A stretch of DNA of 62,787 nt from a virus, in IMG/VR virus record IMGVR_UViG_3300035672_000002, positions 1 through 62,787 of that record; one strand, written 5' to 3'. A model generated the notes under the pieces. It was not told the origin of the DNA. It ran no database searches and saw only the letters and a list, made by a program, of their open reading frames with translations. The translations under genes and the position numbers were made by a program. Within the stretch, counting starts at the first letter, position 1. The number at the start of each line of letters is the position of its first letter. This document shows, piece after piece, positions 1 to 62,787 of the stretch.

Positions 1-25
1 ACATCTCAACCACCACTGACTCTCG
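1..25. repeat. Terminal direct repeat (circular assembly overlap), copy 1
   Basis: Bases 1-25 are identical to bases 62763-62787. Joining the two ends over this overlap restores one open reading frame (start 62757, stop 399). A repeat this short that lies inside a gene is typical of a circular contig written with its overlap, so the unique genome is about 62,762 bp. It is not by itself evidence for a physical terminal repeat in the virion DNA. Confidence 0.9.
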
Positions 26-399
26 ACGATATCAACGACCCCACCGGTCAGCGTCTGCACACTTACCTCCGCACCCTCTCCTCGCGTCTCGTAGCCACGG
101 AGACGGAGCTTGCCGCGGTGAAATCCGCTCCGACCACCAAACTCGATAACAAACTAGTCGACCAGTTAACCGCACACGTCTCGCAGCAGTTGTTGTCGAC
201 CGGAGCCCACCCGCTGTCACTCACCGGACTCACTGGACTCACCGGGCAGTCGCAACGCGCCGCCGTCGTCGTATTTACTACCGACCCGACGACAACGGTC
301 AATGCTAACCTGTACGACGTCGGGACGATGGCTACGTTCGGAGCGCATATCTACTACGTAGCCGCAGGGAATCCGCATACATGGGTGACGATCATATGA
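1..399 (+). CDS. Virion-region protein of unknown function (C-terminal 133 residues; start is at 62757)
   Basis: Reading in frame from base 1 to the TGA at 397-399, this is the continuation of the ATG at 62757 across the circle junction, 135 residues in total. It contains a short repeat GLTGLTG, then a region ending GAHIYYVAAGNPHTWVTII that looks like a small beta-rich domain, but no family is recognised. It lies directly after the large nozzle-type tail gene and its stop overlaps the next start (ATGA at 396-399), so it belongs to the late structural operon. A role in the tail is likely from position only. Confidence 0.7.
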   Translation, partial: TSQPPLTLDDINDPTGQRLHTYLRTLSSRLVATETELAAVKSAPTTKLDNKLVDQLTAHVSQQLLSTGAHPLSLTGLTGLTGQSQRAAVVVFTTDPTTTVNANLYDVGTMATFGAHIYYVAAGNPHTWVTII

Positions 400-872
400 A
401 CGAGAACGGGTTAGATTCAGTAGAAGACTCAATAGAAAACTCAGTAGAAGAGCCGGAAACAGCGTCAGCGGAAGCAGCGTCAGCAAACTTGCTCGTCTAT
501 CGGTTGCTCCCTACTGACGAGTGGCCCCGCGCCCTCCCGTTTCTCTCTTACTGTTCACCCGGCGGGACTGTCAGCCTCGATCCGGACTCGCAGTCGATCA
601 TCGTGGCTGAAGATCACGACGGGAACATTATCGGCGCAGCCATCGTATCAGGTGTTTTCCACGTCGCGTATTTGCTTCCGTTGGCGAAAGAGGTCAATAT
701 ATTGACTATGCAGCGCGAGGTAGAGGCTCTCCTACCCGTTGGTATCCTGTATTACGTGATGACGAGGAACGGGAAAAACGTAGAAAGCGGGGTCAATCCG
801 GTACTCGGTGCTGATCTGGGAATGGTTCGATGCGATGGAACAATTTACGTTGCGAAGGTAAAGCATGAATGA
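396..872 (+). CDS. Hypothetical late protein
   Basis: 158 residues. The start at 396 (ATGA overlap with the previous stop) is preferred over the in-frame ATG at 381. The first ~35 residues are acidic and repetitive (repeated SVE/E motifs, coding for S-V-E-D and S-V-E-E), followed by a compact domain with alternating hydrophobic segments (GNIIGAAIVSGVFHVAYLL). This resembles the small acetyltransferase-like or unknown proteins found between tail genes, but no catalytic motif could be identified. It overlaps the next gene by 8 bases. Function unknown. Confidence 0.7.
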   Translation: MNENGLDSVEDSIENSVEEPETASAEAASANLLVYRLLPTDEWPRALPFLSYCSPGGTVSLDPDSQSIIVAEDHDGNIIGAAIVSGVFHVAYLLPLAKEVNILTMQREVEALLPVGILYYVMTRNGKNVESGVNPVLGADLGMVRCDGTIYVAKVKHE

Positions 873-1383
873 ACTGATGACTACTACCGGCCCCACAGTA
901 GTGGACGGGGACGTTCATGCGAAGATCGATCAACTTGAAAACGCAATCCGTTCGCAGCTTCCACCTGTAGAATTAGAGACAATTCATCACTTTGCGCCTG
1001 GCGTGTACGCGCGGGAACTGCACATCTCAGCAGGCGTCCTCCTCACGGGCAAGATTCACCGTACTCGTCACCTCAATATTGTATCCAAAGGCCGTATCGC
1101 CGTATGGTCCGAAGCGACCGGATCAACAATTATGGAGGCTCCGGCGGCATTCGTTTCAGATCCAGGGACACGTCGTGTCGGTTTCGCCTACGAAGATACA
1201 GTCTGGACCACGATCCACCCAACTGACGAGACTGATCTGGTCAAACTCGAAGAACTACTGATTGAGCCACATACACCGATACAGGTTACCGGTGCGGATG
1301 TACCGAATTTCGTACTCGAATCACTGATTCACGCACTAGTAGACGGGGGTGAGGTAGCGGGGAAGAGTGAGGTAGAGCCATGA
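865..1383 (+). CDS. Cupin-like virion-associated protein
   Basis: 172 residues. Residues ~40-125 read as a single cupin barrel: HHFAPGVYARELHISAGVLLTGKIHRTRHLNIVSKG has the beta-strand/glycine/histidine pattern of the first cupin motif, and FVSDPGTRRVGFAYEDTVWTTIH resembles the second. Proteins with this 'APGVYAREL.IPAG..LTGK.HR..HLNI' pattern are common beside tail and ejection genes of podoviruses. The metal ligands H42, H72 and H76 are plausible. It overlaps both neighbours, so it is translated with the internal virion proteins. The biochemical role is unknown. Confidence 0.75.
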   Translation: MNELMTTTGPTVVDGDVHAKIDQLENAIRSQLPPVELETIHHFAPGVYARELHISAGVLLTGKIHRTRHLNIVSKGRIAVWSEATGSTIMEAPAAFVSDPGTRRVGFAYEDTVWTTIHPTDETDLVKLEELLIEPHTPIQVTGADVPNFVLESLIHALVDGGEVAGKSEVEP

Positions 1384-2090
1384 GTTGGGTCGTTGTTGCT
1401 GGATCGGCAATCAGCGCGATCGGCGGTTACGTCGCGTCAAAGAACGCGAGTAAGAAGTCATCGGCTACGAAGCAACTCGAACAGCAGCAGCTCGATGCTT
1501 CGAAGTTCCTCATACCGTTCGGTCAGAACGCACTCTCACAAGGGACTGATGCCCTTCAGGCCCCGTTAGGATTCTATTCTCAACTGGCGCATGGAGACCG
1601 CAACTCCCTGCTTCAGTCCCTTTCTCCTCAACTCCAGTCCACCGCTGCGTCCGACCGCGCCACCCTCTCTTCAGTATCGGAGATGGGCGCACGCGGCGGC
1701 GGTTCTTCCGACTTTCTCTCCAAACTTCCATTCCAGCGCAACACTGACACCGCGAACGCACTCTTCGGCGCCCGCGTAGCCGGTAATCAAGGGGAAGCGG
1801 GAATCGGCTCCAGTCTCGCCTCCATCGGTGCGGGGGCGTTAGGATCGGGCGCGGGAATTGGAGCGCAGCAATTGAACTTCGGACTCAGCCAGAACAATCA
1901 GCAGTTCCAACAGGGTTCCGCTACCGGTCAGAGCATCTTCCAACTCCTCAAAGCATTTACTGATGCACATCCAAATAACACGAATACGAGTCCGTGGGGC
2001 CTGCCCACAGGCAGTGCTGTCTACGGACAGAACGGTGCGTGGACTCCGGGCTCCTCTACTCTGACTCCAGGAACTGGGGGTGGTGGGTGA
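1380..2090 (+). CDS. Small internal virion (ejection-type) protein, Gly/Ser/Gln-rich
   Basis: 236 residues, starting at the ATGA overlap 1380-1383. The N-terminus is a hydrophobic stretch (VVVAGSAISAIGGYVASKNA) typical of small phage ejection proteins. The body is rich in Gly, Ser, Gln and Ala without obvious folding motifs, ending in a poly-Gly tail. The arrangement of a small protein with an N-terminal apolar helix, followed by two large low-complexity proteins, resembles the injected-protein cassettes of P22-like and T7-like podoviruses. Assignment rests on composition and position. Confidence 0.6.
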   Translation: MSWVVVAGSAISAIGGYVASKNASKKSSATKQLEQQQLDASKFLIPFGQNALSQGTDALQAPLGFYSQLAHGDRNSLLQSLSPQLQSTAASDRATLSSVSEMGARGGGSSDFLSKLPFQRNTDTANALFGARVAGNQGEAGIGSSLASIGAGALGSGAGIGAQQLNFGLSQNNQQFQQGSATGQSIFQLLKAFTDAHPNNTNTSPWGLPTGSAVYGQNGAWTPGSSTLTPGTGGGG

Positions 2091-3850
2091 GTTTCGGACT
2101 CGGAGTTCTCGCCGGCTACGGGAGTGCGCAACGTGAAGTAAACGTACGCACTCATGAAGAAGGTCTCGCCGCGGAGAAAGAGAAAAACGAGCACACCGCG
2201 ACCATCCTTCACGACTTCATGCTCCGTCCCGACATCACCCCGGAGATGGGTCAGGCCGCCCTCGGCTCTCTAATGGAGTTTTCCTCGACTCCAGGCATTC
2301 CCGGTGCGAAGGAGCGTTCTAAAGCGTTTGAGGGGCTTACTGGGGCGATGGCACAGCAGCGACAGTTCGTCTCACCGGACGTTCAGGCGAAGCGCGCCCA
2401 AGGTCAGGCTGACCAGTCTGCGGGCGCCGGAATGACCGCTACCGCCGCTGGACCAGCCGGAGGCGGCGGAATGACGTCAGTCCCAGCGATCCCTGCATTC
2501 GGAGCGCCGGGGGTGGCGATGAGCACCCGAGGGGCTGCGGAGTCGGCGACGCCGATGCCGGGTGGTGACACACGTAGGGGACTACTCTCGAAAGAGGAAC
2601 AAGCCGTCATCGCTGGTCATGCAATGGGAGCGCAGACACAGGCGATGTACGGATCAATGGGTAACCTTCCGGGATTCGGCGGTGGGAGTGCGGGTCCGGG
2701 AACTGGGGATGGTACACACATCATGTACGTCCCGAACGGTAAGGGCGGTGTCAGTCCGCACTTCATTAACGATACGGAGCAGCTTCAACAGACTCAGTAC
2801 GTCGACTCCAATGGAGATACGCAGATTGGAGCAACTAATTTCAACCGTAGGACAGGTACGTCTACTGATGGGCGAGGACGACCGGTCACAGTGCTTAAAA
2901 AGTTAGGACCAGACGGTTGGATGACCATGACCGGTGTCGGACCAGACAACACTCCGACCAAGACAGAGGAGCTGAAAAGCAACGCTGCGGGTGCTGGATC
3001 GACTCCGCAGTACGTCCCCAACAAGTTTATCAATGTCAGAGGTGCTGACAACACAGTATCAACAGTGCCCGTCAGTCCCGCCACGGGTCGCGTCACGGGT
3101 CCGGCCGCGGCCACGGGTGTAGTGCAGACGGATACGCAACTCGCGGCACAGAACGCCCGCACAGCCTCCACCGAGGTCAATACAGATCTCAAGCAGCGTA
3201 TGTACAAGGCGAATTACGACCCGACGTACCGACCTGATCTACCCACTCCAGCCGGTCAGATTCTCCTCAACATCGACAACAAACCTACGCTCGTAGGTAT
3301 GAAACAGTATCTCGCCTCCAAAGAGCCTGCTTCTGCTATCCAGCGAGCCTCTACTGCACATGTTGCACTGCCTTTGATCGACGACGCAATCTCGATGATC
3401 GAAGACCCGAAAAACGCTGAATTCTACGGGAAGATTGCTGGACGGTGGTCCGAACTTCAGACTGAAGGTCCGACTGCATTCGGAAAGAAAGTATTCGGTC
3501 CAATCGGTAGCAATGATCCACGACTATCAGCACTGCATGCAGCGGGTAAATCTATCTCTGCTTTACTGATGACCGTTCATGGAAGTCGTGCTATCGGGTT
3601 GATCGAGGATTACGAACGGTCGATGTCGATGGCAAACAGTCCCTCTGCCGCTGCCGCTGTGCTGCGTCAATACCGTAAAGTAGCTGTAGGAGCCGCCGCG
3701 GAAGCGGGACGTACTACTGTGCCGGTTACAGGCGCTTCAGGTGTTGCGACTCCGGCCTCAGGAGCCGGATCAGCAGCTGCGACACACGTCTACATCCCCG
3801 GTAGAGGTGCTGTGCCTATCACCTCTACTGTCCCCGCCGGACCACCGTAA
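2087..3850 (+). CDS. Internal virion / ejection-type protein
   Basis: 587 residues from GTG 2087, which overlaps the previous stop as GTGA and follows a G-rich ribosome-binding stretch. The in-frame ATG at 1994 would overlap the previous gene by 97 bases and is less likely. The first residues form a hydrophobic segment (VSFGLGVLAGYGSAQ), followed by a charged helix. Residues ~110-230 are Ala/Gly/Pro-rich and the centre is Thr/Ser-rich. Residues ~400-520 look helical (AHVALPLIDDAISMIEDPKNAEF). No enzyme motif was seen. The stop overlaps the next start (TAATG). Confidence 0.65.
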   Translation: MSFGLGVLAGYGSAQREVNVRTHEEGLAAEKEKNEHTATILHDFMLRPDITPEMGQAALGSLMEFSSTPGIPGAKERSKAFEGLTGAMAQQRQFVSPDVQAKRAQGQADQSAGAGMTATAAGPAGGGGMTSVPAIPAFGAPGVAMSTRGAAESATPMPGGDTRRGLLSKEEQAVIAGHAMGAQTQAMYGSMGNLPGFGGGSAGPGTGDGTHIMYVPNGKGGVSPHFINDTEQLQQTQYVDSNGDTQIGATNFNRRTGTSTDGRGRPVTVLKKLGPDGWMTMTGVGPDNTPTKTEELKSNAAGAGSTPQYVPNKFINVRGADNTVSTVPVSPATGRVTGPAAATGVVQTDTQLAAQNARTASTEVNTDLKQRMYKANYDPTYRPDLPTPAGQILLNIDNKPTLVGMKQYLASKEPASAIQRASTAHVALPLIDDAISMIEDPKNAEFYGKIAGRWSELQTEGPTAFGKKVFGPIGSNDPRLSALHAAGKSISALLMTVHGSRAIGLIEDYERSMSMANSPSAAAAVLRQYRKVAVGAAAEAGRTTVPVTGASGVATPASGAGSAAATHVYIPGRGAVPITSTVPAGPP

Positions 3851-6069
3851 TGCCGAAAATTGTCAAGATCGAGGGCGTAGGGAACGTCGCCTTCCCGGAT
3901 ACGATGGACGACGCTGCGATCTCGCGTGCGATCGAGACAGACATACTGTCGCAACCTGGTGTCGCGAAAAACGTCCCCGGCACCGTTGCCAACACCGCAG
4001 CGGGACGCATTGCAGCCCGTTCAGCCCAATCATCCGTTCCTCAATCTGAAGGTCCGGGGCCGGTCCGTCGATTCTTGCGGGGTGCTGGTGTCCCGACGTC
4101 GGTCCCCGAAATACAGATGATGGGTGAGAGTCTAGATCCAGTCCTCCAGCTTACCCGCGGCAATCCGCTGGCACTCGCTGGGCCTGTCGGGCTGGCGGCG
4201 GGATCGACTCTGCATGCCATCGGAGCGGGTATGGGCGATCAGGCAGGGCAGGCGATCGATGCTGCGCAGCAGCGCGACTTCAAAGGTGCTCTGCGTCACT
4301 CTCTTGGAGCCGCAGTACCGCTCATCGGTCCGCAGCTCGCTGAAGGGAACGTCGCGGGGGCGATGGGGACCGCGACGGCTCTTCTCGCCCCTATGGGCGT
4401 GGGAAAATTGGCGAGACTCCGAAGTGCTATCCCACCCCCACCCGAACTACCCGAGGTCTGGAATGGCGGTGAACCGTCGGGCTCCATGCCTGTTCACGGA
4501 GAACCCGTCACAATCCCTCCGTCCAGAATCAGTAGAGTAGGTGAATACGCGGCGAGAGAGGTGGCCGGTAAGCTGCCTGTTGTCGGTACTCACGTCGGAG
4601 ATTTGATCAAAGGGTCGATCGCTACGCGCCGGACGTCTGTCCCGGTAATAGGTACGATGGATTTATCGCAGCCAGCTGCGTACGGGAACGCTCCCGTGCA
4701 GCCCCTCATCCAACCGAATACGATCGGACCCGAATACGATCCGCGTACTCCCACCGGTACGTTCATTTCCCGTAAATCCATCCCGCTGGTCGGCGATCGT
4801 CAGTCTACAGTCCCGATCGATGGTTTCGGCCCATCGTCAGCCCCTGAAACTACCACTCCGACAACTCCGACTACACCAGACGCTTCTACTCTGCCACGTG
4901 TTTTCCGCACTACGAACGGCGTAACGCGTGAAGTTCCTAGCCCTCAATGGATCGATGAGCACCGGTCGAAGATGATCAATGAGGCTACCGATGCTGGCCG
5001 GATATCGGTGTCATCAACCGTCCCGACGTTAGAATCCCCGACTACATCCGCCGCACCTTCCTCGTCGCCACCGTCGTCTCCACCGTCTCCATCTATTACC
5101 TCGGACGGCCTAGTGGGCGAGACAGTCCGTTTCTCCCGCGGGGCGTCCCGCTCGCACGGCACAGTCCTCTCCGTAAAAGGAGATACCGCCCGTGTAGCTA
5201 CAAATAGTCTCGGAGCGTCAGTACGCGTTCCGATCTCACAGCTGACTATACTCAAGAAGCCGGTGTCCTCTGCTCCACCCACCCCGTCGGTACCTACCTC
5301 CGCCCTCGCTCCGTCTAATCCGTCTAGTCAGTCCTCTACTGTACCGACTGCATCGACTGCATCGATACAAAACGAACCGCCGTCACTCTACCGTCGTCCC
5401 GGCCCTGCCGTCGAGTTCCCGCCCGAAGGTCAACTCGACGAAAACGATTCAATGTTTATGCATCGTGAAGACGCGAACGGCAACGACTTGGAGTTCCCTA
5501 CACCCGTCCCGCCGAATCGGTTACTCCCCGCCCATTTCAAGAATGCGAGCAGTATCCAATGGGGATCGCCGTTATCGGGAAGCTTCCCTGAACGCCCGTC
5601 AGCGTTGGGTAAATTCGGGCAGGATTTCGAACACCCCGACGCTGAGCATGGACCGGGAGACTTCGCGAACACGGCACAGATAGCGAAGAGCGGAACAGAA
5701 GAACCGGCGACGTACGCACACGAGTTGAACCACGCTGTCTACGAACGCGATCTGACATCAACGCAAAAGCAGGAATTCAAGCAGGCCGTTGCCGCGGTTT
5801 GGGAAAAGGGCCACGAAGCATTTCGGAAGGACTACGACAGCGGTAAGTCGGACGCGCAAGATGCGTTCGACTCTTGGTCGGGCGCTCACGTTCCAAAGGC
5901 GGTGCGTGTATACGTGAGTGGAAAGAACGATGAACTCGGAACTCACGAAGCCTTCGCTGAACTTGGCGCGCAATACATGCTCAACCCGAGCGCGTTTAAA
6001 GCGAAATATCCAGACTGGTACGGGATGATCAAGAGGTTCTACGGCGGCAAAGAGTACATCCGCAGGTAG
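3850..6069 (+). CDS. Large virion protein with C-terminal HExxH metallopeptidase motif
   Basis: 739 residues. It opens with the 'VAFPDTMDDAAISRAIETD' segment, a short module often seen at the start of phage ejection/internal proteins. The middle (~320-560) is a Pro/Ser/Thr linker containing an SH3/KOW-like stretch (GETVRFSRG...HGTVLSVKGDTARV). Near the C-terminus is HELNH (H624, E625, H628), a zinc-peptidase HExxH motif, followed by HEAFAELGAQ with E700 or E704 as a possible third ligand. This would make it a virion-borne metallopeptidase that might act on the host envelope or on host proteins after injection. Peptidase activity is inferred from the motif only. Confidence 0.65.
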   Translation: MPKIVKIEGVGNVAFPDTMDDAAISRAIETDILSQPGVAKNVPGTVANTAAGRIAARSAQSSVPQSEGPGPVRRFLRGAGVPTSVPEIQMMGESLDPVLQLTRGNPLALAGPVGLAAGSTLHAIGAGMGDQAGQAIDAAQQRDFKGALRHSLGAAVPLIGPQLAEGNVAGAMGTATALLAPMGVGKLARLRSAIPPPPELPEVWNGGEPSGSMPVHGEPVTIPPSRISRVGEYAAREVAGKLPVVGTHVGDLIKGSIATRRTSVPVIGTMDLSQPAAYGNAPVQPLIQPNTIGPEYDPRTPTGTFISRKSIPLVGDRQSTVPIDGFGPSSAPETTTPTTPTTPDASTLPRVFRTTNGVTREVPSPQWIDEHRSKMINEATDAGRISVSSTVPTLESPTTSAAPSSSPPSSPPSPSITSDGLVGETVRFSRGASRSHGTVLSVKGDTARVATNSLGASVRVPISQLTILKKPVSSAPPTPSVPTSALAPSNPSSQSSTVPTASTASIQNEPPSLYRRPGPAVEFPPEGQLDENDSMFMHREDANGNDLEFPTPVPPNRLLPAHFKNASSIQWGSPLSGSFPERPSALGKFGQDFEHPDAEHGPGDFANTAQIAKSGTEEPATYAHELNHAVYERDLTSTQKQEFKQAVAAVWEKGHEAFRKDYDSGKSDAQDAFDSWSGAHVPKAVRVYVSGKNDELGTHEAFAELGAQYMLNPSAFKAKYPDWYGMIKRFYGGKEYIRR

Positions 6070-6127
6070 TGATGTACTGCTGTACTATGGCATGGCAATA
6101 TATCCGTCGACAAGAGAGGACCGTGGA

Positions 6128-6496
6128 ATGCCCGGTGAGCGCGAAGAACGACGAAGTGGGGAAAATGATCGACGTGAAGATTTGGTCAAGCTGAGTCCGT
6201 GGCAGAGCCCCGGCCTCTGGGTATCGATTCTAGGATTCTTGCTCTCCCTTTCCGTCGTAGTCGGGGGGGTAGTCTCCAAGCAACTCGCAGACCTTCACAG
6301 CGACATGACTGCCTTGACGATTTCGACCACGCGGACGAACACGCAACAAGCGGCCGAGATCAAACAGCTCCAAGACGAGTTACACGAAGAGAAAGAAAAA
6401 CGTGACAAAGAATCCGGAGACCAGAGCGCGTACAATTACGATCTCAGCGGTAAATTGATCAGAATTCAAACTCGAATCGAAGATGGCAAGCCGTAA
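6128..6496 (+). CDS. Small membrane protein with coiled coil (spanin/holin-like position)
   Basis: 122 residues. ATG 6128 is preferred because AGAGGA lies 9 bases upstream; the in-frame ATG at 6092 has no ribosome-binding site. A very polar N-terminus is followed by one transmembrane helix (residues ~28-50, LWVSILGFLLSLSVVVGGVV), then a coiled coil rich in Q, E and K (KQLQDELHEEKEKRDKE). This N-in, single-span, coiled-coil layout fits an inner-membrane spanin or similar accessory lysis protein. No partner outer-membrane lipoprotein was found beside it, so the role is tentative. Confidence 0.6.
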   Translation: MPGEREERRSGENDRREDLVKLSPWQSPGLWVSILGFLLSLSVVVGGVVSKQLADLHSDMTALTISTTRTNTQQAAEIKQLQDELHEEKEKRDKESGDQSAYNYDLSGKLIRIQTRIEDGKP

Positions 6497-6506
6497 GGAG
6501 AACGCG

Positions 6507-6845
6507 ATGGACCCTAGTGTAAAGAAGATCATCAACAACGCAGCGTTCATCGCGTCCCTCGCACCGGAGTTGGCAATCGTGACGGCAGACGGTCGAATGC
6601 GTGTCGCAGCACAGACTCTAGGTCGCGTCGCAGCGATTTATGCGAAGATGCTGATCAGCTACAAGCCTACGGTAATCGAAGAGGAGTGGGAGGGTTGCGA
6701 GCAGGCTCAGTTGCTCATCAAGTGGATTGCTGCCGAACCAAACTCGATCGCGCCAGTATCCAACAAGGTAGTCCTGATGGATGAATGGACGTCCGAGATT
6801 TGGTCTGCTATCACCAACCTCGCAGACGGCAAGCTGCCGGCGTAA
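6507..6845 (+). CDS. Hypothetical protein
   Basis: 112 residues. ATG 6507 is chosen over the ATG at 6483 because AAGGAG sits six bases upstream. The sequence looks mostly helical (SVKKIINNAAFIASLAPELAIVTADGRMRVAAQTLGRVAAIYAKMLI), with no transmembrane span, cysteine cluster or known motif. It lies between two membrane-protein genes of the lysis-type cluster. Function unknown. Confidence 0.65.
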   Translation: MDPSVKKIINNAAFIASLAPELAIVTADGRMRVAAQTLGRVAAIYAKMLISYKPTVIEEEWEGCEQAQLLIKWIAAEPNSIAPVSNKVVLMDEWTSEIWSAITNLADGKLPA

Positions 6846-6856
6846 TCCCCCTTCTG

Positions 6857-7495
6857 ATGCCAGCCCCGCCTGACTGGTACGGCCCCGTCGCCGCGCTGGT
6901 TGGCGGGAGCACGGTCGCGTCGCTCATTACTCTTTGGTGGCAACGTCGGAAGAGTACGGCCGACGCCATCGCTGCGGATGCCGGCACCTCGGAGAAGCTG
7001 TTCGATCAGATCCGGGAACTTCGGGTCAATTACCTGAAGGCCGATGCAGCGCGTGAGGAGTGCGATCGGCAGTGCGCCGGAATGCGCACCGAACTTCAGA
7101 CGCTTCGGTCGCTACTTCCAGCGGCGATGCTTTCTGAGCGCGTCGAACGACTGTCTCCGTCCCTCTTGGCTGTGCTGGACGGTGCCTCGGACGGGTGGGT
7201 GATCTCGACGCCATCGGACGGAGCGACCTGGCTATTTGCGAACTCCGTGATCTGTAGGGCGCTCAAGATGCCTCTGGCTGACGTGCTGGCAAAAGGGTGG
7301 AGGGGACTCATCGCTCCGGAAGATCTGGAGGTTACGACCACCGTTGAAAGCGGGCAGTGGGGCGAGACAGTGACGTGCGTGAACGTCTACGTTGCGGTCG
7401 ACGGAACGAGGGTCAAGCTGCGTTGGCTTGGGATGCGGTACGCTGGCGGGATGGCGTTATCGCTTGCACGAGTAGTACCATTGCTCCCACCATGA
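6857..7495 (+). CDS. Membrane-anchored protein with PAS-like domain
   Basis: 212 residues from ATG 6857. An N-terminal transmembrane helix (residues ~8-27, YGPVAALVGGSTVASLITLWW) is followed by a basic patch and a heptad-like coiled coil (~35-90). Residues ~105-195 read like a PAS domain: 'LLAVLDGASDGWVISTPSDG', then 'WLFANSVICRALKMPLADVLAKGWRGLIAPEDLE', with the typical spacing of strand, helix, 'GKGW..LI.PED'. PAS folds bind small ligands or mediate sensing in signalling proteins and are uncommon in phages. The stop overlaps the next, holin-like start (ATGA). Confidence 0.55.
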   Translation: MPAPPDWYGPVAALVGGSTVASLITLWWQRRKSTADAIAADAGTSEKLFDQIRELRVNYLKADAAREECDRQCAGMRTELQTLRSLLPAAMLSERVERLSPSLLAVLDGASDGWVISTPSDGATWLFANSVICRALKMPLADVLAKGWRGLIAPEDLEVTTTVESGQWGETVTCVNVYVAVDGTRVKLRWLGMRYAGGMALSLARVVPLLPP

Positions 7496-7746
7496 CTTCC
7501 GAACGTCGCGCCTACATCGTCGTCATCGCCCTGACCATCGGCGGGATGTGCTTTTACGGACAGAACGTGGAGCACTGGACCGTCCAAGCTATCTTCGGCA
7601 TCATTGGTGCCGGCGCCACAGCTTTTATTGCCGGCATGACCAAATCGCCAAGGGACGGCGCACTGAGCGACCTTGCCACCCCTCCAGTGACCGAAGTCCA
7701 GCAGGCCACAGATACGACCGTCAAGACGCATACGGAAGCTGTGTAA
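7492..7746 (+). CDS. Putative holin
   Basis: 84 residues starting at the ATGA overlap with the preceding stop. A short basic N-terminus (TSERR) precedes two predicted transmembrane helices (AYIVVIALTIGGMCFYG and AIFGIIGAGATAFIAGM), with a polar C-terminal tail. Size and topology match class II holins and the gene sits in a membrane-protein cluster at the end of the late operon. Other two-span phage membrane proteins would look the same, so lysis function is an inference. Confidence 0.5.
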   Translation: MTSERRAYIVVIALTIGGMCFYGQNVEHWTVQAIFGIIGAGATAFIAGMTKSPRDGALSDLATPPVTEVQQATDTTVKTHTEAV

Positions 7747-7763
7747 GAAGCTGACACGGCATC

Positions 7764-7783
7764 GAAGCCGCATTGACGGCTTC
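7764..7783 (+). terminator. Hairpin downstream of the putative holin gene
   Basis: Perfect 7-bp inverted repeat GAAGCCG / CGGCTTC with a 6-base loop, 17 bases after the holin stop. No T-run follows, so it may be a weak or factor-assisted terminator or an mRNA stabiliser. Confidence 0.35.
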
Positions 7784-7792
7784 CCGCCGGTG

Positions 7793-7798
7793 TATACT
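7793..7798 (+). promoter_or_regulatory. Possible -10 box (TATACT) upstream of ATG 7810
   Basis: TATACT lies 11 bases before an ATG at 7810, the same spacing as in other near-leaderless starts of this genome. The -35 is poor: TTGACG is only 14 bases away and the hexamer at 17 bases is GCATTG. The downstream in-frame start at 7939 has a good Shine-Dalgarno, so both starts may be used. Confidence 0.3.
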
Positions 7799-7938
7799 CC
7801 CTCTCAATCATGAACTGCTGCCGCCGACACTATCGCCCCGACTGCCTTGAACACGACTGCCGGTTCGACCGGATCGACGACACTCTCGCACTCATTCTTC
7901 ATAAACTCACCTACATCGAACTAAAACAGGAGACTCTC

Positions 7939-8178
7939 ATGGCTAACCTCGATAAACTCACCGATGCCATCGCCCGTGAAGTTACAGTCGACAACTCGAT
8001 CATCACCCTTCTGAACGGCCTCGCCGCGCAGCTCAAAGCCGCAAACGGCGACCAGGCCGCAATCGACGCCGTCGTCGGCCAGATGACTTCCAACGCCGAT
8101 GCCATCGCCGCGGCGGTCAGCGCCAACACGCCGACCGACCCGACCTCATCCCCGGCACCTTCTACCCCGTCTACCTAG
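7939..8178 (+). CDS. Small helical protein with Pro/Ser/Thr tail (possible longer form from 7810)
   Basis: 79 residues from ATG 7939, with AGGAG at the right distance. The body (residues 1-63) is a helical region with the pattern 'MANLDKLTDAIAREVTVDNSI', a low-complexity Ala/Ser/Asp composition seen in many small phage and prophage proteins, and a Pro/Thr/Ser-rich end. An in-frame ATG at 7810 would add 43 Cys/His-rich residues (NCCRRHYRPDCLEHDCRF). That start lacks a Shine-Dalgarno but lies 11 bases after a TATACT box. Function unknown. Confidence 0.6.
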   Translation: MANLDKLTDAIAREVTVDNSIITLLNGLAAQLKAANGDQAAIDAVVGQMTSNADAIAAAVSANTPTDPTSSPAPSTPST

Positions 8179-8194
8179 TTCAAGCTATGGGTGT

Positions 8195-8247
8195 GGCGGA
8201 CCTAATCCGCTCGCCGCCCGGTCAAGTCGTGAGGACTCACCGGGCGG
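8195..8247 (+). terminator. Twin hairpins between small membrane-cluster genes
   Basis: Two inverted repeats lie in the 101-base gap 8179-8279: GCGGA/TCCGC (8195-8209), and a stronger perfect 9-bp stem CCGCCCGGT (8214-8222) / ACCGGGCGG (8239-8247) with a second inner AGTC/GACT pairing. There is no T-run. It may attenuate transcription or protect the mRNA end between the genes on either side. Confidence 0.4.
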
Positions 8248-8279
8248 TACCACCTCGATCCGAAAGGAGAATCACTCCC

Positions 8280-8429
8280 ATGAATCTCAGCTCAGTCTCA
8301 CTTATCATCGCGATCGTTCTCTTTGTCGTCTCCGGCTCGTTCGTCCCCGAACCGCACCCGTGGCACAATCGGCTGATCTGTTGGGGATTGGCGTTCTTCG
8401 CAGCCAGCTTCCTTCTACTGAAGATGTAA
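8280..8429 (+). CDS. Small two-span membrane protein
   Basis: 49 residues, ATG 8280, preceded by AAAGGAGA. Two hydrophobic helices (LSSVSLIIAIVLFVVSG and LICWGLAFFAASFLLL) are separated by a Pro/His-rich loop (VPEPHPWHN). The same kind of short, two-span protein occurs in many phages and in bacterial genomes next to prophage-like genes. It could be a holin partner or antiholin for the gene at 7492, but nothing in the sequence proves this. Confidence 0.6.
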   Translation: MNLSSVSLIIAIVLFVVSGSFVPEPHPWHNRLICWGLAFFAASFLLLKM

Positions 8430-8467
8430 AGGAGTACCACATTTCACAGCTACCCTCACCGTCCGCC

Positions 8468-8836
8468 GTGTCCCGTCTCCTTTTTCCGCTCCTCGCCTTT
8501 GTGATCGTTGCCTCTTTCGCCGTCTCGCCGTCTCTCCACGCAGAATGCTTCTGGGTCGATCATCTCGACACGGACCCGACGTACGTCTGCGTGCCTGACC
8601 TCTACTACGTCACGATCACTCCGTCTGACACATCTGCCGCCCCTGACTGGTGCTCCTACACGCAGGGTGACCACGTCTTCCTGAAGTTCGACCACAACAT
8701 CCCCAACGCCCCGATCGAGTCCTACTACTTCATCCCGGCGTACGACACGACTACGGCGGCTCCTACCGGATTCGATTCGAGCCGCTTCTGGGTCTATAAC
8801 AACTCGGTATCAGGTTGCGGCTTCTCGATCTTTTAG
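8468..8836 (+). CDS. Secreted hypothetical protein with signal peptide
   Basis: 122 residues from GTG 8468. The N-terminus is a textbook Sec signal peptide: short basic start (SR), hydrophobic core (LLFPLLAFVIVASFAV) and likely cleavage after SLHA. The mature part is about 97 residues, rich in Tyr, Asp and Pro, with four or five cysteines (C at the mature N-terminus, CVPDLYY, WCSY, GCGF) that could form disulfides. A strong AAAGGAG (8428-8434) lies six bases before an in-frame ATT at 8441, so translation may begin there on a rare start codon. Function unknown. Confidence 0.6.
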   Translation: MSRLLFPLLAFVIVASFAVSPSLHAECFWVDHLDTDPTYVCVPDLYYVTITPSDTSAAPDWCSYTQGDHVFLKFDHNIPNAPIESYYFIPAYDTTTAAPTGFDSSRFWVYNNSVSGCGFSIF

Positions 8837-8843
8837 CGCTCTT

Positions 8844-9155
8844 TTAGTGCCCTGACGTCGGAACAACTTGTAGTTCCGGCGGGCGCTTCGGCTGGTTGAT
8901 GATCTTCGACTCGATCAGTCCAAGCCTCTGTACACCCGTCAGTCCGAGCCACGGCACGCACTCAGGCCCCGGACGTTCGACCATCTCATGCACAGTCTCC
9001 ACCGCTTCGTCTCCACTGACGGCCCAGACGTGAACGCCGATCTTCACCTCTTGGCCGGACGCATCGACAACCGGTGAGCCGGGGATACGTTTGAAGATCC
9101 GCGAATCGAACTCCACCAGCCACAGTTCCCTGACTTCTTCACCGTTAACGATCAT
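8844..9155 (-). CDS. Hypothetical protein, last gene of the leftward operon
   Basis: 103 residues, ATG 9155, which shares one base with the upstream stop (TGATG); AGGAG lies 8 bases upstream. It ends only 7 bases from the convergent gene at 8836, so the two transcription units run into each other without an obvious terminator. The sequence (VNGEEVRELWLVEFDSRIFKRI) looks like a small beta-rich domain; no family is recognised. Confidence 0.65.
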   Translation of the reverse strand: MIVNGEEVRELWLVEFDSRIFKRIPGSPVVDASGQEVKIGVHVWAVSGDEAVETVHEMVERPGPECVPWLGLTGVQRLGLIESKIINQPKRPPELQVVPTSGH

Positions 9156-9463
9156 CAACTTTTCTCCTTCGCAGGTGTCTGCTCGCGTAGTCGTGCCGAC
9201 ACGCGGAGCAGGATCAAATACCCGATGAGATCCAGTACGGTATCTTCATCAGGAGTACCTACGCGGCCCATCGTCTCAATCCTACCTAACTTATCGTCGA
9301 TACGAATGCATAGTTGTTCAACGGGGCTGGCTTTACTGAAAATACGTCGAGGCTCGAACGCTGTGTTGCCGTACATCGCATTTTTCTTCAACAGCAGATT
9401 GCGGATGGCACTACATTCGAGTACGATCAATTCTGCTACCGATAATTCTGCTACTGATGACAT
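9155..9463 (-). CDS. DUF1599-like protein (nucleotide-modification-associated)
   Basis: 102 residues from ATG 9463, with GGAGG 8 bases upstream. The core 'LLLKKNAMYGNTAFEPRRIFSKASPVEQLCIRIDDKLGRIE...DEDTVLDLIGYLILL' matches the pattern of the DUF1599 family (K..dYGN, RIfsKA, R.DDKl.Ri, DliGYlilL), which is widespread in phages and was linked by genome context to enzymes of modified or altered nucleotides. The fold is thought to resemble all-alpha nucleotide-processing proteins, but no activity is established. It is translationally coupled to the genes on both sides. Confidence 0.65.
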   Translation of the reverse strand: MSSVAELSVAELIVLECSAIRNLLLKKNAMYGNTAFEPRRIFSKASPVEQLCIRIDDKLGRIETMGRVGTPDEDTVLDLIGYLILLRVSARLREQTPAKEKS

Positions 9464-9744
9464 GCGACGTGCCTCCACCCTTGCCGCAGACTGAACGTCC
9501 AAACGTCCGGGTTCGGTGCTACTGAATCGAAGTACGTGACGTGACAGACGTGGCATTGGATGTGCGGACTCGCGGTGCAGTGCGGACACGCAGGGTGTCC
9601 GCGAATCAACGCATGGTCGTTACTTCCGTAGCACATGCAGCGCGAAGTCATCGCACTGCCTGAAACGTTCGGTGTGGCGTAGCGGCAATAGAAGTAAATA
9701 GGGAGGCCGAGGAGGGTGCGAAGCCAGTACGTGAAGTTACTCAC
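9451..9744 (-). CDS. Cysteine-rich putative zinc-binding protein
   Basis: 97 residues from GTG 9744, which overlaps the upstream stop as GTGA. A hydrophobic N-terminal segment (WLRTLLGLPIYFYCRY) is followed by a run of potential zinc ligands: CMCYGSNDH, HPACPHC, HIQCHVCHVTYFDS and a terminal HVACHQ. The two CxxC pairs suggest a zinc ribbon. Its stop overlaps the next start by 13 bases. Function unknown. Confidence 0.6.
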   Translation of the reverse strand: MSNFTYWLRTLLGLPIYFYCRYATPNVSGSAMTSRCMCYGSNDHALIRGHPACPHCTASPHIQCHVCHVTYFDSVAPNPDVWTFSLRQGWRHVACHQ

Positions 9745-9929
9745 CGCTGACCTGCCAACTTCGCCATACAGAAGCAGAATAGATAGAACAGCAGTAGACA
9801 GGTCACCGGAGCCCACAACGGCGCTGTTACCCACCACCACGACCACGCAATAACGTGAACGAGTTTCAGTACTAAGAAGATCATAAACAGAATGGTTGTG
9901 CAGCCTACTGAGTTCGATGTGTCACTCAC
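9741..9929 (-). CDS. Small membrane protein
   Basis: 62 residues from GTG 9929, inside the 3' end of the upstream gene, with AAGGGGAAG upstream. It has a central hydrophobic stretch with many Trp residues (ILFMIFLVLKLVHVIAWSWWW) and a second span (APVTCLLLFYLFCFCMA). Such Trp-rich two-span peptides ('HVIAWSWWWVTAPLW') recur among phages with this gene order. Function unknown. Confidence 0.6.
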   Translation of the reverse strand: MSDTSNSVGCTTILFMIFLVLKLVHVIAWSWWWVTAPLWAPVTCLLLFYLFCFCMAKLAGQR

Positions 9930-10362
9930 CGTCGTCTTCCCCTTCCACCTGACCATTCTTCTCTTTGATCTTTTTCACGCTCACCGTGGGCCGCGGCTCC
10001 TTCCCGAGCTTGTAGAACGAGTCGACGACCTTCGCAGGTACCGTGATGCGTTCTTTCCCGCGGCACTTCGAGCATGGACACGCGAACGTCTTCGTCACGG
10101 CGAGTTTCTGATCGAACGTCCGACGCGCGGACCCGATGAGTGTCGTCACCTGGAAGCCGTAGAACTCTACTGACTTCACGTCTTCTGGTAGGACGCTGCG
10201 CAGTTCACCGAACAGCTCGAAGTTCAGATCATCGAGCCGTTTCTTGATCCGCTGCTGCTCTTCGTAGAGTGCGACCCGCTCGGCGAGCAGAGTGCGCTCA
10301 CGCCGGCGTTTAAGTTGCGGGAAATCGGTGTAAGGACGTAAGGGTGTCGTGACAGTAGGCAT
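9922..10362 (-). CDS. Hypothetical coiled-coil protein with CxCxxC motif
   Basis: 146 residues from ATG 10362, overlapping the upstream stop as TGATG. Residues ~20-60 are a charged coiled coil (LKRRRERTLLAERVALYEEQQRIKKRLDDLN). The C-terminal part contains FACPCSKCRGKERITVPA, a possible single zinc site, and a Lys/Glu-rich end. The pattern of a helical hairpin followed by a small basic domain suggests a protein- or nucleic-acid-binding accessory factor, but no family could be named. Confidence 0.65.
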   Translation of the reverse strand: MPTVTTPLRPYTDFPQLKRRRERTLLAERVALYEEQQRIKKRLDDLNFELFGELRSVLPEDVKSVEFYGFQVTTLIGSARRTFDQKLAVTKTFACPCSKCRGKERITVPAKVVDSFYKLGKEPRPTVSVKKIKEKNGQVEGEDDGE

Positions 10363-10598
10363 CAGACAGTCCCTCTGATGAACGTTTCCTCGATGATCAT
10401 CAATTCTTCGTTGATCGAATCGCACAGCAGGAGCAGCGCCTGCTCTATCTTCTCGTACATGACGTTTGCGGTACGTTGCTCCCCTGTGAATGGATCGGCG
10501 GTACCGTAGTAGCGATTCCACATCGCTCTAACCGATTGGCCTACTTCAATCACCGCCATTCTGCGTACCTGCTCTACCGTCACCTTAGGCATCGTCAT
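10362..10598 (-). CDS. Hypothetical small helical protein
   Basis: 78 residues from ATG 10598 (ATGA overlap with the upstream stop). Entirely helical in appearance, with an acidic central region (YEKIEQALLLLCDSINEELMIIEE). No transmembrane span, no metal motif. Function unknown; co-translated with its neighbours. Confidence 0.65.
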   Translation of the reverse strand: MTMPKVTVEQVRRMAVIEVGQSVRAMWNRYYGTADPFTGEQRTANVMYEKIEQALLLLCDSINEELMIIEETFIRGTV

Positions 10599-10843
10599 AC
10601 TGACCTCCCTTTCCTCTTCCAGATCATCCGATCTCTCTTCAACTCGTATTCTCCACGCAGCTCCAGATCCGTGCTACCACATGTCGGACACGTCGGCGTC
10701 TGCCGGAACCGCAGCGCGGCGTTGTACCGGCGTCTACTGCATCCGTGGCCCTCGGGGCAGAGGATGACACCGCCTGGAGATCGACGTCGTTTCGGAACTC
10801 GCTTCGCGACTACTGACGCTACTGATGACTGACGCTTCTTCAT
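10595..10843 (-). CDS. Zinc-ribbon protein expressed from a leaderless promoter
   Basis: 82 residues from ATG 10843. A basic N-terminus (KKRQSS...AKRVPKRRRS) precedes a zinc-ribbon-like pattern CPEGHGC ... CPTCGS, then a charged C-terminus. No Shine-Dalgarno precedes the ATG; instead a -10 box ends 8 bases upstream, so the transcript should start at or within 2-3 bases of the ATG. A small DNA- or RNA-binding role is plausible. Confidence 0.65.
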   Translation of the reverse strand: MKKRQSSVASVVAKRVPKRRRSPGGVILCPEGHGCSRRRYNAALRFRQTPTCPTCGSTDLELRGEYELKRDRMIWKRKGRSV

Positions 10844-10851
10844 GGACGTGA

Positions 10852-10880
10852 AGGGTAGTAGATAGTTGACTGGGAGTCAA
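10852..10880 (-). promoter_or_regulatory. Promoter with overlapping palindromic operator (copy 1)
   Basis: On the minus strand, -35 TTGACT (10880-10875), a 17-base spacer and -10 TACCCT (10857-10852). The -35 is the left half of a perfect palindrome TTGACT-CCC-AGTCAA covering 10866-10880. The same palindrome overlaps the -35 of promoters at 21.69 and 36.53 kb, so it is likely the binding site of a common regulator. Start codon ATG 10843 follows 8 bases after the -10, implying a leaderless mRNA. Confidence 0.7.
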
Positions 10881-10947
10881 GCACGTAATCAGGAGGGGGC
10901 TCTCGCGTACCAATCTCTCAACTCCGCGCAACCTCTCCGTCGATAAT

Positions 10948-11358
10948 TCACACAATCGCTCCTGATACTCCGATACTGTGCTTGAGTCTCAGTTCTCGTT
11001 CGACCTTCCAGCGGAAAGACATAGGAGTCTGACGTAGCTCAATAATCAGGTCACGGTCTGCTGTCCAATCTCGTGTGTTTAGGGACGTGTTGATCTGTTG
11101 AGTTCTTATGCTCCACGAGACGAGCATGATGATCCCTCGAAACCACACAAAAAACTTAGGTTCCCTGAAGCCGGTGACGGCATACACACCTAGCCGATCG
11201 CTGTCTTCGAGGCCATCAGCAAACGTCCACACTCGATCACATAGATGGATATAATCCTTCAATGTCAACTCTATCCCATAGCGTTCCTTACATCGCTTCA
11301 TGGCATGGTTCCGCTGTCGAATACGGAGGCCGGCTCTAGTTCGCCTAATCTTTATCAT
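10948..11358 (-). CDS. Hypothetical protein coupled to DNA polymerase
   Basis: 136 residues; ATG 11358 overlaps the polymerase stop as ATGA. A basic N-terminus (IKIRRTRAGLRIRQRNHAMKRCKERYG) is followed by a domain with aromatic beta-strands (PKFFVWFRGIIMLVSWSIR). Proteins beginning 'RxNHAMKRCxERYGxxLT' accompany replication genes in other phages. A DNA-binding or polymerase accessory role fits the location, but this is inference. Confidence 0.65.
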   Translation of the reverse strand: MIKIRRTRAGLRIRQRNHAMKRCKERYGIELTLKDYIHLCDRVWTFADGLEDSDRLGVYAVTGFREPKFFVWFRGIIMLVSWSIRTQQINTSLNTRDWTADRDLIIELRQTPMSFRWKVERELRLKHSIGVSGAIV

Positions 11359-14345
11359 TTACACTCTGACCATCTTTTTGCAGTCTTCCACTCCGCCAGA
11401 ATCGGCACCTTCAACTTCATCACTCCCGTCATCGCCTCCACAATCCTCTTTGCTAACCGTTCCTCCCCTCCCACCTTCACCTGGCTGACAACTTCGTCAT
11501 GCACCGTCAGTAGAGGATCACAGTCCCACCCGCTCTTCCGCACCTCCGGATAGACTTCGTCCATCAGCACCGGACACGACATCCGCATGATCTCCGCCGC
11601 CGTACCCTGCACCGGAGCATTGACCGCCATCCGTTCCGCTTCCATCCTCACGCCGTCAAGATCACTATGGACCCCCGGCAGATACCGTCTCCACCCCATT
11701 AGCGTTTCAACGTACCCGTACCTCCGTGCCTTCGAACACTGCTCGTCCATGAAGTCTTCGATCCCCGGATACGCGACCTTGAGGTACGCGTCGATATACG
11801 TCTGTGTCTCCTCTACTGTGACTTCAATCCCTTCGAGGCGCAACTCAGCCCTCAACCTCATGGCACCTCCGCCGTACAGGATGAGGAACGTGATCCTTTT
11901 CGCGATCGTCCTCTGCTTCTTCGTCACGCGCTCGATCGTCGTCCTGAAGATGTGTGACGCGGTAATAATGTGGACGTCGACTCCCGACTTGATGCCGGCG
12001 ATCAGGTTCTTGTCTCCACAGAGATGCGCCATCACCCGCACTTCGATCTGCGAGAGGTCTACTGATACGAGCGAATAACCATCAGGTGCAGCGAAGGCGC
12101 CGCGGACCAGCATCCCGAGGTCAGAACGTGCTGGGCAGTTGCCGGTCACCATCGTCTTCCCGTTCCGACGTACTAGCAGATATGAGGATGGAACGGAGCA
12201 GCAATACACCTTCCCCCGTTCACTCTCTTCTACCTTCCGATTCGTTGTCAGCGAATAATTCCGGTGCGTTACATCCACCTGCCAACTGATGGATCCTCCA
12301 CCCGATACGTACTTTCGTACGTTCGCCCGCACTCCACTGAGCGTGAACAGCGTAGCGATCACGTCTGCATTATGCTTATGCTTAGATGCGTAGTGATTCT
12401 TACGTGTCCAGCACCCGTCCCAGAACATCACTTCTGCGAGGATCACATCGATCTGCCCGCGCGACAAAGCTAAAAAGAAGCTCCAGTTGAAGAGTTTCTG
12501 CGGACCTAGAACGGCGTACTGGCGTTTCGTGATTACACCGGCTTGGATGTAAAAACGTGAAGCCCCTCCGATTCGCAGCGTCTCGCGATGAGGCACGTTG
12601 CAGGATGCTAGCAGTGCTCGGAAACGCTCAATCTTCCGCAGTTTCTTGGATGTGAAGTCAGCTCGTTGATTTGACGCCCAACTACCATCGGCCTGCATCG
12701 CCACCAGAAGTCGGAGTTCATCATCAGACCACGGCACCCCATCCCCGCCTGCGTAATTTCCTGCGTTCAGCTGTCGCCAATCCTCGGGATAGTCCTGTGC
12801 ATCGATTACACGCCGTTCACCCGTCTTCCGGTGCTCGATCAGGCAGCGATGAGTCGGGGTTACTTGGAGGTCAATGTGCTCACTGTGGATACGGATGAGA
12901 TTATCAGTCTTCCTCACGTAGTCCGTGGGAACAACGAATTCTACGACTCCGTCTTCGCGCCATTGCGCGACGTGAATTTCTCTACTGAGTTCATCGAAGC
13001 GTGTCCACCCTTCGTACGTCAACACCTCAGTATCGCCCGAAAAGCAGTTCTGAAGATTCGGGTTAGCCGAAGACAGTCGGTTGGTTTCTGTCCTAGTGGA
13101 CTTGAACGTCGTGTGTATTCTGCTGTTCTTGTCGACCATGCGTGGCAACGCGAGCGTGTACGTCCCTCGCAACTTCATCCTCTCTCTGTGGTCCGTGATG
13201 TTCCCTAGGATCGTCAGTGCCCGTCTCGTGCGCTTCGAGTCCTCCATCGCGGCCACTTGCAGCTTCAGATCCTCTAACACCTTGTCCTGTGTACTCGCGT
13301 CACCCGTCTTCGTCTCTTTGACGATCGGGAGATTGAGTTCATCGAACAGTAGCTCCGCAACCTGCTTCGGGCTCGCAGGGTTGACGTAGTGTCCGACTGT
13401 CTGTTGCAGTTGGTAGAGGATCTGATCGCACTCTACCTCTAACCGCGCATCTAGCTTCCTTGCGTACGGCACATCGAAGTACGTCCCGACTTCCATCATC
13501 CGGACAAGCAGGGGGATGGTGTCGCGGTCGATCTCGTAGATCCGTGTCAGCCCTTCTGCTTCGAGTTGCTGTTTCAGTATAGGATATATCCGCATAGTTC
13601 CGTCTGCATCCTCTGCGGAATAGGTAACTGCCGCGGACTGCGGTACAACGTCGTCCAGTGTCACCTCAGGCATCGGACCGATGGCGTCCTCGATCTTCAC
13701 CCGGTAGTCGTAGTCGACCTGTTTCATCCACCACGCACGCAGACCCGTAGCTTTACGATCTTCCCCGGCTGACGCTTCATTTTCTACTGTGTCGTCGTCA
13801 ACATCTTCCTCGTTTGACGCATCGTCAACATGTTGGCTATCCTTAGTATAGGTAGTAGAGGTTACGACTAGCCGGCGTAGAGCAGTACGGACCCGCGTCC
13901 CGATCTTCTGGCCGCGTCTGACCTTCACTTCCCCGTTGACATACTCCAGATACTCGTCAGGTGGTGGCCACGACGTACCGTCGCCATCGCACTCGTCACA
14001 CGTCACCGGCCGCGGAGACAGACGCACACCGCGCGCCCCGATGGGCTCTACGATCATCGATCCGTCTCCGCTACATGCAGAGCACTTGAAGGTCAGGATG
14101 CGTCGCAGGTAGTCAGCGGCGAGCTGACGATCGGCCTCCCGTGTGACCTCGACGTACGACTGACGCTTCCGTCCGTTGTAGCGACGTTCGAGCGGTTTGA
14201 GACCCTGTGGGATGAGACGGAGGACGTACGACATGACCATCGTGTCCTCGAAGGTGATCCGACTCATCAGCTCTTCGGACGTGACGTCGAAGAGTTCTGC
14301 AAGGATGGGGATATCGTGGGCAGCGTTATGGAGAATAATATGCAC
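11355..14345 (-). CDS. Family A DNA polymerase (partial 3'-5' exonuclease plus polymerase domain) with intein
   Basis: 996 residues from GTG 14345. Residues 1-270 are an exonuclease domain that starts at Exo motif II (LHNAAHDIPIL, N7/D11) and includes Exo III (YSAEDADG, Y242/D246); Exo motif I is missing and is found instead at the end of the gene at 15093-15941. The exonuclease domain holds an inserted zinc-ribbon-like CSAC...CDECDGDG and an acidic stretch. After the intein (434-736), the polymerase motifs are intact: A (SVDLSQIE, D763), B (RTIAKRITFLILYG, R812/K816/Y824) and C (LTVHDEV, H949/D950/E951). An upstream in-frame stop near 14360 makes GTG 14345 the earliest likely start. It should replicate the phage genome, perhaps with the exonuclease completed in trans. 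Confidence 0.9.
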   Translation of the reverse strand: MHIILHNAAHDIPILAELFDVTSEELMSRITFEDTMVMSYVLRLIPQGLKPLERRYNGRKRQSYVEVTREADRQLAADYLRRILTFKCSACSGDGSMIVEPIGARGVRLSPRPVTCDECDGDGTSWPPPDEYLEYVNGEVKVRRGQKIGTRVRTALRRLVVTSTTYTKDSQHVDDASNEEDVDDDTVENEASAGEDRKATGLRAWWMKQVDYDYRVKIEDAIGPMPEVTLDDVVPQSAAVTYSAEDADGTMRIYPILKQQLEAEGLTRIYEIDRDTIPLLVRMMEVGTYFDVPYARKLDARLEVECDQILYQLQQTVGHYVNPASPKQVAELLFDELNLPIVKETKTGDASTQDKVLEDLKLQVAAMEDSKRTRRALTILGNITDHRERMKLRGTYTLALPRMVDKNSRIHTTFKSTRTETNRLSSANPNLQNCFSGDTEVLTYEGWTRFDELSREIHVAQWREDGVVEFVVPTDYVRKTDNLIRIHSEHIDLQVTPTHRCLIEHRKTGERRVIDAQDYPEDWRQLNAGNYAGGDGVPWSDDELRLLVAMQADGSWASNQRADFTSKKLRKIERFRALLASCNVPHRETLRIGGASRFYIQAGVITKRQYAVLGPQKLFNWSFFLALSRGQIDVILAEVMFWDGCWTRKNHYASKHKHNADVIATLFTLSGVRANVRKYVSGGGSISWQVDVTHRNYSLTTNRKVEESERGKVYCCSVPSSYLLVRRNGKTMVTGNCPARSDLGMLVRGAFAAPDGYSLVSVDLSQIEVRVMAHLCGDKNLIAGIKSGVDVHIITASHIFRTTIERVTKKQRTIAKRITFLILYGGGAMRLRAELRLEGIEVTVEETQTYIDAYLKVAYPGIEDFMDEQCSKARRYGYVETLMGWRRYLPGVHSDLDGVRMEAERMAVNAPVQGTAAEIMRMSCPVLMDEVYPEVRKSGWDCDPLLTVHDEVVSQVKVGGEERLAKRIVEAMTGVMKLKVPILAEWKTAKRWSECK
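12138..13046 (-). other. Intein with LAGLIDADG-like homing endonuclease, inside DNA polymerase
   Basis: Residues 434-736 of the polymerase interrupt the conserved 'RLSSANPNLQN-(I)PARS' stretch. The insert begins CFSGDTEVLTYEGW (block A, Cys1), has TPTHRCLI (block B, T-x-x-H), and ends MVTGN followed by Cys+1 of the extein. The penultimate residue is Gly where His is usual. Between the splicing blocks, LLVAMQADGSW and ILAEVMFWDGCW are spaced like the two LAGLIDADG (DOD) helices of a homing endonuclease, with one acidic residue each. Excision would restore PNLQN-CPARS next to the polymerase active site. Confidence 0.9.
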
Positions 14346-14363
14346 GGAATTAATTCTCTACAA

Positions 14364-14897
14364 CTACTGGAGAAGTTCCGATCTTACCTGCGTCAGTAGT
14401 TGCCCGAGTACATTCTGCCCTTTACCCCGGAACATTCCCCAATAGACATCTCCCCAATAATTCCCTTCGATCATAATGGTTCCGTCAGTGGCAGTCAGTA
14501 ATCCTTTGTAAGGATGATCGCGGAACTTCAATCGCAGTAACTCCAGCATTACGCTTCTTTTGATCTGATCCCAATCAGGCCGGATCGTTAGACGACGGCC
14601 CATGCGTTTCGCGTCGCCCGGTGTACGGCAAGCCTGTATTAGGGCTGCTTCTCTATCGCTCAGCGTCTTTGCTGCTTGATATGCATGCTCCACTGTGGGA
14701 TAGATATTGCCCTCATAGGCGATTGACACGGGGGCGAAGTTTGAAAGCCATCGGTACTCGCGTGAGATATCGATGAAGTAGTTCAGCGCATGATCGCGGA
14801 CACTGAGATAGATTCTAAACTCAGTAGCAGTGTCCTTAATCCCTACAGTGAGTTGAGCCTCACTATTACTGTACGTAAATAGAGTTACTGTACTCAT
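14364..14897 (-). CDS. NADAR family (YbiA-like) ADP-ribose hydrolase
   Basis: 177 residues; ATG 14897 overlaps the upstream stop as ATGA. After a ~45-residue extension, the NADAR pattern is complete: RWLSNFAPVSI, YPTVEHAYQAAKTLSD, PGDAKRMGRRL, WDQIKRSVMLELLRLKF, LLTATDGTIMIEGNYWGDVYWG and GKGQNVLGQLLTQVR. NADAR proteins remove ADP-ribose groups, including from DNA modified by DarT-type toxins, so a phage copy may protect phage DNA from a host ADP-ribosylation defence or recycle NAD. It lies between the two halves of the polymerase exonuclease domain. Confidence 0.85.
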   Translation of the reverse strand: MSTVTLFTYSNSEAQLTVGIKDTATEFRIYLSVRDHALNYFIDISREYRWLSNFAPVSIAYEGNIYPTVEHAYQAAKTLSDREAALIQACRTPGDAKRMGRRLTIRPDWDQIKRSVMLELLRLKFRDHPYKGLLTATDGTIMIEGNYWGDVYWGMFRGKGQNVLGQLLTQVRSELLQ

Positions 14898-15100
14898 CGG
14901 AACAGTTGCTCCTTCATCCCCACTGCCACCTTCAGTACTCGTTTCTGCCTTTTGAAGCAGCGCCAGTGCTCGAGTTCTTCTTCAGGTGGTTTCACATCGA
15001 AAGGCCCACCGTTCGGCTGATAGTAGTGAATTTTCTCGCTATAGCCGATGAATCGTCCACAGATCTCACAACGTAGGGGTTTAGTCTTCCGTTTAGCCAT
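14894..15100 (-). CDS. Small putative zinc-binding protein
   Basis: 68 residues, ATG 15100, overlapping the upstream gene by 8 bases. CEICGRFIGYS and, 30 residues on, HWRCF give a C-x2-C ... H-x2-C zinc-binding pattern. The last residues GMKEQLF mirror the SMKEQLL end of the upstream glycosylase gene; the matching DNA (14900-14917 and 15102-15119) carries an AAGGA upstream of the next ATG in both cases. It sits in the insertion between the polymerase halves. Function unknown. Confidence 0.65.
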   Translation of the reverse strand: MAKRKTKPLRCEICGRFIGYSEKIHYYQPNGGPFDVKPPEEELEHWRCFKRQKRVLKVAVGMKEQLFR

Positions 15101-15941
15101 TCAGTAGTTGTTCCTTCATCGACTGTATCGTCCGCTTGTTCGTCTTCCTCACGACTCCAGCACTCCCTGCGAACTGACTGAATGACAACCCCCACACCCT
15201 CCCCGCCAGTCCTTCAGTATCAACAGCCACCGGGAGACTCTTCACCAGTTTGATACTGCTACGCGGTTCATAATAGTCAGGATCAGGATAGATGTCTCGC
15301 GGGGTGACGCACGGCAACGTTCCACGGACGTACTTCCCGAGCGTCATGAAGTCTGAGTAGATTACTGGTTGTTGCTCTGGACTGTGGAGGCCGGCTGCCG
15401 GATGATAGCAAGGCACGCACGTGAAATGCGCTATACGAACCAAGGACTCGGTCCTGACGTCGGCGAGTAGGCGTGATGGACCCTCTCCACGCCCTCGATC
15501 CAACGCCCGCCAGTTCGCCGTGGCATATGGGAAACCGTGGCACGATTCCATGTCCGTAAAAATACTGCGACCAAGCAACCAACGAGAAGCCACAGCACCC
15601 ACCCCGACGATGAACGTCGGACGAACTCTTTCAATCTCACCTATCAGCTCTCCCTCGTCCCGCTTGATGCCCGCAGCGGTCGGTTTCACGTTCCCACTCT
15701 TCGCTCTCGTCGTCGGCCGATGCTTCACCAGATTCGTCAGCCAGCAGTCTCGGAGTTCGATCCCCGCCTGCCGTGCGTATCTCGTGAGTTCCTTCCCGGC
15801 CTTCCCGACCCAACATTTCCGCATCTGCTCTTCCTGCACTCCGGGTGCCTCGCCGACGAACATGACGTCAGCATCAGGACGTCCGCGGCCTGGAACGTAG
15901 GGTCCGAGTGGAGCCGGAGATGTAGACGACTTCAACGTCAA
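15093..15941 (-). CDS. Uracil-DNA glycosylase fused to exonuclease motif I of the DNA polymerase
   Basis: 282 residues from TTG 15941 (TTGA overlap with the upstream stop, GGAG 8 bases upstream). Residues ~20-205 form a family 4/5-type uracil-DNA glycosylase: motif A VMFVGEAPGVQEE (28-38), WLTNLVKHRP, and motif C CYHPAAGLH (H180). The C-terminal 50 residues are not part of that fold: KSLPVAVDTEGLAGRVWGLSFSQ carries D241-T-E243, the Exo I motif of a DnaQ/family A exonuclease, and the gene stops just where Exo II would follow. It appears to be the N-terminal piece of a glycosylase-exonuclease-polymerase protein that has been interrupted. Confidence 0.8.
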   Translation of the reverse strand: MTLKSSTSPAPLGPYVPGRGRPDADVMFVGEAPGVQEEQMRKCWVGKAGKELTRYARQAGIELRDCWLTNLVKHRPTTRAKSGNVKPTAAGIKRDEGELIGEIERVRPTFIVGVGAVASRWLLGRSIFTDMESCHGFPYATANWRALDRGRGEGPSRLLADVRTESLVRIAHFTCVPCYHPAAGLHSPEQQPVIYSDFMTLGKYVRGTLPCVTPRDIYPDPDYYEPRSSIKLVKSLPVAVDTEGLAGRVWGLSFSQFAGSAGVVRKTNKRTIQSMKEQLLNG

Positions 15942-16366
15942 TGTCCTTTCTCCATCCCCTTCATCGGACTGCCGCTGAACTTCTGATGCGGATGATGTGC
16001 GCTCTGCTGATCGAGCTTCGACTTCGACTCCATCACAACCGCCGCCTCTTCCGCCTCTTCATACCCCGCTTCCCGCTCGCATTGCTTTACAAATAGTTCG
16101 GTCATCGCCGCTGTAATCAGTATCGCTTCCCCGAGTTCAGTCACACCCATCTCCGTCAGCGCAGTTTCCATCTTGTCAACGATCCCGTCGAGCCGCGTCA
16201 GTTTCTCTTCCGCCTCATCCTCGGGAATCTCCGACGACTTCAGTATCAACCGCGTCAACTTATCCAACGACATCTCCGCGGAGATCAAGACGGCATGCGA
16301 CGGGTTCTTCGCTGCGAGGAGACGTTGCAGAAACTGAACGTTCGAACCTTCACAGTGCTTACACAT
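15938..16366 (-). CDS. Hypothetical helical protein
   Basis: 142 residues from ATG 16366, with GGAG 8 bases upstream. The first residues MCKHCEG carry a CxxC. The rest is helical and acidic (SLDKLTRLILKSSEIPEDEAEEKLTRLDGIVDKMETALTEM), ending in a His-rich tail (SAHHPHQKF). No family is recognised. It is coupled to the glycosylase gene, so it may work in DNA replication or repair. Confidence 0.6.
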   Translation of the reverse strand: MCKHCEGSNVQFLQRLLAAKNPSHAVLISAEMSLDKLTRLILKSSEIPEDEAEEKLTRLDGIVDKMETALTEMGVTELGEAILITAAMTELFVKQCEREAGYEEAEEAAVVMESKSKLDQQSAHHPHQKFSGSPMKGMEKGH

Positions 16367-16371
16367 ACTGA

Positions 16372-16608
16372 CTACTCCGTCGCCTCGATCACGTATGACG
16401 AGATGTTCATCCCTAGAGGCACCACGATCCATTCGTGCGCTCCGGCTGAAGACATGACGTCGTAGAGGACAGCGCCCGCAGGTACTCTCGCAAGATCGTC
16501 GACGGGGAGCTGCGGCCCCTCGTACGGTTTGACACTGAAAATGTTCGCTACGACGAGTGTCACCGGATTACCTGCAAGCGTCTTGAACTTGTCAATTGTC
16601 TTCGCCAC
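16372..16608 (-). CDS. Hypothetical protein
   Basis: 78 residues from GTG 16608, with GGAGG six bases upstream; the upstream stop lies within that ribosome-binding region. The sequence suggests a small beta-barrel (GNPVTLVVANIFSVKPYEG...GAHEWIVVPLG). No motif is recognised. Confidence 0.65.
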   Translation of the reverse strand: MAKTIDKFKTLAGNPVTLVVANIFSVKPYEGPQLPVDDLARVPAGAVLYDVMSSAGAHEWIVVPLGMNISSYVIEATE

Positions 16609-16611
16609 TGA

Positions 16612-17529
16612 CTACCTCCGTCTCTCTCTGATCTGTTTAAACAATGTCTCCGCCACTTTCTCCCCCACTCCGTCCTTCTTTCCCCTCCCACTCGCCTTCA
16701 TCCTCAACTCCTCTACTGTAGCATGAACCATATCCTCGATGCTACTGAATTTCGTACTCGCGTTGGCCGCCCGGTCATATCCCATGCCGTCGAAGATATT
16801 GGCGAACATCATCCGCCTCTTCCGGGCCTCGCTCATGAACCCCACACCGCGTCTGCCTTTTTCGTGCAACGCAGTATTGAAGAGTTGCATCGACTTATGC
16901 GCCTCAAACTTCTTGTCCGTCCAGAACCGATACTGACTGACGATCCACTGCGCCGTCTCATCAGGTGTCTTCGTATTCCAGACGAACAGCGGCTTCCCGT
17001 ACTTGTAGATCGAGCCCGCTTGCAGCGATGTCAGCCACTTCATGACCGTTGCGTACGTCACCGTCCGGGACGATCCGTAGAGCGCCGGGACGAACCGGCC
17101 GTCAGAAGTCACAGCGGTAGCAGCGCCAGCGGCGGTCCCTCCTCTGGTCTTCGATCGTCTTTTCGCCGCCCCTCGCTGGAACCTCGCAGACTGCAACCGC
17201 TTCATCAGTATCCCCGAATCGTGGTCCGGCCGCAGCTCGTCTTCCACCACGAGCCACGACAGGTCGTAGTCGCGGTGCATCCCCTCAAGTTGCCCGTCGA
17301 GCCCCGCCAGCCGGCCGTCATCCATGCAGGCGAGTACGTCCCCGACACGTTTGACCTCGATCCCGATCCGCAGAGCAGAACCGTTCGGCCCGTTCCCGAT
17401 GATGAGGATGTCTCCGTGGTCGAGACGTTGATCGACGACGAGCGACGATGGTACGAGGTAGCGTCGGAGGAGCGAACCGAGGTCACCGGAGTGTCCGGGA
17501 CCGTGCTGCGTGTCGACGAAGAGCGTCAC
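16612..17529 (-). CDS. ERCC4-type nuclease with helix-hairpin-helix end
   Basis: 305 residues from GTG 17529 (GTGA overlap). The N-terminal ~110 residues match an ERCC4/XPF nuclease core: VVDQRLDHGDILIIG (D33, G39-D40), IGIEVKRVGDVLACMDDGRLAG (E58, K60, D64), then a Gln/Met helix and YDLSWLVVEDEL. A basic linker (~115-140) follows. The C-terminal part contains FDGMGYDRAAN...SIEDMVHATVEEL and GVGEKVAETLFKQI, typical of helix-hairpin-helix DNA-binding units. It likely cleaves branched or flap DNA during recombination-dependent replication. Confidence 0.75.
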   Translation of the reverse strand: MTLFVDTQHGPGHSGDLGSLLRRYLVPSSLVVDQRLDHGDILIIGNGPNGSALRIGIEVKRVGDVLACMDDGRLAGLDGQLEGMHRDYDLSWLVVEDELRPDHDSGILMKRLQSARFQRGAAKRRSKTRGGTAAGAATAVTSDGRFVPALYGSSRTVTYATVMKWLTSLQAGSIYKYGKPLFVWNTKTPDETAQWIVSQYRFWTDKKFEAHKSMQLFNTALHEKGRRGVGFMSEARKRRMMFANIFDGMGYDRAANASTKFSSIEDMVHATVEELRMKASGRGKKDGVGEKVAETLFKQIRERRR

Positions 17530-18053
17530 TTCGTTTGTACTTCTTCTTTCTTTACCGCTTCTACTTGTTTCTTCAGATCGTAGTTCTCTTTACGCAATTT
17601 CCGGCTGAACTCCCGCTCATCAGCTATCTGTCTAGACAATTCCCCCAGAACTTGATCATCGTCAGCGACCTCCAGTAGAGGCATCCACGCAGATCGCACA
17701 ATACGACGAGGAGAGATGACAGATTCGGGGTAGTTACCCGCCTGATTGAGTTCGCGTATGAATGCGATCTGCATCCTTGCCGACAGCAGTCTATTATAAT
17801 AGCGGGCGCCGCGTTGAACACGTAGAGGATGGGAGTAAGCTATGGCGGATCGGAAGGGCCATCCAAGAAAAAACACACGTACTCTCCATGCGTACAAATC
17901 CCGCAGCAATGTGACCGGGGACGGAGTGTACTGTCCGGCTATAGTACCGTACTGGTAAGCTGTTCTACGGTGAAAGACGGACCAGTATCTGCCAAAGAGT
18001 TTAAAACCCTTACCTACGCCGATGTGCAGTGTGTTTAGAAAACCCGATGTCAT
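17526..18053 (-). CDS. Hypothetical protein with C-terminal coiled coil
   Basis: 175 residues. ATG 18053 overlaps the upstream stop (ATGA) and follows GAGAGGG, which supports the full length, although the first ~90 residues are basic and aromatic with no clear domain. Residues ~140-172 form a coiled coil (QVLGELSRQIADEREFSRKLRKENYDLKKQVEAVKK). An internal ATG at 17774 would give an 82-residue protein made mainly of the better-behaved part. Function unknown. Confidence 0.55.
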   Translation of the reverse strand: MTSGFLNTLHIGVGKGFKLFGRYWSVFHRRTAYQYGTIAGQYTPSPVTLLRDLYAWRVRVFFLGWPFRSAIAYSHPLRVQRGARYYNRLLSARMQIAFIRELNQAGNYPESVISPRRIVRSAWMPLLEVADDDQVLGELSRQIADEREFSRKLRKENYDLKKQVEAVKKEEVQTK

Positions 18054-18370
18054 TTTACCCTCTCTTCCGTTTTTGTTTGCTGTTCTTTCTCTGCTTCATT
18101 GATTCGTATCTTCGCCAGTCCTTCCGTCGACTCGACGAACCGGATCTCCCCCGTGAATACCAGCCACACCGCGTTCTCATCAGCCGCTACCAACGCAGAC
18201 TCTAACGCGCAGTCACGATCCGTCTTCGGCGGCAGGAGTTCTAACTCGTAGTTCGCGAACCGCGGGTCGTACTGGCCGTATGGATCGAGCTTCGTCCGCA
18301 AGAGGACGTACCGGACATCAGATCCGTCAATAGATGGTTCAGTAGTAGCGTGAAGTTCTTCATCAGGCAT
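18050..18370 (-). CDS. Hypothetical protein
   Basis: 106 residues from ATG 18370, with repeated AAGGAG upstream; overlaps the upstream gene by 8 bases. The sequence reads as a small alpha/beta domain (YVLLRTKLDPYGQYDPRFANYELELLPP; ALVAADENAVWLVFTGEIRFVE) with a charged C-terminal helix. No family is recognised. Confidence 0.6.
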   Translation of the reverse strand: MPDEELHATTEPSIDGSDVRYVLLRTKLDPYGQYDPRFANYELELLPPKTDRDCALESALVAADENAVWLVFTGEIRFVESTEGLAKIRINEAEKEQQTKTEERVK

Positions 18371-18587
18371 CGACCTTTTCCTCCTTCTCCTTTTGGTACT
18401 CGTCCGGTGCATACATCGACGATTGGGTTATCTCCGGATGAGCATCTCGGAAACGCATTGCAGCTCGCCAAACCAACAGAACGATAGTAAAGAGTACATC
18501 AGGAGGCAGGCCATATCGGGCAATTTCCTCCAAACTCAACTCACACTTTTCGATCGCTGCCAACTCCTCAGAGTTGCGTTTCATCAT
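18363..18587 (-). CDS. Hypothetical small protein
   Basis: 74 residues from ATG 18587 (or the adjacent ATG 18584), with AAGGAG 8 bases upstream. Helical, with a hydrophobic stretch (VLFTIVLLVWRAAMRF) that could be a membrane-associated or buried helix. Function unknown. Confidence 0.6.
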   Translation of the reverse strand: MMKRNSEELAAIEKCELSLEEIARYGLPPDVLFTIVLLVWRAAMRFRDAHPEITQSSMYAPDEYQKEKEEKVDA

Positions 18588-18589
18588 CG

Positions 18590-18877
18590 TCACCACTCCT
18601 TCTCGTCGTTGTCGATATACAGTCCGAAATCGGTCCCCTTGATAACAATCCTCCGACCATATGAGCATACGAAACAGTCCGATGCACTGTGACCAGCATC
18701 CACCTTCGTGTACATGATCGCCAGCGAATCGGTATCCATCTCCACGTCATGGATCGTCGCACCAATAAGAGCATTACGAATTCGTCCTAGCCGCGCAGCA
18801 TTTTCCGCCTCTGCCTTCTCTTTACGTTTTCGTTGAAGCTCTAAGCTGATCCTGCGGTTGCTCCCCGGATAGTACAT
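18590..18877 (-). CDS. Hypothetical protein
   Basis: 95 residues from ATG 18877, with GGAGG five bases upstream. A charged N-terminal helix (ISLELQRKRKEKAEAENAARLGRIRNAL) precedes a small beta domain (ATIHDVEMDTDSLAIMYTKV...RIVIKGTDFGLYIDNDEKEW). No family is recognised. It follows the ATPase gene after a 14-base gap. Confidence 0.6.
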   Translation of the reverse strand: MYYPGSNRRISLELQRKRKEKAEAENAARLGRIRNALIGATIHDVEMDTDSLAIMYTKVDAGHSASDCFVCSYGRRIVIKGTDFGLYIDNDEKEW

Positions 18878-18891
18878 TCCCACCTCCTTCC

Positions 18892-19731
18892 CTAACTCCA
18901 TACGTCCGGATCGGTCCCCGGATAGTTCTCCATACATCCCCACACAAACGGCCCTAACCCGTCCTGCCCGCCCCAGTCGTCTTCAGTATAGACATTCCCG
19001 AGAATACTGATATCAATTCCCGCTTTCGTTACTTCCATCTCGAATACCGGCTCCTTCCCCCGATCCTTCACTGACCGCTTCTTCTGAATCCTGATATGCG
19101 CCGCCCAGTCAGCGTCGTACTCCATCGTGTCCGGCCCTTGGTACGTGAACTTCCCTGTAGGCTTCCCGTCCTCCCACACTTCCTTCGCCCGCGCCAGCAT
19201 GATCAGATTCGCAGACGACTCGCGCGTCGACTTGATCATCTGACTCAGCTCAGCTTTCACCTGCCCTGACGACTTCCCGTAATCCTTCTCGATCCTCTTC
19301 CCCGCGTGTCCGGTGAACTTCATCTTCAGGATCTCCGCGTATTCGGTTGTCGTGTCGAACACGATCGTACGGACGTTCCCCTTCAGTGATTGTTCAAGGA
19401 CGCCGTCGAAGTTTCGACGCAGGACGTCAGTAGACTTGGTGGTGGCGGATACGATCTGCTCCGGTGTCAGCCTGTTGAGCCCCTTCGGATAATCGATCCC
19501 GAGATAGTGGATCACCTTCCCGGCACGTTTCGCTTTCTGTGCGGCGTGCAGTCCGCGGCGGTCGATGTCGAAGAACGCTACCGGCCCTGGAGCGTGCAGA
19601 AGACCGAATGTGGTTTTCCCTTGACCAGCGATTCCGAAGCCAAGCATGATCGCCTGCTCTTTCGGTTCCGGTGGCTCTGTAAAGTCGAGACCTTGAAGCG
19701 TCGTACGCAGCTTCTTCTCAGACATTGTCAT
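18892..19731 (-). CDS. RecA-like AAA ATPase (Sak4-type recombination protein)
   Basis: 279 residues; ATG 19731 overlaps the nuclease stop (ATGA). Walker A is GIAGQGKT (33-40) and Walker B is RTIVFDTT (121-128). The rest of the fold follows the short RecA-core ATPases found in phages (PVAFFDIDRRG; QMIKSTRESSANLIMLARAKEVW; GPDTMEYDADWAAHIRIQKK). Next to a RecB/Cas4-like nuclease and a putative ssDNA-binding protein, it most likely acts as a single-strand annealing or strand-exchange ATPase in phage recombination. Confidence 0.8.
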   Translation of the reverse strand: MTMSEKKLRTTLQGLDFTEPPEPKEQAIMLGFGIAGQGKTTFGLLHAPGPVAFFDIDRRGLHAAQKAKRAGKVIHYLGIDYPKGLNRLTPEQIVSATTKSTDVLRRNFDGVLEQSLKGNVRTIVFDTTTEYAEILKMKFTGHAGKRIEKDYGKSSGQVKAELSQMIKSTRESSANLIMLARAKEVWEDGKPTGKFTYQGPDTMEYDADWAAHIRIQKKRSVKDRGKEPVFEMEVTKAGIDISILGNVYTEDDWGGQDGLGPFVWGCMENYPGTDPDVWS

Positions 19732-20420
19732 AACAACCCCTCCGCTACTGCATTTGAAACGATAAGTGCCTTCACCCTCCGAAGGTCACTCTCCAGAAAC
19801 TCAATGTCGATCACCTTCGCATCCACCTTCGGTCTCCCACTCGTATAGTCCCCTCTACTGAACATCACCTGAATCTGCGCCAACCTCGTTCCGAAGCACG
19901 GACACGCCCACCCGAGCTGCCACACCCATTTCTGAAGTCCGTCGAGATGCACGATGAGCTCTCCGTCAGGCATGACGTCGTACGCGCGCTTCGACGACAT
20001 CCACGTGTACTTCCACTCGATGACCCGCGGTCCCGGAGTCAACAACGCGTCGGGGGTGAAGTAGATGCCTCGATGCCCCGTCTCCGCGCAGTGCTCGCCG
20101 GCCGGATTACGTCCGTCTTCATCGACACCGTTCAGGTAGTCGTCACACTCACGACACCAGAACATCTCGCCGGGATACACGAGATCGAGATCCGTATTGA
20201 CCTCTCTCGCGTGCTCACCCATGGCACGCTCCCAGATGAAACCGGGTGTCCGCACACCTTCCAGCTCGTCCTTGTCCCACTCATCGCGCTTCGTCTTCGG
20301 ATCGCGCTCCACGATCTTCTGTATAACCGACGACAAGTGACACCCTTCTGAGCGTGGGACAGCACGCTCACGCGAGTACGCAGTAGATGTGATTATTAAA
20401 TCCCGTACTGTTAGTTTCAC
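19728..20420 (-). CDS. Cas4/RecB-like PD-(D/E)XK exonuclease
   Basis: 230 residues from GTG 20420. The PD-(D/E)XK signature is clear: FIWERAMGEH (H70), IYFTPDALLTPGPRVIEWKYTW (D124, E135, K137), then HLDGLQKWVWQLGW, equivalent to the QxxxY helix. Two Cys pairs (CRECDD near 89-92 and CAETGH near 111-116) may bind zinc or stabilise the fold. It would resect DNA ends to give the single strands used by the RecA-like ATPase encoded directly downstream. No strong Shine-Dalgarno precedes the GTG. Confidence 0.8.
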   Translation of the reverse strand: MKLTVRDLIITSTAYSRERAVPRSEGCHLSSVIQKIVERDPKTKRDEWDKDELEGVRTPGFIWERAMGEHAREVNTDLDLVYPGEMFWCRECDDYLNGVDEDGRNPAGEHCAETGHRGIYFTPDALLTPGPRVIEWKYTWMSSKRAYDVMPDGELIVHLDGLQKWVWQLGWACPCFGTRLAQIQVMFSRGDYTSGRPKVDAKVIDIEFLESDLRRVKALIVSNAVAEGLL

Positions 20421-20666
20421 TTACTACTGCTACTGTCTTGCCGATATCCGTCCGATGCCCATGTCTGCTTTCAGAGTTCCGCGAACGCGGATTGAAGGTG
20501 GGATCATGAGGACTAGTTGGTGCGGGGGCATTCGGTCAATCAGTTAAGACAGAAGTAGAAGTAAATCGCCCCGAATCTGCACAGCTCGGGGCCACACTGC
20601 CAGTAAAGCAGCTCGCCAGAGAGTAGGGCTTTGAAGCCGGTGACGAATTGCCCGCGCAGACTGAAA
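20421..20666. other. Intergenic region between nuclease and putative ssDNA-binding genes
   Basis: 246 bases without a convincing gene. It holds the hairpin at 20568-20592 and, on the minus strand, a weak promoter-like TTGACC followed 18 bases later by TAGTCC (about 20541-20512), which could start transcription toward the nuclease gene. Nothing else was recognised. Confidence 0.5.
20568..20592 (-). terminator. Hairpin after the putative ssDNA-binding gene
   Basis: Perfect 7-bp stem GCCCCGA / TCGGGGC with an 11-base loop, 75 bases past the stop at 20667. On the minus strand it is followed by a moderately T-rich stretch (GATTTACTTCTACTTC). A partial terminator here would reduce read-through from the putative ssDNA-binding protein gene into the nuclease and replication genes. 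Confidence 0.5.
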
Positions 20667-21578
20667 CTAGTCGTTCGGTGTAATAACGCCCGTTTTCTTT
20701 GAGAACTTGTAAAGCTGCTCGGCGGCGTTCTCCGTGTGGAACGACGCGTCGTTGATCAGGTTGCTCGCCGGGCCTTTGATATCCTTGCCCTTCAGAATAC
20801 CGAAGCTCGCGGTGTACGCCTGCTTGATGGTGATTCCACCGCCAGCAGCGTCCTCGTCGAAGTTCTTCACGAGCGGCGTCTTTGTTGCGAGTGACGTGAG
20901 GATCGCGTCCATTGCCTGAACAGCAGCGGCGTGGATCGGATCTTCGGTACCTTCTTCAGTATCATCATCGGCCGATGCTTCGTCATCGTCGTCATCATCA
21001 TCGTCAACCGCAGCCGCTTTTTTCTTCCCGCTCGCCGTCGTCGCCGTTCCAGCAGCAGTCTTCCCTGACGTCTTCTTCCCTGCCGACTTTCCATCCGGTG
21101 CGTCGACCAACTCGTCGACAAGCAGATCCGTGAACGGGGTACCGTCATCCTTCGGCTTACCAGTTCCCGCGACTGACTTCAGTTTCACCCACAGTCCATC
21201 AAGTCCGCTCGCATCTTCGATATCATCGAGAATTTTGAAAACACGCAGGCGTTCCGACTTTGCTACTTCATCCGCTCCGGCCGCATCTTCGATCGATGCA
21301 AGCAGTTTGCCGGCTGCGAAATCCGCACTGATCGTGCAGTCCCGTGACTGATCAACGCTCTTGATAATTCCCCCATCGACACGTGTGAAACGCTGATCGC
21401 CCATGTAGAATTTTTTCAAGTACTCCGTGCCATCAATGTCCAGAAAAACTGTCTGAAGATTGACAATGTCTTTTCCCCGACTCGATTCGTCCTCCTTCCA
21501 CTGCGTATCGCTGAACTGTACTACCGCTCCATCCAACATCCCTTTGGTCATCTTGCTCTTACGTCCCGATACTGACAT
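20667..21578 (-). CDS. Putative ssDNA-binding protein with acidic region
   Basis: 303 residues from ATG 21578, with AAAGGAG upstream. Residues ~15-150 are predicted mostly beta (GAVVQFSDTQWKEDES; LQTVFLDIDGTEYLKKFYMGDQ; LDGLWVKLKSVAG), compatible with an OB-fold. A Lys/Ala-rich linker and a run of eight Asp with further Asp/Glu (residues ~200-222) resemble the acidic tails of single-strand-binding proteins, though a ~75-residue C-terminal domain follows. It is the first gene after a palindrome-controlled promoter and lies beside recombination genes. The ssDNA-binding role is inferred. Confidence 0.5.
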   Translation of the reverse strand: MSVSGRKSKMTKGMLDGAVVQFSDTQWKEDESSRGKDIVNLQTVFLDIDGTEYLKKFYMGDQRFTRVDGGIIKSVDQSRDCTISADFAAGKLLASIEDAAGADEVAKSERLRVFKILDDIEDASGLDGLWVKLKSVAGTGKPKDDGTPFTDLLVDELVDAPDGKSAGKKTSGKTAAGTATTASGKKKAAAVDDDDDDDDEASADDDTEEGTEDPIHAAAVQAMDAILTSLATKTPLVKNFDEDAAGGGITIKQAYTASFGILKGKDIKGPASNLINDASFHTENAAEQLYKFSKKTGVITPND

Positions 21579-21619
21579 ACGTTGTTGCTCCTTTCGTTAG
21601 TACGACGCCTAGTTTAGAT

Positions 21620-21652
21620 TTAGTAGAAGACTCCGCCACCACAAACAAACAT
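21620..21652 (-). CDS. Leaderless mini-ORF (10 codons) ahead of the putative ssDNA-binding gene
   Basis: ATG 21652 to TAA 21620 encodes MFVCGGGVFY. The ATG lies 10 bases after the -10 box of the promoter at 21663-21691, so the transcript would begin within a few bases of it. The next gene starts 41 bases beyond its stop with its own Shine-Dalgarno. It could be a leader peptide that influences translation of that gene, or chance. Confidence 0.3.
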   Translation of the reverse strand: MFVCGGGVFY

Positions 21653-21662
21653 CAGTAACGGA

Positions 21663-21691
21663 AGAGTAGGATAAAGTTGACTGAGAGTCAA
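21663..21691 (-). promoter_or_regulatory. Promoter with overlapping palindromic operator (copy 2)
   Basis: Minus strand -35 TTGACT (21691-21686), 17-base spacer, -10 TACTCT (21668-21663). The -35 forms the left half of the palindrome TTGACT-CTC-AGTCAA (21677-21691). It drives the recombination genes below 21578. Same arrangement as at 10852-10880 and 36526-36554. Confidence 0.7.
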
Positions 21692-21706
21692 GTCCGAAGA
21701 TCACAC

Positions 21707-22207
21707 TCACAACGGCAATATGCCACCGAGGAGCACGTTCAACGGTCGGAACACTTGGCCGATGTTGAACACGGCGCCGCAGCGATCTTTCACGTTGTAC
21801 CATAGCGGCAGATTGGTGATCGTCGCGCGCTGCTTCACCCGCAGCGCCTCTGCACCAGAGATCAGGCCGGTGACCGTCACTGCCGGAGACAACAGCGCGT
21901 CGAGGAAGAGTAGGTTTGTGGTGAAGCACTGCACGCCGATGTCGTCCTTCGCGGCGGTCGCGCCGACAAGAGCATTCTGCGTATCGACGCGTACGAACTG
22001 GATGGCGTTCGCGAGATCTTCCTGCGGGTGACCGGTGAGCGCGATCGAGCCAGACGACTCGGGAATGGGCGGTGGGATCGACTGAAGATTGTCGGGTGCA
22101 GCGACCGGTTGCGGAGTGTTGATGGTGGTGGGTGCGCTAAACGGGTGAGTGCCGGTTGCGCATCCGGTTGCGATGATGAGAATCAGCATGAGACCTACGT
22201 GCTTCAT
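21707..22207 (-). CDS. Putative lipoprotein
   Basis: 166 residues from ATG 22207, with AAGGAG 8 bases upstream. The N-terminus KHVGLMLILIIATGC is a signal peptide ending in a lipobox-like ATGC, so the mature protein would start at the Cys and be lipid-anchored. A Pro/Thr-rich segment (~20-50) precedes a helical domain with three further cysteines or so (VQCFTTNLLFLDALL; VKDRCGAVFN). It is the last gene of the accessory operon. No family is recognised; surface exclusion or envelope modification are possible roles. Confidence 0.6.
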   Translation of the reverse strand: MKHVGLMLILIIATGCATGTHPFSAPTTINTPQPVAAPDNLQSIPPPIPESSGSIALTGHPQEDLANAIQFVRVDTQNALVGATAAKDDIGVQCFTTNLLFLDALLSPAVTVTGLISGAEALRVKQRATITNLPLWYNVKDRCGAVFNIGQVFRPLNVLLGGILPL

Positions 22208-22254
22208 TTCTTCGCTCCTTTTTTTAGCTGTCTGGGGGTCTCGGGCTCGTCTCA

Positions 22255-22617
22255 TCAAAACTTACCCCGATGAGTGATTGCCGCGTTGGCGATCATGCGC
22301 GCATCAAACAGGCCATCGATGGCGCGAGTCCTCAGCGGAGACTCCGGTACCATGCGGAATACCACCTCGGCAGCGGCTATAAATGCCTCGGTAACTTCTC
22401 TGCCCGCGGCAACTTGAGATTGATCCCACGGCGCGTAGGTGAAAGCCTCGCGAACGTTGCCGAGAATCATGCGAGCATCTACCGCTCTCTGACTGCCCAC
22501 CCCCGCAGAAGCCTTGGCGAGCCCGCCGATTTCCGATTCGAGGTTCTTTCTCAATTCTGGATTGGACTCCATCTGTGTGATTCTCCTCTCGATTTCTGCC
22601 AAATCAGGATTGCTCAT
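22255..22617 (-). CDS. Acb2-like (DUF7681-type) candidate cyclic-nucleotide sponge
   Basis: 120 residues from ATG 22617, with AAGGAG upstream. The first ~60 residues are helical with no match. The C-terminal ~65 residues fit the pattern of the small helical Acb2/DUF7681 proteins: AFTYAPWDQSQ, then a helix ending in a ...VVFRMVPESPLRTRAIDGL segment and DARMIANAAITHRGKF (family pattern: F.Y.p...Q, P.S.E...Ai..L, eA.mwANAaIAr). Acb2 proteins form hexamers that bind and sequester CBASS/Thoeris-type cyclic nucleotide signals. The match is by eye and the N-terminal extension is unusual, so this is a candidate only. Confidence 0.55.
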   Translation of the reverse strand: MSNPDLAEIERRITQMESNPELRKNLESEIGGLAKASAGVGSQRAVDARMILGNVREAFTYAPWDQSQVAAGREVTEAFIAAAEVVFRMVPESPLRTRAIDGLFDARMIANAAITHRGKF

Positions 22618-22696
22618 CGTCTTCTCCTTCGAAGGTGGGAACAAATTGAGGATCACTGATGCAACCGCACTCCTCGCATGCGTCTTCACGTTTCAT
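22604..22696 (-). CDS. Very small Cys-rich acidic protein
   Basis: 30 residues, ATG 22696 to TGA 22604, preceded by AAGGAG six bases upstream and overlapping the next start by 14 bases. It contains C-E-E-C-G-C, which could bind a metal, and an acidic C-terminus (FEGEDDEQS). Good ribosome-binding site and overlap support translation. Function unknown. Confidence 0.5.
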   Translation of the reverse strand: MKREDACEECGCISDPQFVPTFEGEDDEQS

Positions 22697-22880
22697 CCGG
22701 TTCTCCTTGTTCTATTCATTGAAAGATTCCGCGACCGCCCGAGATCCGATGTTTACCGCATCCCGTGGGCGACCCCGTAGGGTATCGAATGCCAGCCACC
22801 CCCGATGTGCTATCCGTTTGGTGTAGGTGTTGGACCTGGTTTCGAGCGGTCGCGCAGCCTTCAAACCTCGTTCTACCACT
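22697..22880. other. Intergenic segment in the accessory operon
   Basis: 184 bases between the 30-residue gene and the glycosidase-like gene. No convincing reading frame with a ribosome-binding site, promoter or strong hairpin was seen on either strand. It is the largest gap in this otherwise tightly packed operon and may mark the boundary of a separate insertion. Confidence 0.4.
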
Positions 22881-23933
22881 TTACCCCCTCCTCCCCGGCG
22901 TTCTACCCTGCCTCGGCGTGGGGATTGCGGGAATCACTGGCGCAAACACCGCCGCCAACCTCTTACCGCTCTCACTCATCTCCGGCGTCCCGTGCGTGAA
23001 CGTGCTCCAGGGATCTGGGGCAGGTTTGCGTGTGAAGAATACTTCGGCCGATTCGAACGTGACCACCGGCGCGTGGAGTTCGTCCCGCATCCGAACGGAG
23101 AATGTGGTCAACCGGTCGACCTCTTCATCGGTGGCGATCGAGCGTGCCGTGCGGCCTGCATCTTCAGCAGCAGCCTGCGTCATACCCTTCGCTAGACACT
23201 CAGCGATCGTGTCGTCGCGGCGTTTCTTAGCACTGCCCATCTCTTGGTGGTTGATCTCGCTGATGATGAGGGGTCGTCGCGCCCGATCGTCGGTAACGCT
23301 AAACCGAGATATCGATATGTCCACGAATCCCGGCTCGCTATTACTGCCAGTCATCCTCGCATAGTGGAGTCCTTCGCCGTCCGAAACCTCGCGCTCTCCA
23401 TACGGATGGACGAACCACTGATTGACATCAACAAGGTTAACGAAGCGCTGCAACGTGTCCGCTGACTCTGCGTCTGGTCCGCCGATGGTGATGCTCGGAT
23501 TCGCCCGGCGCACTCCGCGGATGAACGGGAGCCAGAAGTTGTCCACGTACTCCTGCATGTAGTCACGCGAACCGACCTTTGAAATGTCGTCATCGCCGAA
23601 CGTGTATCCGGGTTCGTTGCCGAAGGATACGGATGTCATCTGCTTGCCCCAGCGCATCATCCAAACGAACGCACTTTCCTCAATCTGAGATTGCGTAATA
23701 GGATTCATGCCGTCATCGGGCGCACAGAAGTTACCGTGAATCTGCATGCCGCCGTCCAATGCACCAGCGAAAGCGTCTGGCCACCAACGAGCGTCTGAAT
23801 AGAGGTATTGAAGTCTGACGCCCGTCACGTTGCATTGTTCGCGCAGGAAGCGCCACGATGCGGCCGATGGAGGTTCTGGGCGCCACGGAACAGGCTGGAA
23901 GGGGACGAAACAGATTCGCGCTTCGACGGTCAT
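22881..23933 (-). CDS. Clan GH-A-like glycoside hydrolase (TIM-barrel)
   Basis: 350 residues from ATG 23933, with AAGGAGG five bases upstream. The pattern of a TIM-barrel glycosidase is visible: GVRLQYLYSDARWW, MTSVSFGNEPGYTFG with N106-E107-P108 (acid/base of clan GH-A), ITIGGPDAES, WFVHPYG (H176) and PLIISEINHQE with E226 as likely nucleophile. No signal peptide, so it would act in the cytoplasm, be released at lysis, or be carried on the virion. The substrate is unknown; a role as cell-wall or capsule hydrolase, or as phage endolysin, is possible. The C-terminus is Pro/Arg-rich. Confidence 0.65.
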   Translation of the reverse strand: MTVEARICFVPFQPVPWRPEPPSAASWRFLREQCNVTGVRLQYLYSDARWWPDAFAGALDGGMQIHGNFCAPDDGMNPITQSQIEESAFVWMMRWGKQMTSVSFGNEPGYTFGDDDISKVGSRDYMQEYVDNFWLPFIRGVRRANPSITIGGPDAESADTLQRFVNLVDVNQWFVHPYGEREVSDGEGLHYARMTGSNSEPGFVDISISRFSVTDDRARRPLIISEINHQEMGSAKKRRDDTIAECLAKGMTQAAAEDAGRTARSIATDEEVDRLTTFSVRMRDELHAPVVTFESAEVFFTRKPAPDPWSTFTHGTPEMSESGKRLAAVFAPVIPAIPTPRQGRTPGRRG

Positions 23934-24103
23934 TTGACCTCCTTGGGCGTAAACAGATGTGAGTGGTCTTCCGGATTACAGAGATAATCCTTCTCCGATT
24001 CGCTCGTTCCATAGTCCCACGGATCTAACGTGTCGTGATGCACCATTCCCTCGCGGTCGCACCATACGTAGCCGTGGATCTTCTCCATCAACGATTCAGC
24101 CAT
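23930..24103 (-). CDS. Small His/Cys-containing protein
   Basis: 57 residues from ATG 24103, with AAGGAGG upstream; it overlaps the upstream stop by 8 bases, and its own stop overlaps the glycosidase start (ATGA). Residues include WCDREGMVHHDT and LCNPEDHSHLF, a possible zinc site. Function unknown. Confidence 0.6.
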   Translation of the reverse strand: MAESLMEKIHGYVWCDREGMVHHDTLDPWDYGTSESEKDYLCNPEDHSHLFTPKEVK

Positions 24104-24392
24104 TCGCAGCCTCCTTCGGCGCGAGACCCATCTCGGTAGCACCTTCGTCGCCGTCTGGTAGGCCACGTCTGCGTGTAGAGTCGTTGATCGCGATCTGCTC
24201 GATCTCGAAAATCGCCATGTTGGTATCGAGGCGCACTCGAAATGCTCTTGCGCGCATTTCTTCGACGACATCGATCTCCGTAAGCAATTTTGCCTTTGCT
24301 TCAGTGAGGTGGGCAATCGCAGTTTCGCGCCAATCGGCGTAGTTGAACTGCTCGCCATCGATGACTGCTTGAATTCTGTCGATTAAATTCAC
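24096..24392 (-). CDS. Hypothetical helical protein
   Basis: 98 residues from GTG 24392 with a GGGGGA ribosome-binding stretch. Mostly helical (WRETAIAHLTEAKAKLLTEIDVVEEMRARAFRVRLDTNMAIFEIEQIAI), ending in a flexible Gly/Asp tail. No family is recognised; part of the accessory operon. Confidence 0.6.
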   Translation of the reverse strand: MNLIDRIQAVIDGEQFNYADWRETAIAHLTEAKAKLLTEIDVVEEMRARAFRVRLDTNMAIFEIEQIAINDSTRRRGLPDGDEGATEMGLAPKEAANG

Positions 24393-24395
24393 TGC

Positions 24396-25568
24396 TCAAT
24401 TCCCCCTCTTACGATCGTTCTCAACATCTCTCTCCGTGATCGCCGGAGCCTCACCGCCGATCATCTTCCGAGCCTGTGATTCCGCAAGTCCGACGTTGAC
24501 TCCCCTACAAGCTAAAAGTCGTGATCGATACAAGTAATAGAGCGCCGCATCGTCAGCCCCCTGCTTCATCGCCAGAGCGTTCGCGGTCAGTGAAGCCAAC
24601 GCATCAGTCCGGAGCGCCATAGCGAGAACGGTCCGCTGCACAGCACTCTGCGCCAATTGTTTGCTCTGATCGGGGATCAACCAATGCGCAGGAATCGTCA
24701 TCGCCGCGCCACTCGGCAACGTCATCACTCCGAGCGCCAAGAACGCAGGACACGCATCGCCAACCGGACACCCCTCCGTGACCTTCACACTATTCGTCTG
24801 CTCGATGACAAAGTACGGACTATCGAGCGGCGGGAGACGGTTCGCCCGGTTGATCGCGAATACGGGGAAATACTGTGCGACATTTACAATCGCGCTCTCC
24901 AGTGGACCTAGCGTGTCGGAGATCCCGCCTTGGCGAACGCCGAAGCGATCGTACAGCGTGAGCAGCACGGTCGTTCGGCTGTACTGACTGGCGTTCGCGA
25001 TGTAGATCGAGAAGTGAGTGACGCCATCTTCACGCACCGCATCGATCTCCAATCGGTCCCGGCCTGGGTAGTCGCTCGACGCGTAATCGAACCACGGAAT
25101 CCCGTTTACCGTCTGTCGGTGCGTGCCAGACTTCCCGTTCACCGCGATCTCCACTTCCGTCTCCACGAGGAATGAACTCTCTAGGTCATTGCTCGTCTGG
25201 TCGTGCTGTAACCACGGTGCGACATCCGTTCGGTAAGCGTTGAACACTACTATGCCGATCCCTTGAGCGGTCAGCTTCTCTGCGAATCCTGACGGCTCGA
25301 AGCCGATCTGATGCGGTGCGAGTCGGATGACGTTCCCGTGTTCGATCGACAGTGGATAGGCCGGGTCGTTGTCCGTCTGGCCGGCTGGAATGAACGTCGC
25401 GCTGATCGACAGCTCGTGGCTGGTCAGGTTCGTCAGCCGTACGTGCGAGTAGTACGTCTTAGCTCCGGTGTTCAGGTTTGCGAAGCTGAGGAGGTAGGAC
25501 TGGTCAGCGCCGGATTGGGCGAAGGCTGAAGTTGCGGCTAGGAGGAGGGTGAAGATGATTTTCTTCAC
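24396..25568 (-). CDS. Secreted accessory protein of unknown function
   Basis: 390 residues from GTG 25568, overlapping the upstream stop as GTGA. A Sec signal peptide (KKIIFTLLLAATSAFA, cut before Q) is followed by a long beta-rich region with Ig-like character: YLLSFANLNTGAKTYYSHVRLTNLTSHELSISATFIPAG, repeated as FSIYIANASQYSRTTVLLTLYDRFG. C-terminal ~110 residues are helical. Proteins with these 'RLTNLTS..LSISATFIPAG' repeats occur in Acidobacteria-type genomes. A secreted, host-derived cargo protein is the best reading; it has no evident role in virion assembly. Confidence 0.6.
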   Translation of the reverse strand: MKKIIFTLLLAATSAFAQSGADQSYLLSFANLNTGAKTYYSHVRLTNLTSHELSISATFIPAGQTDNDPAYPLSIEHGNVIRLAPHQIGFEPSGFAEKLTAQGIGIVVFNAYRTDVAPWLQHDQTSNDLESSFLVETEVEIAVNGKSGTHRQTVNGIPWFDYASSDYPGRDRLEIDAVREDGVTHFSIYIANASQYSRTTVLLTLYDRFGVRQGGISDTLGPLESAIVNVAQYFPVFAINRANRLPPLDSPYFVIEQTNSVKVTEGCPVGDACPAFLALGVMTLPSGAAMTIPAHWLIPDQSKQLAQSAVQRTVLAMALRTDALASLTANALAMKQGADDAALYYLYRSRLLACRGVNVGLAESQARKMIGGEAPAITERDVENDRKRGN

Positions 25569-25933
25569 GGCTCGTTCGCCTTCTTTTCGTCGAGCCATGC
25601 GGCCCGCTCGTTCTTCTCTTCTACGGAGGTTTCGGGACTGAACGTTAGTTCGTCAACGATCGCACGGACGCAGTCTTCGATTCCCGTGTCGTACTCCGGC
25701 GACGGATTCTCGCCAGGAAAGTTGCGGCTGCCCTTCAACTCGCGCATGCTGCGAACGAGACTCACGATCGCGGCGATCATCTCATCAGTGCGTGCGCGGA
25801 GGTAATCAGCGTCTGACGATGACGCAAATTCAGGCTGATTGTTTGAAGCAAACACGACTCTGCCAGCCCCCTCGTTAAAACACTTGCCGAGAACCGGATT
25901 GATCTTGTCGCGTACGAAATTGAAGTCAGTCAT
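25565..25933 (-). CDS. Hypothetical protein
   Basis: 122 residues from ATG 25933, preceded by AAAGGA. Helical core (DADYLRARTDEMIAAIVSLVRSMRELKGSRNF), acidic C-terminus. Similar compact helical proteins occur in accessory regions of phages and prophages; no motif was recognised. Confidence 0.6.
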   Translation of the reverse strand: MTDFNFVRDKINPVLGKCFNEGAGRVVFASNNQPEFASSSDADYLRARTDEMIAAIVSLVRSMRELKGSRNFPGENPSPEYDTGIEDCVRAIVDELTFSPETSVEEKNERAAWLDEKKANEP

Positions 25934-25937
25934 CCGT

Positions 25938-26105
25938 TCATCCTTTCCGCGCATTCATGGAGGGTTGGGAGTTGATCGACACGGTGATGTGACACGATTC
26001 GTCGACGCACGAAACCATCGCGACAAGTAGAAACGCAATAAATATCCGAAGTGGATCGTCCATGAACCAAGTAATCACACCCTTGAAAGTTCTCACCATG
26101 CTCAT
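25938..26105 (-). CDS. Small membrane protein or lipoprotein
   Basis: 55 residues from ATG 26105 (ATGA overlap with the upstream stop). One hydrophobic stretch (LRIFIAFLLVAMVSC) ends in a Cys that could be a lipobox, followed by a short polar tail. Function unknown. Confidence 0.5.
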   Translation of the reverse strand: MSMVRTFKGVITWFMDDPLRIFIAFLLVAMVSCVDESCHITVSINSQPSMNARKG

Positions 26106-26353
26106 GACGCATGCCCCGGTAGCGCGCATGGCTTGCGGTTGATACAGCGGCCCATCGGCTTCGTGATCCCCGGAGGAACCGTGACGAGCAGGATGACGTC
26201 ACACCGATCTTCGAGTGGAGGAAGATCTGCTATGGAAGAGCCAGATGCTCCATTCGCGCAGACGATCGCTAATAGATAACCAATGACTGTGCCAATGCCT
26301 GCGCCAAAGAAGACGTAAAGGAAGGCGGTCAGGAAGACGTCAGAGAACTTCAT
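26102..26353 (-). CDS. Small membrane protein, first gene of the accessory operon
   Basis: 83 residues from ATG 26353, with GGGGGAG upstream. One long or two short transmembrane spans (VFLTAFLYVFFGAGIGTVIGYLLAIVCA), then a Cys-containing polar region (RCDVILLVTVPPGITKPMGRCINRKPC) suggesting a disulfide outside the membrane. It is directly downstream of the promoter at 26386-26415. Confidence 0.6.
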   Translation of the reverse strand: MKFSDVFLTAFLYVFFGAGIGTVIGYLLAIVCANGASGSSIADLPPLEDRCDVILLVTVPPGITKPMGRCINRKPCALPGHAS

Positions 26354-26385
26354 GATGTTGCTCCCCCTTGTGTCTCATTCGCATC

Positions 26386-26415
26386 AGTATAGGTCACTCC
26401 TCGCCCCACAGTCAA
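26386..26415 (-). promoter_or_regulatory. Promoter of the accessory operon (no palindrome)
   Basis: Minus strand -35 TTGACT (26415-26410), 18-base spacer, -10 TATACT (26391-26386); transcription should start near 26379, about 26 bases before the ATG at 26353. Unlike three other TTGACT promoters, the right half AGTCAA is absent, so it would escape the common operator and might be active when those are repressed. Confidence 0.65.
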
Positions 26416-26418
26416 CTA

Positions 26419-28083
26419 TTAATACTTCAAAGGTCTCGGAGCAGTTTTCACGTACGTGATAGCCTGCCGTATATACTTCGCCAGATTCCTCCACTTCTCT
26501 CCCCCTGTCAGTCCGCCGAACGCTGCATCAGTGACAATCGTCTCCCCCCAATCCGTCTCCGACCTCACGTGCCTCCCTACCGTCTGACTAAACTCAGTAG
26601 CGGCGTACACATCCTGGTACGTATGGTCGCTCGCGATCCTCGCCTGCATCACCGCGCTCTCTCTCGACGGATACGGAGTCTTCGCTACGATGATCGTCCT
26701 CACGTCGTCGTCAGGGAAGTCCCACCCTGTACTCACTGACGGCGAAACCAGCACTGCGGGAGGAGACATTCTTCGAAACCTTTCTACGGCATCCTTTGTC
26801 GACTTCGGGTCGTGCATGACGAACGATCCGGCGCGCTTCGAGAGCTGTTGGAGTTCCCGCGCGCGCTTGTAACTCACAGTGGGGATCAGTACCTTGCGAT
26901 CAAGTCGCGCCGCCAGTAAGCTGTCAGTAGCTTCCGCCCACTTCACCTTCGCCTGGTCTGACATCGTGTAATTCATTCGAACGATCGGCCAGACGTAGAT
27001 CGGCCGGCGTCGGATGTCGAACGGACTCGCGTACTCGAAGAAGTCATACGTTCCCTCTTCGATTCCGAGATACCGAAGCGTCGCGGGTACGACAGTAGCG
27101 GACATACCCACGACTACCGGGATGCCGCGGAACAGCAACTTCTCGGCGTACCTGTCAGTCCACACCGGGTCGAACGACAACTTGCTGTCCGAGATTCGTT
27201 CTACGATCCACCGTCCGTACATCTGCCCGAGGTCGGAGAGGTCGCGATCGAGTCCTCGCAGCGTACTCAGCTCGTCGATCAACTCTCTTCGCACGCCTCC
27301 GTCTTCATGAGCGAGTCGCAGTTCTCGTGAGATCCGATCGAGCTTCGACGCCAACGCGACCCGTAGCATTCTTCCCCACTCACGCCACTCTTCTACTGAC
27401 GCCGACGTGGAGATCGGATCGTGCCCTAGAATACGTCTGGTCATCGAGACATCGAGGTCGACGTGCAGAGCCTTCGCGACGTGCGACTCCGCGGCGTGCA
27501 GCTCGTCGAGAATAATGTAGTCGAACTCACCGAGCCCTTCGTCAGCATCCGTCTCGCCACGACGTTGCATCGACTTGCCGGTGGTCAACCAGTAGTCGTA
27601 GTTGGAGATGACGATGTCGGCGGATCGAGCGGCGCGCAGAGCGTCGTACCGGGGACATCCGCCGGACTTGAGACTGCATTGTGCACCAGTGAGACATGGT
27701 CCACGATCGGCCATGGCGGTCACTTTAAACGGACCAGGCTTCCGAAGATACGCATATTCACCGTGCGGACGGAGTGCGGGGCAGACGTAATTAGAAGCTC
27801 CGCGGATATCGGCGACTCCGATGTCCCGTCCGACTTTTACGTAAACGTCTTGGAGAGCTTTAGTAGACGTGAGAATCAGTCCACGTGCCTGTTCGAGTAC
27901 GAGTGTAGTGAGAGCGATGAGAGTCTTGCCGACGCCGGTCGGCGCATTAAGGATACGGAACCGGTGGGATGCATCAGTAGCGTCGAAGATCGCTTCGGTC
28001 TGAGTAGGACGGAAGGAAGGGAAGCGTGCAGCGGGGAAGCCGAGGGCTGAAGGGGGAGGGAGGATGCGACGCCGTGAAGTCAC
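26419..28083 (-). CDS. SF2 helicase of the XPD/DinG type with Fe-S cysteines
   Basis: 554 residues. Walker A APTGVGKT (47-54), DELH box (193-196), motif III GMSAT, and motif VI QTVGRHVRSETDWG. Between motifs Ia and II four cysteines (C101, C130, C136, C143) are spaced as in the 4Fe-4S domain of XPD/DinG helicases. These unwind DNA 5'-3' and deal with R-loops, bubbles and damaged forks. It could be the replicative or a recombination helicase of the phage, as no DnaB-like helicase was found. Its start overlaps the upstream stop (ATGA). Confidence 0.85.
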   Translation of the reverse strand: MTSRRRILPPPSALGFPAARFPSFRPTQTEAIFDATDASHRFRILNAPTGVGKTLIALTTLVLEQARGLILTSTKALQDVYVKVGRDIGVADIRGASNYVCPALRPHGEYAYLRKPGPFKVTAMADRGPCLTGAQCSLKSGGCPRYDALRAARSADIVISNYDYWLTTGKSMQRRGETDADEGLGEFDYIILDELHAAESHVAKALHVDLDVSMTRRILGHDPISTSASVEEWREWGRMLRVALASKLDRISRELRLAHEDGGVRRELIDELSTLRGLDRDLSDLGQMYGRWIVERISDSKLSFDPVWTDRYAEKLLFRGIPVVVGMSATVVPATLRYLGIEEGTYDFFEYASPFDIRRRPIYVWPIVRMNYTMSDQAKVKWAEATDSLLAARLDRKVLIPTVSYKRARELQQLSKRAGSFVMHDPKSTKDAVERFRRMSPPAVLVSPSVSTGWDFPDDDVRTIIVAKTPYPSRESAVMQARIASDHTYQDVYAATEFSQTVGRHVRSETDWGETIVTDAAFGGLTGGEKWRNLAKYIRQAITYVKTAPRPLKY

Positions 28084-28382
28084 AGAGTATGTATCTCGTA
28101 TCGATCATCGTCCTGACCGCAGATGATGAGCTGGACGTTCTCCGGTTCTTCCCACTTGACGGATCGGAGGTGCACTATCAGGCCGTCGAAGTCGAGATGG
28201 TTGAAAGCAGCAACGAACGTAGGATGCTCCAGATGCTTCGACCCACCCGTCCACTCTTCATCACTATGCCATGTCCACATGAAGCCGGAACGGTCGGTAA
28301 AGAACGTGTTCACCTCTTCGAATCGAGATCGTACATCTTCAATGATCGAGAACGCGAGAATCGTGTTTGTGACGTAGCTCAT
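28080..28382 (-). CDS. Hypothetical protein
   Basis: 100 residues; ATG 28382 overlaps the upstream stop (ATGA) and its stop overlaps the helicase start. Alpha/beta pattern: SYVTNTILAFSIIED, VNTFFTDRSGFMWTWH, NHLDFDGLIVHLRSVKW, VQLIICGQDDDRYEIHTL. This 'YVTN.IL.FS..ED' type occurs in several phages, usually near replication genes; function unknown. Confidence 0.65.
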   Translation of the reverse strand: MSYVTNTILAFSIIEDVRSRFEEVNTFFTDRSGFMWTWHSDEEWTGGSKHLEHPTFVAAFNHLDFDGLIVHLRSVKWEEPENVQLIICGQDDDRYEIHTL

Positions 28383-28723
28383 GGATGCACCCGTACGATT
28401 GAGTATTCTTCGACGAACCGGTCAGCCATCAGTAACGGGAGGTGAAGAGTGCAGTAGACGAATGATTCACCGGTAGGACACAGATCCTGCGTCATCTTCG
28501 TTTTCACGACGGACCACAGATCCCTCACACACTCTTGTTCGGTCCCACGCTGACGGACGTACGAACACCTCTCCCCGGTAGTCTCTACCGTCATCGCGAC
28601 ATCTACTGTCACGAACCTCGGAGTGGATTGCACTGCTCCATAAGCATCAGGCACAGCGCGCTCATTCTCATCCAGCCATCGCGCCAGCGTATCGCTCGCT
28701 GCCGCCGGGAATAGCCCTGTCAT
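28379..28723 (-). CDS. Hypothetical protein
   Basis: 114 residues from ATG 28723 (ATGA overlap), with GGAGCAGG upstream. It reads as an alpha/beta domain with three cysteines (RCSYVRQRG, ECVRDLW, DLCPTGESFVYC). The in-frame ATG at 28819 would run far into the upstream gene and is rejected. Function unknown. Confidence 0.6.
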   Translation of the reverse strand: MTGLFPAAASDTLARWLDENERAVPDAYGAVQSTPRFVTVDVAMTVETTGERCSYVRQRGTEQECVRDLWSVVKTKMTQDLCPTGESFVYCTLHLPLLMADRFVEEYSIVRVHP

Positions 28724-29391
28724 CGTCCTGCTCCTCGTTTCATCTTCACCGGTTTCCCTTCTCCCTCTACTAACCATCCGTACGCTCTCTGCATATCCTT
28801 CAACAGATCGTCCCTCCACCCCTTCTGCGGGATCTCTTTGATCTCCGCGATCTGTGACGCGATGAACTCCGCAGCCGCAGCCTTCTTCCCGGCTCCGATC
28901 AGCTTGTCCGCCACTTCATGCATCCGTTGCCGCGACTGATCGAAGCGAAGCATCTCCTCGTACTTCAGGCTTGTACGGTTGATGGCCTCCAGTCGTGCGA
29001 TGTAGTTAGGCACCCCACCCACACGTTTTTCGATGTCCTGGCACTTGCGCAGGTAATCGAGGATGGCACACCTCACAATGTCGTGCGGTGTGTCCCACGG
29101 GAAGGTGCCGCGATGGAACATCATCATGATCTCGTTCGCCATCGACGGGTGCATCCGAATCCCCGCGACCTTGACGTCGTTCCCGAGTTCGTCGGAGATA
29201 GCGACGTGGAAGTCGTCAGGGTGTGGATGCAGTATCGAACGGGCGTGAGATTCTAACTCATCGTCGTCGAGGTAACGATCGATGCCGCGACGATCAGATG
29301 GATTCTTCGCACGGGATGGTGGGGGTGAGTGGTGCAGAGCGTCATCTACTGAGATACCGCCACGTTGAGGACGACCGAGCTTCGCAGTCAC
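28720..29391 (-). CDS. Hypothetical protein in the replication region
   Basis: 223 residues from GTG 29391, with GGGAG upstream. Residues ~60-130 contain the well-structured stretch VAGIRMHPSMANEIMMMFHRGTFPWDTPHDIVRCAILDYLRKC, then a long helical region and a basic C-terminus (KPVKMKRGAGR). The 'MHPSM...FPW.TPHD.VR.A..DYL' pattern is seen in uncharacterised phage proteins next to helicase and polymerase genes. Function unknown, possibly DNA-binding. Confidence 0.6.
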   Translation of the reverse strand: MTAKLGRPQRGGISVDDALHHSPPPSRAKNPSDRRGIDRYLDDDELESHARSILHPHPDDFHVAISDELGNDVKVAGIRMHPSMANEIMMMFHRGTFPWDTPHDIVRCAILDYLRKCQDIEKRVGGVPNYIARLEAINRTSLKYEEMLRFDQSRQRMHEVADKLIGAGKKAAAAEFIASQIAEIKEIPQKGWRDDLLKDMQRAYGWLVEGEGKPVKMKRGAGR

Positions 29392-29594
29392 GCTTCTACT
29401 CCCGTTTCCGTTAGCAGTAGACGGGCAGAACGCCAGCACCCAGCAGCGGCTTCCTTAGCTTGTCGTAGGCATGCTGACTGCTGCGCTCTCGACGATGCGA
29501 GCCTAGCAAACCGCAGGTACTGTCTGACTCTACCAATCCCGAATTCAATCTCCGCCTCTCTGTTTCTACGTTTACCCGATCTGATCATCATCAG
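29392..29594. other. Divergent intergenic region upstream of the repressor-like gene
   Basis: About 200 bases between two divergent genes. No gene was recognised. Minus-strand promoter elements for the gene at 29391 could not be identified with confidence; the plus-strand promoter and operator are listed separately (29595-29652). Confidence 0.4.
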
Positions 29595-29652
29595 TCGAGT
29601 AGACGGCTTTGAGTTTTGCATACTCGACATTCTATCCCACTCCTTCTACACT
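29595..29652 (+). promoter_or_regulatory. Leaderless promoter and candidate operator of the repressor-like gene
   Basis: -35 TCGACA (29624-29629), 17-base spacer, -10 TACACT (29647-29652), then six bases to ATG 29659, so transcription should begin at the start codon. A 7-bp inverted repeat TCGAGTA (29595-29601) / TACTCGA (29621-29627) overlaps the -35 and may be an autoregulatory operator. Confidence 0.6.
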
Positions 29653-29658
29653 CCGCTC

Positions 29659-29988
29659 ATGAAGAAATCAGACCCTAAAACCGAAAGACCTAATAACCTA
29701 AAGACCGATGACTCGAAGTCGTGTACCAGAGACTTATCCTCAGTAGAGCTGCGCGATCTAGCGCTTGCCGCCGACTGCACGGTCTCGTACGTCTCTCGTG
29801 TCTTCAGCCACGATCCGAAGCAGTCTCGCGGGCTTACGCTCGTCCGCGCCCACTTGTTTGCTGACTACCTGGGCGTGACGCTCGACGACCTGTGGAAGAT
29901 TCTTCACGGGTCTGCGTCTACTGACGTGAATGGAAGTAAACGATCCGCGAAGCCGGTAGATAAGACACGAGTGCGGAAGGATCACTGA
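29659..29988 (+). CDS. HTH (Cro/C1, XRE-like) transcription regulator
   Basis: 109 residues from ATG 29659 with no Shine-Dalgarno. After a ~30-residue polar N-terminus, SSVELRDLALAADCTVSYVSRVFSHDPKQSRGLTLVRAHLFADYLGVTLDDLWKIL forms a five-helix HTH domain with recognition helix SYVSRVF. It is the only rightward gene within the leftward early arm, as expected for a switch regulator. It could bind the inverted repeat in its own promoter or the TTGACT-N3-AGTCAA operators. No integrase was seen, so a lysogenic role is not established. Confidence 0.75.
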   Translation: MKKSDPKTERPNNLKTDDSKSCTRDLSSVELRDLALAADCTVSYVSRVFSHDPKQSRGLTLVRAHLFADYLGVTLDDLWKILHGSASTDVNGSKRSAKPVDKTRVRKDH

Positions 29989-30132
29989 CGAGCGGACGCC
30001 GGATGGACGGAGAATGTCGATCTGGCAGGCGTGACAGTCGACACGCAGGAGGGACAGGATGTAATGGCCGATGTGAACGAGCACACACGGCAGGATGATG
30101 AAACCTGTGACTGCGTAGACTAGAATCATCAT
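29758..30132 (-). CDS. Possible membrane peptide overlapping the regulator gene
   Basis: 124 residues from ATG 30132, which overlaps the upstream stop as ATGA. The first ~28 residues form a convincing transmembrane helix (ILVYAVTGFIILPCVLVHIGHYILSLL), followed by DCHAC. The rest is antisense to the regulator gene at 29659-29988 and is basic and unstructured. Translation of the N-terminal part is plausible; a functional full-length product is doubtful. Confidence 0.35.
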   Translation of the reverse strand: MMILVYAVTGFIILPCVLVHIGHYILSLLRVDCHACQIDILRPSGVRSSVILPHSCLIYRLRGSFTSIHVSRRRPVKNLPQVVERHAQVVSKQVGADERKPARLLRIVAEDTRDVRDRAVGGKR

Positions 30133-30425
30133 CGGCCCTTCGGGGAATCTTCCACTACGGACCATTGCTCGTTCGGATCGGGCACGTACGTCTCGCTCAT
30201 CGAAACGTGCACTGTCGTCCCATCGAAGAACTGGTGGAAGGTTCGTACGAGGTAACCGCGGTCGATGCGTTGACGTTCTGACAGAAGGGAAGAAACGCAC
30301 CGTCCACTGCCCTTCTTATACTCTTCGACAATCTCCCACACGCTCCCATGAAGCCGCTGAAGTTCCAACCCACTTAACTCTACTGATACGACATCTTCAA
30401 TCTTCCTCGTCGTTGTCCCCACCAC
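30129..30425 (-). CDS. Hypothetical protein
   Basis: 98 residues from ATG 30425 (overlapping the upstream gene by 29 bases). Helical N-terminal half (LSGLELQRLHGSVWEIVEEYKKGSG) and a C-terminal strand-rich region (GYLVRTFHQFFDGTTVHVSMSETYV). No family is recognised. Confidence 0.6.
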   Translation of the reverse strand: MVGTTTRKIEDVVSVELSGLELQRLHGSVWEIVEEYKKGSGRCVSSLLSERQRIDRGYLVRTFHQFFDGTTVHVSMSETYVPDPNEQWSVVEDSPKGR

Positions 30426-30585
30426 TCTCCTCCTTCTCTTTCCGCTTCTGCTTCTGCTTCTGTCTCTTCCTCGCTTCTGCTACTGACCGTCGCAAGAGGA
30501 AGTCGAGTCCGTCAGTGCACGACGGACCCGACTCGGACTCCGCTTTACCCGTTTCCGGGTTGAGCGAACTAGGCGGTGACTTCAT
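30397..30585 (-). CDS. Small highly charged protein
   Basis: 62 residues from ATG 30585, inside the end of the upstream gene. The C-terminal half is made of Lys/Gln/Arg and then Glu/Asp/Gly (RKRQKQKQKRKEKEE, GGDNDEED), probably disordered. Codon choice and overlap with both neighbours fit a real gene, but no ribosome-binding site stands out. Function unknown. Confidence 0.45.
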   Translation of the reverse strand: MKSPPSSLNPETGKAESESGPSCTDGLDFLLRRSVAEARKRQKQKQKRKEKEESGGDNDEED

Positions 30586-31090
30586 CACTCGATGACTCGG
30601 CTTCAGTAGCAACAGCCGGCGGAACGTCAGTATGCTCAGGCTTCGACTTCGATGCTGCCTTCGACACCTTCGATGTCTTCGGTGTCTTCTCCGTTTTCAC
30701 CTTTGCTACTTTCTTCACGGGCTTCACGGGCTTCACCGGCTTCACAGCTTCCTTCTTCGCCGATTTCGGAGGCGCCCCGATGCGCACACCCAACTTTTCA
30801 GCGACTGCGGCGAGAATCCATGTAGACATCTTCACAGCAGCTTTATCAGCGGCCACGCGGATCTTGTCACGTGTCGCTTCTGGGCCCCAGATGACAATCT
30901 GTTTGAGACCGCGTTTCTGCGCCCATGCCGTCGTCGAATCGACCGTCTTACCGCTCGTATCGGCCTTCTTCTCGGCGACTTTCTTGCTTGACTTCTTCGT
31001 TGCCGGTTTCGACGCCGACTTCGGCTTCGCTTTTACTTTCGTCTTCGCTGCTGTGGGCTTCTTTTTCGTTTTCACGCTCTTATCTTTCAC
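30569..31090 (-). CDS. Histone H1-like protein with central ribbon-helix-helix-like domain
   Basis: 173 residues. Residues 1-50 and 105-165 are Lys/Ala/Pro/Ser-rich like eukaryotic H1 or bacterial histone-like tails, with a KPVKPVKPVKK repeat. Residues ~62-102, LKQIVIWGPEATRDKIRVAADKAAVKMSTWILAAVAEKL, fit an Arc/CopG ribbon-helix-helix: a short strand, a helix with A-A-D-K-A, and a second 'S-x-W-I-L-A-A-V-A-E-K-L' helix. It would bind DNA through the core with tails compacting or bridging DNA. It could be a nucleoid-type protein or a transcription regulator. Confidence 0.65.
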   Translation of the reverse strand: MKDKSVKTKKKPTAAKTKVKAKPKSASKPATKKSSKKVAEKKADTSGKTVDSTTAWAQKRGLKQIVIWGPEATRDKIRVAADKAAVKMSTWILAAVAEKLGVRIGAPPKSAKKEAVKPVKPVKPVKKVAKVKTEKTPKTSKVSKAASKSKPEHTDVPPAVATEAESSSDEVTA

Positions 31091-31374
31091 TGATCGTTAC
31101 TCCTTGAGTCGAAGACAGTAGCAGAGTCAGTAGTCGGATGCAAGCCCCGTGCAGTAGCCATGACGTAACCAGCGTGTTTCTCGTACATAGCAGCAAGACG
31201 ATCACCGAACGCATACAGGTTTGGGAGCGTCTGTTCCTCGACTAACTCTGACGCAATGAACTCTCCGTCGATATTCGTTTGACAAGCTAGAACGAGAAGA
31301 CGTTCCGCCTCCTCTGCTGTATTAACACTGAACACCGGCAAGAATCCACGAGGGCACTTCGGACCGAAGCGCAC
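31087..31374 (-). CDS. Hypothetical protein
   Basis: 95 residues from GTG 31374, with only a weak GAG upstream; the start is 9 bases after the stop of a 14-codon mini-ORF, so re-initiation is possible. Mostly helical (TAEEAERLLVLACQTN; YAFGDRLAAMYEKHAGYVMATA). Its stop overlaps the histone-like gene start (ATGA). Function unknown. Confidence 0.6.
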   Translation of the reverse strand: MRFGPKCPRGFLPVFSVNTAEEAERLLVLACQTNIDGEFIASELVEEQTLPNLYAFGDRLAAMYEKHAGYVMATARGLHPTTDSATVFDSRSNDQ

Positions 31375-31383
31375 GATGACTGC

Positions 31384-31428
31384 TCAATAGATTTTGATAG
31401 GTCGTGTGAAATACTCCGACTTCTTCAT
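31384..31428 (-). CDS. Mini-ORF (14 codons) between two leftward genes
   Basis: ATG 31428 overlaps the upstream stop (ATGA) after a GGGGGG stretch; it encodes MKKSEYFTRPIKIY and ends 9 bases before the GTG at 31374. Overlap-coupled start and position suggest it serves to pass ribosomes to the next gene, which lacks a good ribosome-binding site. Confidence 0.35.
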   Translation of the reverse strand: MKKSEYFTRPIKIY

Positions 31429-32006
31429 TCCGACGCCCCCCTTTCTTCGATCGCCACTTCATTCTCCAGATAGATCCTCGTCGACTCCAACCGTCCCACC
31501 CCCGCCGCTTCCGCCCTCAGTATAAACCGTCTCACCGCATCCAACTCCTTCACCCTCTCCGCTCCGTACAACGAGTGCGCCCTCTCGCCCCACCGCCACG
31601 CCTCGCGATTGATCTCCCCAAGCGGCATCGAGTCTACTAACTGATTCCCCTCGGGTATCCTCCAGTCCGCCGGCCGTCGTACGAATCCGATCGGTGCGGG
31701 CCTGAATTGCACTGACGGGATGAAATGGGCGTCACATGACACCGGAGCGTGGACAAACTTCCCCGCTTTCGCACGATCGACGTAATCAGGTGGGTAGCGG
31801 TCGTGACTGATCCGACGCGAGCCGGAACAGTCGATGAGGTAGTAGTCGGGCATGATCGACGAGGAGTTATGGTTCGCACACCAAGGGCATGTCCAGTGCA
31901 ACGTGCCGTGGAAGCAGGCGCGGATGTTGTAGCGCTGGACGCGGAGGAAGCCGAGAGACGGTGCGTCGATCTTACCCTTCGTTGATACTGATGCCGACTT
32001 CTTCAC
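31425..32006 (-). CDS. Hypothetical protein with CxxC motif
   Basis: 193 residues from GTG 32006, directly following the upstream stop. N-terminal basic segment, then YNIRACFHGTLHWTCPWCANHN with C-x3-H / C-x2-C as a likely zinc site, a middle region rich in Pro, and a C-terminal helix (AWRWGERAHSLYGAERVKELDAVRRFILRAEAAG). No family is recognised. Confidence 0.6.
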   Translation of the reverse strand: MKKSASVSTKGKIDAPSLGFLRVQRYNIRACFHGTLHWTCPWCANHNSSSIMPDYYLIDCSGSRRISHDRYPPDYVDRAKAGKFVHAPVSCDAHFIPSVQFRPAPIGFVRRPADWRIPEGNQLVDSMPLGEINREAWRWGERAHSLYGAERVKELDAVRRFILRAEAAGVGRLESTRIYLENEVAIEERGASE

Positions 32007-32393
32007 TCAGAAGCCTCCATTAGATGCCCACTGCGTTTCCGACATCACACGGATATCGAACGGTGCCACAATCATCCTCAACTTACCGGAGATTAGCTGA
32101 TCACGGACCCCCCACGCCCTATGCGGTTCGTGATAACGGCCGGTCTCGCCGTTGTAATCACGTTCGCAACACTCATCGAGGGCAGCACGCACTCGCAACT
32201 TTGCATGCTCCTCGTCACGGGCGAAGACAACCGTATTAATCGGGATGTACGAACTGTTACTGACGCGGACGACGAACGGACGGGCCTCCTGCGGTGAAGG
32301 TGGATCAGGGTTGGCCTCGACGTACGTACTATTGTCGGTCCAGTACGTGAACATGGATGAGTTGAGCTGCCTCTGTTTCGCTGACTTTCTCAT
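32007..32393 (-). CDS. Hypothetical protein
   Basis: 128 residues; ATG 32393 overlaps the upstream stop (ATGA). A polar N-terminus is followed by an alpha/beta segment (PFVVRVSNSSYIPINTVVFARDEEHAKLRVRAALDECCERDYN). Function unknown. Confidence 0.65.
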   Translation of the reverse strand: MRKSAKQRQLNSSMFTYWTDNSTYVEANPDPPSPQEARPFVVRVSNSSYIPINTVVFARDEEHAKLRVRAALDECCERDYNGETGRYHEPHRAWGVRDQLISGKLRMIVAPFDIRVMSETQWASNGGF

Positions 32394-32650
32394 TCGATCA
32401 CCTCACCTGCTAGTCCGCCTCTCGTCACGTCCCGCAACCAATACGTCCTCACCCTCACACCTTCCTCGACTCGCGGCGCACCCTCACGCAGTCCGAACGT
32501 CACCACCGACTGACGGACCGGTGTGGCCTCACAATGTGGATGGTCGCAGCATCGTGTCGCAGCCGGGTCGTAGTCGTCGTGCTCTACGATCGCCTGTCCG
32601 TACTTGTTGCGCCCGACGATACGTCCTGTACGTTCATGGAGTCGTGCCAT
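32390..32650 (-). CDS. Hypothetical protein with Cys/His cluster
   Basis: 86 residues from ATG 32650, with AGAGG upstream. TRCCDHPHCEATP offers three Cys and two His within ten residues, a possible zinc site; the remainder is beta-like (VRQSVVTFGLREGAPRVEEGVRVRTYWLRD). Function unknown. Confidence 0.6.
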   Translation of the reverse strand: MARLHERTGRIVGRNKYGQAIVEHDDYDPAATRCCDHPHCEATPVRQSVVTFGLREGAPRVEEGVRVRTYWLRDVTRGGLAGEVIE

Positions 32651-32652
32651 CG

Positions 32653-32880
32653 TCAGGTCCTCTTCGACCACAGAGTGACCACAAATTCGTTCTCACCTCT
32701 GCCGTGTGTAACTGCGATCTTGTCCAAATATCCATTACGTCGCTTACCGCCAATGATGCGCAGTTCGTTACCGTCCATGATCAGATCGAATGATGCTAGC
32801 CAGTTGTTTGGGACAACCGAATCCGGGTTAAAATCGCCATCCAACGTTTCCATCTTCGCTTTCTTCTCACGCTTCGCCAT
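32653..32880 (-). CDS. Hypothetical small protein
   Basis: 75 residues from ATG 32880, inside the end of the upstream gene with GGAGG-like sequence ahead. Charged N-terminus then beta-rich (WLASFDLIMDGNELRIIGGKRRNGYLDKIAV). No family is recognised. Confidence 0.6.
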   Translation of the reverse strand: MAKREKKAKMETLDGDFNPDSVVPNNWLASFDLIMDGNELRIIGGKRRNGYLDKIAVTHGRGENEFVVTLWSKRT

Positions 32881-33397
32881 CTTCCCCTCCTTCGTCCTCT
32901 TTCAACACCGCGTATCCATGCTCCACGATCTCCCGTAACTTCCGTCCCACCACGCTCCCCGCCTTCATCTCATTCTCCAATTGCTCTACCCTTCCGATGA
33001 TCCCCCGCACTCCGGCGCGTAACCACATCACACTCGGATGCGATCTACCCTGCATTCTATCATACAACTCTACTAATGCGCGCACATCTTCTCGATGCAA
33101 CCTTACTTCCTCACGGTCCTCAGCGAACGCCCTTCGCAACCTATTCTCCAACGCTGCACGTACACCGGCCGGCCGTCCACCCCGCAGCTTCCTCCGGTGG
33201 AACTCTTGGGGAGCTGCGAGGTACGGGAGGGGCGGAAGCTTCCGATGGCCACGCCGCGCTCGCGTCTCCGCGATCGTCGGTCCCCTCTCCAACCATTCGT
33301 ACGGCTTCACGCCCGTTCCACGTCCGCCGAAGTCCTCAGACTTCACACGTCGCTTCGTCTTCGCACGTCCCGGTTTCCGATCGATCTTCAGAGCCAT
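32867..33397 (-). CDS. Basic helical protein of unknown function
   Basis: 176 residues from ATG 33397 with GGAGG upstream. Residues 1-80 are strongly basic and Pro/Gly-rich (DRKPGRAKTKRRVKSEDFGGRGTG; RRGHRKLPPLPYLAAP); residues ~80-175 are helical with Arg and Glu (ALENRLRRAFAEDREEVRLHREDVRALVELYDRMQ). Nucleic-acid binding is likely from composition. It is the first gene after a ~220-base gap. Confidence 0.6.
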   Translation of the reverse strand: MALKIDRKPGRAKTKRRVKSEDFGGRGTGVKPYEWLERGPTIAETRARRGHRKLPPLPYLAAPQEFHRRKLRGGRPAGVRAALENRLRRAFAEDREEVRLHREDVRALVELYDRMQGRSHPSVMWLRAGVRGIIGRVEQLENEMKAGSVVGRKLREIVEHGYAVLKEDEGGEDGEA

Positions 33398-33616
33398 TCT
33401 TCAACCTCCGTAGAACCCTCACTACTAGTACTAGTATTAGACTCTATACTGCATTATGTTCCTCGCCGGGCGCGTGGGGGCCTAAGTCGTAACTATATCC
33501 CCAACTCGTAACTGTCTCATTTCGTTCAACTTTAAGTCAAAAGATGACTACGTAGATTTTCGTATTGGGTGCGGAAGAATGAGGTGTACGATGCCGTACG
33601 TTTTGCTTCGTAGACG
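33398..33616. other. Intergenic region with short direct repeats
   Basis: 219 bases lacking a convincing gene. It includes ACTAGTACTAGT-type repeats near 33424-33438 and two GTAACTATAT/GTAACTGT-like stretches. A -10-like TAATAC on the minus strand near 33433 has only a weak -35, so a promoter for the gene at 33397 is likely but not pinpointed. Confidence 0.4.
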
Positions 33617-33799
33617 TTATGTTAAATTGCAGGTTCTACCGCCTTTTTTAGGCCTCTTTAGGCCTCTTTCGGCCTCCGATCGCGTGAAAACTTCGTGCGC
33701 CGGGTGCAGGTCGATAGGAACCGTCATCTCGCGAACGATCTCAGCGACGACGGATTCCATGCTCGGGTACGGGACGCCTTTGTACGTGTACGCGCTCAT
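33617..33799 (-). CDS. Hypothetical small protein
   Basis: 60 residues; ATG 33799 overlaps the upstream stop (ATGA). Begins SAYTYKGVPYPSMESVVAEIVREMTVP and ends in a basic tail (RGLKRPKKGGRTCNLT) encoded partly by the tandem repeat at 33651-33676. Function unknown. Confidence 0.6.
   Translation of the reverse strand: MSAYTYKGVPYPSMESVVAEIVREMTVPIDLHPAHEVFTRSEAERGLKRPKKGGRTCNLT
33651..33676. repeat. Short tandem repeat GGCCTCTTT(A/C) x 2.6
   Basis: Two full 10-base units and a partial third, within the 3' end of the 60-residue gene. It encodes part of the basic tail of that protein. Possibly slippage-prone; no function evident. Confidence 0.6.
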
Positions 33800-34206
33800 G
33801 AGTTCACCTGCCGCAATCGCGCCTCTCGTTCGACATCCCGCCGGAGCAGTTGATCACCATAACGCTCTACCCATGCCTTAATAGCAGGTATTCTCCATCC
33901 TACGGCATCGAGACCGAGACTCAGTTTGACGTTTGTGAGCGTGCGGCTCGCGGATTCAAGTTGTTCGAAGGTCTCCGGCCAGTTTACGCACCAGCTGCAA
34001 ACATAACAGCCTCCGCAGCCGCTCTGATCCTCGTATAACTCCTTAACGCGGCAGTCATATGCTTCCTGCGCCTCTTTCAGCTTCAGTGTTTGTTGTTCGA
34101 TCGTCACACCGACCGGCGTAAGGCAGTTGTCAACATCGACAAAAAGGTCAAGGCCGATGCGCTTCCGTGCTGCTTCCTCGATGGTGATCATAAGTTGGCT
34201 CTCCAT
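33796..34206 (-). CDS. Cys-rich hypothetical protein
   Basis: 136 residues from ATG 34206, with AAGGATAA upstream. A helical protein with CGGCYVCSWC (C-x2-C-x2-C-x2-C) in the middle, a likely metal-binding knuckle, flanked by helices (TLKLKEAQEAYDCRVKELYED; FEQLESASRTLTNVKLSLGLDAVGW). Function unknown. Confidence 0.65.
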   Translation of the reverse strand: MESQLMITIEEAARKRIGLDLFVDVDNCLTPVGVTIEQQTLKLKEAQEAYDCRVKELYEDQSGCGGCYVCSWCVNWPETFEQLESASRTLTNVKLSLGLDAVGWRIPAIKAWVERYGDQLLRRDVEREARLRQVNS

Positions 34207-34251
34207 TCTGATTTATCCTTTCAGTACTGACGCGGCCGTTTCGGCACGTCC

Positions 34252-34602
34252 TCACGACTCGCGCGATTCAGCCTCTTCTCCATCAGGCTCCCGCCACGCA
34301 TGATCTGCTCCATCGACGGCATACTCACACTCCGTCCGCGCATCTCCGTACTCGTCCGGAAATGCCGCTTCATAGTCCGGATGCAGCCGGTAATGATCGT
34401 AGATAGAACAGAATGCGCTGTCCCCAGCGGCCAGTTCGATCGCGTCATCCAACGCACCGCTCAGACTCTTCATGAGAACGATGACCTGCCGCATACGTTC
34501 CGGGCTCATTCGATCCAACGCCTTCGACGCTTCTGCGATCAGTCCGTTGTTATACGCCTCGATAGTGAGATCAGCTTCCTCAGCCTCTTTAACGTGTAGC
34601 AT
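34252..34602 (-). CDS. Hypothetical acidic protein
   Basis: 116 residues from ATG 34602, with CAGGAGA upstream. Helical N-terminal half (KEAEEADLTIEAYNNGLIAEASKALDRMSPERMRQVIVLMKSLSGALDDAIELAAG), acidic C-terminus. A GTG at 34665 would add 21 basic residues but lacks a ribosome-binding site. Function unknown. Confidence 0.6.
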   Translation of the reverse strand: MLHVKEAEEADLTIEAYNNGLIAEASKALDRMSPERMRQVIVLMKSLSGALDDAIELAAGDSAFCSIYDHYRLHPDYEAAFPDEYGDARTECEYAVDGADHAWREPDGEEAESRES

Positions 34603-34735
34603 TTTGGTTCTCCTGTTTTTGTTGACACTGATGCGTCCACGTCGGCGCGTCTTCACGACTGACACGTACGCGTTCTACCAGTAGTAACTTCGAACTCCCA
34701 TGCCATCGAACGTGCATGTACGTAGGGCGTACGTC

Positions 34736-35041
34736 TCACGACATCACCTCGCGGATGACAGCTTCGACTTCAGCGGCCAGCTGGACAGCGAGTACCGTCG
34801 GGTCGCCTTTGCGCGCGACGTCCGCGTGCCAGAAAGTACTACTGCGCAACTCAGGGTTACTCACCAGGTAGAGCATCACCTCTTGCCGAACGTACGGCAC
34901 GCTGCCCGGCATCGATACTGTGACGACGACGTTGCGGTACGGCTCGATGCCACTGAGCTTCGCGGTCACGGGTCCGTGAGGCGACGGGGCGGTTGCAAAC
35001 TTACCGGTTTCTGTGATGAGTTGCAGTTCGCGAATGGTCAT
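34736..35041 (-). CDS. Hypothetical protein
   Basis: 101 residues; ATG 35041 overlaps the upstream stop (ATGA). Compact alpha/beta pattern: TIRELQLITETGKF, YRNVVVTVSMPGSVPYVRQEVMLYLVS, VLAVQLAAEVEAVIREVM. Function unknown. A 133-base gap with no evident gene separates its end from the next leftward start at 34602. Confidence 0.6.
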   Translation of the reverse strand: MTIRELQLITETGKFATAPSPHGPVTAKLSGIEPYRNVVVTVSMPGSVPYVRQEVMLYLVSNPELRSSTFWHADVARKGDPTVLAVQLAAEVEAVIREVMS

Positions 35042-35502
35042 GACTGACCACCTTCTTCCACAAGTTGCGCTGCGTACTCTTCCCGCTCCTCGTCCCACGT
35101 CCAGACGTACTCTGCGGCAAGAGCGCCGTTGAACACATCCGTGAGGTAGTCTTTGACGTTGTTCTGGTTGCGCCCTTTTACATCCACCGTAAACCCGTGA
35201 ACGAGTGACGCCTTGATGATGACGGGATGATGTGTCCAACCGTCGTACACTCCGCTTTCGTGCATGTGATGGAATGACGTGTCGATGACGACGCGTTCCG
35301 GCGTTGCCGACTCCGCGATGTGGCTCCCCGAGTCGATTCCGTTCCCTGATGGTAGAAGTGAGTTGATGACGTCCAATCGCTGTTCGTACCTTTCAATCCA
35401 CTCAATCCACGTGGCAGCGTTGATGCCATCGTGCCTCCGGCAGTTCGCCAATGCTGCCAGTGTCTCGGAGATAGTGGTGATAAGGCGCTGACGATATTCC
35501 AT
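35038..35502 (-). CDS. Hypothetical protein, first gene of the leftward arm
   Basis: 154 residues from ATG 35502, with AAAGGA ten bases upstream. Helical N-terminal half (YRQRLITTISETLAALANCRRHDGINAATWIEWIERYEQRLDVINSLL), then a beta-rich part (RVVIDTSFHHMHESGVYDGWTHHPVIIKASLVHGFTVDVKG). It follows the inverted repeat at 35519-35574, which would be in its untranslated leader or promoter. As the first early gene it may take part in host takeover, but nothing in the sequence shows this. Confidence 0.6.
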   Translation of the reverse strand: MEYRQRLITTISETLAALANCRRHDGINAATWIEWIERYEQRLDVINSLLPSGNGIDSGSHIAESATPERVVIDTSFHHMHESGVYDGWTHHPVIIKASLVHGFTVDVKGRNQNNVKDYLTDVFNGALAAEYVWTWDEEREEYAAQLVEEGGQS

Positions 35503-35518
35503 AAAACGAATCCTTTCA

Positions 35519-35574
35519 CTGCGCTGAGCACTCCATCAACACATGCAATCTGTGGAGTGCTCAACTCAGCGCAG
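35519..35574. repeat. Long imperfect inverted repeat upstream of the first leftward gene
   Basis: Left arm 35519-35535 (CTGCGCTGAGCACTCCA) pairs fully with the right arm 35553-35574 apart from a 5-base bulge in the right arm; loop of 17 bases. It lies 17 bases upstream of ATG 35502. It could fold in the leader of the leftward mRNA (attenuator) or act as a protein-binding palindrome. Confidence 0.7.
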
Positions 35575-36525
35575 CATCGCGCGTGCTTTCACACGTCTAC
35601 CTTGGCGATGCTGATACTGAATCGGTCGTATGGCTCGCATCCCGTGCTCCGTGACCGCGTACGTTCGACAACCTAGTAGGCTCCCGCCGCCCACGCTATC
35701 AAGTCACTCGCGGGGGAGTATCGTCGTCGTTCACGCCGTCATCCTAGCTACTCGAATGCCGTCCTGACCGCAGATTGTCAAACGAACCTACCGGTTTGCG
35801 CTATCGTCAGGGTCGCGTCGTCCCGACGTTGACCCCACCGTTCCCGACCGCGCTCCGTACTGCACCTCTACTGAAGACAGTATATGTCTGACCTCTACTG
35901 ATGTCAACAGATTTCACATCTATTTCATGAAGATTCTTCCAGGTCGTATCCCCGTTTCTCTACCTTACTGTCCTCTCTCACGTATCACCCTCACTCGAAT
36001 ATCGCTACTTGAGTATCGAAACTCCGGTATCGTTAATCGAAATGCGTAGTTCCACCCCCGAATTCTACCGACTTCCACCGACTTTCCACCGGGCTTCCCG
36101 CCCGAATTCCGCTCTCCCTCCCTCGCTCCCCAACACACTTGTCACGTCCGTCACTACGTTAGTACGTCAGTAGTTAGTTCCGTCACGACGTCACTCCATA
36201 ACGTGCCACCACTACGTGCGCCGCGAAGTACTAGAACGCATCACGTACTCCGTACCGCAAAGTACTTCGTACTCGCGTGCTGAATGTCGAACGTCGGATG
36301 TCGTGTCTGCGGTCCGCGCGTGTGTGTGCTCGAACAGGTGCGGACGCTACTGACTACTGACTACGCACCCACACGCCTCTACTGATGTACAGACCTGCAC
36401 CTCTACTGATGTAGTTACTTACGGAAGTAATTGTCCGCGGCTGTACGGTAGGGAGTGGGGAGTCGGGCGCGCGGGAGGACGCACGGCGAAAAAATAAATC
36501 ACCCAAAATAGTTACTTCGACGGAC

Positions 36526-36554
36526 TTGACTGTGAGTCAACTAACGTGTAGGCT
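36526..36554 (+). promoter_or_regulatory. Promoter with overlapping palindromic operator (copy 3)
   Basis: -35 TTGACT (36526-36531), 17-base spacer, -10 TAGGCT (36549-36554). The -35 is half of the palindrome TTGACT-GTG-AGTCAA (36526-36540), the same element as at 10866-10880 and 21677-21691. Starts the rightward arm; the first gene follows at 36581 with an AGGAGG. Confidence 0.7.
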
Positions 36555-36580
36555 CCGCACGTTGAAGAGGAGGTCAGTAG

Positions 36581-36961
36581 ATGATTGAGGGACAGTGGGC
36601 AGGATCGTCAGGATCGTCATGGTCAGCAGAGTCAGAACGCACACGCGCGGGTGAAGTAACACGGATGGAGCGGACGGGCACGCGAGGGAACCGCTCAATG
36701 ACCCGAAGCGCGCGGCAACGAGTGAACCGGAACGCGCGCCGACTGGTAGAGCACATCACGTGTGACATGGGGCTGCGGCGGTGGATGATCAGTCTCCTGA
36801 CTGACGGCGGGCTCGATGCGGCGACACTCCGGCAGTGGGCGGACCGCAGGCCGCAAGTCATCGGTAGGGGTGGGGTAGTGGGTGTGCTCGGAGACGCGTC
36901 AGTAGCGGCGGAGATCAACTGGGAGTATGCTGCGGAGATGGTGAACCGGAGGATACGATGA
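36581..36961 (+). CDS. Basic hypothetical protein, first gene of the rightward arm
   Basis: 126 residues, ATG 36581 preceded by AGGAGG. Ser/Gly-rich start, then strongly basic (MTRSARQRVNRNARRLVEHITCDMGLRRWMISLLTDGGLDAATLRQWADRRPQVIG), which resembles a small helical DNA-binding domain. Being the first gene of a regulated promoter it may be an early regulator, but no HTH could be assigned with confidence. Confidence 0.6.
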   Translation: MIEGQWAGSSGSSWSAESERTRAGEVTRMERTGTRGNRSMTRSARQRVNRNARRLVEHITCDMGLRRWMISLLTDGGLDAATLRQWADRRPQVIGRGGVVGVLGDASVAAEINWEYAAEMVNRRIR

Positions 36962-37119
36962 TCGCCGCCGACGCGCTGCCACTACTTGTTGTCGGATTCA
37001 CCCTCGGCGCGTGCGCGTATCCGTTCGGATCGTGGCTCCGCGATCGGGTCGAACGCATCAGGCCCGTGAGATGGAAGTATCGTGATGTGTGCGGACGTCA
37101 GTGTAGGATCAGATCGTGA
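36958..37119 (+). CDS. Small membrane protein
   Basis: 53 residues; ATG 36958 overlaps the upstream stop (ATGA) and its TGA overlaps the next GTG (GTGA). One hydrophobic helix (LPLLVVGFTLGACAYPFGSWL) followed by a basic tail with two Cys (YRDVCGRQCRIRS): an N-out or N-in single-span protein. Function unknown. Confidence 0.6.
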   Translation: MIAADALPLLVVGFTLGACAYPFGSWLRDRVERIRPVRWKYRDVCGRQCRIRS

Positions 37120-37280
37120 GTTACTTTTCAATCATCGAGTTGGACACGAAACGGCTCTTACCCGTCCGACTCGCTCCGAAAGCTCTGCCGCCGTGCAGTC
37201 ACCGGCAGGTGTACTACACTCCGCGTGGTGGTATTAGATGCGCAGACTGCTGCGAAACTGTTGGCGAGTGGTCAGACTGA
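37116..37280 (+). CDS. Small putative zinc-binding protein
   Basis: 54 residues from GTG 37116 (GTGA overlap). CSH near residue 27 and CADCC near residue 42 provide a possible zinc site. Pro/Arg-rich middle. Function unknown. Confidence 0.55.
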   Translation: MSYFSIIELDTKRLLPVRLAPKALPPCSHRQVYYTPRGGIRCADCCETVGEWSD

Positions 37281-37305
37281 CGGCGGATGGCTGTAGGGTT
37301 ATACT
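37277..37305 (+). promoter_or_regulatory. Near-leaderless promoter
   Basis: -35-like CTGACG (37277-37282), 17-base spacer, -10 TATACT (37300-37305); ATG 37318 follows after 12 bases without a Shine-Dalgarno. Confidence 0.5.
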
Positions 37306-37317
37306 CTCCAATCACTG

Positions 37318-38193
37318 ATGAAGAAGAAGCGCACGAACGACCACGACGACTCTTCGAACGGACGTCGTCGTCGCAGATTCATCCGCAAGGTGGCTGAGCG
37401 CCCTGGCCGTCGTCCCCGCGCGAAACGCGATCCGTCTCTCGGGCCACCTGCCCCTCCCGTCCCACCTGTCCTCCGTGAGCGGGCGTCGTCGAAAAGCCGT
37501 CAGGTCGGGCAGAACCTGTACGACCTTCTCGGTGGCCGTGACGAGATCGTCAACCTGCTGCCTGTCGATCCGAAAGACTTGAAAGCATCTGCTCTGCGGG
37601 ACGCGCTGATGGACACGAGGCACGTAGACACTGACGGAGGGTTGAAGAGGCGTTTCGATACGCTCTACCTCTCCGCCGGCTACTCCGCGAAGGATCTGTT
37701 CGAACTCTTCGACAACCGGCAGCAGGCGCACGCGTTAGTAGTAGCGTCAGCTGCGAAGCCGCGACTCGTGGGCGAGCTGGTTGACGCGGCATCGGTGAAG
37801 TTTGTGCCGTGTGACGTCTGTGGTGGTGAGATAAGAGTGGCACGAACGGACGAGGACGGGGAGTTCGTGCGATGGGACGTATGTCCCGTCGAGCATGCGG
37901 ATGAGCGAGGACGTGTGACGGTCGACGGGAACAGAGCCGCGCGGGAACTCTACTTCGAGCAGTTCGGCTTCAAGCAGTCCGCGCCGCTCGTCAGTATCGA
38001 TTCGCGTCAGGATAACAGGCGGGTGTCGTTCGTCATGGGGATGCCGGGGACGAGTCCGTCTCCGCTGGCATTGATTAAAGCATTGGAGCTGGTGCCGGAC
38101 GTAGGGGCGTCAAACAGACAGTTGACAGAAGCTACTACTGAAGGTACGATGCATGCGATGAGTACAGTAGATGCGGAGATAGTCGAACAATGA
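37318..38193 (+). CDS. Hypothetical protein with zinc-ribbon-like insert (possible small terminase)
   Basis: 291 residues from ATG 37318. A very basic N-terminus (KKKRTNDHDDSSNGRRRRRFIRK), a Pro-rich linker and a helical domain (LKRRFDTLYLSAGYSAKDLFELFDNRQQAHALVVASAAKPRLVGELVDAASV) are followed by CDVCGGEI ... WDVCPVEHADE, a Cys/His zinc site, and a helical C-terminal region. A basic, HTH-like helical protein at the start of the late arm could be the small terminase subunit that recognises phage DNA, but TerL is 3 kb downstream, so this is speculative. Confidence 0.55.
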   Translation: MKKKRTNDHDDSSNGRRRRRFIRKVAERPGRRPRAKRDPSLGPPAPPVPPVLRERASSKSRQVGQNLYDLLGGRDEIVNLLPVDPKDLKASALRDALMDTRHVDTDGGLKRRFDTLYLSAGYSAKDLFELFDNRQQAHALVVASAAKPRLVGELVDAASVKFVPCDVCGGEIRVARTDEDGEFVRWDVCPVEHADERGRVTVDGNRAARELYFEQFGFKQSAPLVSIDSRQDNRRVSFVMGMPGTSPSPLALIKALELVPDVGASNRQLTEATTEGTMHAMSTVDAEIVEQ

Positions 38194-38459
38194 ACGGGCT
38201 GATGCTTGACGAGCGGTTCTACCGTCCTGCCTTCGCGCCGATCAAGCCGACGACTGCCGACGATTCACGCTGTCCGGACTGCGGTCGCCCCACCACTAGT
38301 AAGCCTGTTCGTCGCTGCGCTGCCTGCGGTAAGGGGATGAGTGGGCACGACAAGTGGTACTTCCGTGACGACGGAAGAATCCAACACAAGAACTGCAACG
38401 ACCCCACGGCACACCAGCCGACGGGCTTTCGTCCCGATACGCTAGAAGGAGTTACTTAA
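38190..38459 (+). CDS. Zinc-finger protein
   Basis: 89 residues; ATG overlaps the upstream stop (ATGA). CPDCGRP ... CAACGKGMSGHDKWY ... HKNC gives two CxxC pairs plus His/Cys ligands, i.e. a zinc ribbon followed by an LIM/HNH-like half. Its stop overlaps the next start as TAATG. Likely nucleic-acid or protein binding; function unknown. Confidence 0.6.
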   Translation: MNGLMLDERFYRPAFAPIKPTTADDSRCPDCGRPTTSKPVRRCAACGKGMSGHDKWYFRDDGRIQHKNCNDPTAHQPTGFRPDTLEGVT

Positions 38460-38710
38460 TGACGTACCCCGGATGGTCTCAAGCTGATACTGACCAATAC
38501 ACTTCAATCGTCCAGTCTGTTACTGACGATCCGAAGTACAAAGGGTATTCGCACGATCGTGTGCAGAAGCTCGCTGCGTCGATCGTAAACAAGAAACGCG
38601 CGGCGGCAGGCAGGACGAGGCGGCAGTTGAAGAGTGAAGAGACTGCTACTGCTCCTACTACCACCACTGCTACGACATCGACGGCGGGCACGTCAGGAGC
38701 TGTGAAGTGA
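38459..38710 (+). CDS. Hypothetical small protein
   Basis: 83 residues, ATG 38459 (TAATG overlap). N-terminal helical half (WSQADTDQYTSIVQSVTDDPKYKGYSHDRVQKLAASIVNKKRAA) and a Thr/Ala-rich disordered tail. Function unknown. Confidence 0.6.
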   Translation: MTYPGWSQADTDQYTSIVQSVTDDPKYKGYSHDRVQKLAASIVNKKRAAAGRTRRQLKSEETATAPTTTTATTSTAGTSGAVK

Positions 38711-38925
38711 GTAATCTCGAAGTTACTCCTGAAGAGTTCTCCGTGATTCACGATCGGGCTGCCTCATTGCCTGATTCCGAGTTCGCTCGCTGGATGATCG
38801 AGCATTTCGGAGATCGCTGTCCTGATCTCCGCTACGGATTACCGACCGAGGTTCATGTAGTAGGGCCGATCAACGTCAAGAGTCCGCGCAGCTTCACGAC
38901 GCTCGAAGTGTGGAGGATCGACTGA
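38707..38925 (+). CDS. Hypothetical small protein
   Basis: 72 residues from GTG 38707 (GTGA overlap). Alpha/beta mix (PEEFSVIHDRAASLPDSEFARWMIEHFGDRC; EVHVVGPINVKSPRSFTTLEVWRI). Function unknown. Confidence 0.6.
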   Translation: MSNLEVTPEEFSVIHDRAASLPDSEFARWMIEHFGDRCPDLRYGLPTEVHVVGPINVKSPRSFTTLEVWRID

Positions 38926-38926
38926 C

Positions 38927-39232
38927 GTGGATGTCTTCTCTGGTGATTCCGGCTTCTTCGTTTTTCGTGATATTCGGGGTCAGAGCTGGCGGATGGTACA
39001 AAGGCCGATGACGTGGAAGGAACGTATTAAGACTCTATTGAAGATGGATCTTCTTAACTCCACGTACCGGACGTTGAGCTGGCAAGCATTCAAACGCGGG
39101 ACCGTGTATTGCTTCCAACTGGTCACGCTGGCCGCGGACATGGGTGATCCGAAGAAGCAGGTCGGCTTCGGTGACGTACAGATAGAGAATCTCATCCGAG
39201 TTCACGAGAAGTTTCCGTACACCGTCCGATGA
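38927..39232 (+). CDS. Hypothetical protein
   Basis: 101 residues from GTG 38927, one base after the upstream stop. Aromatic and basic (FFVFRDIRGQSWRMVQRPMTWKERIKTLLKMDLLNSTYRTLSWQAFKRG). No family is recognised. Its stop overlaps the next start (ATGA). Confidence 0.6.
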   Translation: MDVFSGDSGFFVFRDIRGQSWRMVQRPMTWKERIKTLLKMDLLNSTYRTLSWQAFKRGTVYCFQLVTLAADMGDPKKQVGFGDVQIENLIRVHEKFPYTVR

Positions 39233-39579
39233 GCCTCTTCTCCGACATCCGTGACTTCCGTGACTCGTTCCGCGTCATGCGTGTCTTCGTCCGCATGTCC
39301 CGTGACCTCTCGTCGATCGCATCGACCCTCGAAGCCTTCCGCTTGCACTTCGACATCAAGTCAGTATCGGAGCGTGAGACCGAGATGCAATTCGCAGAGT
39401 CTGAAGCTGCGAAGATCGACAAGAATCCCGAACTCGCGCGTATACCGTCGCAGCTCGAACTCGCACTCGAAGACATACGGGATAGGAAGCGTCAAGGTCA
39501 GACGATCGACGAAGAAGAGATCCTCGCGGCAGCACAGGCGATGGACGATGACGAAGATCGAAGCAAGTCGGTTTGGTGA
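39229..39579 (+). CDS. Coiled-coil protein of unknown function
   Basis: 116 residues from ATG 39229 (ATGA overlap). Helical throughout (FSDIRDFRDSFRVMRVFVRMSRDLSSIASTLEAFRLHFDIKSVSERETEMQ), acidic C-terminus (DEEEILAAAQAMDDDEDRSKSVW). Last gene before the tmRNA. Function unknown. Confidence 0.6.
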   Translation: MSLFSDIRDFRDSFRVMRVFVRMSRDLSSIASTLEAFRLHFDIKSVSERETEMQFAESEAAKIDKNPELARIPSQLELALEDIRDRKRQGQTIDEEEILAAAQAMDDDEDRSKSVW

Positions 39580-39625
39580 TACTATACTGAAGAGATTCAA
39601 GCTTTAAGGTCTTTGACAATTTCAT

Positions 39626-39933
39626 GGGGGCGTACTGGTTTCGACGGAATAGTACGACCTCGATTAGCACGCCGGTAAGGAGCGACCGCAACAGCCCAAA
39701 AACGCACAAACGCCAACACTGATAATGTCGTGTACGCGAACTTCGGCGAGGGTGTCTCCGACGCCCCGACCCAGATGAGCGAACCCACTCCGTGGGCGCC
39801 CATGGCAATCGCAGCATAAGTAGTTCTCACTTTCCGCCCAACAGCAGACAGCCACTGCGCAAAGGGTAAGCGTGTAAAGCAGATCGAGGAAGTCTAGTTT
39901 CGGACGCGGGTTCGACTCCCGCCGCCTCCACCA
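39626..39933 (+). ncRNA. ssrA: tmRNA (transfer-messenger RNA) with 35-codon tag
   Basis: 5' end GGGGGCGTACTGGTTTCGAC (39626-39645) and 3' end with T-arm GCGGGTTCGACTCCCGC, acceptor strand CGCCTCC and encoded ACCA (ends 39933). The acceptor pairs GGGGGCG/CGCCTCC (one G-U). The tag frame begins at GCC 39712, 87 bases from the 5' end, close to the usual resume site. It begins ANTDNVVYA, ends PWAPMAIAA and stops at TAA 39817-39819, giving 35 codons against 8-15 in most bacteria. The RNA would rescue stalled ribosomes and tag proteins for degradation; the terminal -AA fits ClpXP-type recognition. A -10-like TATACT lies about 30 bases upstream. Confidence 0.93.
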
Positions 39934-39994
39934 ATTCGTCGTACGGTCGTATGATCGTACGATCCTGTGAGATACTCTGTGAAGGAGCTAGCCG

Positions 39995-40204
39995 ATGAGC
40001 AAGTCGTCCGCACCCGTACCCGCCCCAACATTCGAACTCCCGAAACCCGTCCTCCCGTGTCCGACCTCTCCGCTCCAGCAGACTGAGGGTGAATCGTGGG
40101 AGCACACCCGTGACATGCCGTCGTCGTACGATCGCTACCGCAACGATCACATTACGGATCGCGTCGACAGTGAAAATACGGAGATGGGTGACAATGACGA
40201 TTGA
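39995..40204 (+). CDS. Small Pro-rich acidic protein
   Basis: 69 residues from ATG 39995 with AAGGAG seven bases upstream. N-terminal half Pro/Ser-rich (VPAPTFELPKPVLPCPTSP), C-terminal half acidic; probably disordered. The 60-base gap before it contains the palindrome GATCGTACGATC and a -10-like TACTCT but no clear -35. Function unknown. Confidence 0.6.
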   Translation: MSKSSAPVPAPTFELPKPVLPCPTSPLQQTEGESWEHTRDMPSSYDRYRNDHITDRVDSENTEMGDNDD

Positions 40205-40676
40205 AGTGTTTCTGTTCCCTCCACTGATCGGCGGATCGTACGATGGCCCGAAACGCACCCTTCCGATGATGACTATTACCGTAGGTTTCTCGGAGGAAAG
40301 TTCAGCCGAAGACCGGACGAACCTAAAGTATAACGCCACGATTGCTTACACCGAAAAAGCCATCCGACGTTTCCTACTGTCCGATGAATATCAACAAGGG
40401 AAGATCAAAGCAGCGCTGTCACGTGGGACCGAGGGGACAAATGTTGCGATCGGTGATCCTCCTTCATGGGTGTTGGTGGAGAAGTCGAATGCGCGTCTAT
40501 GTTTCGGCCGTATTCGACCGGAACGCGGCTTGGTGAGTCCGAAAACGTACGATGGACTGCGTGATCTAGGTTCACCGGGGTATCGTACGAATCCTCTTCG
40601 AATATGCGGTGCTACGATCGTTATGGATGACGATGTTCCCGACGGGTTCATTCGTTGGTTCTACGGACGTGTCTGA
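40194..40676 (+). CDS. Hypothetical protein
   Basis: 160 residues from ATG 40194 (GTG 40188 is an alternative; GGAG lies upstream of both). Beta-rich with several well-formed segments (TIEVFLFPPLIGGSYDGPKRTL; MMTITVGFSEESS; YNATIAYTEKAIRRFLLSDEYQQGKIKAALS; RICGATIVMDDDVPDGFIRWFYG). Function unknown; lies between the tmRNA and the HNH nuclease. Confidence 0.6.
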   Translation: MTIEVFLFPPLIGGSYDGPKRTLPMMTITVGFSEESSAEDRTNLKYNATIAYTEKAIRRFLLSDEYQQGKIKAALSRGTEGTNVAIGDPPSWVLVEKSNARLCFGRIRPERGLVSPKTYDGLRDLGSPGYRTNPLRICGATIVMDDDVPDGFIRWFYGRV

Positions 40677-40680
40677 TCCA

Positions 40681-41307
40681 ATGCCGTCTATTCTTCAGAC
40701 ATCCTTGATCTACGGCCATCTCGTTGTGCTCTCGTCATTCCTCTCTCCGACCATCCATCGCCGCGTGTGCGTCTGCCGTTGCGTCTGCGGCACCATGAAG
40801 ACCATCCGCCTCTCCGACCTCGTACGTCCTGACCGTCCTACCAGCTCTTGCGGCTGCAAAGCTCACGAGAAGAAGCACAACGGCCGGAACACCCCGACGT
40901 GGTGGACTTGGAAAGCGATGCGGCGCCGATGCTCCGACCCGAATCATCGCGACTTCAAACACTATGGAGGCCGTGGTATCCGGGTCTGTGACGAGTGGAA
41001 TGACCCGCAGAGCGGATTCGTCAGGTTCTTGGCAGATATGGATGAACGGCCGGCGGACCGGACGTTAGATCGTAGAGACGTCAATGGGAACTACGAGAAG
41101 TCGAACTGCCGGTGGAGTACTGCTACTGAACAAGCGTTCAACAAACGTCGGTGGACCCGCGTGAATGAGCGACGGAAGGTACTGCGAGACGAACGTCAAT
41201 CCGAGCTTGCACACTGGGATGAAGAAGAAGCTGCGTACCTCGCGTCTGCTACTATGACCGGCGAATGTACGCAGAGTCCATCGTCGATCGCAGGGTCCAG
41301 TCAGTAG
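40681..41307 (+). CDS. HNH-type endonuclease (YGGRGI family)
   Basis: 208 residues from ATG 40681. An N-terminal CVCRCVCGTMKTIRLSDLVRPDRPTSSCGCKAHE carries several Cys for zinc. The core TWWTWKAMRRRCSDPNHRDFKHYGGRGIRVCDEWNDPQSGFVRFLADM...LDRRDVNGNYEKSNCRWSTATEQ is the pattern of the AP2/HNH-like homing nucleases common in phages (YGGRGI, C.eW, tldRi.dn.gnY...NCRWat). It overlaps the start of the terminase gene by 43 bases; free-standing HNH enzymes next to terminases either help DNA packaging or are homing genes. Confidence 0.75.
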   Translation: MPSILQTSLIYGHLVVLSSFLSPTIHRRVCVCRCVCGTMKTIRLSDLVRPDRPTSSCGCKAHEKKHNGRNTPTWWTWKAMRRRCSDPNHRDFKHYGGRGIRVCDEWNDPQSGFVRFLADMDERPADRTLDRRDVNGNYEKSNCRWSTATEQAFNKRRWTRVNERRKVLRDERQSELAHWDEEEAAYLASATMTGECTQSPSSIAGSSQ

Positions 41308-43448
41308 AACGTGCCTACAACGTCCGCCTCCACCGCTACCCCGTCTCCGACTCCGTCTCCATCTCGAACTTCATCTCCACGGACGCGTTCGACGACCGCG
41401 GACGTCAGGTCCGTCCCCTAGTCAGTTCGGAATCCGACTTCGTCTGGAACGAACTCGCACTCAGTAGAAGCGACTTCCGCTACTTCTCCGAACGCTACGT
41501 CCGCATCATCCTCGACAACGAATCCGGCTCGCGCGGGAACATCGTCCTCACGCCGGCCCAAGAGACAATCCTCAATCGGATGTCTGCTACTGAAGAACGT
41601 ATGTGGACCGAACGTGACTCCGGACGTACGCGTTTCGACGGGCAGTGTTACTTCCTGCATAAATCCGGGCAGATGGGCATCTCGACGCACTGCGCGATGG
41701 TCGGTGTCCATAGATTGAATTTCTACCCCGACACGATGGGCCTCATGGCGTCGTCGAACGATCAGATGACCCAGAAGTTGTACACCGACTACTTCCTCTC
41801 GGTCTACGACTCCCTCCCGCCGTGGATGCGTTCGCCTCTGAAATCCAAGGTGAAAGATCGCGGACTCGATTTCCTCTCCGAGTCCCGTTGCGTCCTCCAG
41901 GATGCTTCCCAGCGTGCCGCAGTCGGTCAGGGGTCGAAGTGGCATTACGTCCACCTCTCCGAGGTTGCTACATGGCCCGACCCTGTGAAGTCTTTTGAAG
42001 GATCTGACGGCGTCCTACCGCGTATCTCGCGCTCGATCAAGGCCGTTGCGTTCTTAGAATCTACATCAGCAGGTATGCACGACTGGTGGCACGAACGGAC
42101 CGAAGCCGCACGTAAGGGTGAGTTCGACCGCTGGCAGTACATATTCGTCGGCTGGTGGATGGTTCCGCTCTTTAAGCACGACTATCCGCCTGACGGGTGG
42201 GTTCCGCCGCCGGAAGCGTTAGAGGAATGTGCGCTGATCGAGCGTGTCTCCCATCTGTACACGGAGAGGGGTCAGACCGTGCGTCTGACAGTAGAACAAC
42301 TCTACTGGTGGTCCCGTGAGCGTGCCGACTACCAGAAAAAGGGCATCCTCAACGAGTTCTACAAAGCGTATCCGTCGATCCCCGAACAGTCGTTTACGCA
42401 CTCCGGTCAGTCCTCGTTCGAGTACGAGGTGCTGGAGAGTCTGCAACGCACGGTCACGATGCCGATTCCGTACGAACTCGCTACGGAGACGATCCCATCA
42501 GAACTCGTCATGTCCGATGCTGATATCCGAAGCATCGATCCACGCTTCCGCGAGATTTACACTGTAGGCAACTACGACATCGTAGCCATGCGCGTCCCGA
42601 TGGAGCAGCAGCACGATCCGCGCGGACTCATCCTGCTCTGGGAACCACCGTCAGCACAGCACGACTTTTTCGGTGGTGCCGATCCCGCTGTCGGTATCGC
42701 CAATTGGACCCGCTACACGAGGGCGCGCGCGGATACTCGTCGGGACAACTCTGCCATAGAGATCATCCGCCGCGGTTTCTATGGCAAGCCCGACGTCCAA
42801 GTCGCTGAGTTCGCCGCACCGATCTTCCCGCAGGACTTCGCCCTCTACCTCTACCTGCTCGGCAAGCTGTTCAAGGGCAGGGCAGAGGACAGACAGATGC
42901 TGTGGACGATCGAGGTCAACTTCCACGGCATCTTCTGCCAGCAGGAACTCGTCCAGCGGTACAACTACTCGAACCTCTACCAGCGCCGCAAGACTACTGA
43001 TGGAGCATCAGTAGACTTCATGGACAAGCTCGGGTGGTGGACCACGCCACAGACACTATCGGAACTATGGACATCAGGAAAAAAACACGTCAGCGCCGGA
43101 CAGTACGAGGCCCGTTCGAACTGGCTGGTGACGGAGATGCGCGATTGCCAGGACGAGGACATGCGGAGGAAGACGTCGCATAATCTACTGATCCGTGGTA
43201 GTGCGGAGGGGAGCAACAAGCACGATGATCGTGTGTACGCGAACCTATTCGCGTTAGAAGGGGCGCACTCGTGGACCCACGGGATGTTGCAGGCTCCGTC
43301 CCCGGTGATCGCGTCGGTCAGAGTCGAGGGTGGGCCGAAGACACGTGATAGCGCCTTCGTGCGGGACTTTACAGCGGCCGAGTACGACGATTTCGTACGT
43401 GATTGGGAAGCGACGATCGGAGAGTTGACAGACGGATTGGGGTACTGA
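41265..43448 (+). CDS. terL: Large terminase subunit
   Basis: 727 residues from ATG 41265. ATPase: Walker A-like KSGQMGIST (133-141), Walker B-type YVHLSEVATWPD (S232-E233) and coupling motif FLESTSAG (263-270). Nuclease (RNase H-like): FFGGADPAVG (D473), TIEVNFHG (E550, N552) and KHDDRVYANLFAL (D654, D655). This is the packaging motor that cuts concatemeric DNA and pumps it into the prohead through the portal. The deviant Walker A (QMGIST) is the 'RQMGKST'-like type known from other terminases. The gene ends with a hairpin terminator at 43503. Confidence 0.85.
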   Translation: MYAESIVDRRVQSVERAYNVRLHRYPVSDSVSISNFISTDAFDDRGRQVRPLVSSESDFVWNELALSRSDFRYFSERYVRIILDNESGSRGNIVLTPAQETILNRMSATEERMWTERDSGRTRFDGQCYFLHKSGQMGISTHCAMVGVHRLNFYPDTMGLMASSNDQMTQKLYTDYFLSVYDSLPPWMRSPLKSKVKDRGLDFLSESRCVLQDASQRAAVGQGSKWHYVHLSEVATWPDPVKSFEGSDGVLPRISRSIKAVAFLESTSAGMHDWWHERTEAARKGEFDRWQYIFVGWWMVPLFKHDYPPDGWVPPPEALEECALIERVSHLYTERGQTVRLTVEQLYWWSRERADYQKKGILNEFYKAYPSIPEQSFTHSGQSSFEYEVLESLQRTVTMPIPYELATETIPSELVMSDADIRSIDPRFREIYTVGNYDIVAMRVPMEQQHDPRGLILLWEPPSAQHDFFGGADPAVGIANWTRYTRARADTRRDNSAIEIIRRGFYGKPDVQVAEFAAPIFPQDFALYLYLLGKLFKGRAEDRQMLWTIEVNFHGIFCQQELVQRYNYSNLYQRRKTTDGASVDFMDKLGWWTTPQTLSELWTSGKKHVSAGQYEARSNWLVTEMRDCQDEDMRRKTSHNLLIRGSAEGSNKHDDRVYANLFALEGAHSWTHGMLQAPSPVIASVRVEGGPKTRDSAFVRDFTAAEYDDFVRDWEATIGELTDGLGY

Positions 43449-43502
43449 TAGTATTCTTCATGTGGGTTCTCCTCGGACACCACACCCCTCCTATCCACGT
43501 GG

Positions 43503-43545
43503 GGACTTCAGGGAGTCGCGACCTTGAAGTCCTCGCACCTTTTCC
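43503..43545 (+). terminator. Intrinsic terminator after the large terminase gene
   Basis: Perfect 8-bp stem GGACTTCA (43503-43510) / TGAAGTCC (43525-43532), extended by GG/CC across a bulge, followed by GCACCTTTTCC. It separates the terminase unit from the portal unit, whose promoter follows at once. Confidence 0.6.
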
Positions 43546-43574
43546 TTTACTGACCCTCCTGCCTGTGTTAGACT
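43546..43574 (+). promoter_or_regulatory. Near-leaderless promoter of the portal/capsid transcription unit
   Basis: -35 TTTACT (43546-43551), 17-base spacer, -10 TAGACT (43569-43574); ATG 43587 is 12 bases downstream with no good Shine-Dalgarno. Fits the TTgACt-N17-TAnnCT pattern of other promoters in the genome. Confidence 0.6.
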
Positions 43575-43586
43575 CCTTTAGGGCTT

Positions 43587-44282
43587 ATGACTGCGGAGTC
43601 CTTGCTCTTGGAAACTGTGGAGGGCTCTGAATCTGACTCGGAGCCTTCCCTTTCCGACCACCTTCCACGCCGGATCGTCGGTCAACTAGTTGACGGATCA
43701 GTGTCGGTCAAGATACCCTCCCGACCCATGAAGAAAGCAGTAATCGGTAAGACAGTCAGTAAGACAGCTTTTCGACAGGCTCCGAAGCCGCAACCGCCGC
43801 AACCTACGCAACCTACCCAACCTCCGTTGAACGTCGTTCCGATCGACGACGTGACGCGTCTACTGATGGATGGGTTCAAGGCAAACCTCGACGAGGTCCG
43901 CGAGCTATGCGAAGCTGCGAAGCATCCGATGGTGACCGTCCATAAACCTAAGAGTGCAAACACCACCTTCCCTCCCGGTACTACTGTGTTTTCCGCTGCC
44001 AACGATATCAAACCCATCCTCCTCAACGACTCTGACCGCGTCACCCTCGAAGCTCTCTTCGGCGGCGAACCGTTGTCGTCCCCATCCGACGTCCTCCGTC
44101 TCTCCCTTCGTCTCTCCATCGTCCGTCTCCTCGGACCTTCCGGCGAGGCGTGTTCCACCACCATCCCGCTCGATACGCTCGAACGGCTCGAAGCCCGTCG
44201 TCCCGTCGACACCACCCTCAAGGAGATGATCGAGCGTGGGTTCGCAGACTACCTCGAAGGTCTCATCAACGGAGTCTTCTGA
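43587..44282 (+). CDS. Hypothetical late protein
   Basis: 231 residues. Acidic N-terminus, a Pro/Gln/Thr repeat (QAPKPQPPQPTQPTQPP, ~65-80), and a helical C-terminal domain with many Leu/Arg (VLRLSLRLSIVRLLGPSGEACSTTIPLDTLERLEARRPV; LKEMIERGFADYLEGLING). It is the first gene of the structural transcription unit, next to portal; a head-assembly role is possible. Not recognised. Confidence 0.6.
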   Translation: MTAESLLLETVEGSESDSEPSLSDHLPRRIVGQLVDGSVSVKIPSRPMKKAVIGKTVSKTAFRQAPKPQPPQPTQPTQPPLNVVPIDDVTRLLMDGFKANLDEVRELCEAAKHPMVTVHKPKSANTTFPPGTTVFSAANDIKPILLNDSDRVTLEALFGGEPLSSPSDVLRLSLRLSIVRLLGPSGEACSTTIPLDTLERLEARRPVDTTLKEMIERGFADYLEGLINGVF

Positions 44283-44551
44283 TGCCATCACCACTGACAG
44301 TTGAGCCGCGTCATATTCAGCGACAGCGCACTCTTTCCACTATCGCCGATCCGGAAATCGTGATCGAGAAGTGGAGGGAATCCGATCGTTACGAACAGGA
44401 GTCGTGTGCACGAAAGATCGAGCAGGATATTGAGCCGATCTGCGTTGATAGGACTTTCGGGGAACTGGTGGCTGAGCAGCGTAACGTAGACGAGAAGTCG
44501 CGAATCTGGTGGGAGACTCACTTCCCGGATTTCCGTGAGAAGGGTGTCTAA
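44282..44551 (+). CDS. Hypothetical small protein
   Basis: 89 residues from ATG 44282 (TGATG overlap). Helical and charged (LTVEPRHIQRQRTLSTIADPEIVIEKWRESDRYEQESCARKIEQDIEPICVDRTFGELVAEQRNVDEKSRIWWE). Function unknown. Confidence 0.6.
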   Translation: MPSPLTVEPRHIQRQRTLSTIADPEIVIEKWRESDRYEQESCARKIEQDIEPICVDRTFGELVAEQRNVDEKSRIWWETHFPDFREKGV

Positions 44552-44557
44552 CTCATC

Positions 44558-45121
44558 ATGGCGTACGGTCGTGGTGTCTTTCGCTCACTCGAATGTCTCA
44601 CCTGCGGAGCGCAGTTCCGTCGTCTGCTTTTCTCCTGGTCAGACCCTGACGACCCGCGCAACGAACTCCACCAGAACTTATGCCCCAACCTTAATTGCCT
44701 TAACCCTCACATCCGCATCCGCCCGTCTTCTAACTCTACTGTGATGCAAGTCCGCGCATCCCAACGCGCCGTCGTCTACCAGTTCCCTGACGGTACATGG
44801 TCCCAACCAGGGACGAACGACCCGAACGACCCTGTGGCGCAAGAGTGCATCCGTGACGGCGCCGTCCGCCGCGAGTTCTACCACACGCGTGAAATGACGG
44901 ATTTCCAACGTTCCATGCGCAAGTCCGCCACTGACGAATCCTCAGGCTATAACGACGTCATAGACATGGACGAATCGTCCCGCCGCGACCGCGGCGCTGA
45001 CACGCGTGACATGCAGGATCTTCACCGTCGTGAGGATCGTCTCCGCACGGCCTTCGACCACTTCCAGGGACGACTCGGCGGCGAGCGGTACGAGCAGCTC
45101 CTCAAGCGTCTGAACCGGTAA
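44558..45121 (+). CDS. Hypothetical protein with N-terminal zinc ribbon
   Basis: 187 residues. SLECLTCGAQFRRLLF ... NLCPNLNC gives C-x2-C ... C-x4-C, a zinc-ribbon-like N-terminus; the C-terminal half is charged and helical (MDESSRRDRGADTRDMQDLHRREDRLRTAFDHFQGRLGGERYEQLLKRLNR). Precedes the portal gene by 20 bases. Function unknown. Confidence 0.6.
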   Translation: MAYGRGVFRSLECLTCGAQFRRLLFSWSDPDDPRNELHQNLCPNLNCLNPHIRIRPSSNSTVMQVRASQRAVVYQFPDGTWSQPGTNDPNDPVAQECIRDGAVRREFYHTREMTDFQRSMRKSATDESSGYNDVIDMDESSRRDRGADTRDMQDLHRREDRLRTAFDHFQGRLGGERYEQLLKRLNR

Positions 45122-45141
45122 GAGTGTAAAGTGTCGGGTTG

Positions 45142-47436
45142 ATGAGCACGATCGACTACGGCTCCGGCGTTACTTCTCACTCCGGACCCGCCCCGGATTT
45201 CACCAACTACAACGTCCTCGCGAAGTCCGACTACACCCCACCGTCAGACATTCCAAGGTTAGTATTAGGGTGGGCGATTGAAGCGCTACAAGAGTCCGAC
45301 TTCTACATCCGCAACCAACCCGGCTACGGACGCTCGAAAGAACTCGCTCGGCTCATCACCGGTGACGACCGTCCATTCCGCGAAGGTTCTCTATCCACCA
45401 CCTCCGATAACGAAACCGGCCGTCTCTTCGGCGTCCAATCCGCGGACCTCACCGACCTCAAACCTTACTGGCAGTACGAATCCTTCAACTCCGACCACGA
45501 ACAACAGGTCCGGATTCAATCTAATATCCTGACATCGTGGTTCCCGAAGTACGGCGAACGTGCTACTGAACTCGCGATCAAACGTTCTCTCATCGCCGGC
45601 GCATCAGTCCTCAATCTCGTCTGGGACCCGAACCGTCAGGACATCGCCCTCTCCTCCCGTCACATCCATGACGTCCGTCCCATCCGCCCATTCGGTGACA
45701 CTGGTTCCTTCCAGGACTGCTTCGCGGTTATCGACCAACGTGAGATGCCTGTCAATTACGTGAAGTCGATGTTCCCCCACGCTGCCGCGTACATCCGCGC
45801 CGAACGTGATGCGTCGCTCGCATCCGCCCTCAATCAAGCATCCGCGCGCGTCTTCCGCGGCTCTCCACTGATGATGCAGAATCAGCTCGCATCGTTGCCA
45901 TCGTCGAAGCTCGGTGCTCTGCCCGTCGTGGACCTCTACCGCTTATACGTCGATGACCGGTCGATCAACGAGTCTGACGGACCGGTGGAGATGGGCGACT
46001 GGGGCGATGCCGCAGATGGAAGTGGTCGTCGCATCCCGCTCAACGACTGGTCGTACACGGTAGAGCCCAACGACCCGCTCTACCCTCTCAAGCGTCTCAT
46101 CATCTTCACACGTGAGGTCATGCTGTACGACGGTCCGTCGAACTACTGGCACGCGATGTTCCCGTACGTCAAGCTCTGTCTCGACACGATGCCCGACTCG
46201 TGGTTCGGTACATCCGCGTTCTGGCGTCTCATCCCGTTACAGCGCTCATTGGACAGACTCTACCGCGCGGTCGACGATCACGTCGCGAAGATCCTCCATC
46301 CCGGAAAGCAGGCGCCTAAGATTGGCGTCGCCGCGTCGGAACTCGCCCGCTTCAAGACGAACATGCCCGGTCAATCCGTCCGTTACGGCCCCGCCGGCAA
46401 GATCGAAATCACCGAGATCCCTGACCTCGATGCGATCGTCCCGATGCAGATCGATAAGATCCTCGCGCGTATGGCCGCGCACGTCGGTGTTCAGCAGGCG
46501 GTGAACATGGCGGCACTCGCGGGATTGTCTGAAGATCCGAAGATCGAGCAGATCCTCGGCACCCTGCAACCCGAGGTGCGTTCCCGTTCCCGTTCGATCG
46601 AAGCCTCGCAGCGGGAGATCGGGACGATGTTCGCATACGATGTCGCGGAGTTCTACCCGATGGGCCGCAGAGTGGCAATGCTCGGAGATGACGGCGTCAC
46701 CACCGAGGACTACGATATCGACCGCTACTCGCTCATCCCCGCGTACGTCGGTTCCGACTACGGACCTGATGGACGTGTCCGCCCCGAGGTGCACGGCAAT
46801 CCGCGTCCCCGCTTCGATCGTGGCCGCGAGTTCTACCGTCAGTTCAGTTTAAACATCAAGCCGGCGTCGATGCTCCAGTCGGCTGAGACGAAAGAGCAGC
46901 TGATGACGTTGACTCTACGTCGGCAAGGCGACATGCCGCTCCACCGCACCTTGAAGAAGATCGGCATCGAAGGTCTCGGACCAGAGCCGAAGGGATCTCT
47001 GATCGATCAGATCACGATGGAGAAGGCCGGGTTGCCTCCTGCGGGCTCGACGCTGAACGCACAGGTGATGCAGACCGCAAAGACAGTGCTCGCCAGCCCG
47101 CAGCTCTCGCAACTCGTGCAGATGGTGTCGACCGATCCCGCCCTCATAGGACCGCTGATGCAGGTGGCGCAGGCGATGGTGCAGGCGGCACAGGGTGGTG
47201 GCAGTGGTGGTGGTGTAGAAGGTGGACCACCCGGAGGGATGGGAGCGGGAGGTGGGGCGGGAGGAGGGACACCACCGCTTGATGGTGCCGGTGGCGGACT
47301 TCCGAATCCCGGCGTCGCCACGTCGACCAACTCTTCGTCTCAATCGTTCGGTGCCCACCGCGGCCCCGGACATCCGCCGTCCGCAGCTCAACCACCGTCG
47401 CAACGTCCTGACGGTCGTCTCGAAGAATCGAAGTAG
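45142..47436 (+). CDS. Portal protein
   Basis: 764 residues from ATG 45142 (TTG 45139 is adjacent and in frame). Portal-type pattern: an N-terminal domain with SDIPRLVLGWAIEALQESDFYIRNQPGYGRSKELARLI, then wing and crown regions with SWFGTSAFWRLIPLQRSLDRLYRAVDDHVAKILHPGKQAPK, a stem/clip helix (PMQIDKILARMAAHVGVQQAVNMAALAGLSEDPKIEQILGTLQPEVRSRSRSIEASQREIG) and a Gly-rich C-terminal tail after ~690. Forms the dodecameric vertex channel to which terminase and the tail connectors bind. The long Gly/Pro tail is unusual but typical of this podovirus group. Confidence 0.7.
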   Translation: MSTIDYGSGVTSHSGPAPDFTNYNVLAKSDYTPPSDIPRLVLGWAIEALQESDFYIRNQPGYGRSKELARLITGDDRPFREGSLSTTSDNETGRLFGVQSADLTDLKPYWQYESFNSDHEQQVRIQSNILTSWFPKYGERATELAIKRSLIAGASVLNLVWDPNRQDIALSSRHIHDVRPIRPFGDTGSFQDCFAVIDQREMPVNYVKSMFPHAAAYIRAERDASLASALNQASARVFRGSPLMMQNQLASLPSSKLGALPVVDLYRLYVDDRSINESDGPVEMGDWGDAADGSGRRIPLNDWSYTVEPNDPLYPLKRLIIFTREVMLYDGPSNYWHAMFPYVKLCLDTMPDSWFGTSAFWRLIPLQRSLDRLYRAVDDHVAKILHPGKQAPKIGVAASELARFKTNMPGQSVRYGPAGKIEITEIPDLDAIVPMQIDKILARMAAHVGVQQAVNMAALAGLSEDPKIEQILGTLQPEVRSRSRSIEASQREIGTMFAYDVAEFYPMGRRVAMLGDDGVTTEDYDIDRYSLIPAYVGSDYGPDGRVRPEVHGNPRPRFDRGREFYRQFSLNIKPASMLQSAETKEQLMTLTLRRQGDMPLHRTLKKIGIEGLGPEPKGSLIDQITMEKAGLPPAGSTLNAQVMQTAKTVLASPQLSQLVQMVSTDPALIGPLMQVAQAMVQAAQGGGSGGGVEGGPPGGMGAGGGAGGGTPPLDGAGGGLPNPGVATSTNSSSQSFGAHRGPGHPPSAAQPPSQRPDGRLEESK

Positions 47437-47494
47437 TTAGAGTAATCAGAATTAGAATAGTCAGAGTACTCTTACGTAAGGAGCCTCAATCGTC

Positions 47495-47839
47495 ATGGCC
47501 TTCACGCCTTTAAACTCCACCCACCCGATCGTCGTCTACACGTTCGCCGGGATCGCTACTGTAAACCTCGGAGTCGACGTTCTCGGCCTGCCTGATCCCA
47601 CAACGTCGGGTCAAGGTCGCGGTCTCGTCGGACAGTGCGCATGGTTCGGTATTCAGAACCAGACCGGGAGCGACCTGCTCCTCACGCAATCCGCCGTTGC
47701 TACGAAGGGTGTGCTTATTCTCGATCAGCAGACGTATCGCACTCCGCCCGATCAGAACGGAAACGGTTTCGATGCATTCGAATATTGGTTAGTCAGTGCA
47801 GCGGCGGGTGACGTAGTAGTGGAGAGGAAGATTTTGTGA
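47495..47839 (+). CDS. Small structural protein
   Basis: 114 residues from ATG 47495, with AAGGAG upstream. Beta-rich (HPIVVYTFAGIATVNLGVDVLG; CAWFGIQNQTGSDLLLTQSAVATKGVLILD; YWLVSAAAGDVVVERKIL), of the kind found as fibre-base, head-fibre or decoration proteins. Its stop overlaps the next start (GTGA). Confidence 0.6.
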   Translation: MAFTPLNSTHPIVVYTFAGIATVNLGVDVLGLPDPTTSGQGRGLVGQCAWFGIQNQTGSDLLLTQSAVATKGVLILDQQTYRTPPDQNGNGFDAFEYWLVSAAAGDVVVERKIL

Positions 47840-49035
47840 AGAAACTATCGCTACTACCGCTACTGCCGCTACTGCTGCTACTGACGTTTCTATACGCTAC
47901 TACTCTGTGGGGACAACAAGGCGGAATCTCGTCTCCATACGCCGACCGTTTCCGTCACGTCGTTTTCCTCAATCTGGGGACTCCGCTCGCAGGCCGCGTC
48001 TACTACTGCGATAACTGCTCTTCTACTTCTCCATGTACGAGCGGAGGCACCGGCGCGGTAGCCTTCAGGATCGGGACGGCGTGGAACTGCTCAAATGGTG
48101 GAAGTGGGGTAGCAACACCCGTGAGTGCGGCCAACGGGGGGACGGGGCAATCGACCTACACGAAGGGCGATCTGTTGGCCTCACCGGGTGGAGCAGTACT
48201 CAATAAGTTGGCCGTAGGCTCAGATACCCAAGTCTTGACCGCAGACGCGGCTTCGCTGAACGGGATGAAATGGGCAGCGGCAGGCGCTGGCGCGAGCGCT
48301 CCATTTTCCGACGGCACCGCGCTCATAAAGAATAACGCTGACGCCACCAAGCTGGCGATTTTGAGCACCGCCTCTATTTCTACAGCCACCACGAGGACCT
48401 TCACTCTACCTGATGTGTCCTCCACGCTGTTGACGAGCGACGGCTCCGTGATCGCGGCGGATACGACAACTCAGAAGTTCACCAACGGCGTATCGCTTGG
48501 AGCAACTGCTACGACTCAGGGCGCTCTTCAATTTTTCGACACATCCGGCGCACACTCTGTGACGTGGAGAGTAACGACCGCGAGCACGTCACCGCGGCAG
48601 TGGCAACACGTCGCGAACTTCACCGCCAACCGAACGTTCACCTGGCCGGACGCCACCGTTACCTTAGTTGGTGATACCAATACTCAAACGCTCAGCGGGA
48701 AAACATTCACCTCGCCAACCATCAATAATCCGACCATCAGTCAGCCGACGATCAACACGGGGATCACCTCTGGGACCGGCTTCCAGCACATCCGTGTCGC
48801 ATCGTGCACGACAGCTATCACGATCAACGCCTCATGCGACACGACGATCACCTGGCCGGTCGCGTTCGCGGACACGAACTACACGACCAGTGCGACGCTC
48901 GATACTCCATCCGGGGGTCTTGTATTCGTCCTCAGTACAAAATCAAAAACGACTACCACAATGGTGGTCACGTTGGTCACGTTGACGGCAGCCGCGTCCT
49001 CGGGCACGGTAAACGCCATCGCAATACACGACTGA
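47836..49035 (+). CDS. Tail fibre-like protein with N-terminal signal-peptide-like segment
   Basis: 399 residues from GTG 47836 (GTGA overlap). Residues 1-26 (KKLSLLPLLPLLLLLTFLYATTLWGQ) look like a Sec signal peptide. A Cys-containing stretch follows (YYCDNCSSTSPCTSGG). The rest has phage-fibre features: SAANGGTGQSTYTKGDLLAS, TRTFTLPDVSSTLLTSD, NRTFTWPDATVTLVGD, SGKTFTSPTINNPTISQPTI, i.e. short beta-strand repeats as in trimeric fibres. Likely receptor-binding or fibre protein; the signal-like N-terminus is unexpected for a cytoplasmically assembled virion part. Confidence 0.65.
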   Translation: MKKLSLLPLLPLLLLLTFLYATTLWGQQGGISSPYADRFRHVVFLNLGTPLAGRVYYCDNCSSTSPCTSGGTGAVAFRIGTAWNCSNGGSGVATPVSAANGGTGQSTYTKGDLLASPGGAVLNKLAVGSDTQVLTADAASLNGMKWAAAGAGASAPFSDGTALIKNNADATKLAILSTASISTATTRTFTLPDVSSTLLTSDGSVIAADTTTQKFTNGVSLGATATTQGALQFFDTSGAHSVTWRVTTASTSPRQWQHVANFTANRTFTWPDATVTLVGDTNTQTLSGKTFTSPTINNPTISQPTINTGITSGTGFQHIRVASCTTAITINASCDTTITWPVAFADTNYTTSATLDTPSGGLVFVLSTKSKTTTTMVVTLVTLTAAASSGTVNAIAIHD

Positions 49036-49046
49036 ATGGAGAAATC

Positions 49047-49352
49047 ATGAACCTCTACGTCCGCAACTTCTCGTCCGCCTTCACCGGAAACGTCGAAATC
49101 TACCTCGAAGATCCTTCAACTTCTACGCCGTGGCCGATATCGCCAACGTACGCAGGCGTCGCCACGACAGCGAACACGGTTCTCCCATGGCCGCGTTCTC
49201 CGCAGGGCGATGTGATCCCGTTCTGGTGCGGCACGAACGACGGTACCGGCCCGCAGAACATCACTGCACACACGCCGTCCGGATCATCGAGCATCCAGGT
49301 CAGATTGCTGGACGATGGGACCGGCGGTCTGGCCTTCACCTTCGTCGGCTGA
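49047..49352 (+). CDS. Small structural protein
   Basis: 101 residues from ATG 49047 with GGAG upstream. Beta-rich (NLYVRNFSSAFTGNVEIYLED; VIPFWCGTNDGTGPQNITAH; SIQVRLLDDGTGGLAFTFV), no signal sequence. Lies between the fibre-like and spike-like genes; possibly a fibre chaperone or attachment subunit. Not recognised. Confidence 0.6.
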   Translation: MNLYVRNFSSAFTGNVEIYLEDPSTSTPWPISPTYAGVATTANTVLPWPRSPQGDVIPFWCGTNDGTGPQNITAHTPSGSSSIQVRLLDDGTGGLAFTFVG

Positions 49353-49377
49353 TGCAGCGTTCCGACACTCATCGCCA

Positions 49378-51063
49378 ATGAATAGACTGTCCGGTTTCGT
49401 CGAGCGTGGTGACGCCCTCGTCATCCAGAACCTTTCCGGTTCTCAACTCCCCGTCCAGGGATCGTATCCGCTCGCCACCGTCACCGTTTACCTCCCGTCG
49501 ACTCTTACCCCCGCGGCGATCTACTCCGACTCTTCCGGCACTTCAAAACCCAATCCGTTCACCGCCGCTACTGATGGCTCCTACTTCTTCTACACCGCCG
49601 AACCGGTCGTAGACATCACGTTCTCCGGCGGCGGTCTCTCCACTCCGTTCACTCTCTCCAACGTCACGGCAGGCGGGTCACTCCCGTTTCTTATAGCCAC
49701 GACCGCGTCCGAGCTGATCGCCTCGATCACCGCCCTCAATGCCACTTCCGGCGGCACCATCTACTGTGCCCCCGGTACGTACGATCTTCCCGCAGGCGCC
49801 GGTCCCACCGTCACGAAACCGATCAACATTATCGGACCCGGAGCGTCGGCCGGGACGATTGTCTTCCATCCCACAGGACACGACCAGGCCGCGTTCTCGT
49901 TCGATAACGCCGGCGCGGGCGGAACACTCAACTACTGCTCGATCAGCGGCTTCAGTTTCTCTTCTCCGGATACATCGTTCCGCAAAATCATGATCTACCA
50001 CGTCGATACGTGGGGATTCCAAGTATCGAGAATAGCCGCTGCGGATAGTCTATGGAGCGATGCTTCGTTCCTCAGTGAAGGCGTCCGCAGTAAAGGTCGT
50101 TTCCGCTGCCACATGCATGACAGCTCGATCCATACCGACATCCCGCTGCACATCATGCCGAATCCGCGCTTCGCCGCCCTCGACGCCGATCACTTCTGGT
50201 TTGGTCCCGCCCTCGATCTCGCGTCTACAAACGGCAATCCGTGCATCAAGGTCGATGCCACCGTCGTGCTCTCTAACACGACGTTCAGCGGTGTAGCGCT
50301 TCAGAAAGGCGGGTTCGAGTGGGCCGGAACGAGCGCCACCGCTTCACTCCACCTGAGATTCGCTGACTGTCGCTTCGAGCAGATGACAGCCGGTAAATGG
50401 TGTGTGGACATTAGCGGCACGACCTCGATGCAGGCGCTGTCGTTCGACAACATTCGGGTAAGCCCGACTGGAAAAGGTATCCGCTGCCGCAACGTCACGC
50501 AGCTTAATCTCACAGAAGTATTCGACGGCGGGTCGACGGTAGCGCTGGATATCGACGGTACGGTCTATAACACGAAAGGTGACAATATCCGTGTCGGCGG
50601 TTCTACTAGTGTCTCTCTGGTCAATCAAAAGCTCGTCCGCGCCGGTTCGACTTCCGAGGAGACCGGGGCGCTCCCTTCGCCGTTCTTCGAGTACCAGAGC
50701 ACACTATCGGCGAACGGGGTCAGGACAGTAGAATTGGGACTATTGAAGTCCACCTTCCTAGGCAACGGGCTCGCGAACAACGGTCAGGTGCAGCTCGCTG
50801 CTACGTTCGACGGTACTGAGAAGAGCATAGAGTTCCGCGTGTTCGCCAGAAACGCCTCCACTGGTGCAGCGGTGGGCGGTGTGGTGTACGCCACCGGGGG
50901 CGCGAGCGGGACCGCGGTATGTCCTGGGTCGTCGACGACGTTTGACGCCGGAAATATCGGAGGAAAGCTCACGATCCTCTGGCAGTCATCGTTGAACATC
51001 ATTCTGCTCAATCAGCTCGGTGTCGCTGTCGACTACGCGGTTAAGATGACCATCTACAAGTAG
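49378..51063 (+). CDS. Tail spike-like protein with right-handed beta-helix
   Basis: 561 residues from ATG 49378. The N-terminal ~100 residues are a beta-rich attachment domain. LNATSGGTIYCAPGTYDLPAGAGPTVTKPINIIGPG opens a pectate-lyase-like beta-helix (the usual 'GGTIY.PPGTY.L...' entry), followed by repeated coils up to ~430 (ISGFSFSSPD; LHLRFADCRFEQM; LSFDNIRVSPTGKGIRC). The C-terminal ~130 residues resemble a trimerisation/receptor domain. Spikes of this kind bind and often cleave surface polysaccharides; catalytic residues are not identifiable from sequence alone. Confidence 0.7.
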   Translation: MNRLSGFVERGDALVIQNLSGSQLPVQGSYPLATVTVYLPSTLTPAAIYSDSSGTSKPNPFTAATDGSYFFYTAEPVVDITFSGGGLSTPFTLSNVTAGGSLPFLIATTASELIASITALNATSGGTIYCAPGTYDLPAGAGPTVTKPINIIGPGASAGTIVFHPTGHDQAAFSFDNAGAGGTLNYCSISGFSFSSPDTSFRKIMIYHVDTWGFQVSRIAAADSLWSDASFLSEGVRSKGRFRCHMHDSSIHTDIPLHIMPNPRFAALDADHFWFGPALDLASTNGNPCIKVDATVVLSNTTFSGVALQKGGFEWAGTSATASLHLRFADCRFEQMTAGKWCVDISGTTSMQALSFDNIRVSPTGKGIRCRNVTQLNLTEVFDGGSTVALDIDGTVYNTKGDNIRVGGSTSVSLVNQKLVRAGSTSEETGALPSPFFEYQSTLSANGVRTVELGLLKSTFLGNGLANNGQVQLAATFDGTEKSIEFRVFARNASTGAAVGGVVYATGGASGTAVCPGSSTTFDAGNIGGKLTILWQSSLNIILLNQLGVAVDYAVKMTIYK

Positions 51064-51090
51064 TACTTCGGTAGTGTGATGGTCAATATG

Positions 51091-51120
51091 TTGACAATCT
51101 GCCTGGAAGCCGTGTACTCT
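51091..51120 (+). promoter_or_regulatory. Near-leaderless promoter of the capsid gene cluster
   Basis: -35 TTGACA (51091-51096), 18-base spacer, -10 TACTCT (51115-51120); ATG 51132 starts 11 bases later with no Shine-Dalgarno. Confidence 0.65.
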
Positions 51121-51131
51121 CCGCCCAATAG

Positions 51132-51641
51132 ATGGCATTTCCCGTAGGATCACCCGGCTCAAACATCGGAACACAGCTCGGTTCCGTTAGTGGTAGCGCA
51201 GGTGTGCTCGACGGTCCTCCCCCTCATACCCCTCCTCGACCCGCAGGCGCTGACACACACGCGCTCCTCGGTAACCGCCCCGACTCTGACGTCTCCGGCG
51301 GGTCCGACGCCATGTCCCCGTTCGCTCGTGGCATAGCCGGAGTCGCAGCACTCTTACAGGGCGCTCAGACGATCGAATCCCTAACCCCCGGCCGGCTGTC
51401 TCCGCAGTTTCTGACAGAACTCGACCAGCTTCAATCCTCCTACCCCGCCGAGCTTCAGTCCATGCAGGAGATGCAGAGTCCGCACGGACTGCTGGCTATG
51501 GCGTCGTCGATCAATCCGGGTGGCGGTATCGGCGGGCCGGTACCTCCGAACTCCGGTGGGATGGGCATGGGGATGCCGATGATGCCTGGTATGCAGCAGT
51601 CTTCGGGTATGCCTTCGTCTTCAAGTGTTCCGATGCGTTGA
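51132..51641 (+). CDS. Hypothetical structural protein, Gly/Met/Pro-rich
   Basis: 169 residues from ATG 51132. Disordered Pro/Gly-rich start, a short helical region (DAMSPFARGIAGVAALLQGAQTIESL; LTELDQLQSSYPAELQSMQEMQ), then a Gly/Met-rich tail (GGMGMGMPMMPGMQQ). Directly before the scaffold and capsid genes; could be a minor head protein. Not recognised. Confidence 0.6.
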   Translation: MAFPVGSPGSNIGTQLGSVSGSAGVLDGPPPHTPPRPAGADTHALLGNRPDSDVSGGSDAMSPFARGIAGVAALLQGAQTIESLTPGRLSPQFLTELDQLQSSYPAELQSMQEMQSPHGLLAMASSINPGGGIGGPVPPNSGGMGMGMPMMPGMQQSSGMPSSSSVPMR

Positions 51642-51788
51642 TGTATCGGGATTCAGTAACAGTAGTAACAGTGCAGTAGAAGTCCAACGCAACTAGGAGC
51701 CTCAATTCGTTATCGGGACGATCTCGATTCGTCGGATCTCAGCCTTGTTAACGAACGGCACCGCAAGCTACGAAAGGACAACACGCCC

Positions 51789-52601
51789 ATGGCAATCGAC
51801 GCCCGTTCGTTCATTGACAAACATAAAGATCATCTTACGGCTGAAGAGGTCGCCGAGATCGAAGACACTGCTCGCGGCTACATGTCCGGTCAGGATTACA
51901 ACCGCAACTTCAATCGTCTTAAAACAGAGACGGCTGAGGAAAAGCGTCTTGCCGCTGCTGAGATGCAGGCAGCCAAGGATCATGAAGCTAATCTCCGCGA
52001 TTGGGAGAGAGAACACATGTTCGGCTCTACTGCTGTAGCACAGGCACCTGCCGGTGACTTCATCAGCAAAACCGATTTTCAAGCAGCCCTCAAAGCACAG
52101 GAAGATCGTATCCTCGGACAAGTCGCACCGGCGGTTGGCGGTCTCTACGCTCTCTCGACGGTGATGCCGCAGTTCTACCATGACTACGCCAAGGCGTACG
52201 ACAAGCAATTCCCCGCACAAAAGTTCATCGACTTCTGTAATGAGAACAAGATCGCCGATCCTGCCCTCGGCTACAAGCTATTCACGACGGAAGACGAGAA
52301 AGAACGTCTGACGAAGTCGCACGCCGCTGACATCGTAAAGGCTGGTGAAGACGCAGTACGGGCATTTCGTACACAGAATCATCTGCCCGAAACTCCGATC
52401 AACCGTGTTTCAGTCCCATCCCCGCTCATGCGTACGCCCCGTCCGATCGCACCGGTCGCACCTGCACAGGCGCAGGCTCCCACCGTTGCTGCACTGAATC
52501 AAGTCGCACCGACGCTGACGCAGCCTGTAATCCCTGCTGCGATGTCGCCGGAAGGTCAGCAAGCCATGCAAGCGAACTTCACGCAGGCGTTAGAGAAGTA
52601 A
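51789..52601 (+). CDS. Probable scaffolding protein
   Basis: 270 residues, with AAAGGA upstream. Predominantly helical and charged at the N-terminus (FIDKHKDHLTAEEVAEIEDTARGYMSGQDYNRNFNRLKTETAEEKRLAAAEMQAAKDHEANLRDWEREHMF), then Pro/Ala-rich with a short helical C-terminus. Composition, size and position immediately before the major capsid gene are those of a phage scaffolding protein, which guides prohead assembly and leaves before packaging. Confidence 0.65.
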   Translation: MAIDARSFIDKHKDHLTAEEVAEIEDTARGYMSGQDYNRNFNRLKTETAEEKRLAAAEMQAAKDHEANLRDWEREHMFGSTAVAQAPAGDFISKTDFQAALKAQEDRILGQVAPAVGGLYALSTVMPQFYHDYAKAYDKQFPAQKFIDFCNENKIADPALGYKLFTTEDEKERLTKSHAADIVKAGEDAVRAFRTQNHLPETPINRVSVPSPLMRTPRPIAPVAPAQAQAPTVAALNQVAPTLTQPVIPAAMSPEGQQAMQANFTQALEK

Positions 52602-52712
52602 CAGTCCGAATCGTCCCACGACCTCCGGGTCAGTAACGGTTCGGGTGTGCAGCACGTAACACACTTGAATTTTTACTGACTTTTTACTGACTATGACTAT
52701 GGAGGTCACATC

Positions 52713-53813
52713 ATGTCTCTCGTAGACGCCCTCAACGTCGCGCAACGCGACTACATCGCTGATATGGGCGAGTCCGCCACTCTGTCTGACAACGTGTCCC
52801 AAGGTTCGGCGATTTCGACGAAACTTCGCCCGAAAGCCCGCCCGTTCCCTGGTGGCACGAAAATCACAGAGAACTTTCAGTACAACGTAATGCCGGGCGG
52901 CGGTCATGCCCTCGGCGTGCGTCACACCAACACCCAGCGTCAGACCGCCAACCGCGGCCAGTGGGATATGAAGTACGTCAAGGTCGACGTCGTTTTCAAC
53001 AAGACGCAACTGGCCGTCCTCAATGGCGGACGGATGATGGTCTACCCGCTCCTCAAGAAAGAGCTGGAATGGGCGTACACCACGCTCGGGATGTTCATGG
53101 AGATCGCCTGCTATCTCCCCGGACAGAACGTCGGCTCGATGCCATTCCTCAACAACATCAACGGCCTCTCCGAAATCGCCAACGACAACTCCACCGCGTC
53201 ATTCGACGGCAATACGTATCCTACGTATGCAGACGCCTCCCGCACGGACGCGAACGTAGGCAATCGCATCAAAGGCCAGATTGCTACAGTCGGTGGGCCG
53301 ATCTCGTACGCCGCCCTCGAAGCATCGTACGCGTCCGCGAAAGTCGGGAACATGCAGCCCGACCTCGGCCTCACCACCGAGAAGTGCTACTCGTACATCA
53401 AGAACAAGTTCCAGACTCAACAGCGCTTCCAGGACACAGTCGAGCCGACCATCGGATTCACGGGTCTCAAGTTCAACAAGGCGACGATCATCGCCTCGAA
53501 CTACTGCCCCGGCACGTACATCAGCGGGTCGAACGATCCCGCCGCTGTCGAGTACGTGACAACCACCACGGCCGACCAGCCGGGCGCCATCACCGCCTAC
53601 CCCACGATGACCGCCGAGAGCTTTTTCTGGGCGAATACGGACGACCGCGTGATGCACTTCTACATCTCCGACTCCGAGCCGTACAACGGCGGATTCGACC
53701 CGTTTATCGCCGACCCGTGGTCGGACGACATTGTCGGTCGCGTGCGTCTGGGATGGAACCTCACTGCGATCAACCCGCGCTTTCAAGCGCAGTTGACGAA
53801 CATCCAAGCGTAA
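52713..53813 (+). CDS. Major capsid protein
   Basis: 366 residues, GGAGG upstream. The sequence has the features of an HK97-fold capsid protein: an N-terminal helical arm (SLVDALNVAQRDYIADMGESATLSDNVSQG), a glycine-rich region with PFPGGTKITENFQYNVMPGGGH, an A-domain-like central part (WAYTTLGMFMEIACYLPGQ...), and a P-domain near the C-terminus. It sits between a scaffold and decoration-type genes, and it is the longest gene of the capsid cluster. Strong ribosome-binding site and clean codon use fit very high expression. Confidence 0.75.
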   Translation: MSLVDALNVAQRDYIADMGESATLSDNVSQGSAISTKLRPKARPFPGGTKITENFQYNVMPGGGHALGVRHTNTQRQTANRGQWDMKYVKVDVVFNKTQLAVLNGGRMMVYPLLKKELEWAYTTLGMFMEIACYLPGQNVGSMPFLNNINGLSEIANDNSTASFDGNTYPTYADASRTDANVGNRIKGQIATVGGPISYAALEASYASAKVGNMQPDLGLTTEKCYSYIKNKFQTQQRFQDTVEPTIGFTGLKFNKATIIASNYCPGTYISGSNDPAAVEYVTTTTADQPGAITAYPTMTAESFFWANTDDRVMHFYISDSEPYNGGFDPFIADPWSDDIVGRVRLGWNLTAINPRFQAQLTNIQA

Positions 53814-53826
53814 AGGACTGACGACC

Positions 53827-54480
53827 ATGACTACGATCCCCAATCCCGTCTCCCCCGTTCCTCCCGTCCACCCACTTCTCGACGCTTTCCGCGCGGCAAC
53901 CGACAACCTCGCTGCTCGTGTCGTTGCACACAACAAGGCCATCATCGCCGCCGGCCAGATGACGCCGGCGCAGGCCGAAGAGGGGTCGGCGATCGTTTCG
54001 ACGCTCTACGCCCTCGCCGTATCCGCGACGAATCCGATCCCCGATCCGATGGTCACGAAGGTCACGCCGGCGACGATCGAGAATGTCCCGCCGATCCCGC
54101 CTGATACGTTCGTCTCACCCGTCTCACCCGTCGCGTCGAGTTCACCGGACTTCGGTCCCTTTGAAGTCGTACGGGGCGGTACGCTCGACGTCGATGTATC
54201 CGAGGGTCTGCTTTCCCGTTCGATCGCCCCGAAGGGCACCGATGAGCTGCCTGCGGTCCCTCTCACAGTCTCTACCCTCAACGGACCGGCCCACTCTGCG
54301 GGCTTCGTCCTCAACCCTGACGGGTCGTTCCACTACATCCACGACGGCTCCGACTCCACTTCTGACAGCTTTACGTACCACACGAACGACGATCTTCAGA
54401 CGGACCCGGTACGCACCGTCAATATCAGTATCGTCGCCATTGCCGTTGTCGAGAAGTCGAGCAAGAAAGCCGGTAAGTAG
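53827..54480 (+). CDS. Capsid-associated protein with Ig-like (cadherin/VCBS-type) domain
   Basis: 217 residues. Helical N-terminal part with Pro segments (LLDAFRAATDNLAARVVAHNKAIIAAGQMTPAQAEEGSAIVSTLYAL), a Pro-rich linker, then GPFEVVRGGTLDVDVSEGLLSRSIAPKGTDELPAVPLTVS and SAGFVLNPDGSFHYIHDGSDSTSDSFTYHTNDD, a cadherin/VCBS-like fold ('LN.DGSF.Y....dstsDSFTY...D'). Ig-like domains on capsids often bind the host surface or mucus. Directly downstream of the capsid gene. Confidence 0.65.
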   Translation: MTTIPNPVSPVPPVHPLLDAFRAATDNLAARVVAHNKAIIAAGQMTPAQAEEGSAIVSTLYALAVSATNPIPDPMVTKVTPATIENVPPIPPDTFVSPVSPVASSSPDFGPFEVVRGGTLDVDVSEGLLSRSIAPKGTDELPAVPLTVSTLNGPAHSAGFVLNPDGSFHYIHDGSDSTSDSFTYHTNDDLQTDPVRTVNISIVAIAVVEKSSKKAGK

Positions 54481-54584
54481 TCAGTTGCAGTTGCAGTTGC
54501 AGTCACAGTACGTGTACGTGTAGCAGTTTCCCGATACACCCTTCGACTATTCATCATTCATCTCACTACTGAAGGAGCTACATC

Positions 54585-55100
54585 ATGGCTACGAAACGTT
54601 TCTTCTCTCTCGGTGCTGGCGGGTCCGCCATCGGATTCGTCGTCGACACTCTCCCCCTCGGCGGACAGATCGGCGGCGTCTTCGAAGACAACTCGCAGAA
54701 CCGCTTCCAATGCTTCCAGGTCGTGGACGCGAACGTCGCTACGAAGTCGATCGTCTTTGCGAAGTCGCACACCGGCTCGTGGACCGCAACGCCGACTGTC
54801 GCCAACTCGTCCCGCAACGAAGCCTGCGGCGTTACTACCGTCGCCGTCACGGCTAACCAGTTCACCCTGCTTCAGCAGGGCGGTGTCCTCGCCGTCACGT
54901 ATACCGGAACAGCGGCTCTCACGCTCGCCCGCGGCTCTCTGATCGTTCCTGATTCTGTCGCTCCGAACACCGCAGACGGCAAGAACGCCGGCACTGCCGT
55001 AGTTCTCGCGGGCAATCAGAACATCCAGCACATCGGCGTCGCGCAAGCCGCCGCTTCCGGTGGCTTCGTCTCCACGTTCCTGAACATCCAGCCGCTGTAA
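54585..55100 (+). CDS. Decoration- or head fibre-type protein
   Basis: 171 residues, with AAGGAG upstream. Begins ATKRFFSLGAGGSAIGFVVDTLPLGGQIGGVFEDNSQNRF, then a beta-rich body (CGVTTVAVTANQFTLLQQGGVLAVTYTGTAALTLARGSLIV). No signal peptide. Position after the capsid gene and beta content suggest a capsid decoration protein. A hairpin follows its stop. Confidence 0.6.
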   Translation: MATKRFFSLGAGGSAIGFVVDTLPLGGQIGGVFEDNSQNRFQCFQVVDANVATKSIVFAKSHTGSWTATPTVANSSRNEACGVTTVAVTANQFTLLQQGGVLAVTYTGTAALTLARGSLIVPDSVAPNTADGKNAGTAVVLAGNQNIQHIGVAQAAASGGFVSTFLNIQPL

Positions 55101-55118
55101 CTTTCACCTCTACCTAAC

Positions 55119-55165
55119 GGGGAGCCGTCACGCGCTCGTCTGTATCTGAACGCTGACGGCTCCCC
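55119..55165 (+). terminator. Strong hairpin between decoration-type genes
   Basis: Perfect 12-bp inverted repeat GGGGAGCCGTCA (55119-55130) / TGACGGCTCCCC (55154-55165) with a 23-base loop, between stop 55100 and start 55181. No T-run, so probably an mRNA stabiliser or attenuator that lets the capsid genes be made in excess over the connector genes downstream. Confidence 0.6.
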
Positions 55166-55180
55166 ACGGAGACTACTGAC

Positions 55181-55444
55181 ATGGCCGCTGCTTCCGTCAC
55201 CGCCCTCGATCCGATCGTCGTCACCGGAAACATCCGGTTGCGTACATACAACGTCACTTCAGTCGCCGACACCAACACGTTCGCCGTCATCGAATTCAGC
55301 ACTGTTATCGGCGCGTGGCTTCAGCCCGAGGTTGCGTTGACCTCCATGCCGGGCATCGCACTTTCCGGCGCCGGTAACAAGACTCTCACCTTCGCGATGT
55401 CTGCCACCATCACCGCCGGGAAGCTGTTCATCCTCGGTCTCTGA
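55181..55444 (+). CDS. Small structural protein
   Basis: 87 residues from ATG 55181. Beta-rich throughout (TALDPIVVTGNIRLRTYNVTSVADTNTFAVIEFSTVIGAWLQPEVALTSMPGIAL). The hairpin at 55119-55165 lies just upstream. Probably a minor capsid or connector-associated protein; not recognised. Confidence 0.6.
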   Translation: MAAASVTALDPIVVTGNIRLRTYNVTSVADTNTFAVIEFSTVIGAWLQPEVALTSMPGIALSGAGNKTLTFAMSATITAGKLFILGL

Positions 55445-55461
55445 TACTGACGATTCGATAA

Positions 55462-56706
55462 ATGCGCGACGACTTCGTCACGATCGCCTCGCAGGTTTAC
55501 GCTGCGACCGGTCAACAGATTGACTACGGCCTCTGTGAGATGGCCGTACGGGACTCGTTTCGCGAACTCTGCGAGCGGGTCAACTGGTCGTGGCTGCTGA
55601 AGCGTGGCGTTCTCACCCTGCCCGCTCCTTACTCTACGGGCCTCGCGTCGTTCACCCAATACAGCTCTTCAGTCACGGGTTCCGGTACATCGTGGACCGC
55701 CTCGATGATCGGTCGTCAGATCCGCGCGGGTATTGGTGATCCGTACTACACGATCACGTCAGTCGCGTCGTCAACCTCTCTTACGATCGATCCTCCGTGG
55801 GCGGACAGTAGTAGTCTCGCTCCGTCTGCGTACTCAATCTTCACGGGCTACATCGTCCCACCTGACGACTTCTTCTCTTTCGTCGTCGTCAAAGACCCTC
55901 AACGTACCCGCCGCCTGCATCTCAACATCGATCAGTCGGCGCTCGACCTCTACGATCCGCGCCGCTCTTCCACCGGTCAGCCGATCCTACTCTCACCGGT
56001 CGACTACGCTCCGTCATATTCAGGTCGCGTCTATGGCACAGTCCCTGTTCTTCAATCGTCAGTATCGAACCCGTACCCTACCGCCGCGGGTACGTACGCC
56101 GGATCTGCCGACGCGCTCTTCGTCGTACAGATTCTTCTCGGTGGTGCCGTCGACACCGCGACGTTCCAATGGAAAAAGAACTCAGCTTCGTCATGGACCT
56201 CCGGCGGTGTCTGTTCGTCTCTCGGTAACATCCTGCCTGAAGATGTTGGACTCTCATGGCCTGCGGGCGTCTACGTCACGTCAGACACGTTCGTAATCCG
56301 GACGTCCGCGGTCTCGAATCCCGGCCTCCCTCGTTTCGAGCCGTGGCCGAAACCGTCCACACAGATCGTCCTCCAGTTTCAATACCTCTCCCGCTATCCA
56401 GACCTCGACGAACCCGGCACCGTCCTCCCTCGCTTCATCCCCGGTAACGTCGTCAAAGAGGGGGCGTACGCGAAGGTCGCCCGTCTCCCCGGTACCGACG
56501 CCAAGCCCAATCCGTTCGCGCAGATCGCACGTGCTGAGAACTATGAGAACCGGTTCGATTCCATGATCATAGAACTCATGCGTCAGGACGAAGAAGTATT
56601 CGTCCAGTCCATACAGGACGACATTATGTTGCCGTTGTTCCCGTTACCATGGGCATACGGTGCACGGCCAATTGATTTCGACTATCCTTTTGATCCGTTA
56701 TATTAA
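55462..56706 (+). CDS. Head-tail connector/adaptor-type protein
   Basis: 414 residues from ATG 55462. MRDDFVTIASQVYAATGQQIDYGLCEMAVRDSFRELCERVNWSWLLKRGVLTLPAPYSTGLASF has the helical N-terminus and the 'VNWSWLL..G.LTLP..Y..GT' turn seen in podovirus adaptor (gp4 / gp11-like) proteins that dock under the portal. A beta-rich insert follows (~165-310) and a C-terminal helical part (FAQIARAENYENRFDSMIIELMRQDEEVF). Assigned from pattern and position. Confidence 0.6.
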   Translation: MRDDFVTIASQVYAATGQQIDYGLCEMAVRDSFRELCERVNWSWLLKRGVLTLPAPYSTGLASFTQYSSSVTGSGTSWTASMIGRQIRAGIGDPYYTITSVASSTSLTIDPPWADSSSLAPSAYSIFTGYIVPPDDFFSFVVVKDPQRTRRLHLNIDQSALDLYDPRRSSTGQPILLSPVDYAPSYSGRVYGTVPVLQSSVSNPYPTAAGTYAGSADALFVVQILLGGAVDTATFQWKKNSASSWTSGGVCSSLGNILPEDVGLSWPAGVYVTSDTFVIRTSAVSNPGLPRFEPWPKPSTQIVLQFQYLSRYPDLDEPGTVLPRFIPGNVVKEGAYAKVARLPGTDAKPNPFAQIARAENYENRFDSMIIELMRQDEEVFVQSIQDDIMLPLFPLPWAYGARPIDFDYPFDPLY

Positions 56707-56726
56707 GAAGAGAAGGAGACTACATC

Positions 56727-56915
56727 ATGCAAGATCAGCTCGGAAACGAGAACGCAGTCCAGTCACCCCCACCGCCGACTCCCGATCCGTCAGATGCAGT
56801 CGGGTCCGTGACGTCCATCCAAGGGACGGAAGTTATCAACACGGTGGACATCCCGTCAGGTATTCCGGCGGGTCCGATGGGGAAGATCCCGTCAGGACTT
56901 CCGTTCGATTCGTAG
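56727..56915 (+). CDS. Small Pro-rich protein
   Basis: 62 residues from ATG 56727, with AAGGAG upstream. Pro/Ser/Gly-rich (QSPPPPTPDPSDAVGS; IPSGIPAGPMGKIPSGLPF), no domain visible. The clear ribosome-binding site and tight position between connector genes support translation. Function unknown. Confidence 0.6.
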   Translation: MQDQLGNENAVQSPPPPTPDPSDAVGSVTSIQGTEVINTVDIPSGIPAGPMGKIPSGLPFDS

Positions 56916-56931
56916 ACTCTACTGATGTTCA

Positions 56932-58404
56932 ATGACGACTTCGTACCAGCATACGACTCTGGGTGACTTCAAGTCCGCCCTCGCGTTGCGTCTCGGAGAC
57001 ACTTCTAAGACCCACTGGTTGGATGATGAACTCGGACTGATGACCATCGAGACGATCCGTCTCTTTAACGTCCTCTCGTTCGGCTATCACCGTGCCACTG
57101 TCAACTTTAACACCACCACGGGGACTCCACTTTACGACCTCACGTCAGTGGCAATAGTAGTTCCGAGTCTCCGCGCGTATACCGTACGCGATCAGGATGT
57201 CATCGCGCTCTTACAGTATCAATTCATGGAGCCGAAGAGTGTCCTCGCGTGGACCGGTTCGGAGATGTGGACGCTCGCAGAGGTTGTCAGTGCTCTCCAG
57301 CGGCGGCGCGATCAGTTCCTCGCCGATACCGCCTGCGTCGTTACTCCACACTCTTACCCTATCGGACCTGTCAACTTCTTCGACCTTCCCGACTCGGTGA
57401 CCTCGATCCGCCGCGTTGTCTGGCGATCATCTACCGGAGCCCCATTCAATCTTTTCGGCTCTGATGAGACGACATTCTCGATCAATCCACAGTGGCGTCA
57501 GTCCGTCTCCGTCCCGACGTTATACTCCGTCGTCTCGTCGGCACCTCTGCGCATCCAGTTCAATTCAACCTTCCCGACCTCCGGTACGCTCGATCTTCTG
57601 ACCGTCGAATCAGGCGCCGTATTGAACCCTGCGGCGAACGCGAACACCGGTACGGTTCTCGGCGTCCCCGACGACTTAGCATGGGGCGTCAGGTTCGGAG
57701 CCATGGCGGACCTCCTACGTAAGGAAGGGCCGGCACGCGACATCGTCCGCGCTGACTACTGCGATGCGATCTATTCGATGGCCGTCAGTCTCACCAACGA
57801 ATCGTCAACTGTGCTCGCAGCCTCGATCCGCGACGCGTCGGTCCCTATCCAGAGTCTAGCGCAGCTCGACGCTCTCCGTCGCGGCTGGCAAGGACAGAAC
57901 ACATCCACCCCGTCAGTTGTAGCTACAGCTTCGATGAACCTCGTAGCCGTGTACCCGCTCCCTGATGCGTCCTACCCCGTCAGTCTCTCAATCGTACGCA
58001 ACGCGATCGTCCCATCATCCTCTACTGACGACTCTGCGTATCTGCAAGTCTCTCGTGACGATCTTCCCGGTTTACTTGCATGGGCAGAATGCCTAGCGGC
58101 GTTCAAGTCGCAGGGAGCTTCGCTCGATTCCGCCAAGTCCGCCTCACAGCTTCTACTCGAACGCGCTTCGGCCTTCATCGGCCGTCGTCTGTCCGAGTCG
58201 TCATTCGGCCGCAACGTCTTCGGTTTCTCCCGCGACGACTTCTCCATCCGTCCCCTCGTCAGTAAAAGTATGACCGCGCAAGTATCTACGCAGGGAACAG
58301 CGTCTGACTCATCGTCGTCTAACGCACCTGATAGCGCCTCACGCCATCAGTCCCGCGGACGCTCCAATGCCACCCGCGGCGCTCGCCGCCTGGGAGGGCG
58401 TTAA
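56932..58404 (+). CDS. Connector/tail-adaptor-type protein
   Basis: 490 residues from ATG 56932. N-terminal helical region (TLGDFKSALALRLGDTSKTHWLDDELGLMTIETIRLFNVLSFGYHRATVNFNTTTGTPLYDLT) like other head-completion proteins, a beta-rich middle, a helical region (LRKEGPARDIVRADYCDAIYSMAVSLTN), and a disordered basic C-terminus (SASRHQSRGRSNATRGARRLGGR). Between the first connector and the nozzle-type gene, it probably forms the second ring of the tail neck. Confidence 0.6.
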   Translation: MTTSYQHTTLGDFKSALALRLGDTSKTHWLDDELGLMTIETIRLFNVLSFGYHRATVNFNTTTGTPLYDLTSVAIVVPSLRAYTVRDQDVIALLQYQFMEPKSVLAWTGSEMWTLAEVVSALQRRRDQFLADTACVVTPHSYPIGPVNFFDLPDSVTSIRRVVWRSSTGAPFNLFGSDETTFSINPQWRQSVSVPTLYSVVSSAPLRIQFNSTFPTSGTLDLLTVESGAVLNPAANANTGTVLGVPDDLAWGVRFGAMADLLRKEGPARDIVRADYCDAIYSMAVSLTNESSTVLAASIRDASVPIQSLAQLDALRRGWQGQNTSTPSVVATASMNLVAVYPLPDASYPVSLSIVRNAIVPSSSTDDSAYLQVSRDDLPGLLAWAECLAAFKSQGASLDSAKSASQLLLERASAFIGRRLSESSFGRNVFGFSRDDFSIRPLVSKSMTAQVSTQGTASDSSSSNAPDSASRHQSRGRSNATRGARRLGGR

Positions 58405-58409
58405 TCGTC

Positions 58410-61400
58410 ATGGTCGATTTCACGCGTCCTGGCCGCTTCTCCTTCTCTGCCCGCGGCGTCGACCTCAACACCCCTGTCGACCAGCTCCGCGACTCCGGCT
58501 ACTTCTACTATCTCAAGAACGTAGACACTCTCACAGACGGTTCCATCGAACCCCGTGCGGGCCTCACTGAACGCTACAGTTCCGGCGGCGCGTACATGCC
58601 GATCTTCGGTAAAACCCCCCATCACACCTTTCTCCGTTTAAACGATACATCCTCCGGCTCGTCGGCGTGGACACTCATCCATGGTATCGGAGACGCTCTT
58701 GCCGTCGAACGCTCGTCGACGATCGGGACGCTGATCCTTCTCGACTCCGGCTATTCGACTCACCCACTGTCGATCTCTATCTATCGTCCACCTCGCGCCG
58801 TCCAACCGTGGGCGTACGTCGGCGACTCATCCCGAATGCGCAAGCTGCGTCAGGACGTCACTACCCCGGCCGTCCATCTCATCGGTCTCCCTGCTCCGAC
58901 TTTCGAGCCCGTCGCGTGGCCGTCAACCGGCGTTTTCAAGACGATCGATCTATTTGAACCTACCGGCGGCGGGAGCGGTTACACCCGTTGGACAGCTGCG
59001 GGGACGGGTGCAGTCATTGGAGCAGTCGCCGGCAAGCGTGTCAACTCCGCGCAGATCGGTGTCACTCCGTTCGAGACCGTCAGCGGTGCCGATGAAATCT
59101 CACTGATCGCCCCCGCGTCGATGGCTAACATCGGCGTCGGCATGGTGCTCAACATCCTCGAAGCCGGACCAGGGAACGAAAACGTTCTGGTCACACAGGT
59201 CAACAAAGGCTCTTCGACACTCACCGTATCGTCAATCATCTACGACGCCGGTACGTCAGGTCTCGCCGCGGTCGTACTCTCTGCCGCCGTCCGCGAGATC
59301 ACGACGAATTCGATGCTCTTCAATTCCACCCGTTCCGAGTACGTACGCGTCCGTTCCATCAATTCCGCTACTGACGGGACCTTTTCCGTTCGCGTTTCCA
59401 CGAACACCACGTGGGCCGCTACCGACAGCGTAACCGCCCAACCGTCCTTCGTCTGCCATCCTCTGGGCGCCGCACCCGTGGCCGCCGGAAGCGCTATCTC
59501 CGAAGCTCTCAACGTCACTGCTACTGCCGGTACCGCGACGTTCACGCAGACGATCGCCCTTGACCTCTCTCAGCTCTCTTATCTATCCACCGTCTCTCCG
59601 TCCTCGCTCGACGACTTCATGCACATCTCGATATTTGTCGACCATCCCGAGCTGATCACATCACTCCGGCTCCTGCTCGACATCGATTCGCTCATTCCCG
59701 ACTTCACTCAGAACTACTACTTCCGCGACATCACCCCGTCCGATCTCACCCCCGTTGCCCACAATTCTCAATCCGTCCTCGACAATCGTGCCGCCCAGGT
59801 GACGAATCGAATTCTCGATCGAGGTAACCGCCTCGACAGTCGGACATTCATTGGCGAGAGCGATCAAGGAAATATCAACGAAGACCCAGCCGGGATCGGA
59901 CTTACTGGAGCCGGAGATGGTGGAGTCGGAACAACACCCGCCGAGCCTCCCCGTACTCAGGCCACTTCCGGCGACAACCAATGGTCGGAAATAATCTTCC
60001 CGCTCAACGCCATGGAAAAGATCGGAGCGGACGATTCGCGCGGATTCAAGAACATAAGCAAGATCCGCATCCAAGTCATCTGTACCGGCACTGTCAGTAT
60101 CAGTTTCGATTCGTGGTTGATCGAAGGAGGATTCGCCCCGGTTATCGAGCCGGAGAACGGTGAGTTCGGCTATCTCTACACGTATCGTGCCCGCGCGTCG
60201 TCGACCGGCGCCGTCAGTGACCTCTCGCCCCTGTGCCGCGGCGAGTCGAATGCCCGCCGTCAGCGCGTCGCCGTTCAGTTGCAGCAGTACGTCGCGGCCA
60301 CAGAAGTAGACTACCTTGACGTTTTCCGCATCGGCGGTCCGTTACCTGTACCCTGTTTCGTCGGTTCAGTAGCAAACACCGCCACTCCCGTCTTCTTCGA
60401 TACCTTCGACAACACGTCTGTGTTCAACAACCAGACGGCCGGCGGAACGTTTGACTCTGCCGATCCCGATCTCCAGCCGTGGCCGGAGACGGACATTCCG
60501 CATTCCGGCACCGCAACGTTCGTTTCCGGTACGACCGTCCAATCGTCAGCACAGTTCAACGCGTCATGGCTCCCCGGCACGATCATCGTTGTTGACGGTA
60601 TTGCTACGACGATCTACCGGATGATCAGCACGTCGAAGCTCGAAGTCAACGACTCGCTAGGTTCGCGTACGAACGTCGCATGGAACATCAATGAACCCGT
60701 CATCGGCGGTCAGCCGTTCGAGATCCTATGGGGAGACTTCCACGATCATCTGCTGGCTGTAGGATCGAAGAAGAACCCAGGCTCCCTCTACTGGACGAAG
60801 CCGAAGAATCCTGACAGCACGTCACGCTCCCGACGATTGGAGGTCACCTCGAACTCCGATCCGCTTCTCAACGGATTCATATTCAACGGCCGCGCAGGAA
60901 TCTTCAGTAGTAAGAATCTGTACTATCTCGACTACAACCCGTCAGATCCAGAAGGAATCATCTTCGCGGCGAACGTTTCGCCGAACGACAAGGGGCTGTA
61001 TGCGCGGTGGGCCATGGCTGTGGGACGACGTGGCGTCGCATGGCTAGCATCCGATGGCATCTACATCATGCAAGGTTCCGGGGCTGTGAGTTTGACGGAT
61101 AAGAGGCTGCGTCCGCTCTTCCGACACGGAGACCGCCCAGGTGTCGACACGAACGGCATCCCTGCGCCTCTCATGCCCAACCCCGTGGGAGCGGAAGAGG
61201 TCTATCTGCGGCTCTTCTTCGACCATAACGACAACCTCCGCTTCATCTACCGCGACGCGTCCGCAAACATGCAGTGTCTGTTCTACGACTTTGCCTCCGA
61301 AGGATGGCGTCCGTTCACGTACGGGAAATCCATCACCGACTTCTACGCTGAAGAGGGTCCGGGCGTCATAAACACGATCGCGGGCTCGGCGGAGACTACT

Positions 61401-62729
61401 GCGCACATTTATACCGTCGGCGGATCTGCTGACAACGGCACCGACGCCGGTACTGCAATCGCGTGCCAGTTCACGACCTACGCGTACGACGCCAATGATC
61501 CACGAGCGCAGAAACAGTTCGGTGACACCGACGTAGACATTAACCCCGGTGGAGCGTCAGTAGCAGTCGCGGCGAAGTTCGACAACCTGAACGTCTCCGT
61601 TACTCCGTCAGCATCTCCGCTCACCGGTGCTTCGAGGACTCTGACGGTCCTCGACTTCAGTAGCGGCTCCGGTCAGTTCGCCCGCAACATGGCGTTGGAT
61701 TGCTCATGGTCGAATGGAGCGAACCAACGTCCGCGCTTCTATCTCTGGGAACCGGCGTACATCATCCACCCTGAAGACACGCTTCGACGCGCCACTGATT
61801 ACGATTTCACGGAAAGCGGTCTCGGCTATGTCCGCGGTCTCTGGGTGGATGCTGACACAGCGGGTGTCAGCCGTACGATCGATCTCAACTACATCGACTA
61901 TCTCGGCACCGCGCAGACATACACGATCCACGTCAACCACCCCGTGAAGAGCAGAATCTTCTACCCCGTCAGTCCGACTCCCTTCTACTGCTCCACGCTA
62001 CGTCTTCATCCGAACGACGCGTCGTCGTGGAAACAGTATTCGTACCACCTCGTAACTGATCCTGCGCCACCCTTTTCTACTGATCTCACCGCCTTTACTG
62101 ATGGCGGTGACCAACGTAATAAGTTCCTTCAAGGCGCACGCGTGAAGATCGATACACACGGGACGTCAGTAGGATTAGAGGTTCAAGGAGACGCTGGTGC
62201 GGTCCTCGGGACGTTCACAGGTCTCTCGTCCGTTCTCCCGACTGTCGTCCCGATCGTCCTCAACCCCGCCGTCCGCACTCACCTCGCGCGCATCCGCCCG
62301 CTCAACAGCGTCCATCTCTTCGAGGTCACGTGGGACTGGCAGTCGGATGCGGAGCTAGTCTCGTACTATGAAGGTCAGGAGTCGTCGTTCGACATCCCTG
62401 GATTCAAGCACGCGCGGGAAGTCTACGTCGCGTATTCGTCAGCGTCGGCACCACTCACACTCACACTCATCGCGGACGGCGTCGCCATCGCAGGCATTCC
62501 GCCGCTTCCGATCTCTGCTTCCTATACTCGCGTGCGTATCGTCATACCGGCGAGGAAGTGGAAGGCCGTCAAACCGTACCTGACGTCAGCGTCACCGTTC
62601 ATGCTGTACTCGCGCGACTCGAACATTCTCGCGAAGCCGTGGGGTGACATGGGTGACGGTGGCGGGGACTACCGGTCGTTTGAACTCTTCGGGACGTTGC
62701 ATCGAGACAGAGGGATTGCCGTCGTCTAG
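58410..62729 (+). CDS. Large tail nozzle/tube-type protein
   Basis: 1439 residues from ATG 58410. It opens VDFTRPGRFSFSARGVDLNTPVDQLRDSGYFYYLKNVDTLTDGSIEPRAGLTERY, the pattern of the podovirus tail tubular/nozzle proteins that carry a beta-propeller (compare 'LN...PD.LP.GY...L.NV....G.LEPR.G'). Later repeats such as NGRAGIFSSKNLYYLDYNPSDPEGI, VAWLASDGIYIMQGSGAVSLTDKRLRPLF and YDFASEGWRPFTYGKSITDFYAEEG fit propeller blades. The C-terminal ~350 residues are beta-rich and could contact spikes. Longer than typical nozzle proteins (750-1000), so inserted domains are likely. Confidence 0.7.
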   Translation: MVDFTRPGRFSFSARGVDLNTPVDQLRDSGYFYYLKNVDTLTDGSIEPRAGLTERYSSGGAYMPIFGKTPHHTFLRLNDTSSGSSAWTLIHGIGDALAVERSSTIGTLILLDSGYSTHPLSISIYRPPRAVQPWAYVGDSSRMRKLRQDVTTPAVHLIGLPAPTFEPVAWPSTGVFKTIDLFEPTGGGSGYTRWTAAGTGAVIGAVAGKRVNSAQIGVTPFETVSGADEISLIAPASMANIGVGMVLNILEAGPGNENVLVTQVNKGSSTLTVSSIIYDAGTSGLAAVVLSAAVREITTNSMLFNSTRSEYVRVRSINSATDGTFSVRVSTNTTWAATDSVTAQPSFVCHPLGAAPVAAGSAISEALNVTATAGTATFTQTIALDLSQLSYLSTVSPSSLDDFMHISIFVDHPELITSLRLLLDIDSLIPDFTQNYYFRDITPSDLTPVAHNSQSVLDNRAAQVTNRILDRGNRLDSRTFIGESDQGNINEDPAGIGLTGAGDGGVGTTPAEPPRTQATSGDNQWSEIIFPLNAMEKIGADDSRGFKNISKIRIQVICTGTVSISFDSWLIEGGFAPVIEPENGEFGYLYTYRARASSTGAVSDLSPLCRGESNARRQRVAVQLQQYVAATEVDYLDVFRIGGPLPVPCFVGSVANTATPVFFDTFDNTSVFNNQTAGGTFDSADPDLQPWPETDIPHSGTATFVSGTTVQSSAQFNASWLPGTIIVVDGIATTIYRMISTSKLEVNDSLGSRTNVAWNINEPVIGGQPFEILWGDFHDHLLAVGSKKNPGSLYWTKPKNPDSTSRSRRLEVTSNSDPLLNGFIFNGRAGIFSSKNLYYLDYNPSDPEGIIFAANVSPNDKGLYARWAMAVGRRGVAWLASDGIYIMQGSGAVSLTDKRLRPLFRHGDRPGVDTNGIPAPLMPNPVGAEEVYLRLFFDHNDNLRFIYRDASANMQCLFYDFASEGWRPFTYGKSITDFYAEEGPGVINTIAGSAETTAHIYTVGGSADNGTDAGTAIACQFTTYAYDANDPRAQKQFGDTDVDINPGGASVAVAAKFDNLNVSVTPSASPLTGASRTLTVLDFSSGSGQFARNMALDCSWSNGANQRPRFYLWEPAYIIHPEDTLRRATDYDFTESGLGYVRGLWVDADTAGVSRTIDLNYIDYLGTAQTYTIHVNHPVKSRIFYPVSPTPFYCSTLRLHPNDASSWKQYSYHLVTDPAPPFSTDLTAFTDGGDQRNKFLQGARVKIDTHGTSVGLEVQGDAGAVLGTFTGLSSVLPTVVPIVLNPAVRTHLARIRPLNSVHLFEVTWDWQSDAELVSYYEGQESSFDIPGFKHAREVYVAYSSASAPLTLTLIADGVAIAGIPPLPISASYTRVRIVIPARKWKAVKPYLTSASPFMLYSRDSNILAKPWGDMGDGGGDYRSFELFGTLHRDRGIAVV

Positions 62730-62756
62730 AGGACTAGGTTAGGACTAGATACTGAT

Positions 62757-62787
62757 ATGGCTACATCTCAACCACCACTGACTCTCG
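62757..62787 (+). CDS. First codons of the gene that continues at base 1
   Basis: ATG 62757 begins MATSQPPLTL and continues in frame at base 1 to the stop at 399 (135 residues in total). The upstream 27 bases hold a repeated TAGGACTAG-like sequence but no good Shine-Dalgarno. Confidence 0.75.
   Translation, partial: MATSQPPLTL
62763..62787. repeat. Terminal direct repeat (circular assembly overlap), copy 2
   Basis: Identical to bases 1-25; see the entry there. Confidence 0.9.

What the first reader, a model, noticed from the sequence alone, without database searches (positions are those of the whole stretch)
11355..15941. DNA polymerase split inside its proofreading domain, with the first half fused to a uracil-DNA glycosylase
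Seen: the gene at 15093-15941 ends with a VAVDTEG segment (Exo motif I, D241/E243) after a complete uracil-DNA glycosylase, and stops where Exo motif II should follow. The gene at 11355-14345 starts right at Exo II (LHNAAHDIPIL) and has Exo III and polymerase motifs A, B and C but no Exo I. Two genes lie in between. Known: family A exonucleases need motif I for catalysis. Inference: a single glycosylase-exonuclease-polymerase gene was interrupted. The halves may assemble into one active exonuclease, proofreading may be lost, or the RNA or protein may be joined by an unknown step.
Basis: partly seen in the sequence, partly recalled or inferred. Interest (0 to 1): 0.9.

Follow-up and report, generated by a model that had tools for sequence, protein, structure and literature searches.

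The report
Phage DNA polymerase gene cut in two
In this virus of bacteria, the gene for a three-part DNA-copying enzyme was cut inside its proofreading part by two foreign genes; nothing of the enzyme was lost, so its proofreading centre probably has to be built from two separate proteins, one of which is also a uracil-removing repair enzyme.

Summary
A type-4-like uracil-DNA glycosylase (UDG) gene carrying Exo motif I (15941-15093) and a family A polymerase gene starting at Exo motif II (14345-11355) are two parts of one ancestral UDG-Exo-Pol gene. At least 85 related phage loci keep UDG and exonuclease in one ORF, and three of them (L014-L016) align across the window's break without a gap. 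Joining residue 282, one serine codon upstream of the GTG, and polymerase residue 1 restores the full length, so nothing was lost. The 747-base insert holds a 68-aa CxxC ORF and a NADAR gene, and is among the most AT-rich stretches of the contig. It lies in the loop between an exonuclease helix and the Exo II strand. No intron was found, ORFs fill the insert, and TAG is an ordinary stop. The same gene family is interrupted in 23 other contigs at several sites, including four phages split between Exo II and Exo III. Exo residues are kept almost everywhere. Most likely the halves assemble non-covalently into a working exonuclease, as shown for split phage 25 gp43 and Aeh1 NrdA; decay of proofreading is the main rival. 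This is a new variant of known insertional gene fission.

The parts
15093..15941 (-). UDG plus N-terminal part of the 3'-5' exonuclease (strands 1-3, helix A); Exo I D241/E243 (codons about 15221-15213); TTG start, TAA stop
   Evidence: Pfam UDG E 8e-21; family profile 43-280 E 4e-60; alignment A3
14349..15095 (-). 747-base insert between the codon of G282 and the serine codon TCC; in-frame length; 48.9% GC against a contig mean of 56.9%
   Evidence: gapless junction in A3; GC scan, 0.08% of windows as low
14894..15100 (-). 68-aa CxxC (zinc-ribbon-like) ORF; start overlaps the end of the UDG gene by 8 bases
   Evidence: no confident relative found
14364..14897 (-). NADAR gene (putative ADP-ribose-guanine hydrolase, likely anti-DarT); ATGA overlap with the 68-aa ORF
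   Evidence: Pfam NADAR E 2e-22; about 50% identity to phage NADARs
11355..14345 (-). Family A DNA polymerase beginning at the Exo II strand; Exo II D11, Exo III Y242/D246, polymerase motifs A, B, C; GTG start
   Evidence: Pfam DNA_pol_A E 4e-99; profile 284-881; positions
12138..13046 (-). Intein (303 aa) in cis at PNLQN/C, with LAGLIDADG-like region; same site used in L002 and L003
13983..14084 (-). CxxC...CxxC insert in the exonuclease domain between Exo II and Exo III
   Evidence: weak DnaJ CXXCXGXG match E 0.02
15106..15119 (-). ATGAAGGAACAACT: Shine-Dalgarno-containing repeat ahead of the 68-aa ORF, inside the UDG gene's end
14904..14917 (-). ATGAAGGAGCAACT: second and only other copy in the contig, ahead of the NADAR gene
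16612..17529 (-). ERCC4-like nuclease gene, found near the UDG-Exo-Pol gene in 57 related loci (synteny marker)

Best explanation
A single UDG-Exo-Pol (family A) gene was cut by insertion of a foreign two-gene cassette (68-aa CxxC protein plus NADAR) into the loop between exonuclease helix A and the Exo II strand. Shown: the split, the absence of lost sequence, the ORF-filled insert of foreign composition, intact homologues, and conservation of every catalytic residue on both pieces. Inferred: the pieces are translated separately from one message (overlapping or near-abutting start and stop codons), and the tail of the glycosylase supplies strands 1-3 and the metal ligands D241/E243, which pack against the Exo II/III half in the polymerase. 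The result would be a non-covalent UDG-exonuclease-polymerase complex with proofreading.
For: Uninterrupted homologues align with no gap at the joined junction. A non-circular profile covers 43-280 and 284-881. Exo I D/E 150 of 150, Exo II D 146 of 150, Exo III Y/D 150 of 150, window included. The Exo I tail is about as conserved to its clade (18-45% identity) as the rest of the protein. The insert is AT-rich and absent from relatives. Nearest clade (support 99) holds intact genes and three genes split between Exo II and Exo III; a fourth came from an independent helicase search. Other cuts of the same gene are filled by HNH, Dam or DNA-methylase genes. A model of both halves tethered by the read-through insert gives high confidence on both exonuclease pieces (pLDDT about 92-97 and 91-96) with the break in a loop. 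Precedents: split gp43A/43B of phage 25 co-purify with activity and split NrdA of Aeh1 is functional (PMC2988022).
Against: Assembly and exonuclease activity are not shown. The model relies on an alignment of fused homologues, and the polymerase half alone is predicted equally well, so the fold is compatible with assembly but does not demand it. The window is a single contig with no close relative, so maintenance of the split over time cannot be measured. The polymerase start is a GTG with a weak ribosome-binding site. In the four Exo II/III-split relatives a -1 frameshift that joins the ORFs is not excluded.
Confidence: 0.62

Rival explanations
1. The insertion disabled proofreading: the polymerase works without its exonuclease, and the Exo I tail on the glycosylase is a remnant of a recent event that has not yet decayed.
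For: The insert is compositionally foreign, as expected if recent; no other member has this exact break; family A polymerases can polymerise without exonuclease (general knowledge).
Against: All catalytic residues and the full tail are kept; the window stands on a long branch (1.07 changes per column), although the insertion could be late on it; four relatives keep a split exonuclease with all residues.
Confidence: 0.28
2. The message or the protein is rejoined (intron, trans-splicing, intein or programmed read-through), restoring one polypeptide.
For: The insert length is a multiple of three (747) and UDG, NADAR and polymerase share one frame; removal at G282/S would be exact.
Against: No group I or II intron in Rfam even at E 10; two coding ORFs fill almost the whole insert; no intein motifs at the break; seven in-frame stops; TAG ends 15 of 65 genes. 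A multiple of three occurs one time in three by chance.
Confidence: 0.05
3. Assembly chimera or a defective genome in the metagenome.
For: Single metagenomic contig, no read data, no near relative.
Against: Gene edges at both junctions overlap or abut coherently with ribosome-binding sites; nothing is lost at the break; the same gene is interrupted in many independent contigs.
Confidence: 0.05

Closest known systems
Insertional gene fission by homing endonucleases in T4-like phages: Aeh1 nrdA with mobE, T4 gene 60 with mobA, Aeromonas phage 25 genes 43A/43B (PMC2988022)
   Same: Essential replication gene cut by inserted DNA; pieces retained; assembly shown for NrdA and gp43
   Different: Family A UDG fusion instead of NrdA or a family B polymerase; the cargo is a NADAR and a CxxC ORF, not a homing endonuclease; the cut parts Exo I from Exo II/III
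Split family A DNA polymerase of OM43 phages MEP401/MEP402 (PMC10580990)
   Same: Family A polymerase gene divided by a small inserted ORF of unknown function; kept in most group I genomes
   Different: Cut within the polymerase domain; no UDG reported; the inserted ORF is unrelated to known proteins
UDG-fused family A phage polymerases (SPO1-like; phiLo polymerase, PDB 9qhs; phrog_17)
   Same: Same domain order; 9qhs residues 9-110 match the window's UDG weakly (E 0.002)
   Different: One uninterrupted polypeptide

Membership tests
UDG-Exo-Pol family A phage polymerase | UDG domain upstream of the exonuclease and polymerase | tested here: met
   Profile coverage 43-881 over two ORFs; Pfam UDG and DNA_pol_A
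UDG-Exo-Pol family A phage polymerase | Exo I, II and III residues and polymerase motifs A, B, C | tested here: met
UDG-Exo-Pol family A phage polymerase | All on one polypeptide | tested here: not met
   Two ORFs separated by 747 bases
Insertional gene fission (genes in pieces) | Intact homologue exists and the pieces together cover it without loss | tested here: met
   L014, L015, L016 gapless junction
Insertional gene fission (genes in pieces) | Intervening DNA is an independent gene of foreign origin, not an intron | tested here: met
   NADAR and 68-aa ORF, low GC, no intron, absent from relatives
Insertional gene fission (genes in pieces) | Inserted gene is a homing endonuclease (the mobE/mobA type) | tested here: not met
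   No endonuclease in the insert; relative L220 does carry an HNH gene
Insertional gene fission (genes in pieces) | Pieces assemble into an active enzyme | not testable with these tools
   Model compatible, but the control is equally confident
Group I or II intron | Ribozyme core in the intervening DNA | tested here: not met
   Rfam, no hit

The most novel reading that the evidence does not exclude
A replicative polymerase whose proofreading active site is shared between two separately made chains, one of them a uracil-DNA glycosylase, in a phage lineage whose polymerase gene is repeatedly used as a landing place for cargo genes (anti-ADP-ribosylation, methylases, HNH), so that proofreading depends on assembly with the glycosylase chain and could be tuned by it.
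Probability: 0.3. Interest if true: 0.72.

Novelty: new variant of a known kind. Interest (0 to 1): 0.52.

Why it matters
It extends genes-in-pieces from homing endonucleases to ordinary cargo genes and puts the break between the catalytic motifs of a proofreading exonuclease. The family offers natural two-chain versions of one enzyme, cut at several different sites beside intact sisters. That makes it possible to ask which breaks a polymerase tolerates, and whether a split exonuclease still proofreads.

Tried and rejected
Group I or II intron: rejected (ORFs fill the insert). Recoded TAG: rejected. A natural fragment without Exo I: rejected. Close relatives by direct protein search: none; the genome-contig scan returned only host-type polA. 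Relatives of the 68-aa ORF: none. Foldseek against PDB recovered the UDG and polymerase parts but could not judge the two-part exonuclease, because the tether disrupts the alignment. The polymerase-half-alone fold shows that the predicted confidence does not discriminate. The repeats CAACTACTGA and CAGTAGTTG near both junctions were considered as splice or transposon ends; QLL-coding chance at two of the sites explains part of this, and no mechanism is claimed.

Full report
What is there. The window is a complete IMG/VR virus record. On the minus strand, a TTG-started gene (15941-15093, 282 aa) carries a UDG domain followed by Exo motif I (VAVDTEG, D241/E243) and 38 further residues. A GTG-started gene (14345-11355, 996 aa) begins at the strand of Exo motif II (HNAAHD) and carries Exo III and polymerase motifs A, B and C, interrupted by a cis intein (434-736). 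Between them lie a 68-aa ORF with a CxxC motif and a NADAR gene. Inference: the NADAR gene could counter DarT-type DNA ADP-ribosylation, as NADAR proteins reverse it (PMC11125620).

Is it one gene cut in two? UDG-family A polymerase fusions exist in GenBank phages. Profile searches of IMG/VR brought in many more. In 85 loci the UDG and exonuclease are in one ORF. Three of these, L014-L016, align with the joined window proteins without a gap at the break if the serine codon before the GTG is counted. A profile built without the window finds the two ORFs at positions 43-280 and 284-881 and no other Exo I. ERCC4-like nuclease, Sak4 and helicase genes are shared with related loci. So nothing was lost; 747 bases were added.

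What was added. The insert has 48.9% GC against a contig mean of 56.9%; only 0.08% of same-size windows are as low. Its two genes have no homologue in the related loci. Their starts sit behind two copies of ATGAAGGA(A/G)CAACT, which occurs nowhere else in the contig. They overlap the neighbouring gene ends (8 bases and ATGA). No ribozyme was found, and TAG is an ordinary stop (15 of 65 listed ORFs). UDG, NADAR and polymerase share a reading frame; this can be chance.

The family context. A family-profile scan of 166 sequences (the window and 165 loci) gave 148 single-ORF cases and 18 interrupted ones, the window included. A second sample, drawn by helicase similarity, gave 43 single and 7 interrupted, one of these from a contig already seen. 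Breaks lie inside the UDG (L220, by an HNH gene), between UDG and exonuclease, between exonuclease and polymerase, and inside the polymerase part (L241, L248). Dam and DNA-methylase genes fill the gaps in L218 and L241. In four phages (L176, L178, L179, L258) the break lies between Exo II and Exo III, with overlapping ORFs and a start codon at the same place. A -1 frameshift is not excluded there, because the NTG is partly forced by a conserved tryptophan codon in the first frame. On a quick tree, interruption changed state at least 8 times, and the window falls in a supported clade with both intact and split members. Exo residues are present in 150 of 150 (Exo I D, E), 146 of 150 (Exo II D) and 150 of 150 (Exo III Y, D).

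How it most likely works. The break falls between helix A and the Exo II strand. A model of the read-through frame, with stops read as glycine only to tether the halves, places both exonuclease pieces with high confidence and leaves the insert disordered. The polymerase half alone is predicted equally well, so this is compatibility, not proof. With the experimental precedents of split gp43 and NrdA (PMC2988022), non-covalent assembly is the favoured reading, and loss of proofreading the main rival.

Novelty. Gene fission by insertion is known, and a split family A polymerase with a small inserted ORF has been described (PMC10580990). No description of a fission between Exo I and Exo II, or of a NADAR cassette in a polymerase gene, was found in the papers searched, a limited library. 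I rate it a new variant of a known kind.

Noticed in passing
39626-39933 (+): A tmRNA gene (Rfam 99.5 bits) in a phage contig, with a predicted tag peptide that does not end in the usual ALAA-like motif.
   Followed up: no
12138-13046 (-): 303-aa intein at PNLQN/C of a family A polymerase; L002 and L003 carry inteins at the same site although their polymerases are distant.
   Followed up: partly
13983-14084 (-): CxxC...CxxC insertion between Exo II and Exo III of the polymerase, absent from the three aligned intact homologues L014-L016.
   Followed up: partly
L176:4911-7405, L178:4929-7423, L179:1918-4331, L258:8608-11069: Four related phages with the exonuclease split between Exo II and Exo III by overlapping ORFs; two proteins or a -1 frameshift.
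   Followed up: partly
L220:5306-5698: HNH endonuclease gene inserted inside the UDG domain of a UDG-Exo-Pol gene whose near relative L188 is intact: a before/after pair.
   Followed up: partly
15106-15119 and 14904-14917 (-): Near-identical 14-base Shine-Dalgarno-containing motif ahead of both inserted genes, found nowhere else in the contig; may reflect how the cassette was built.
   Followed up: partly
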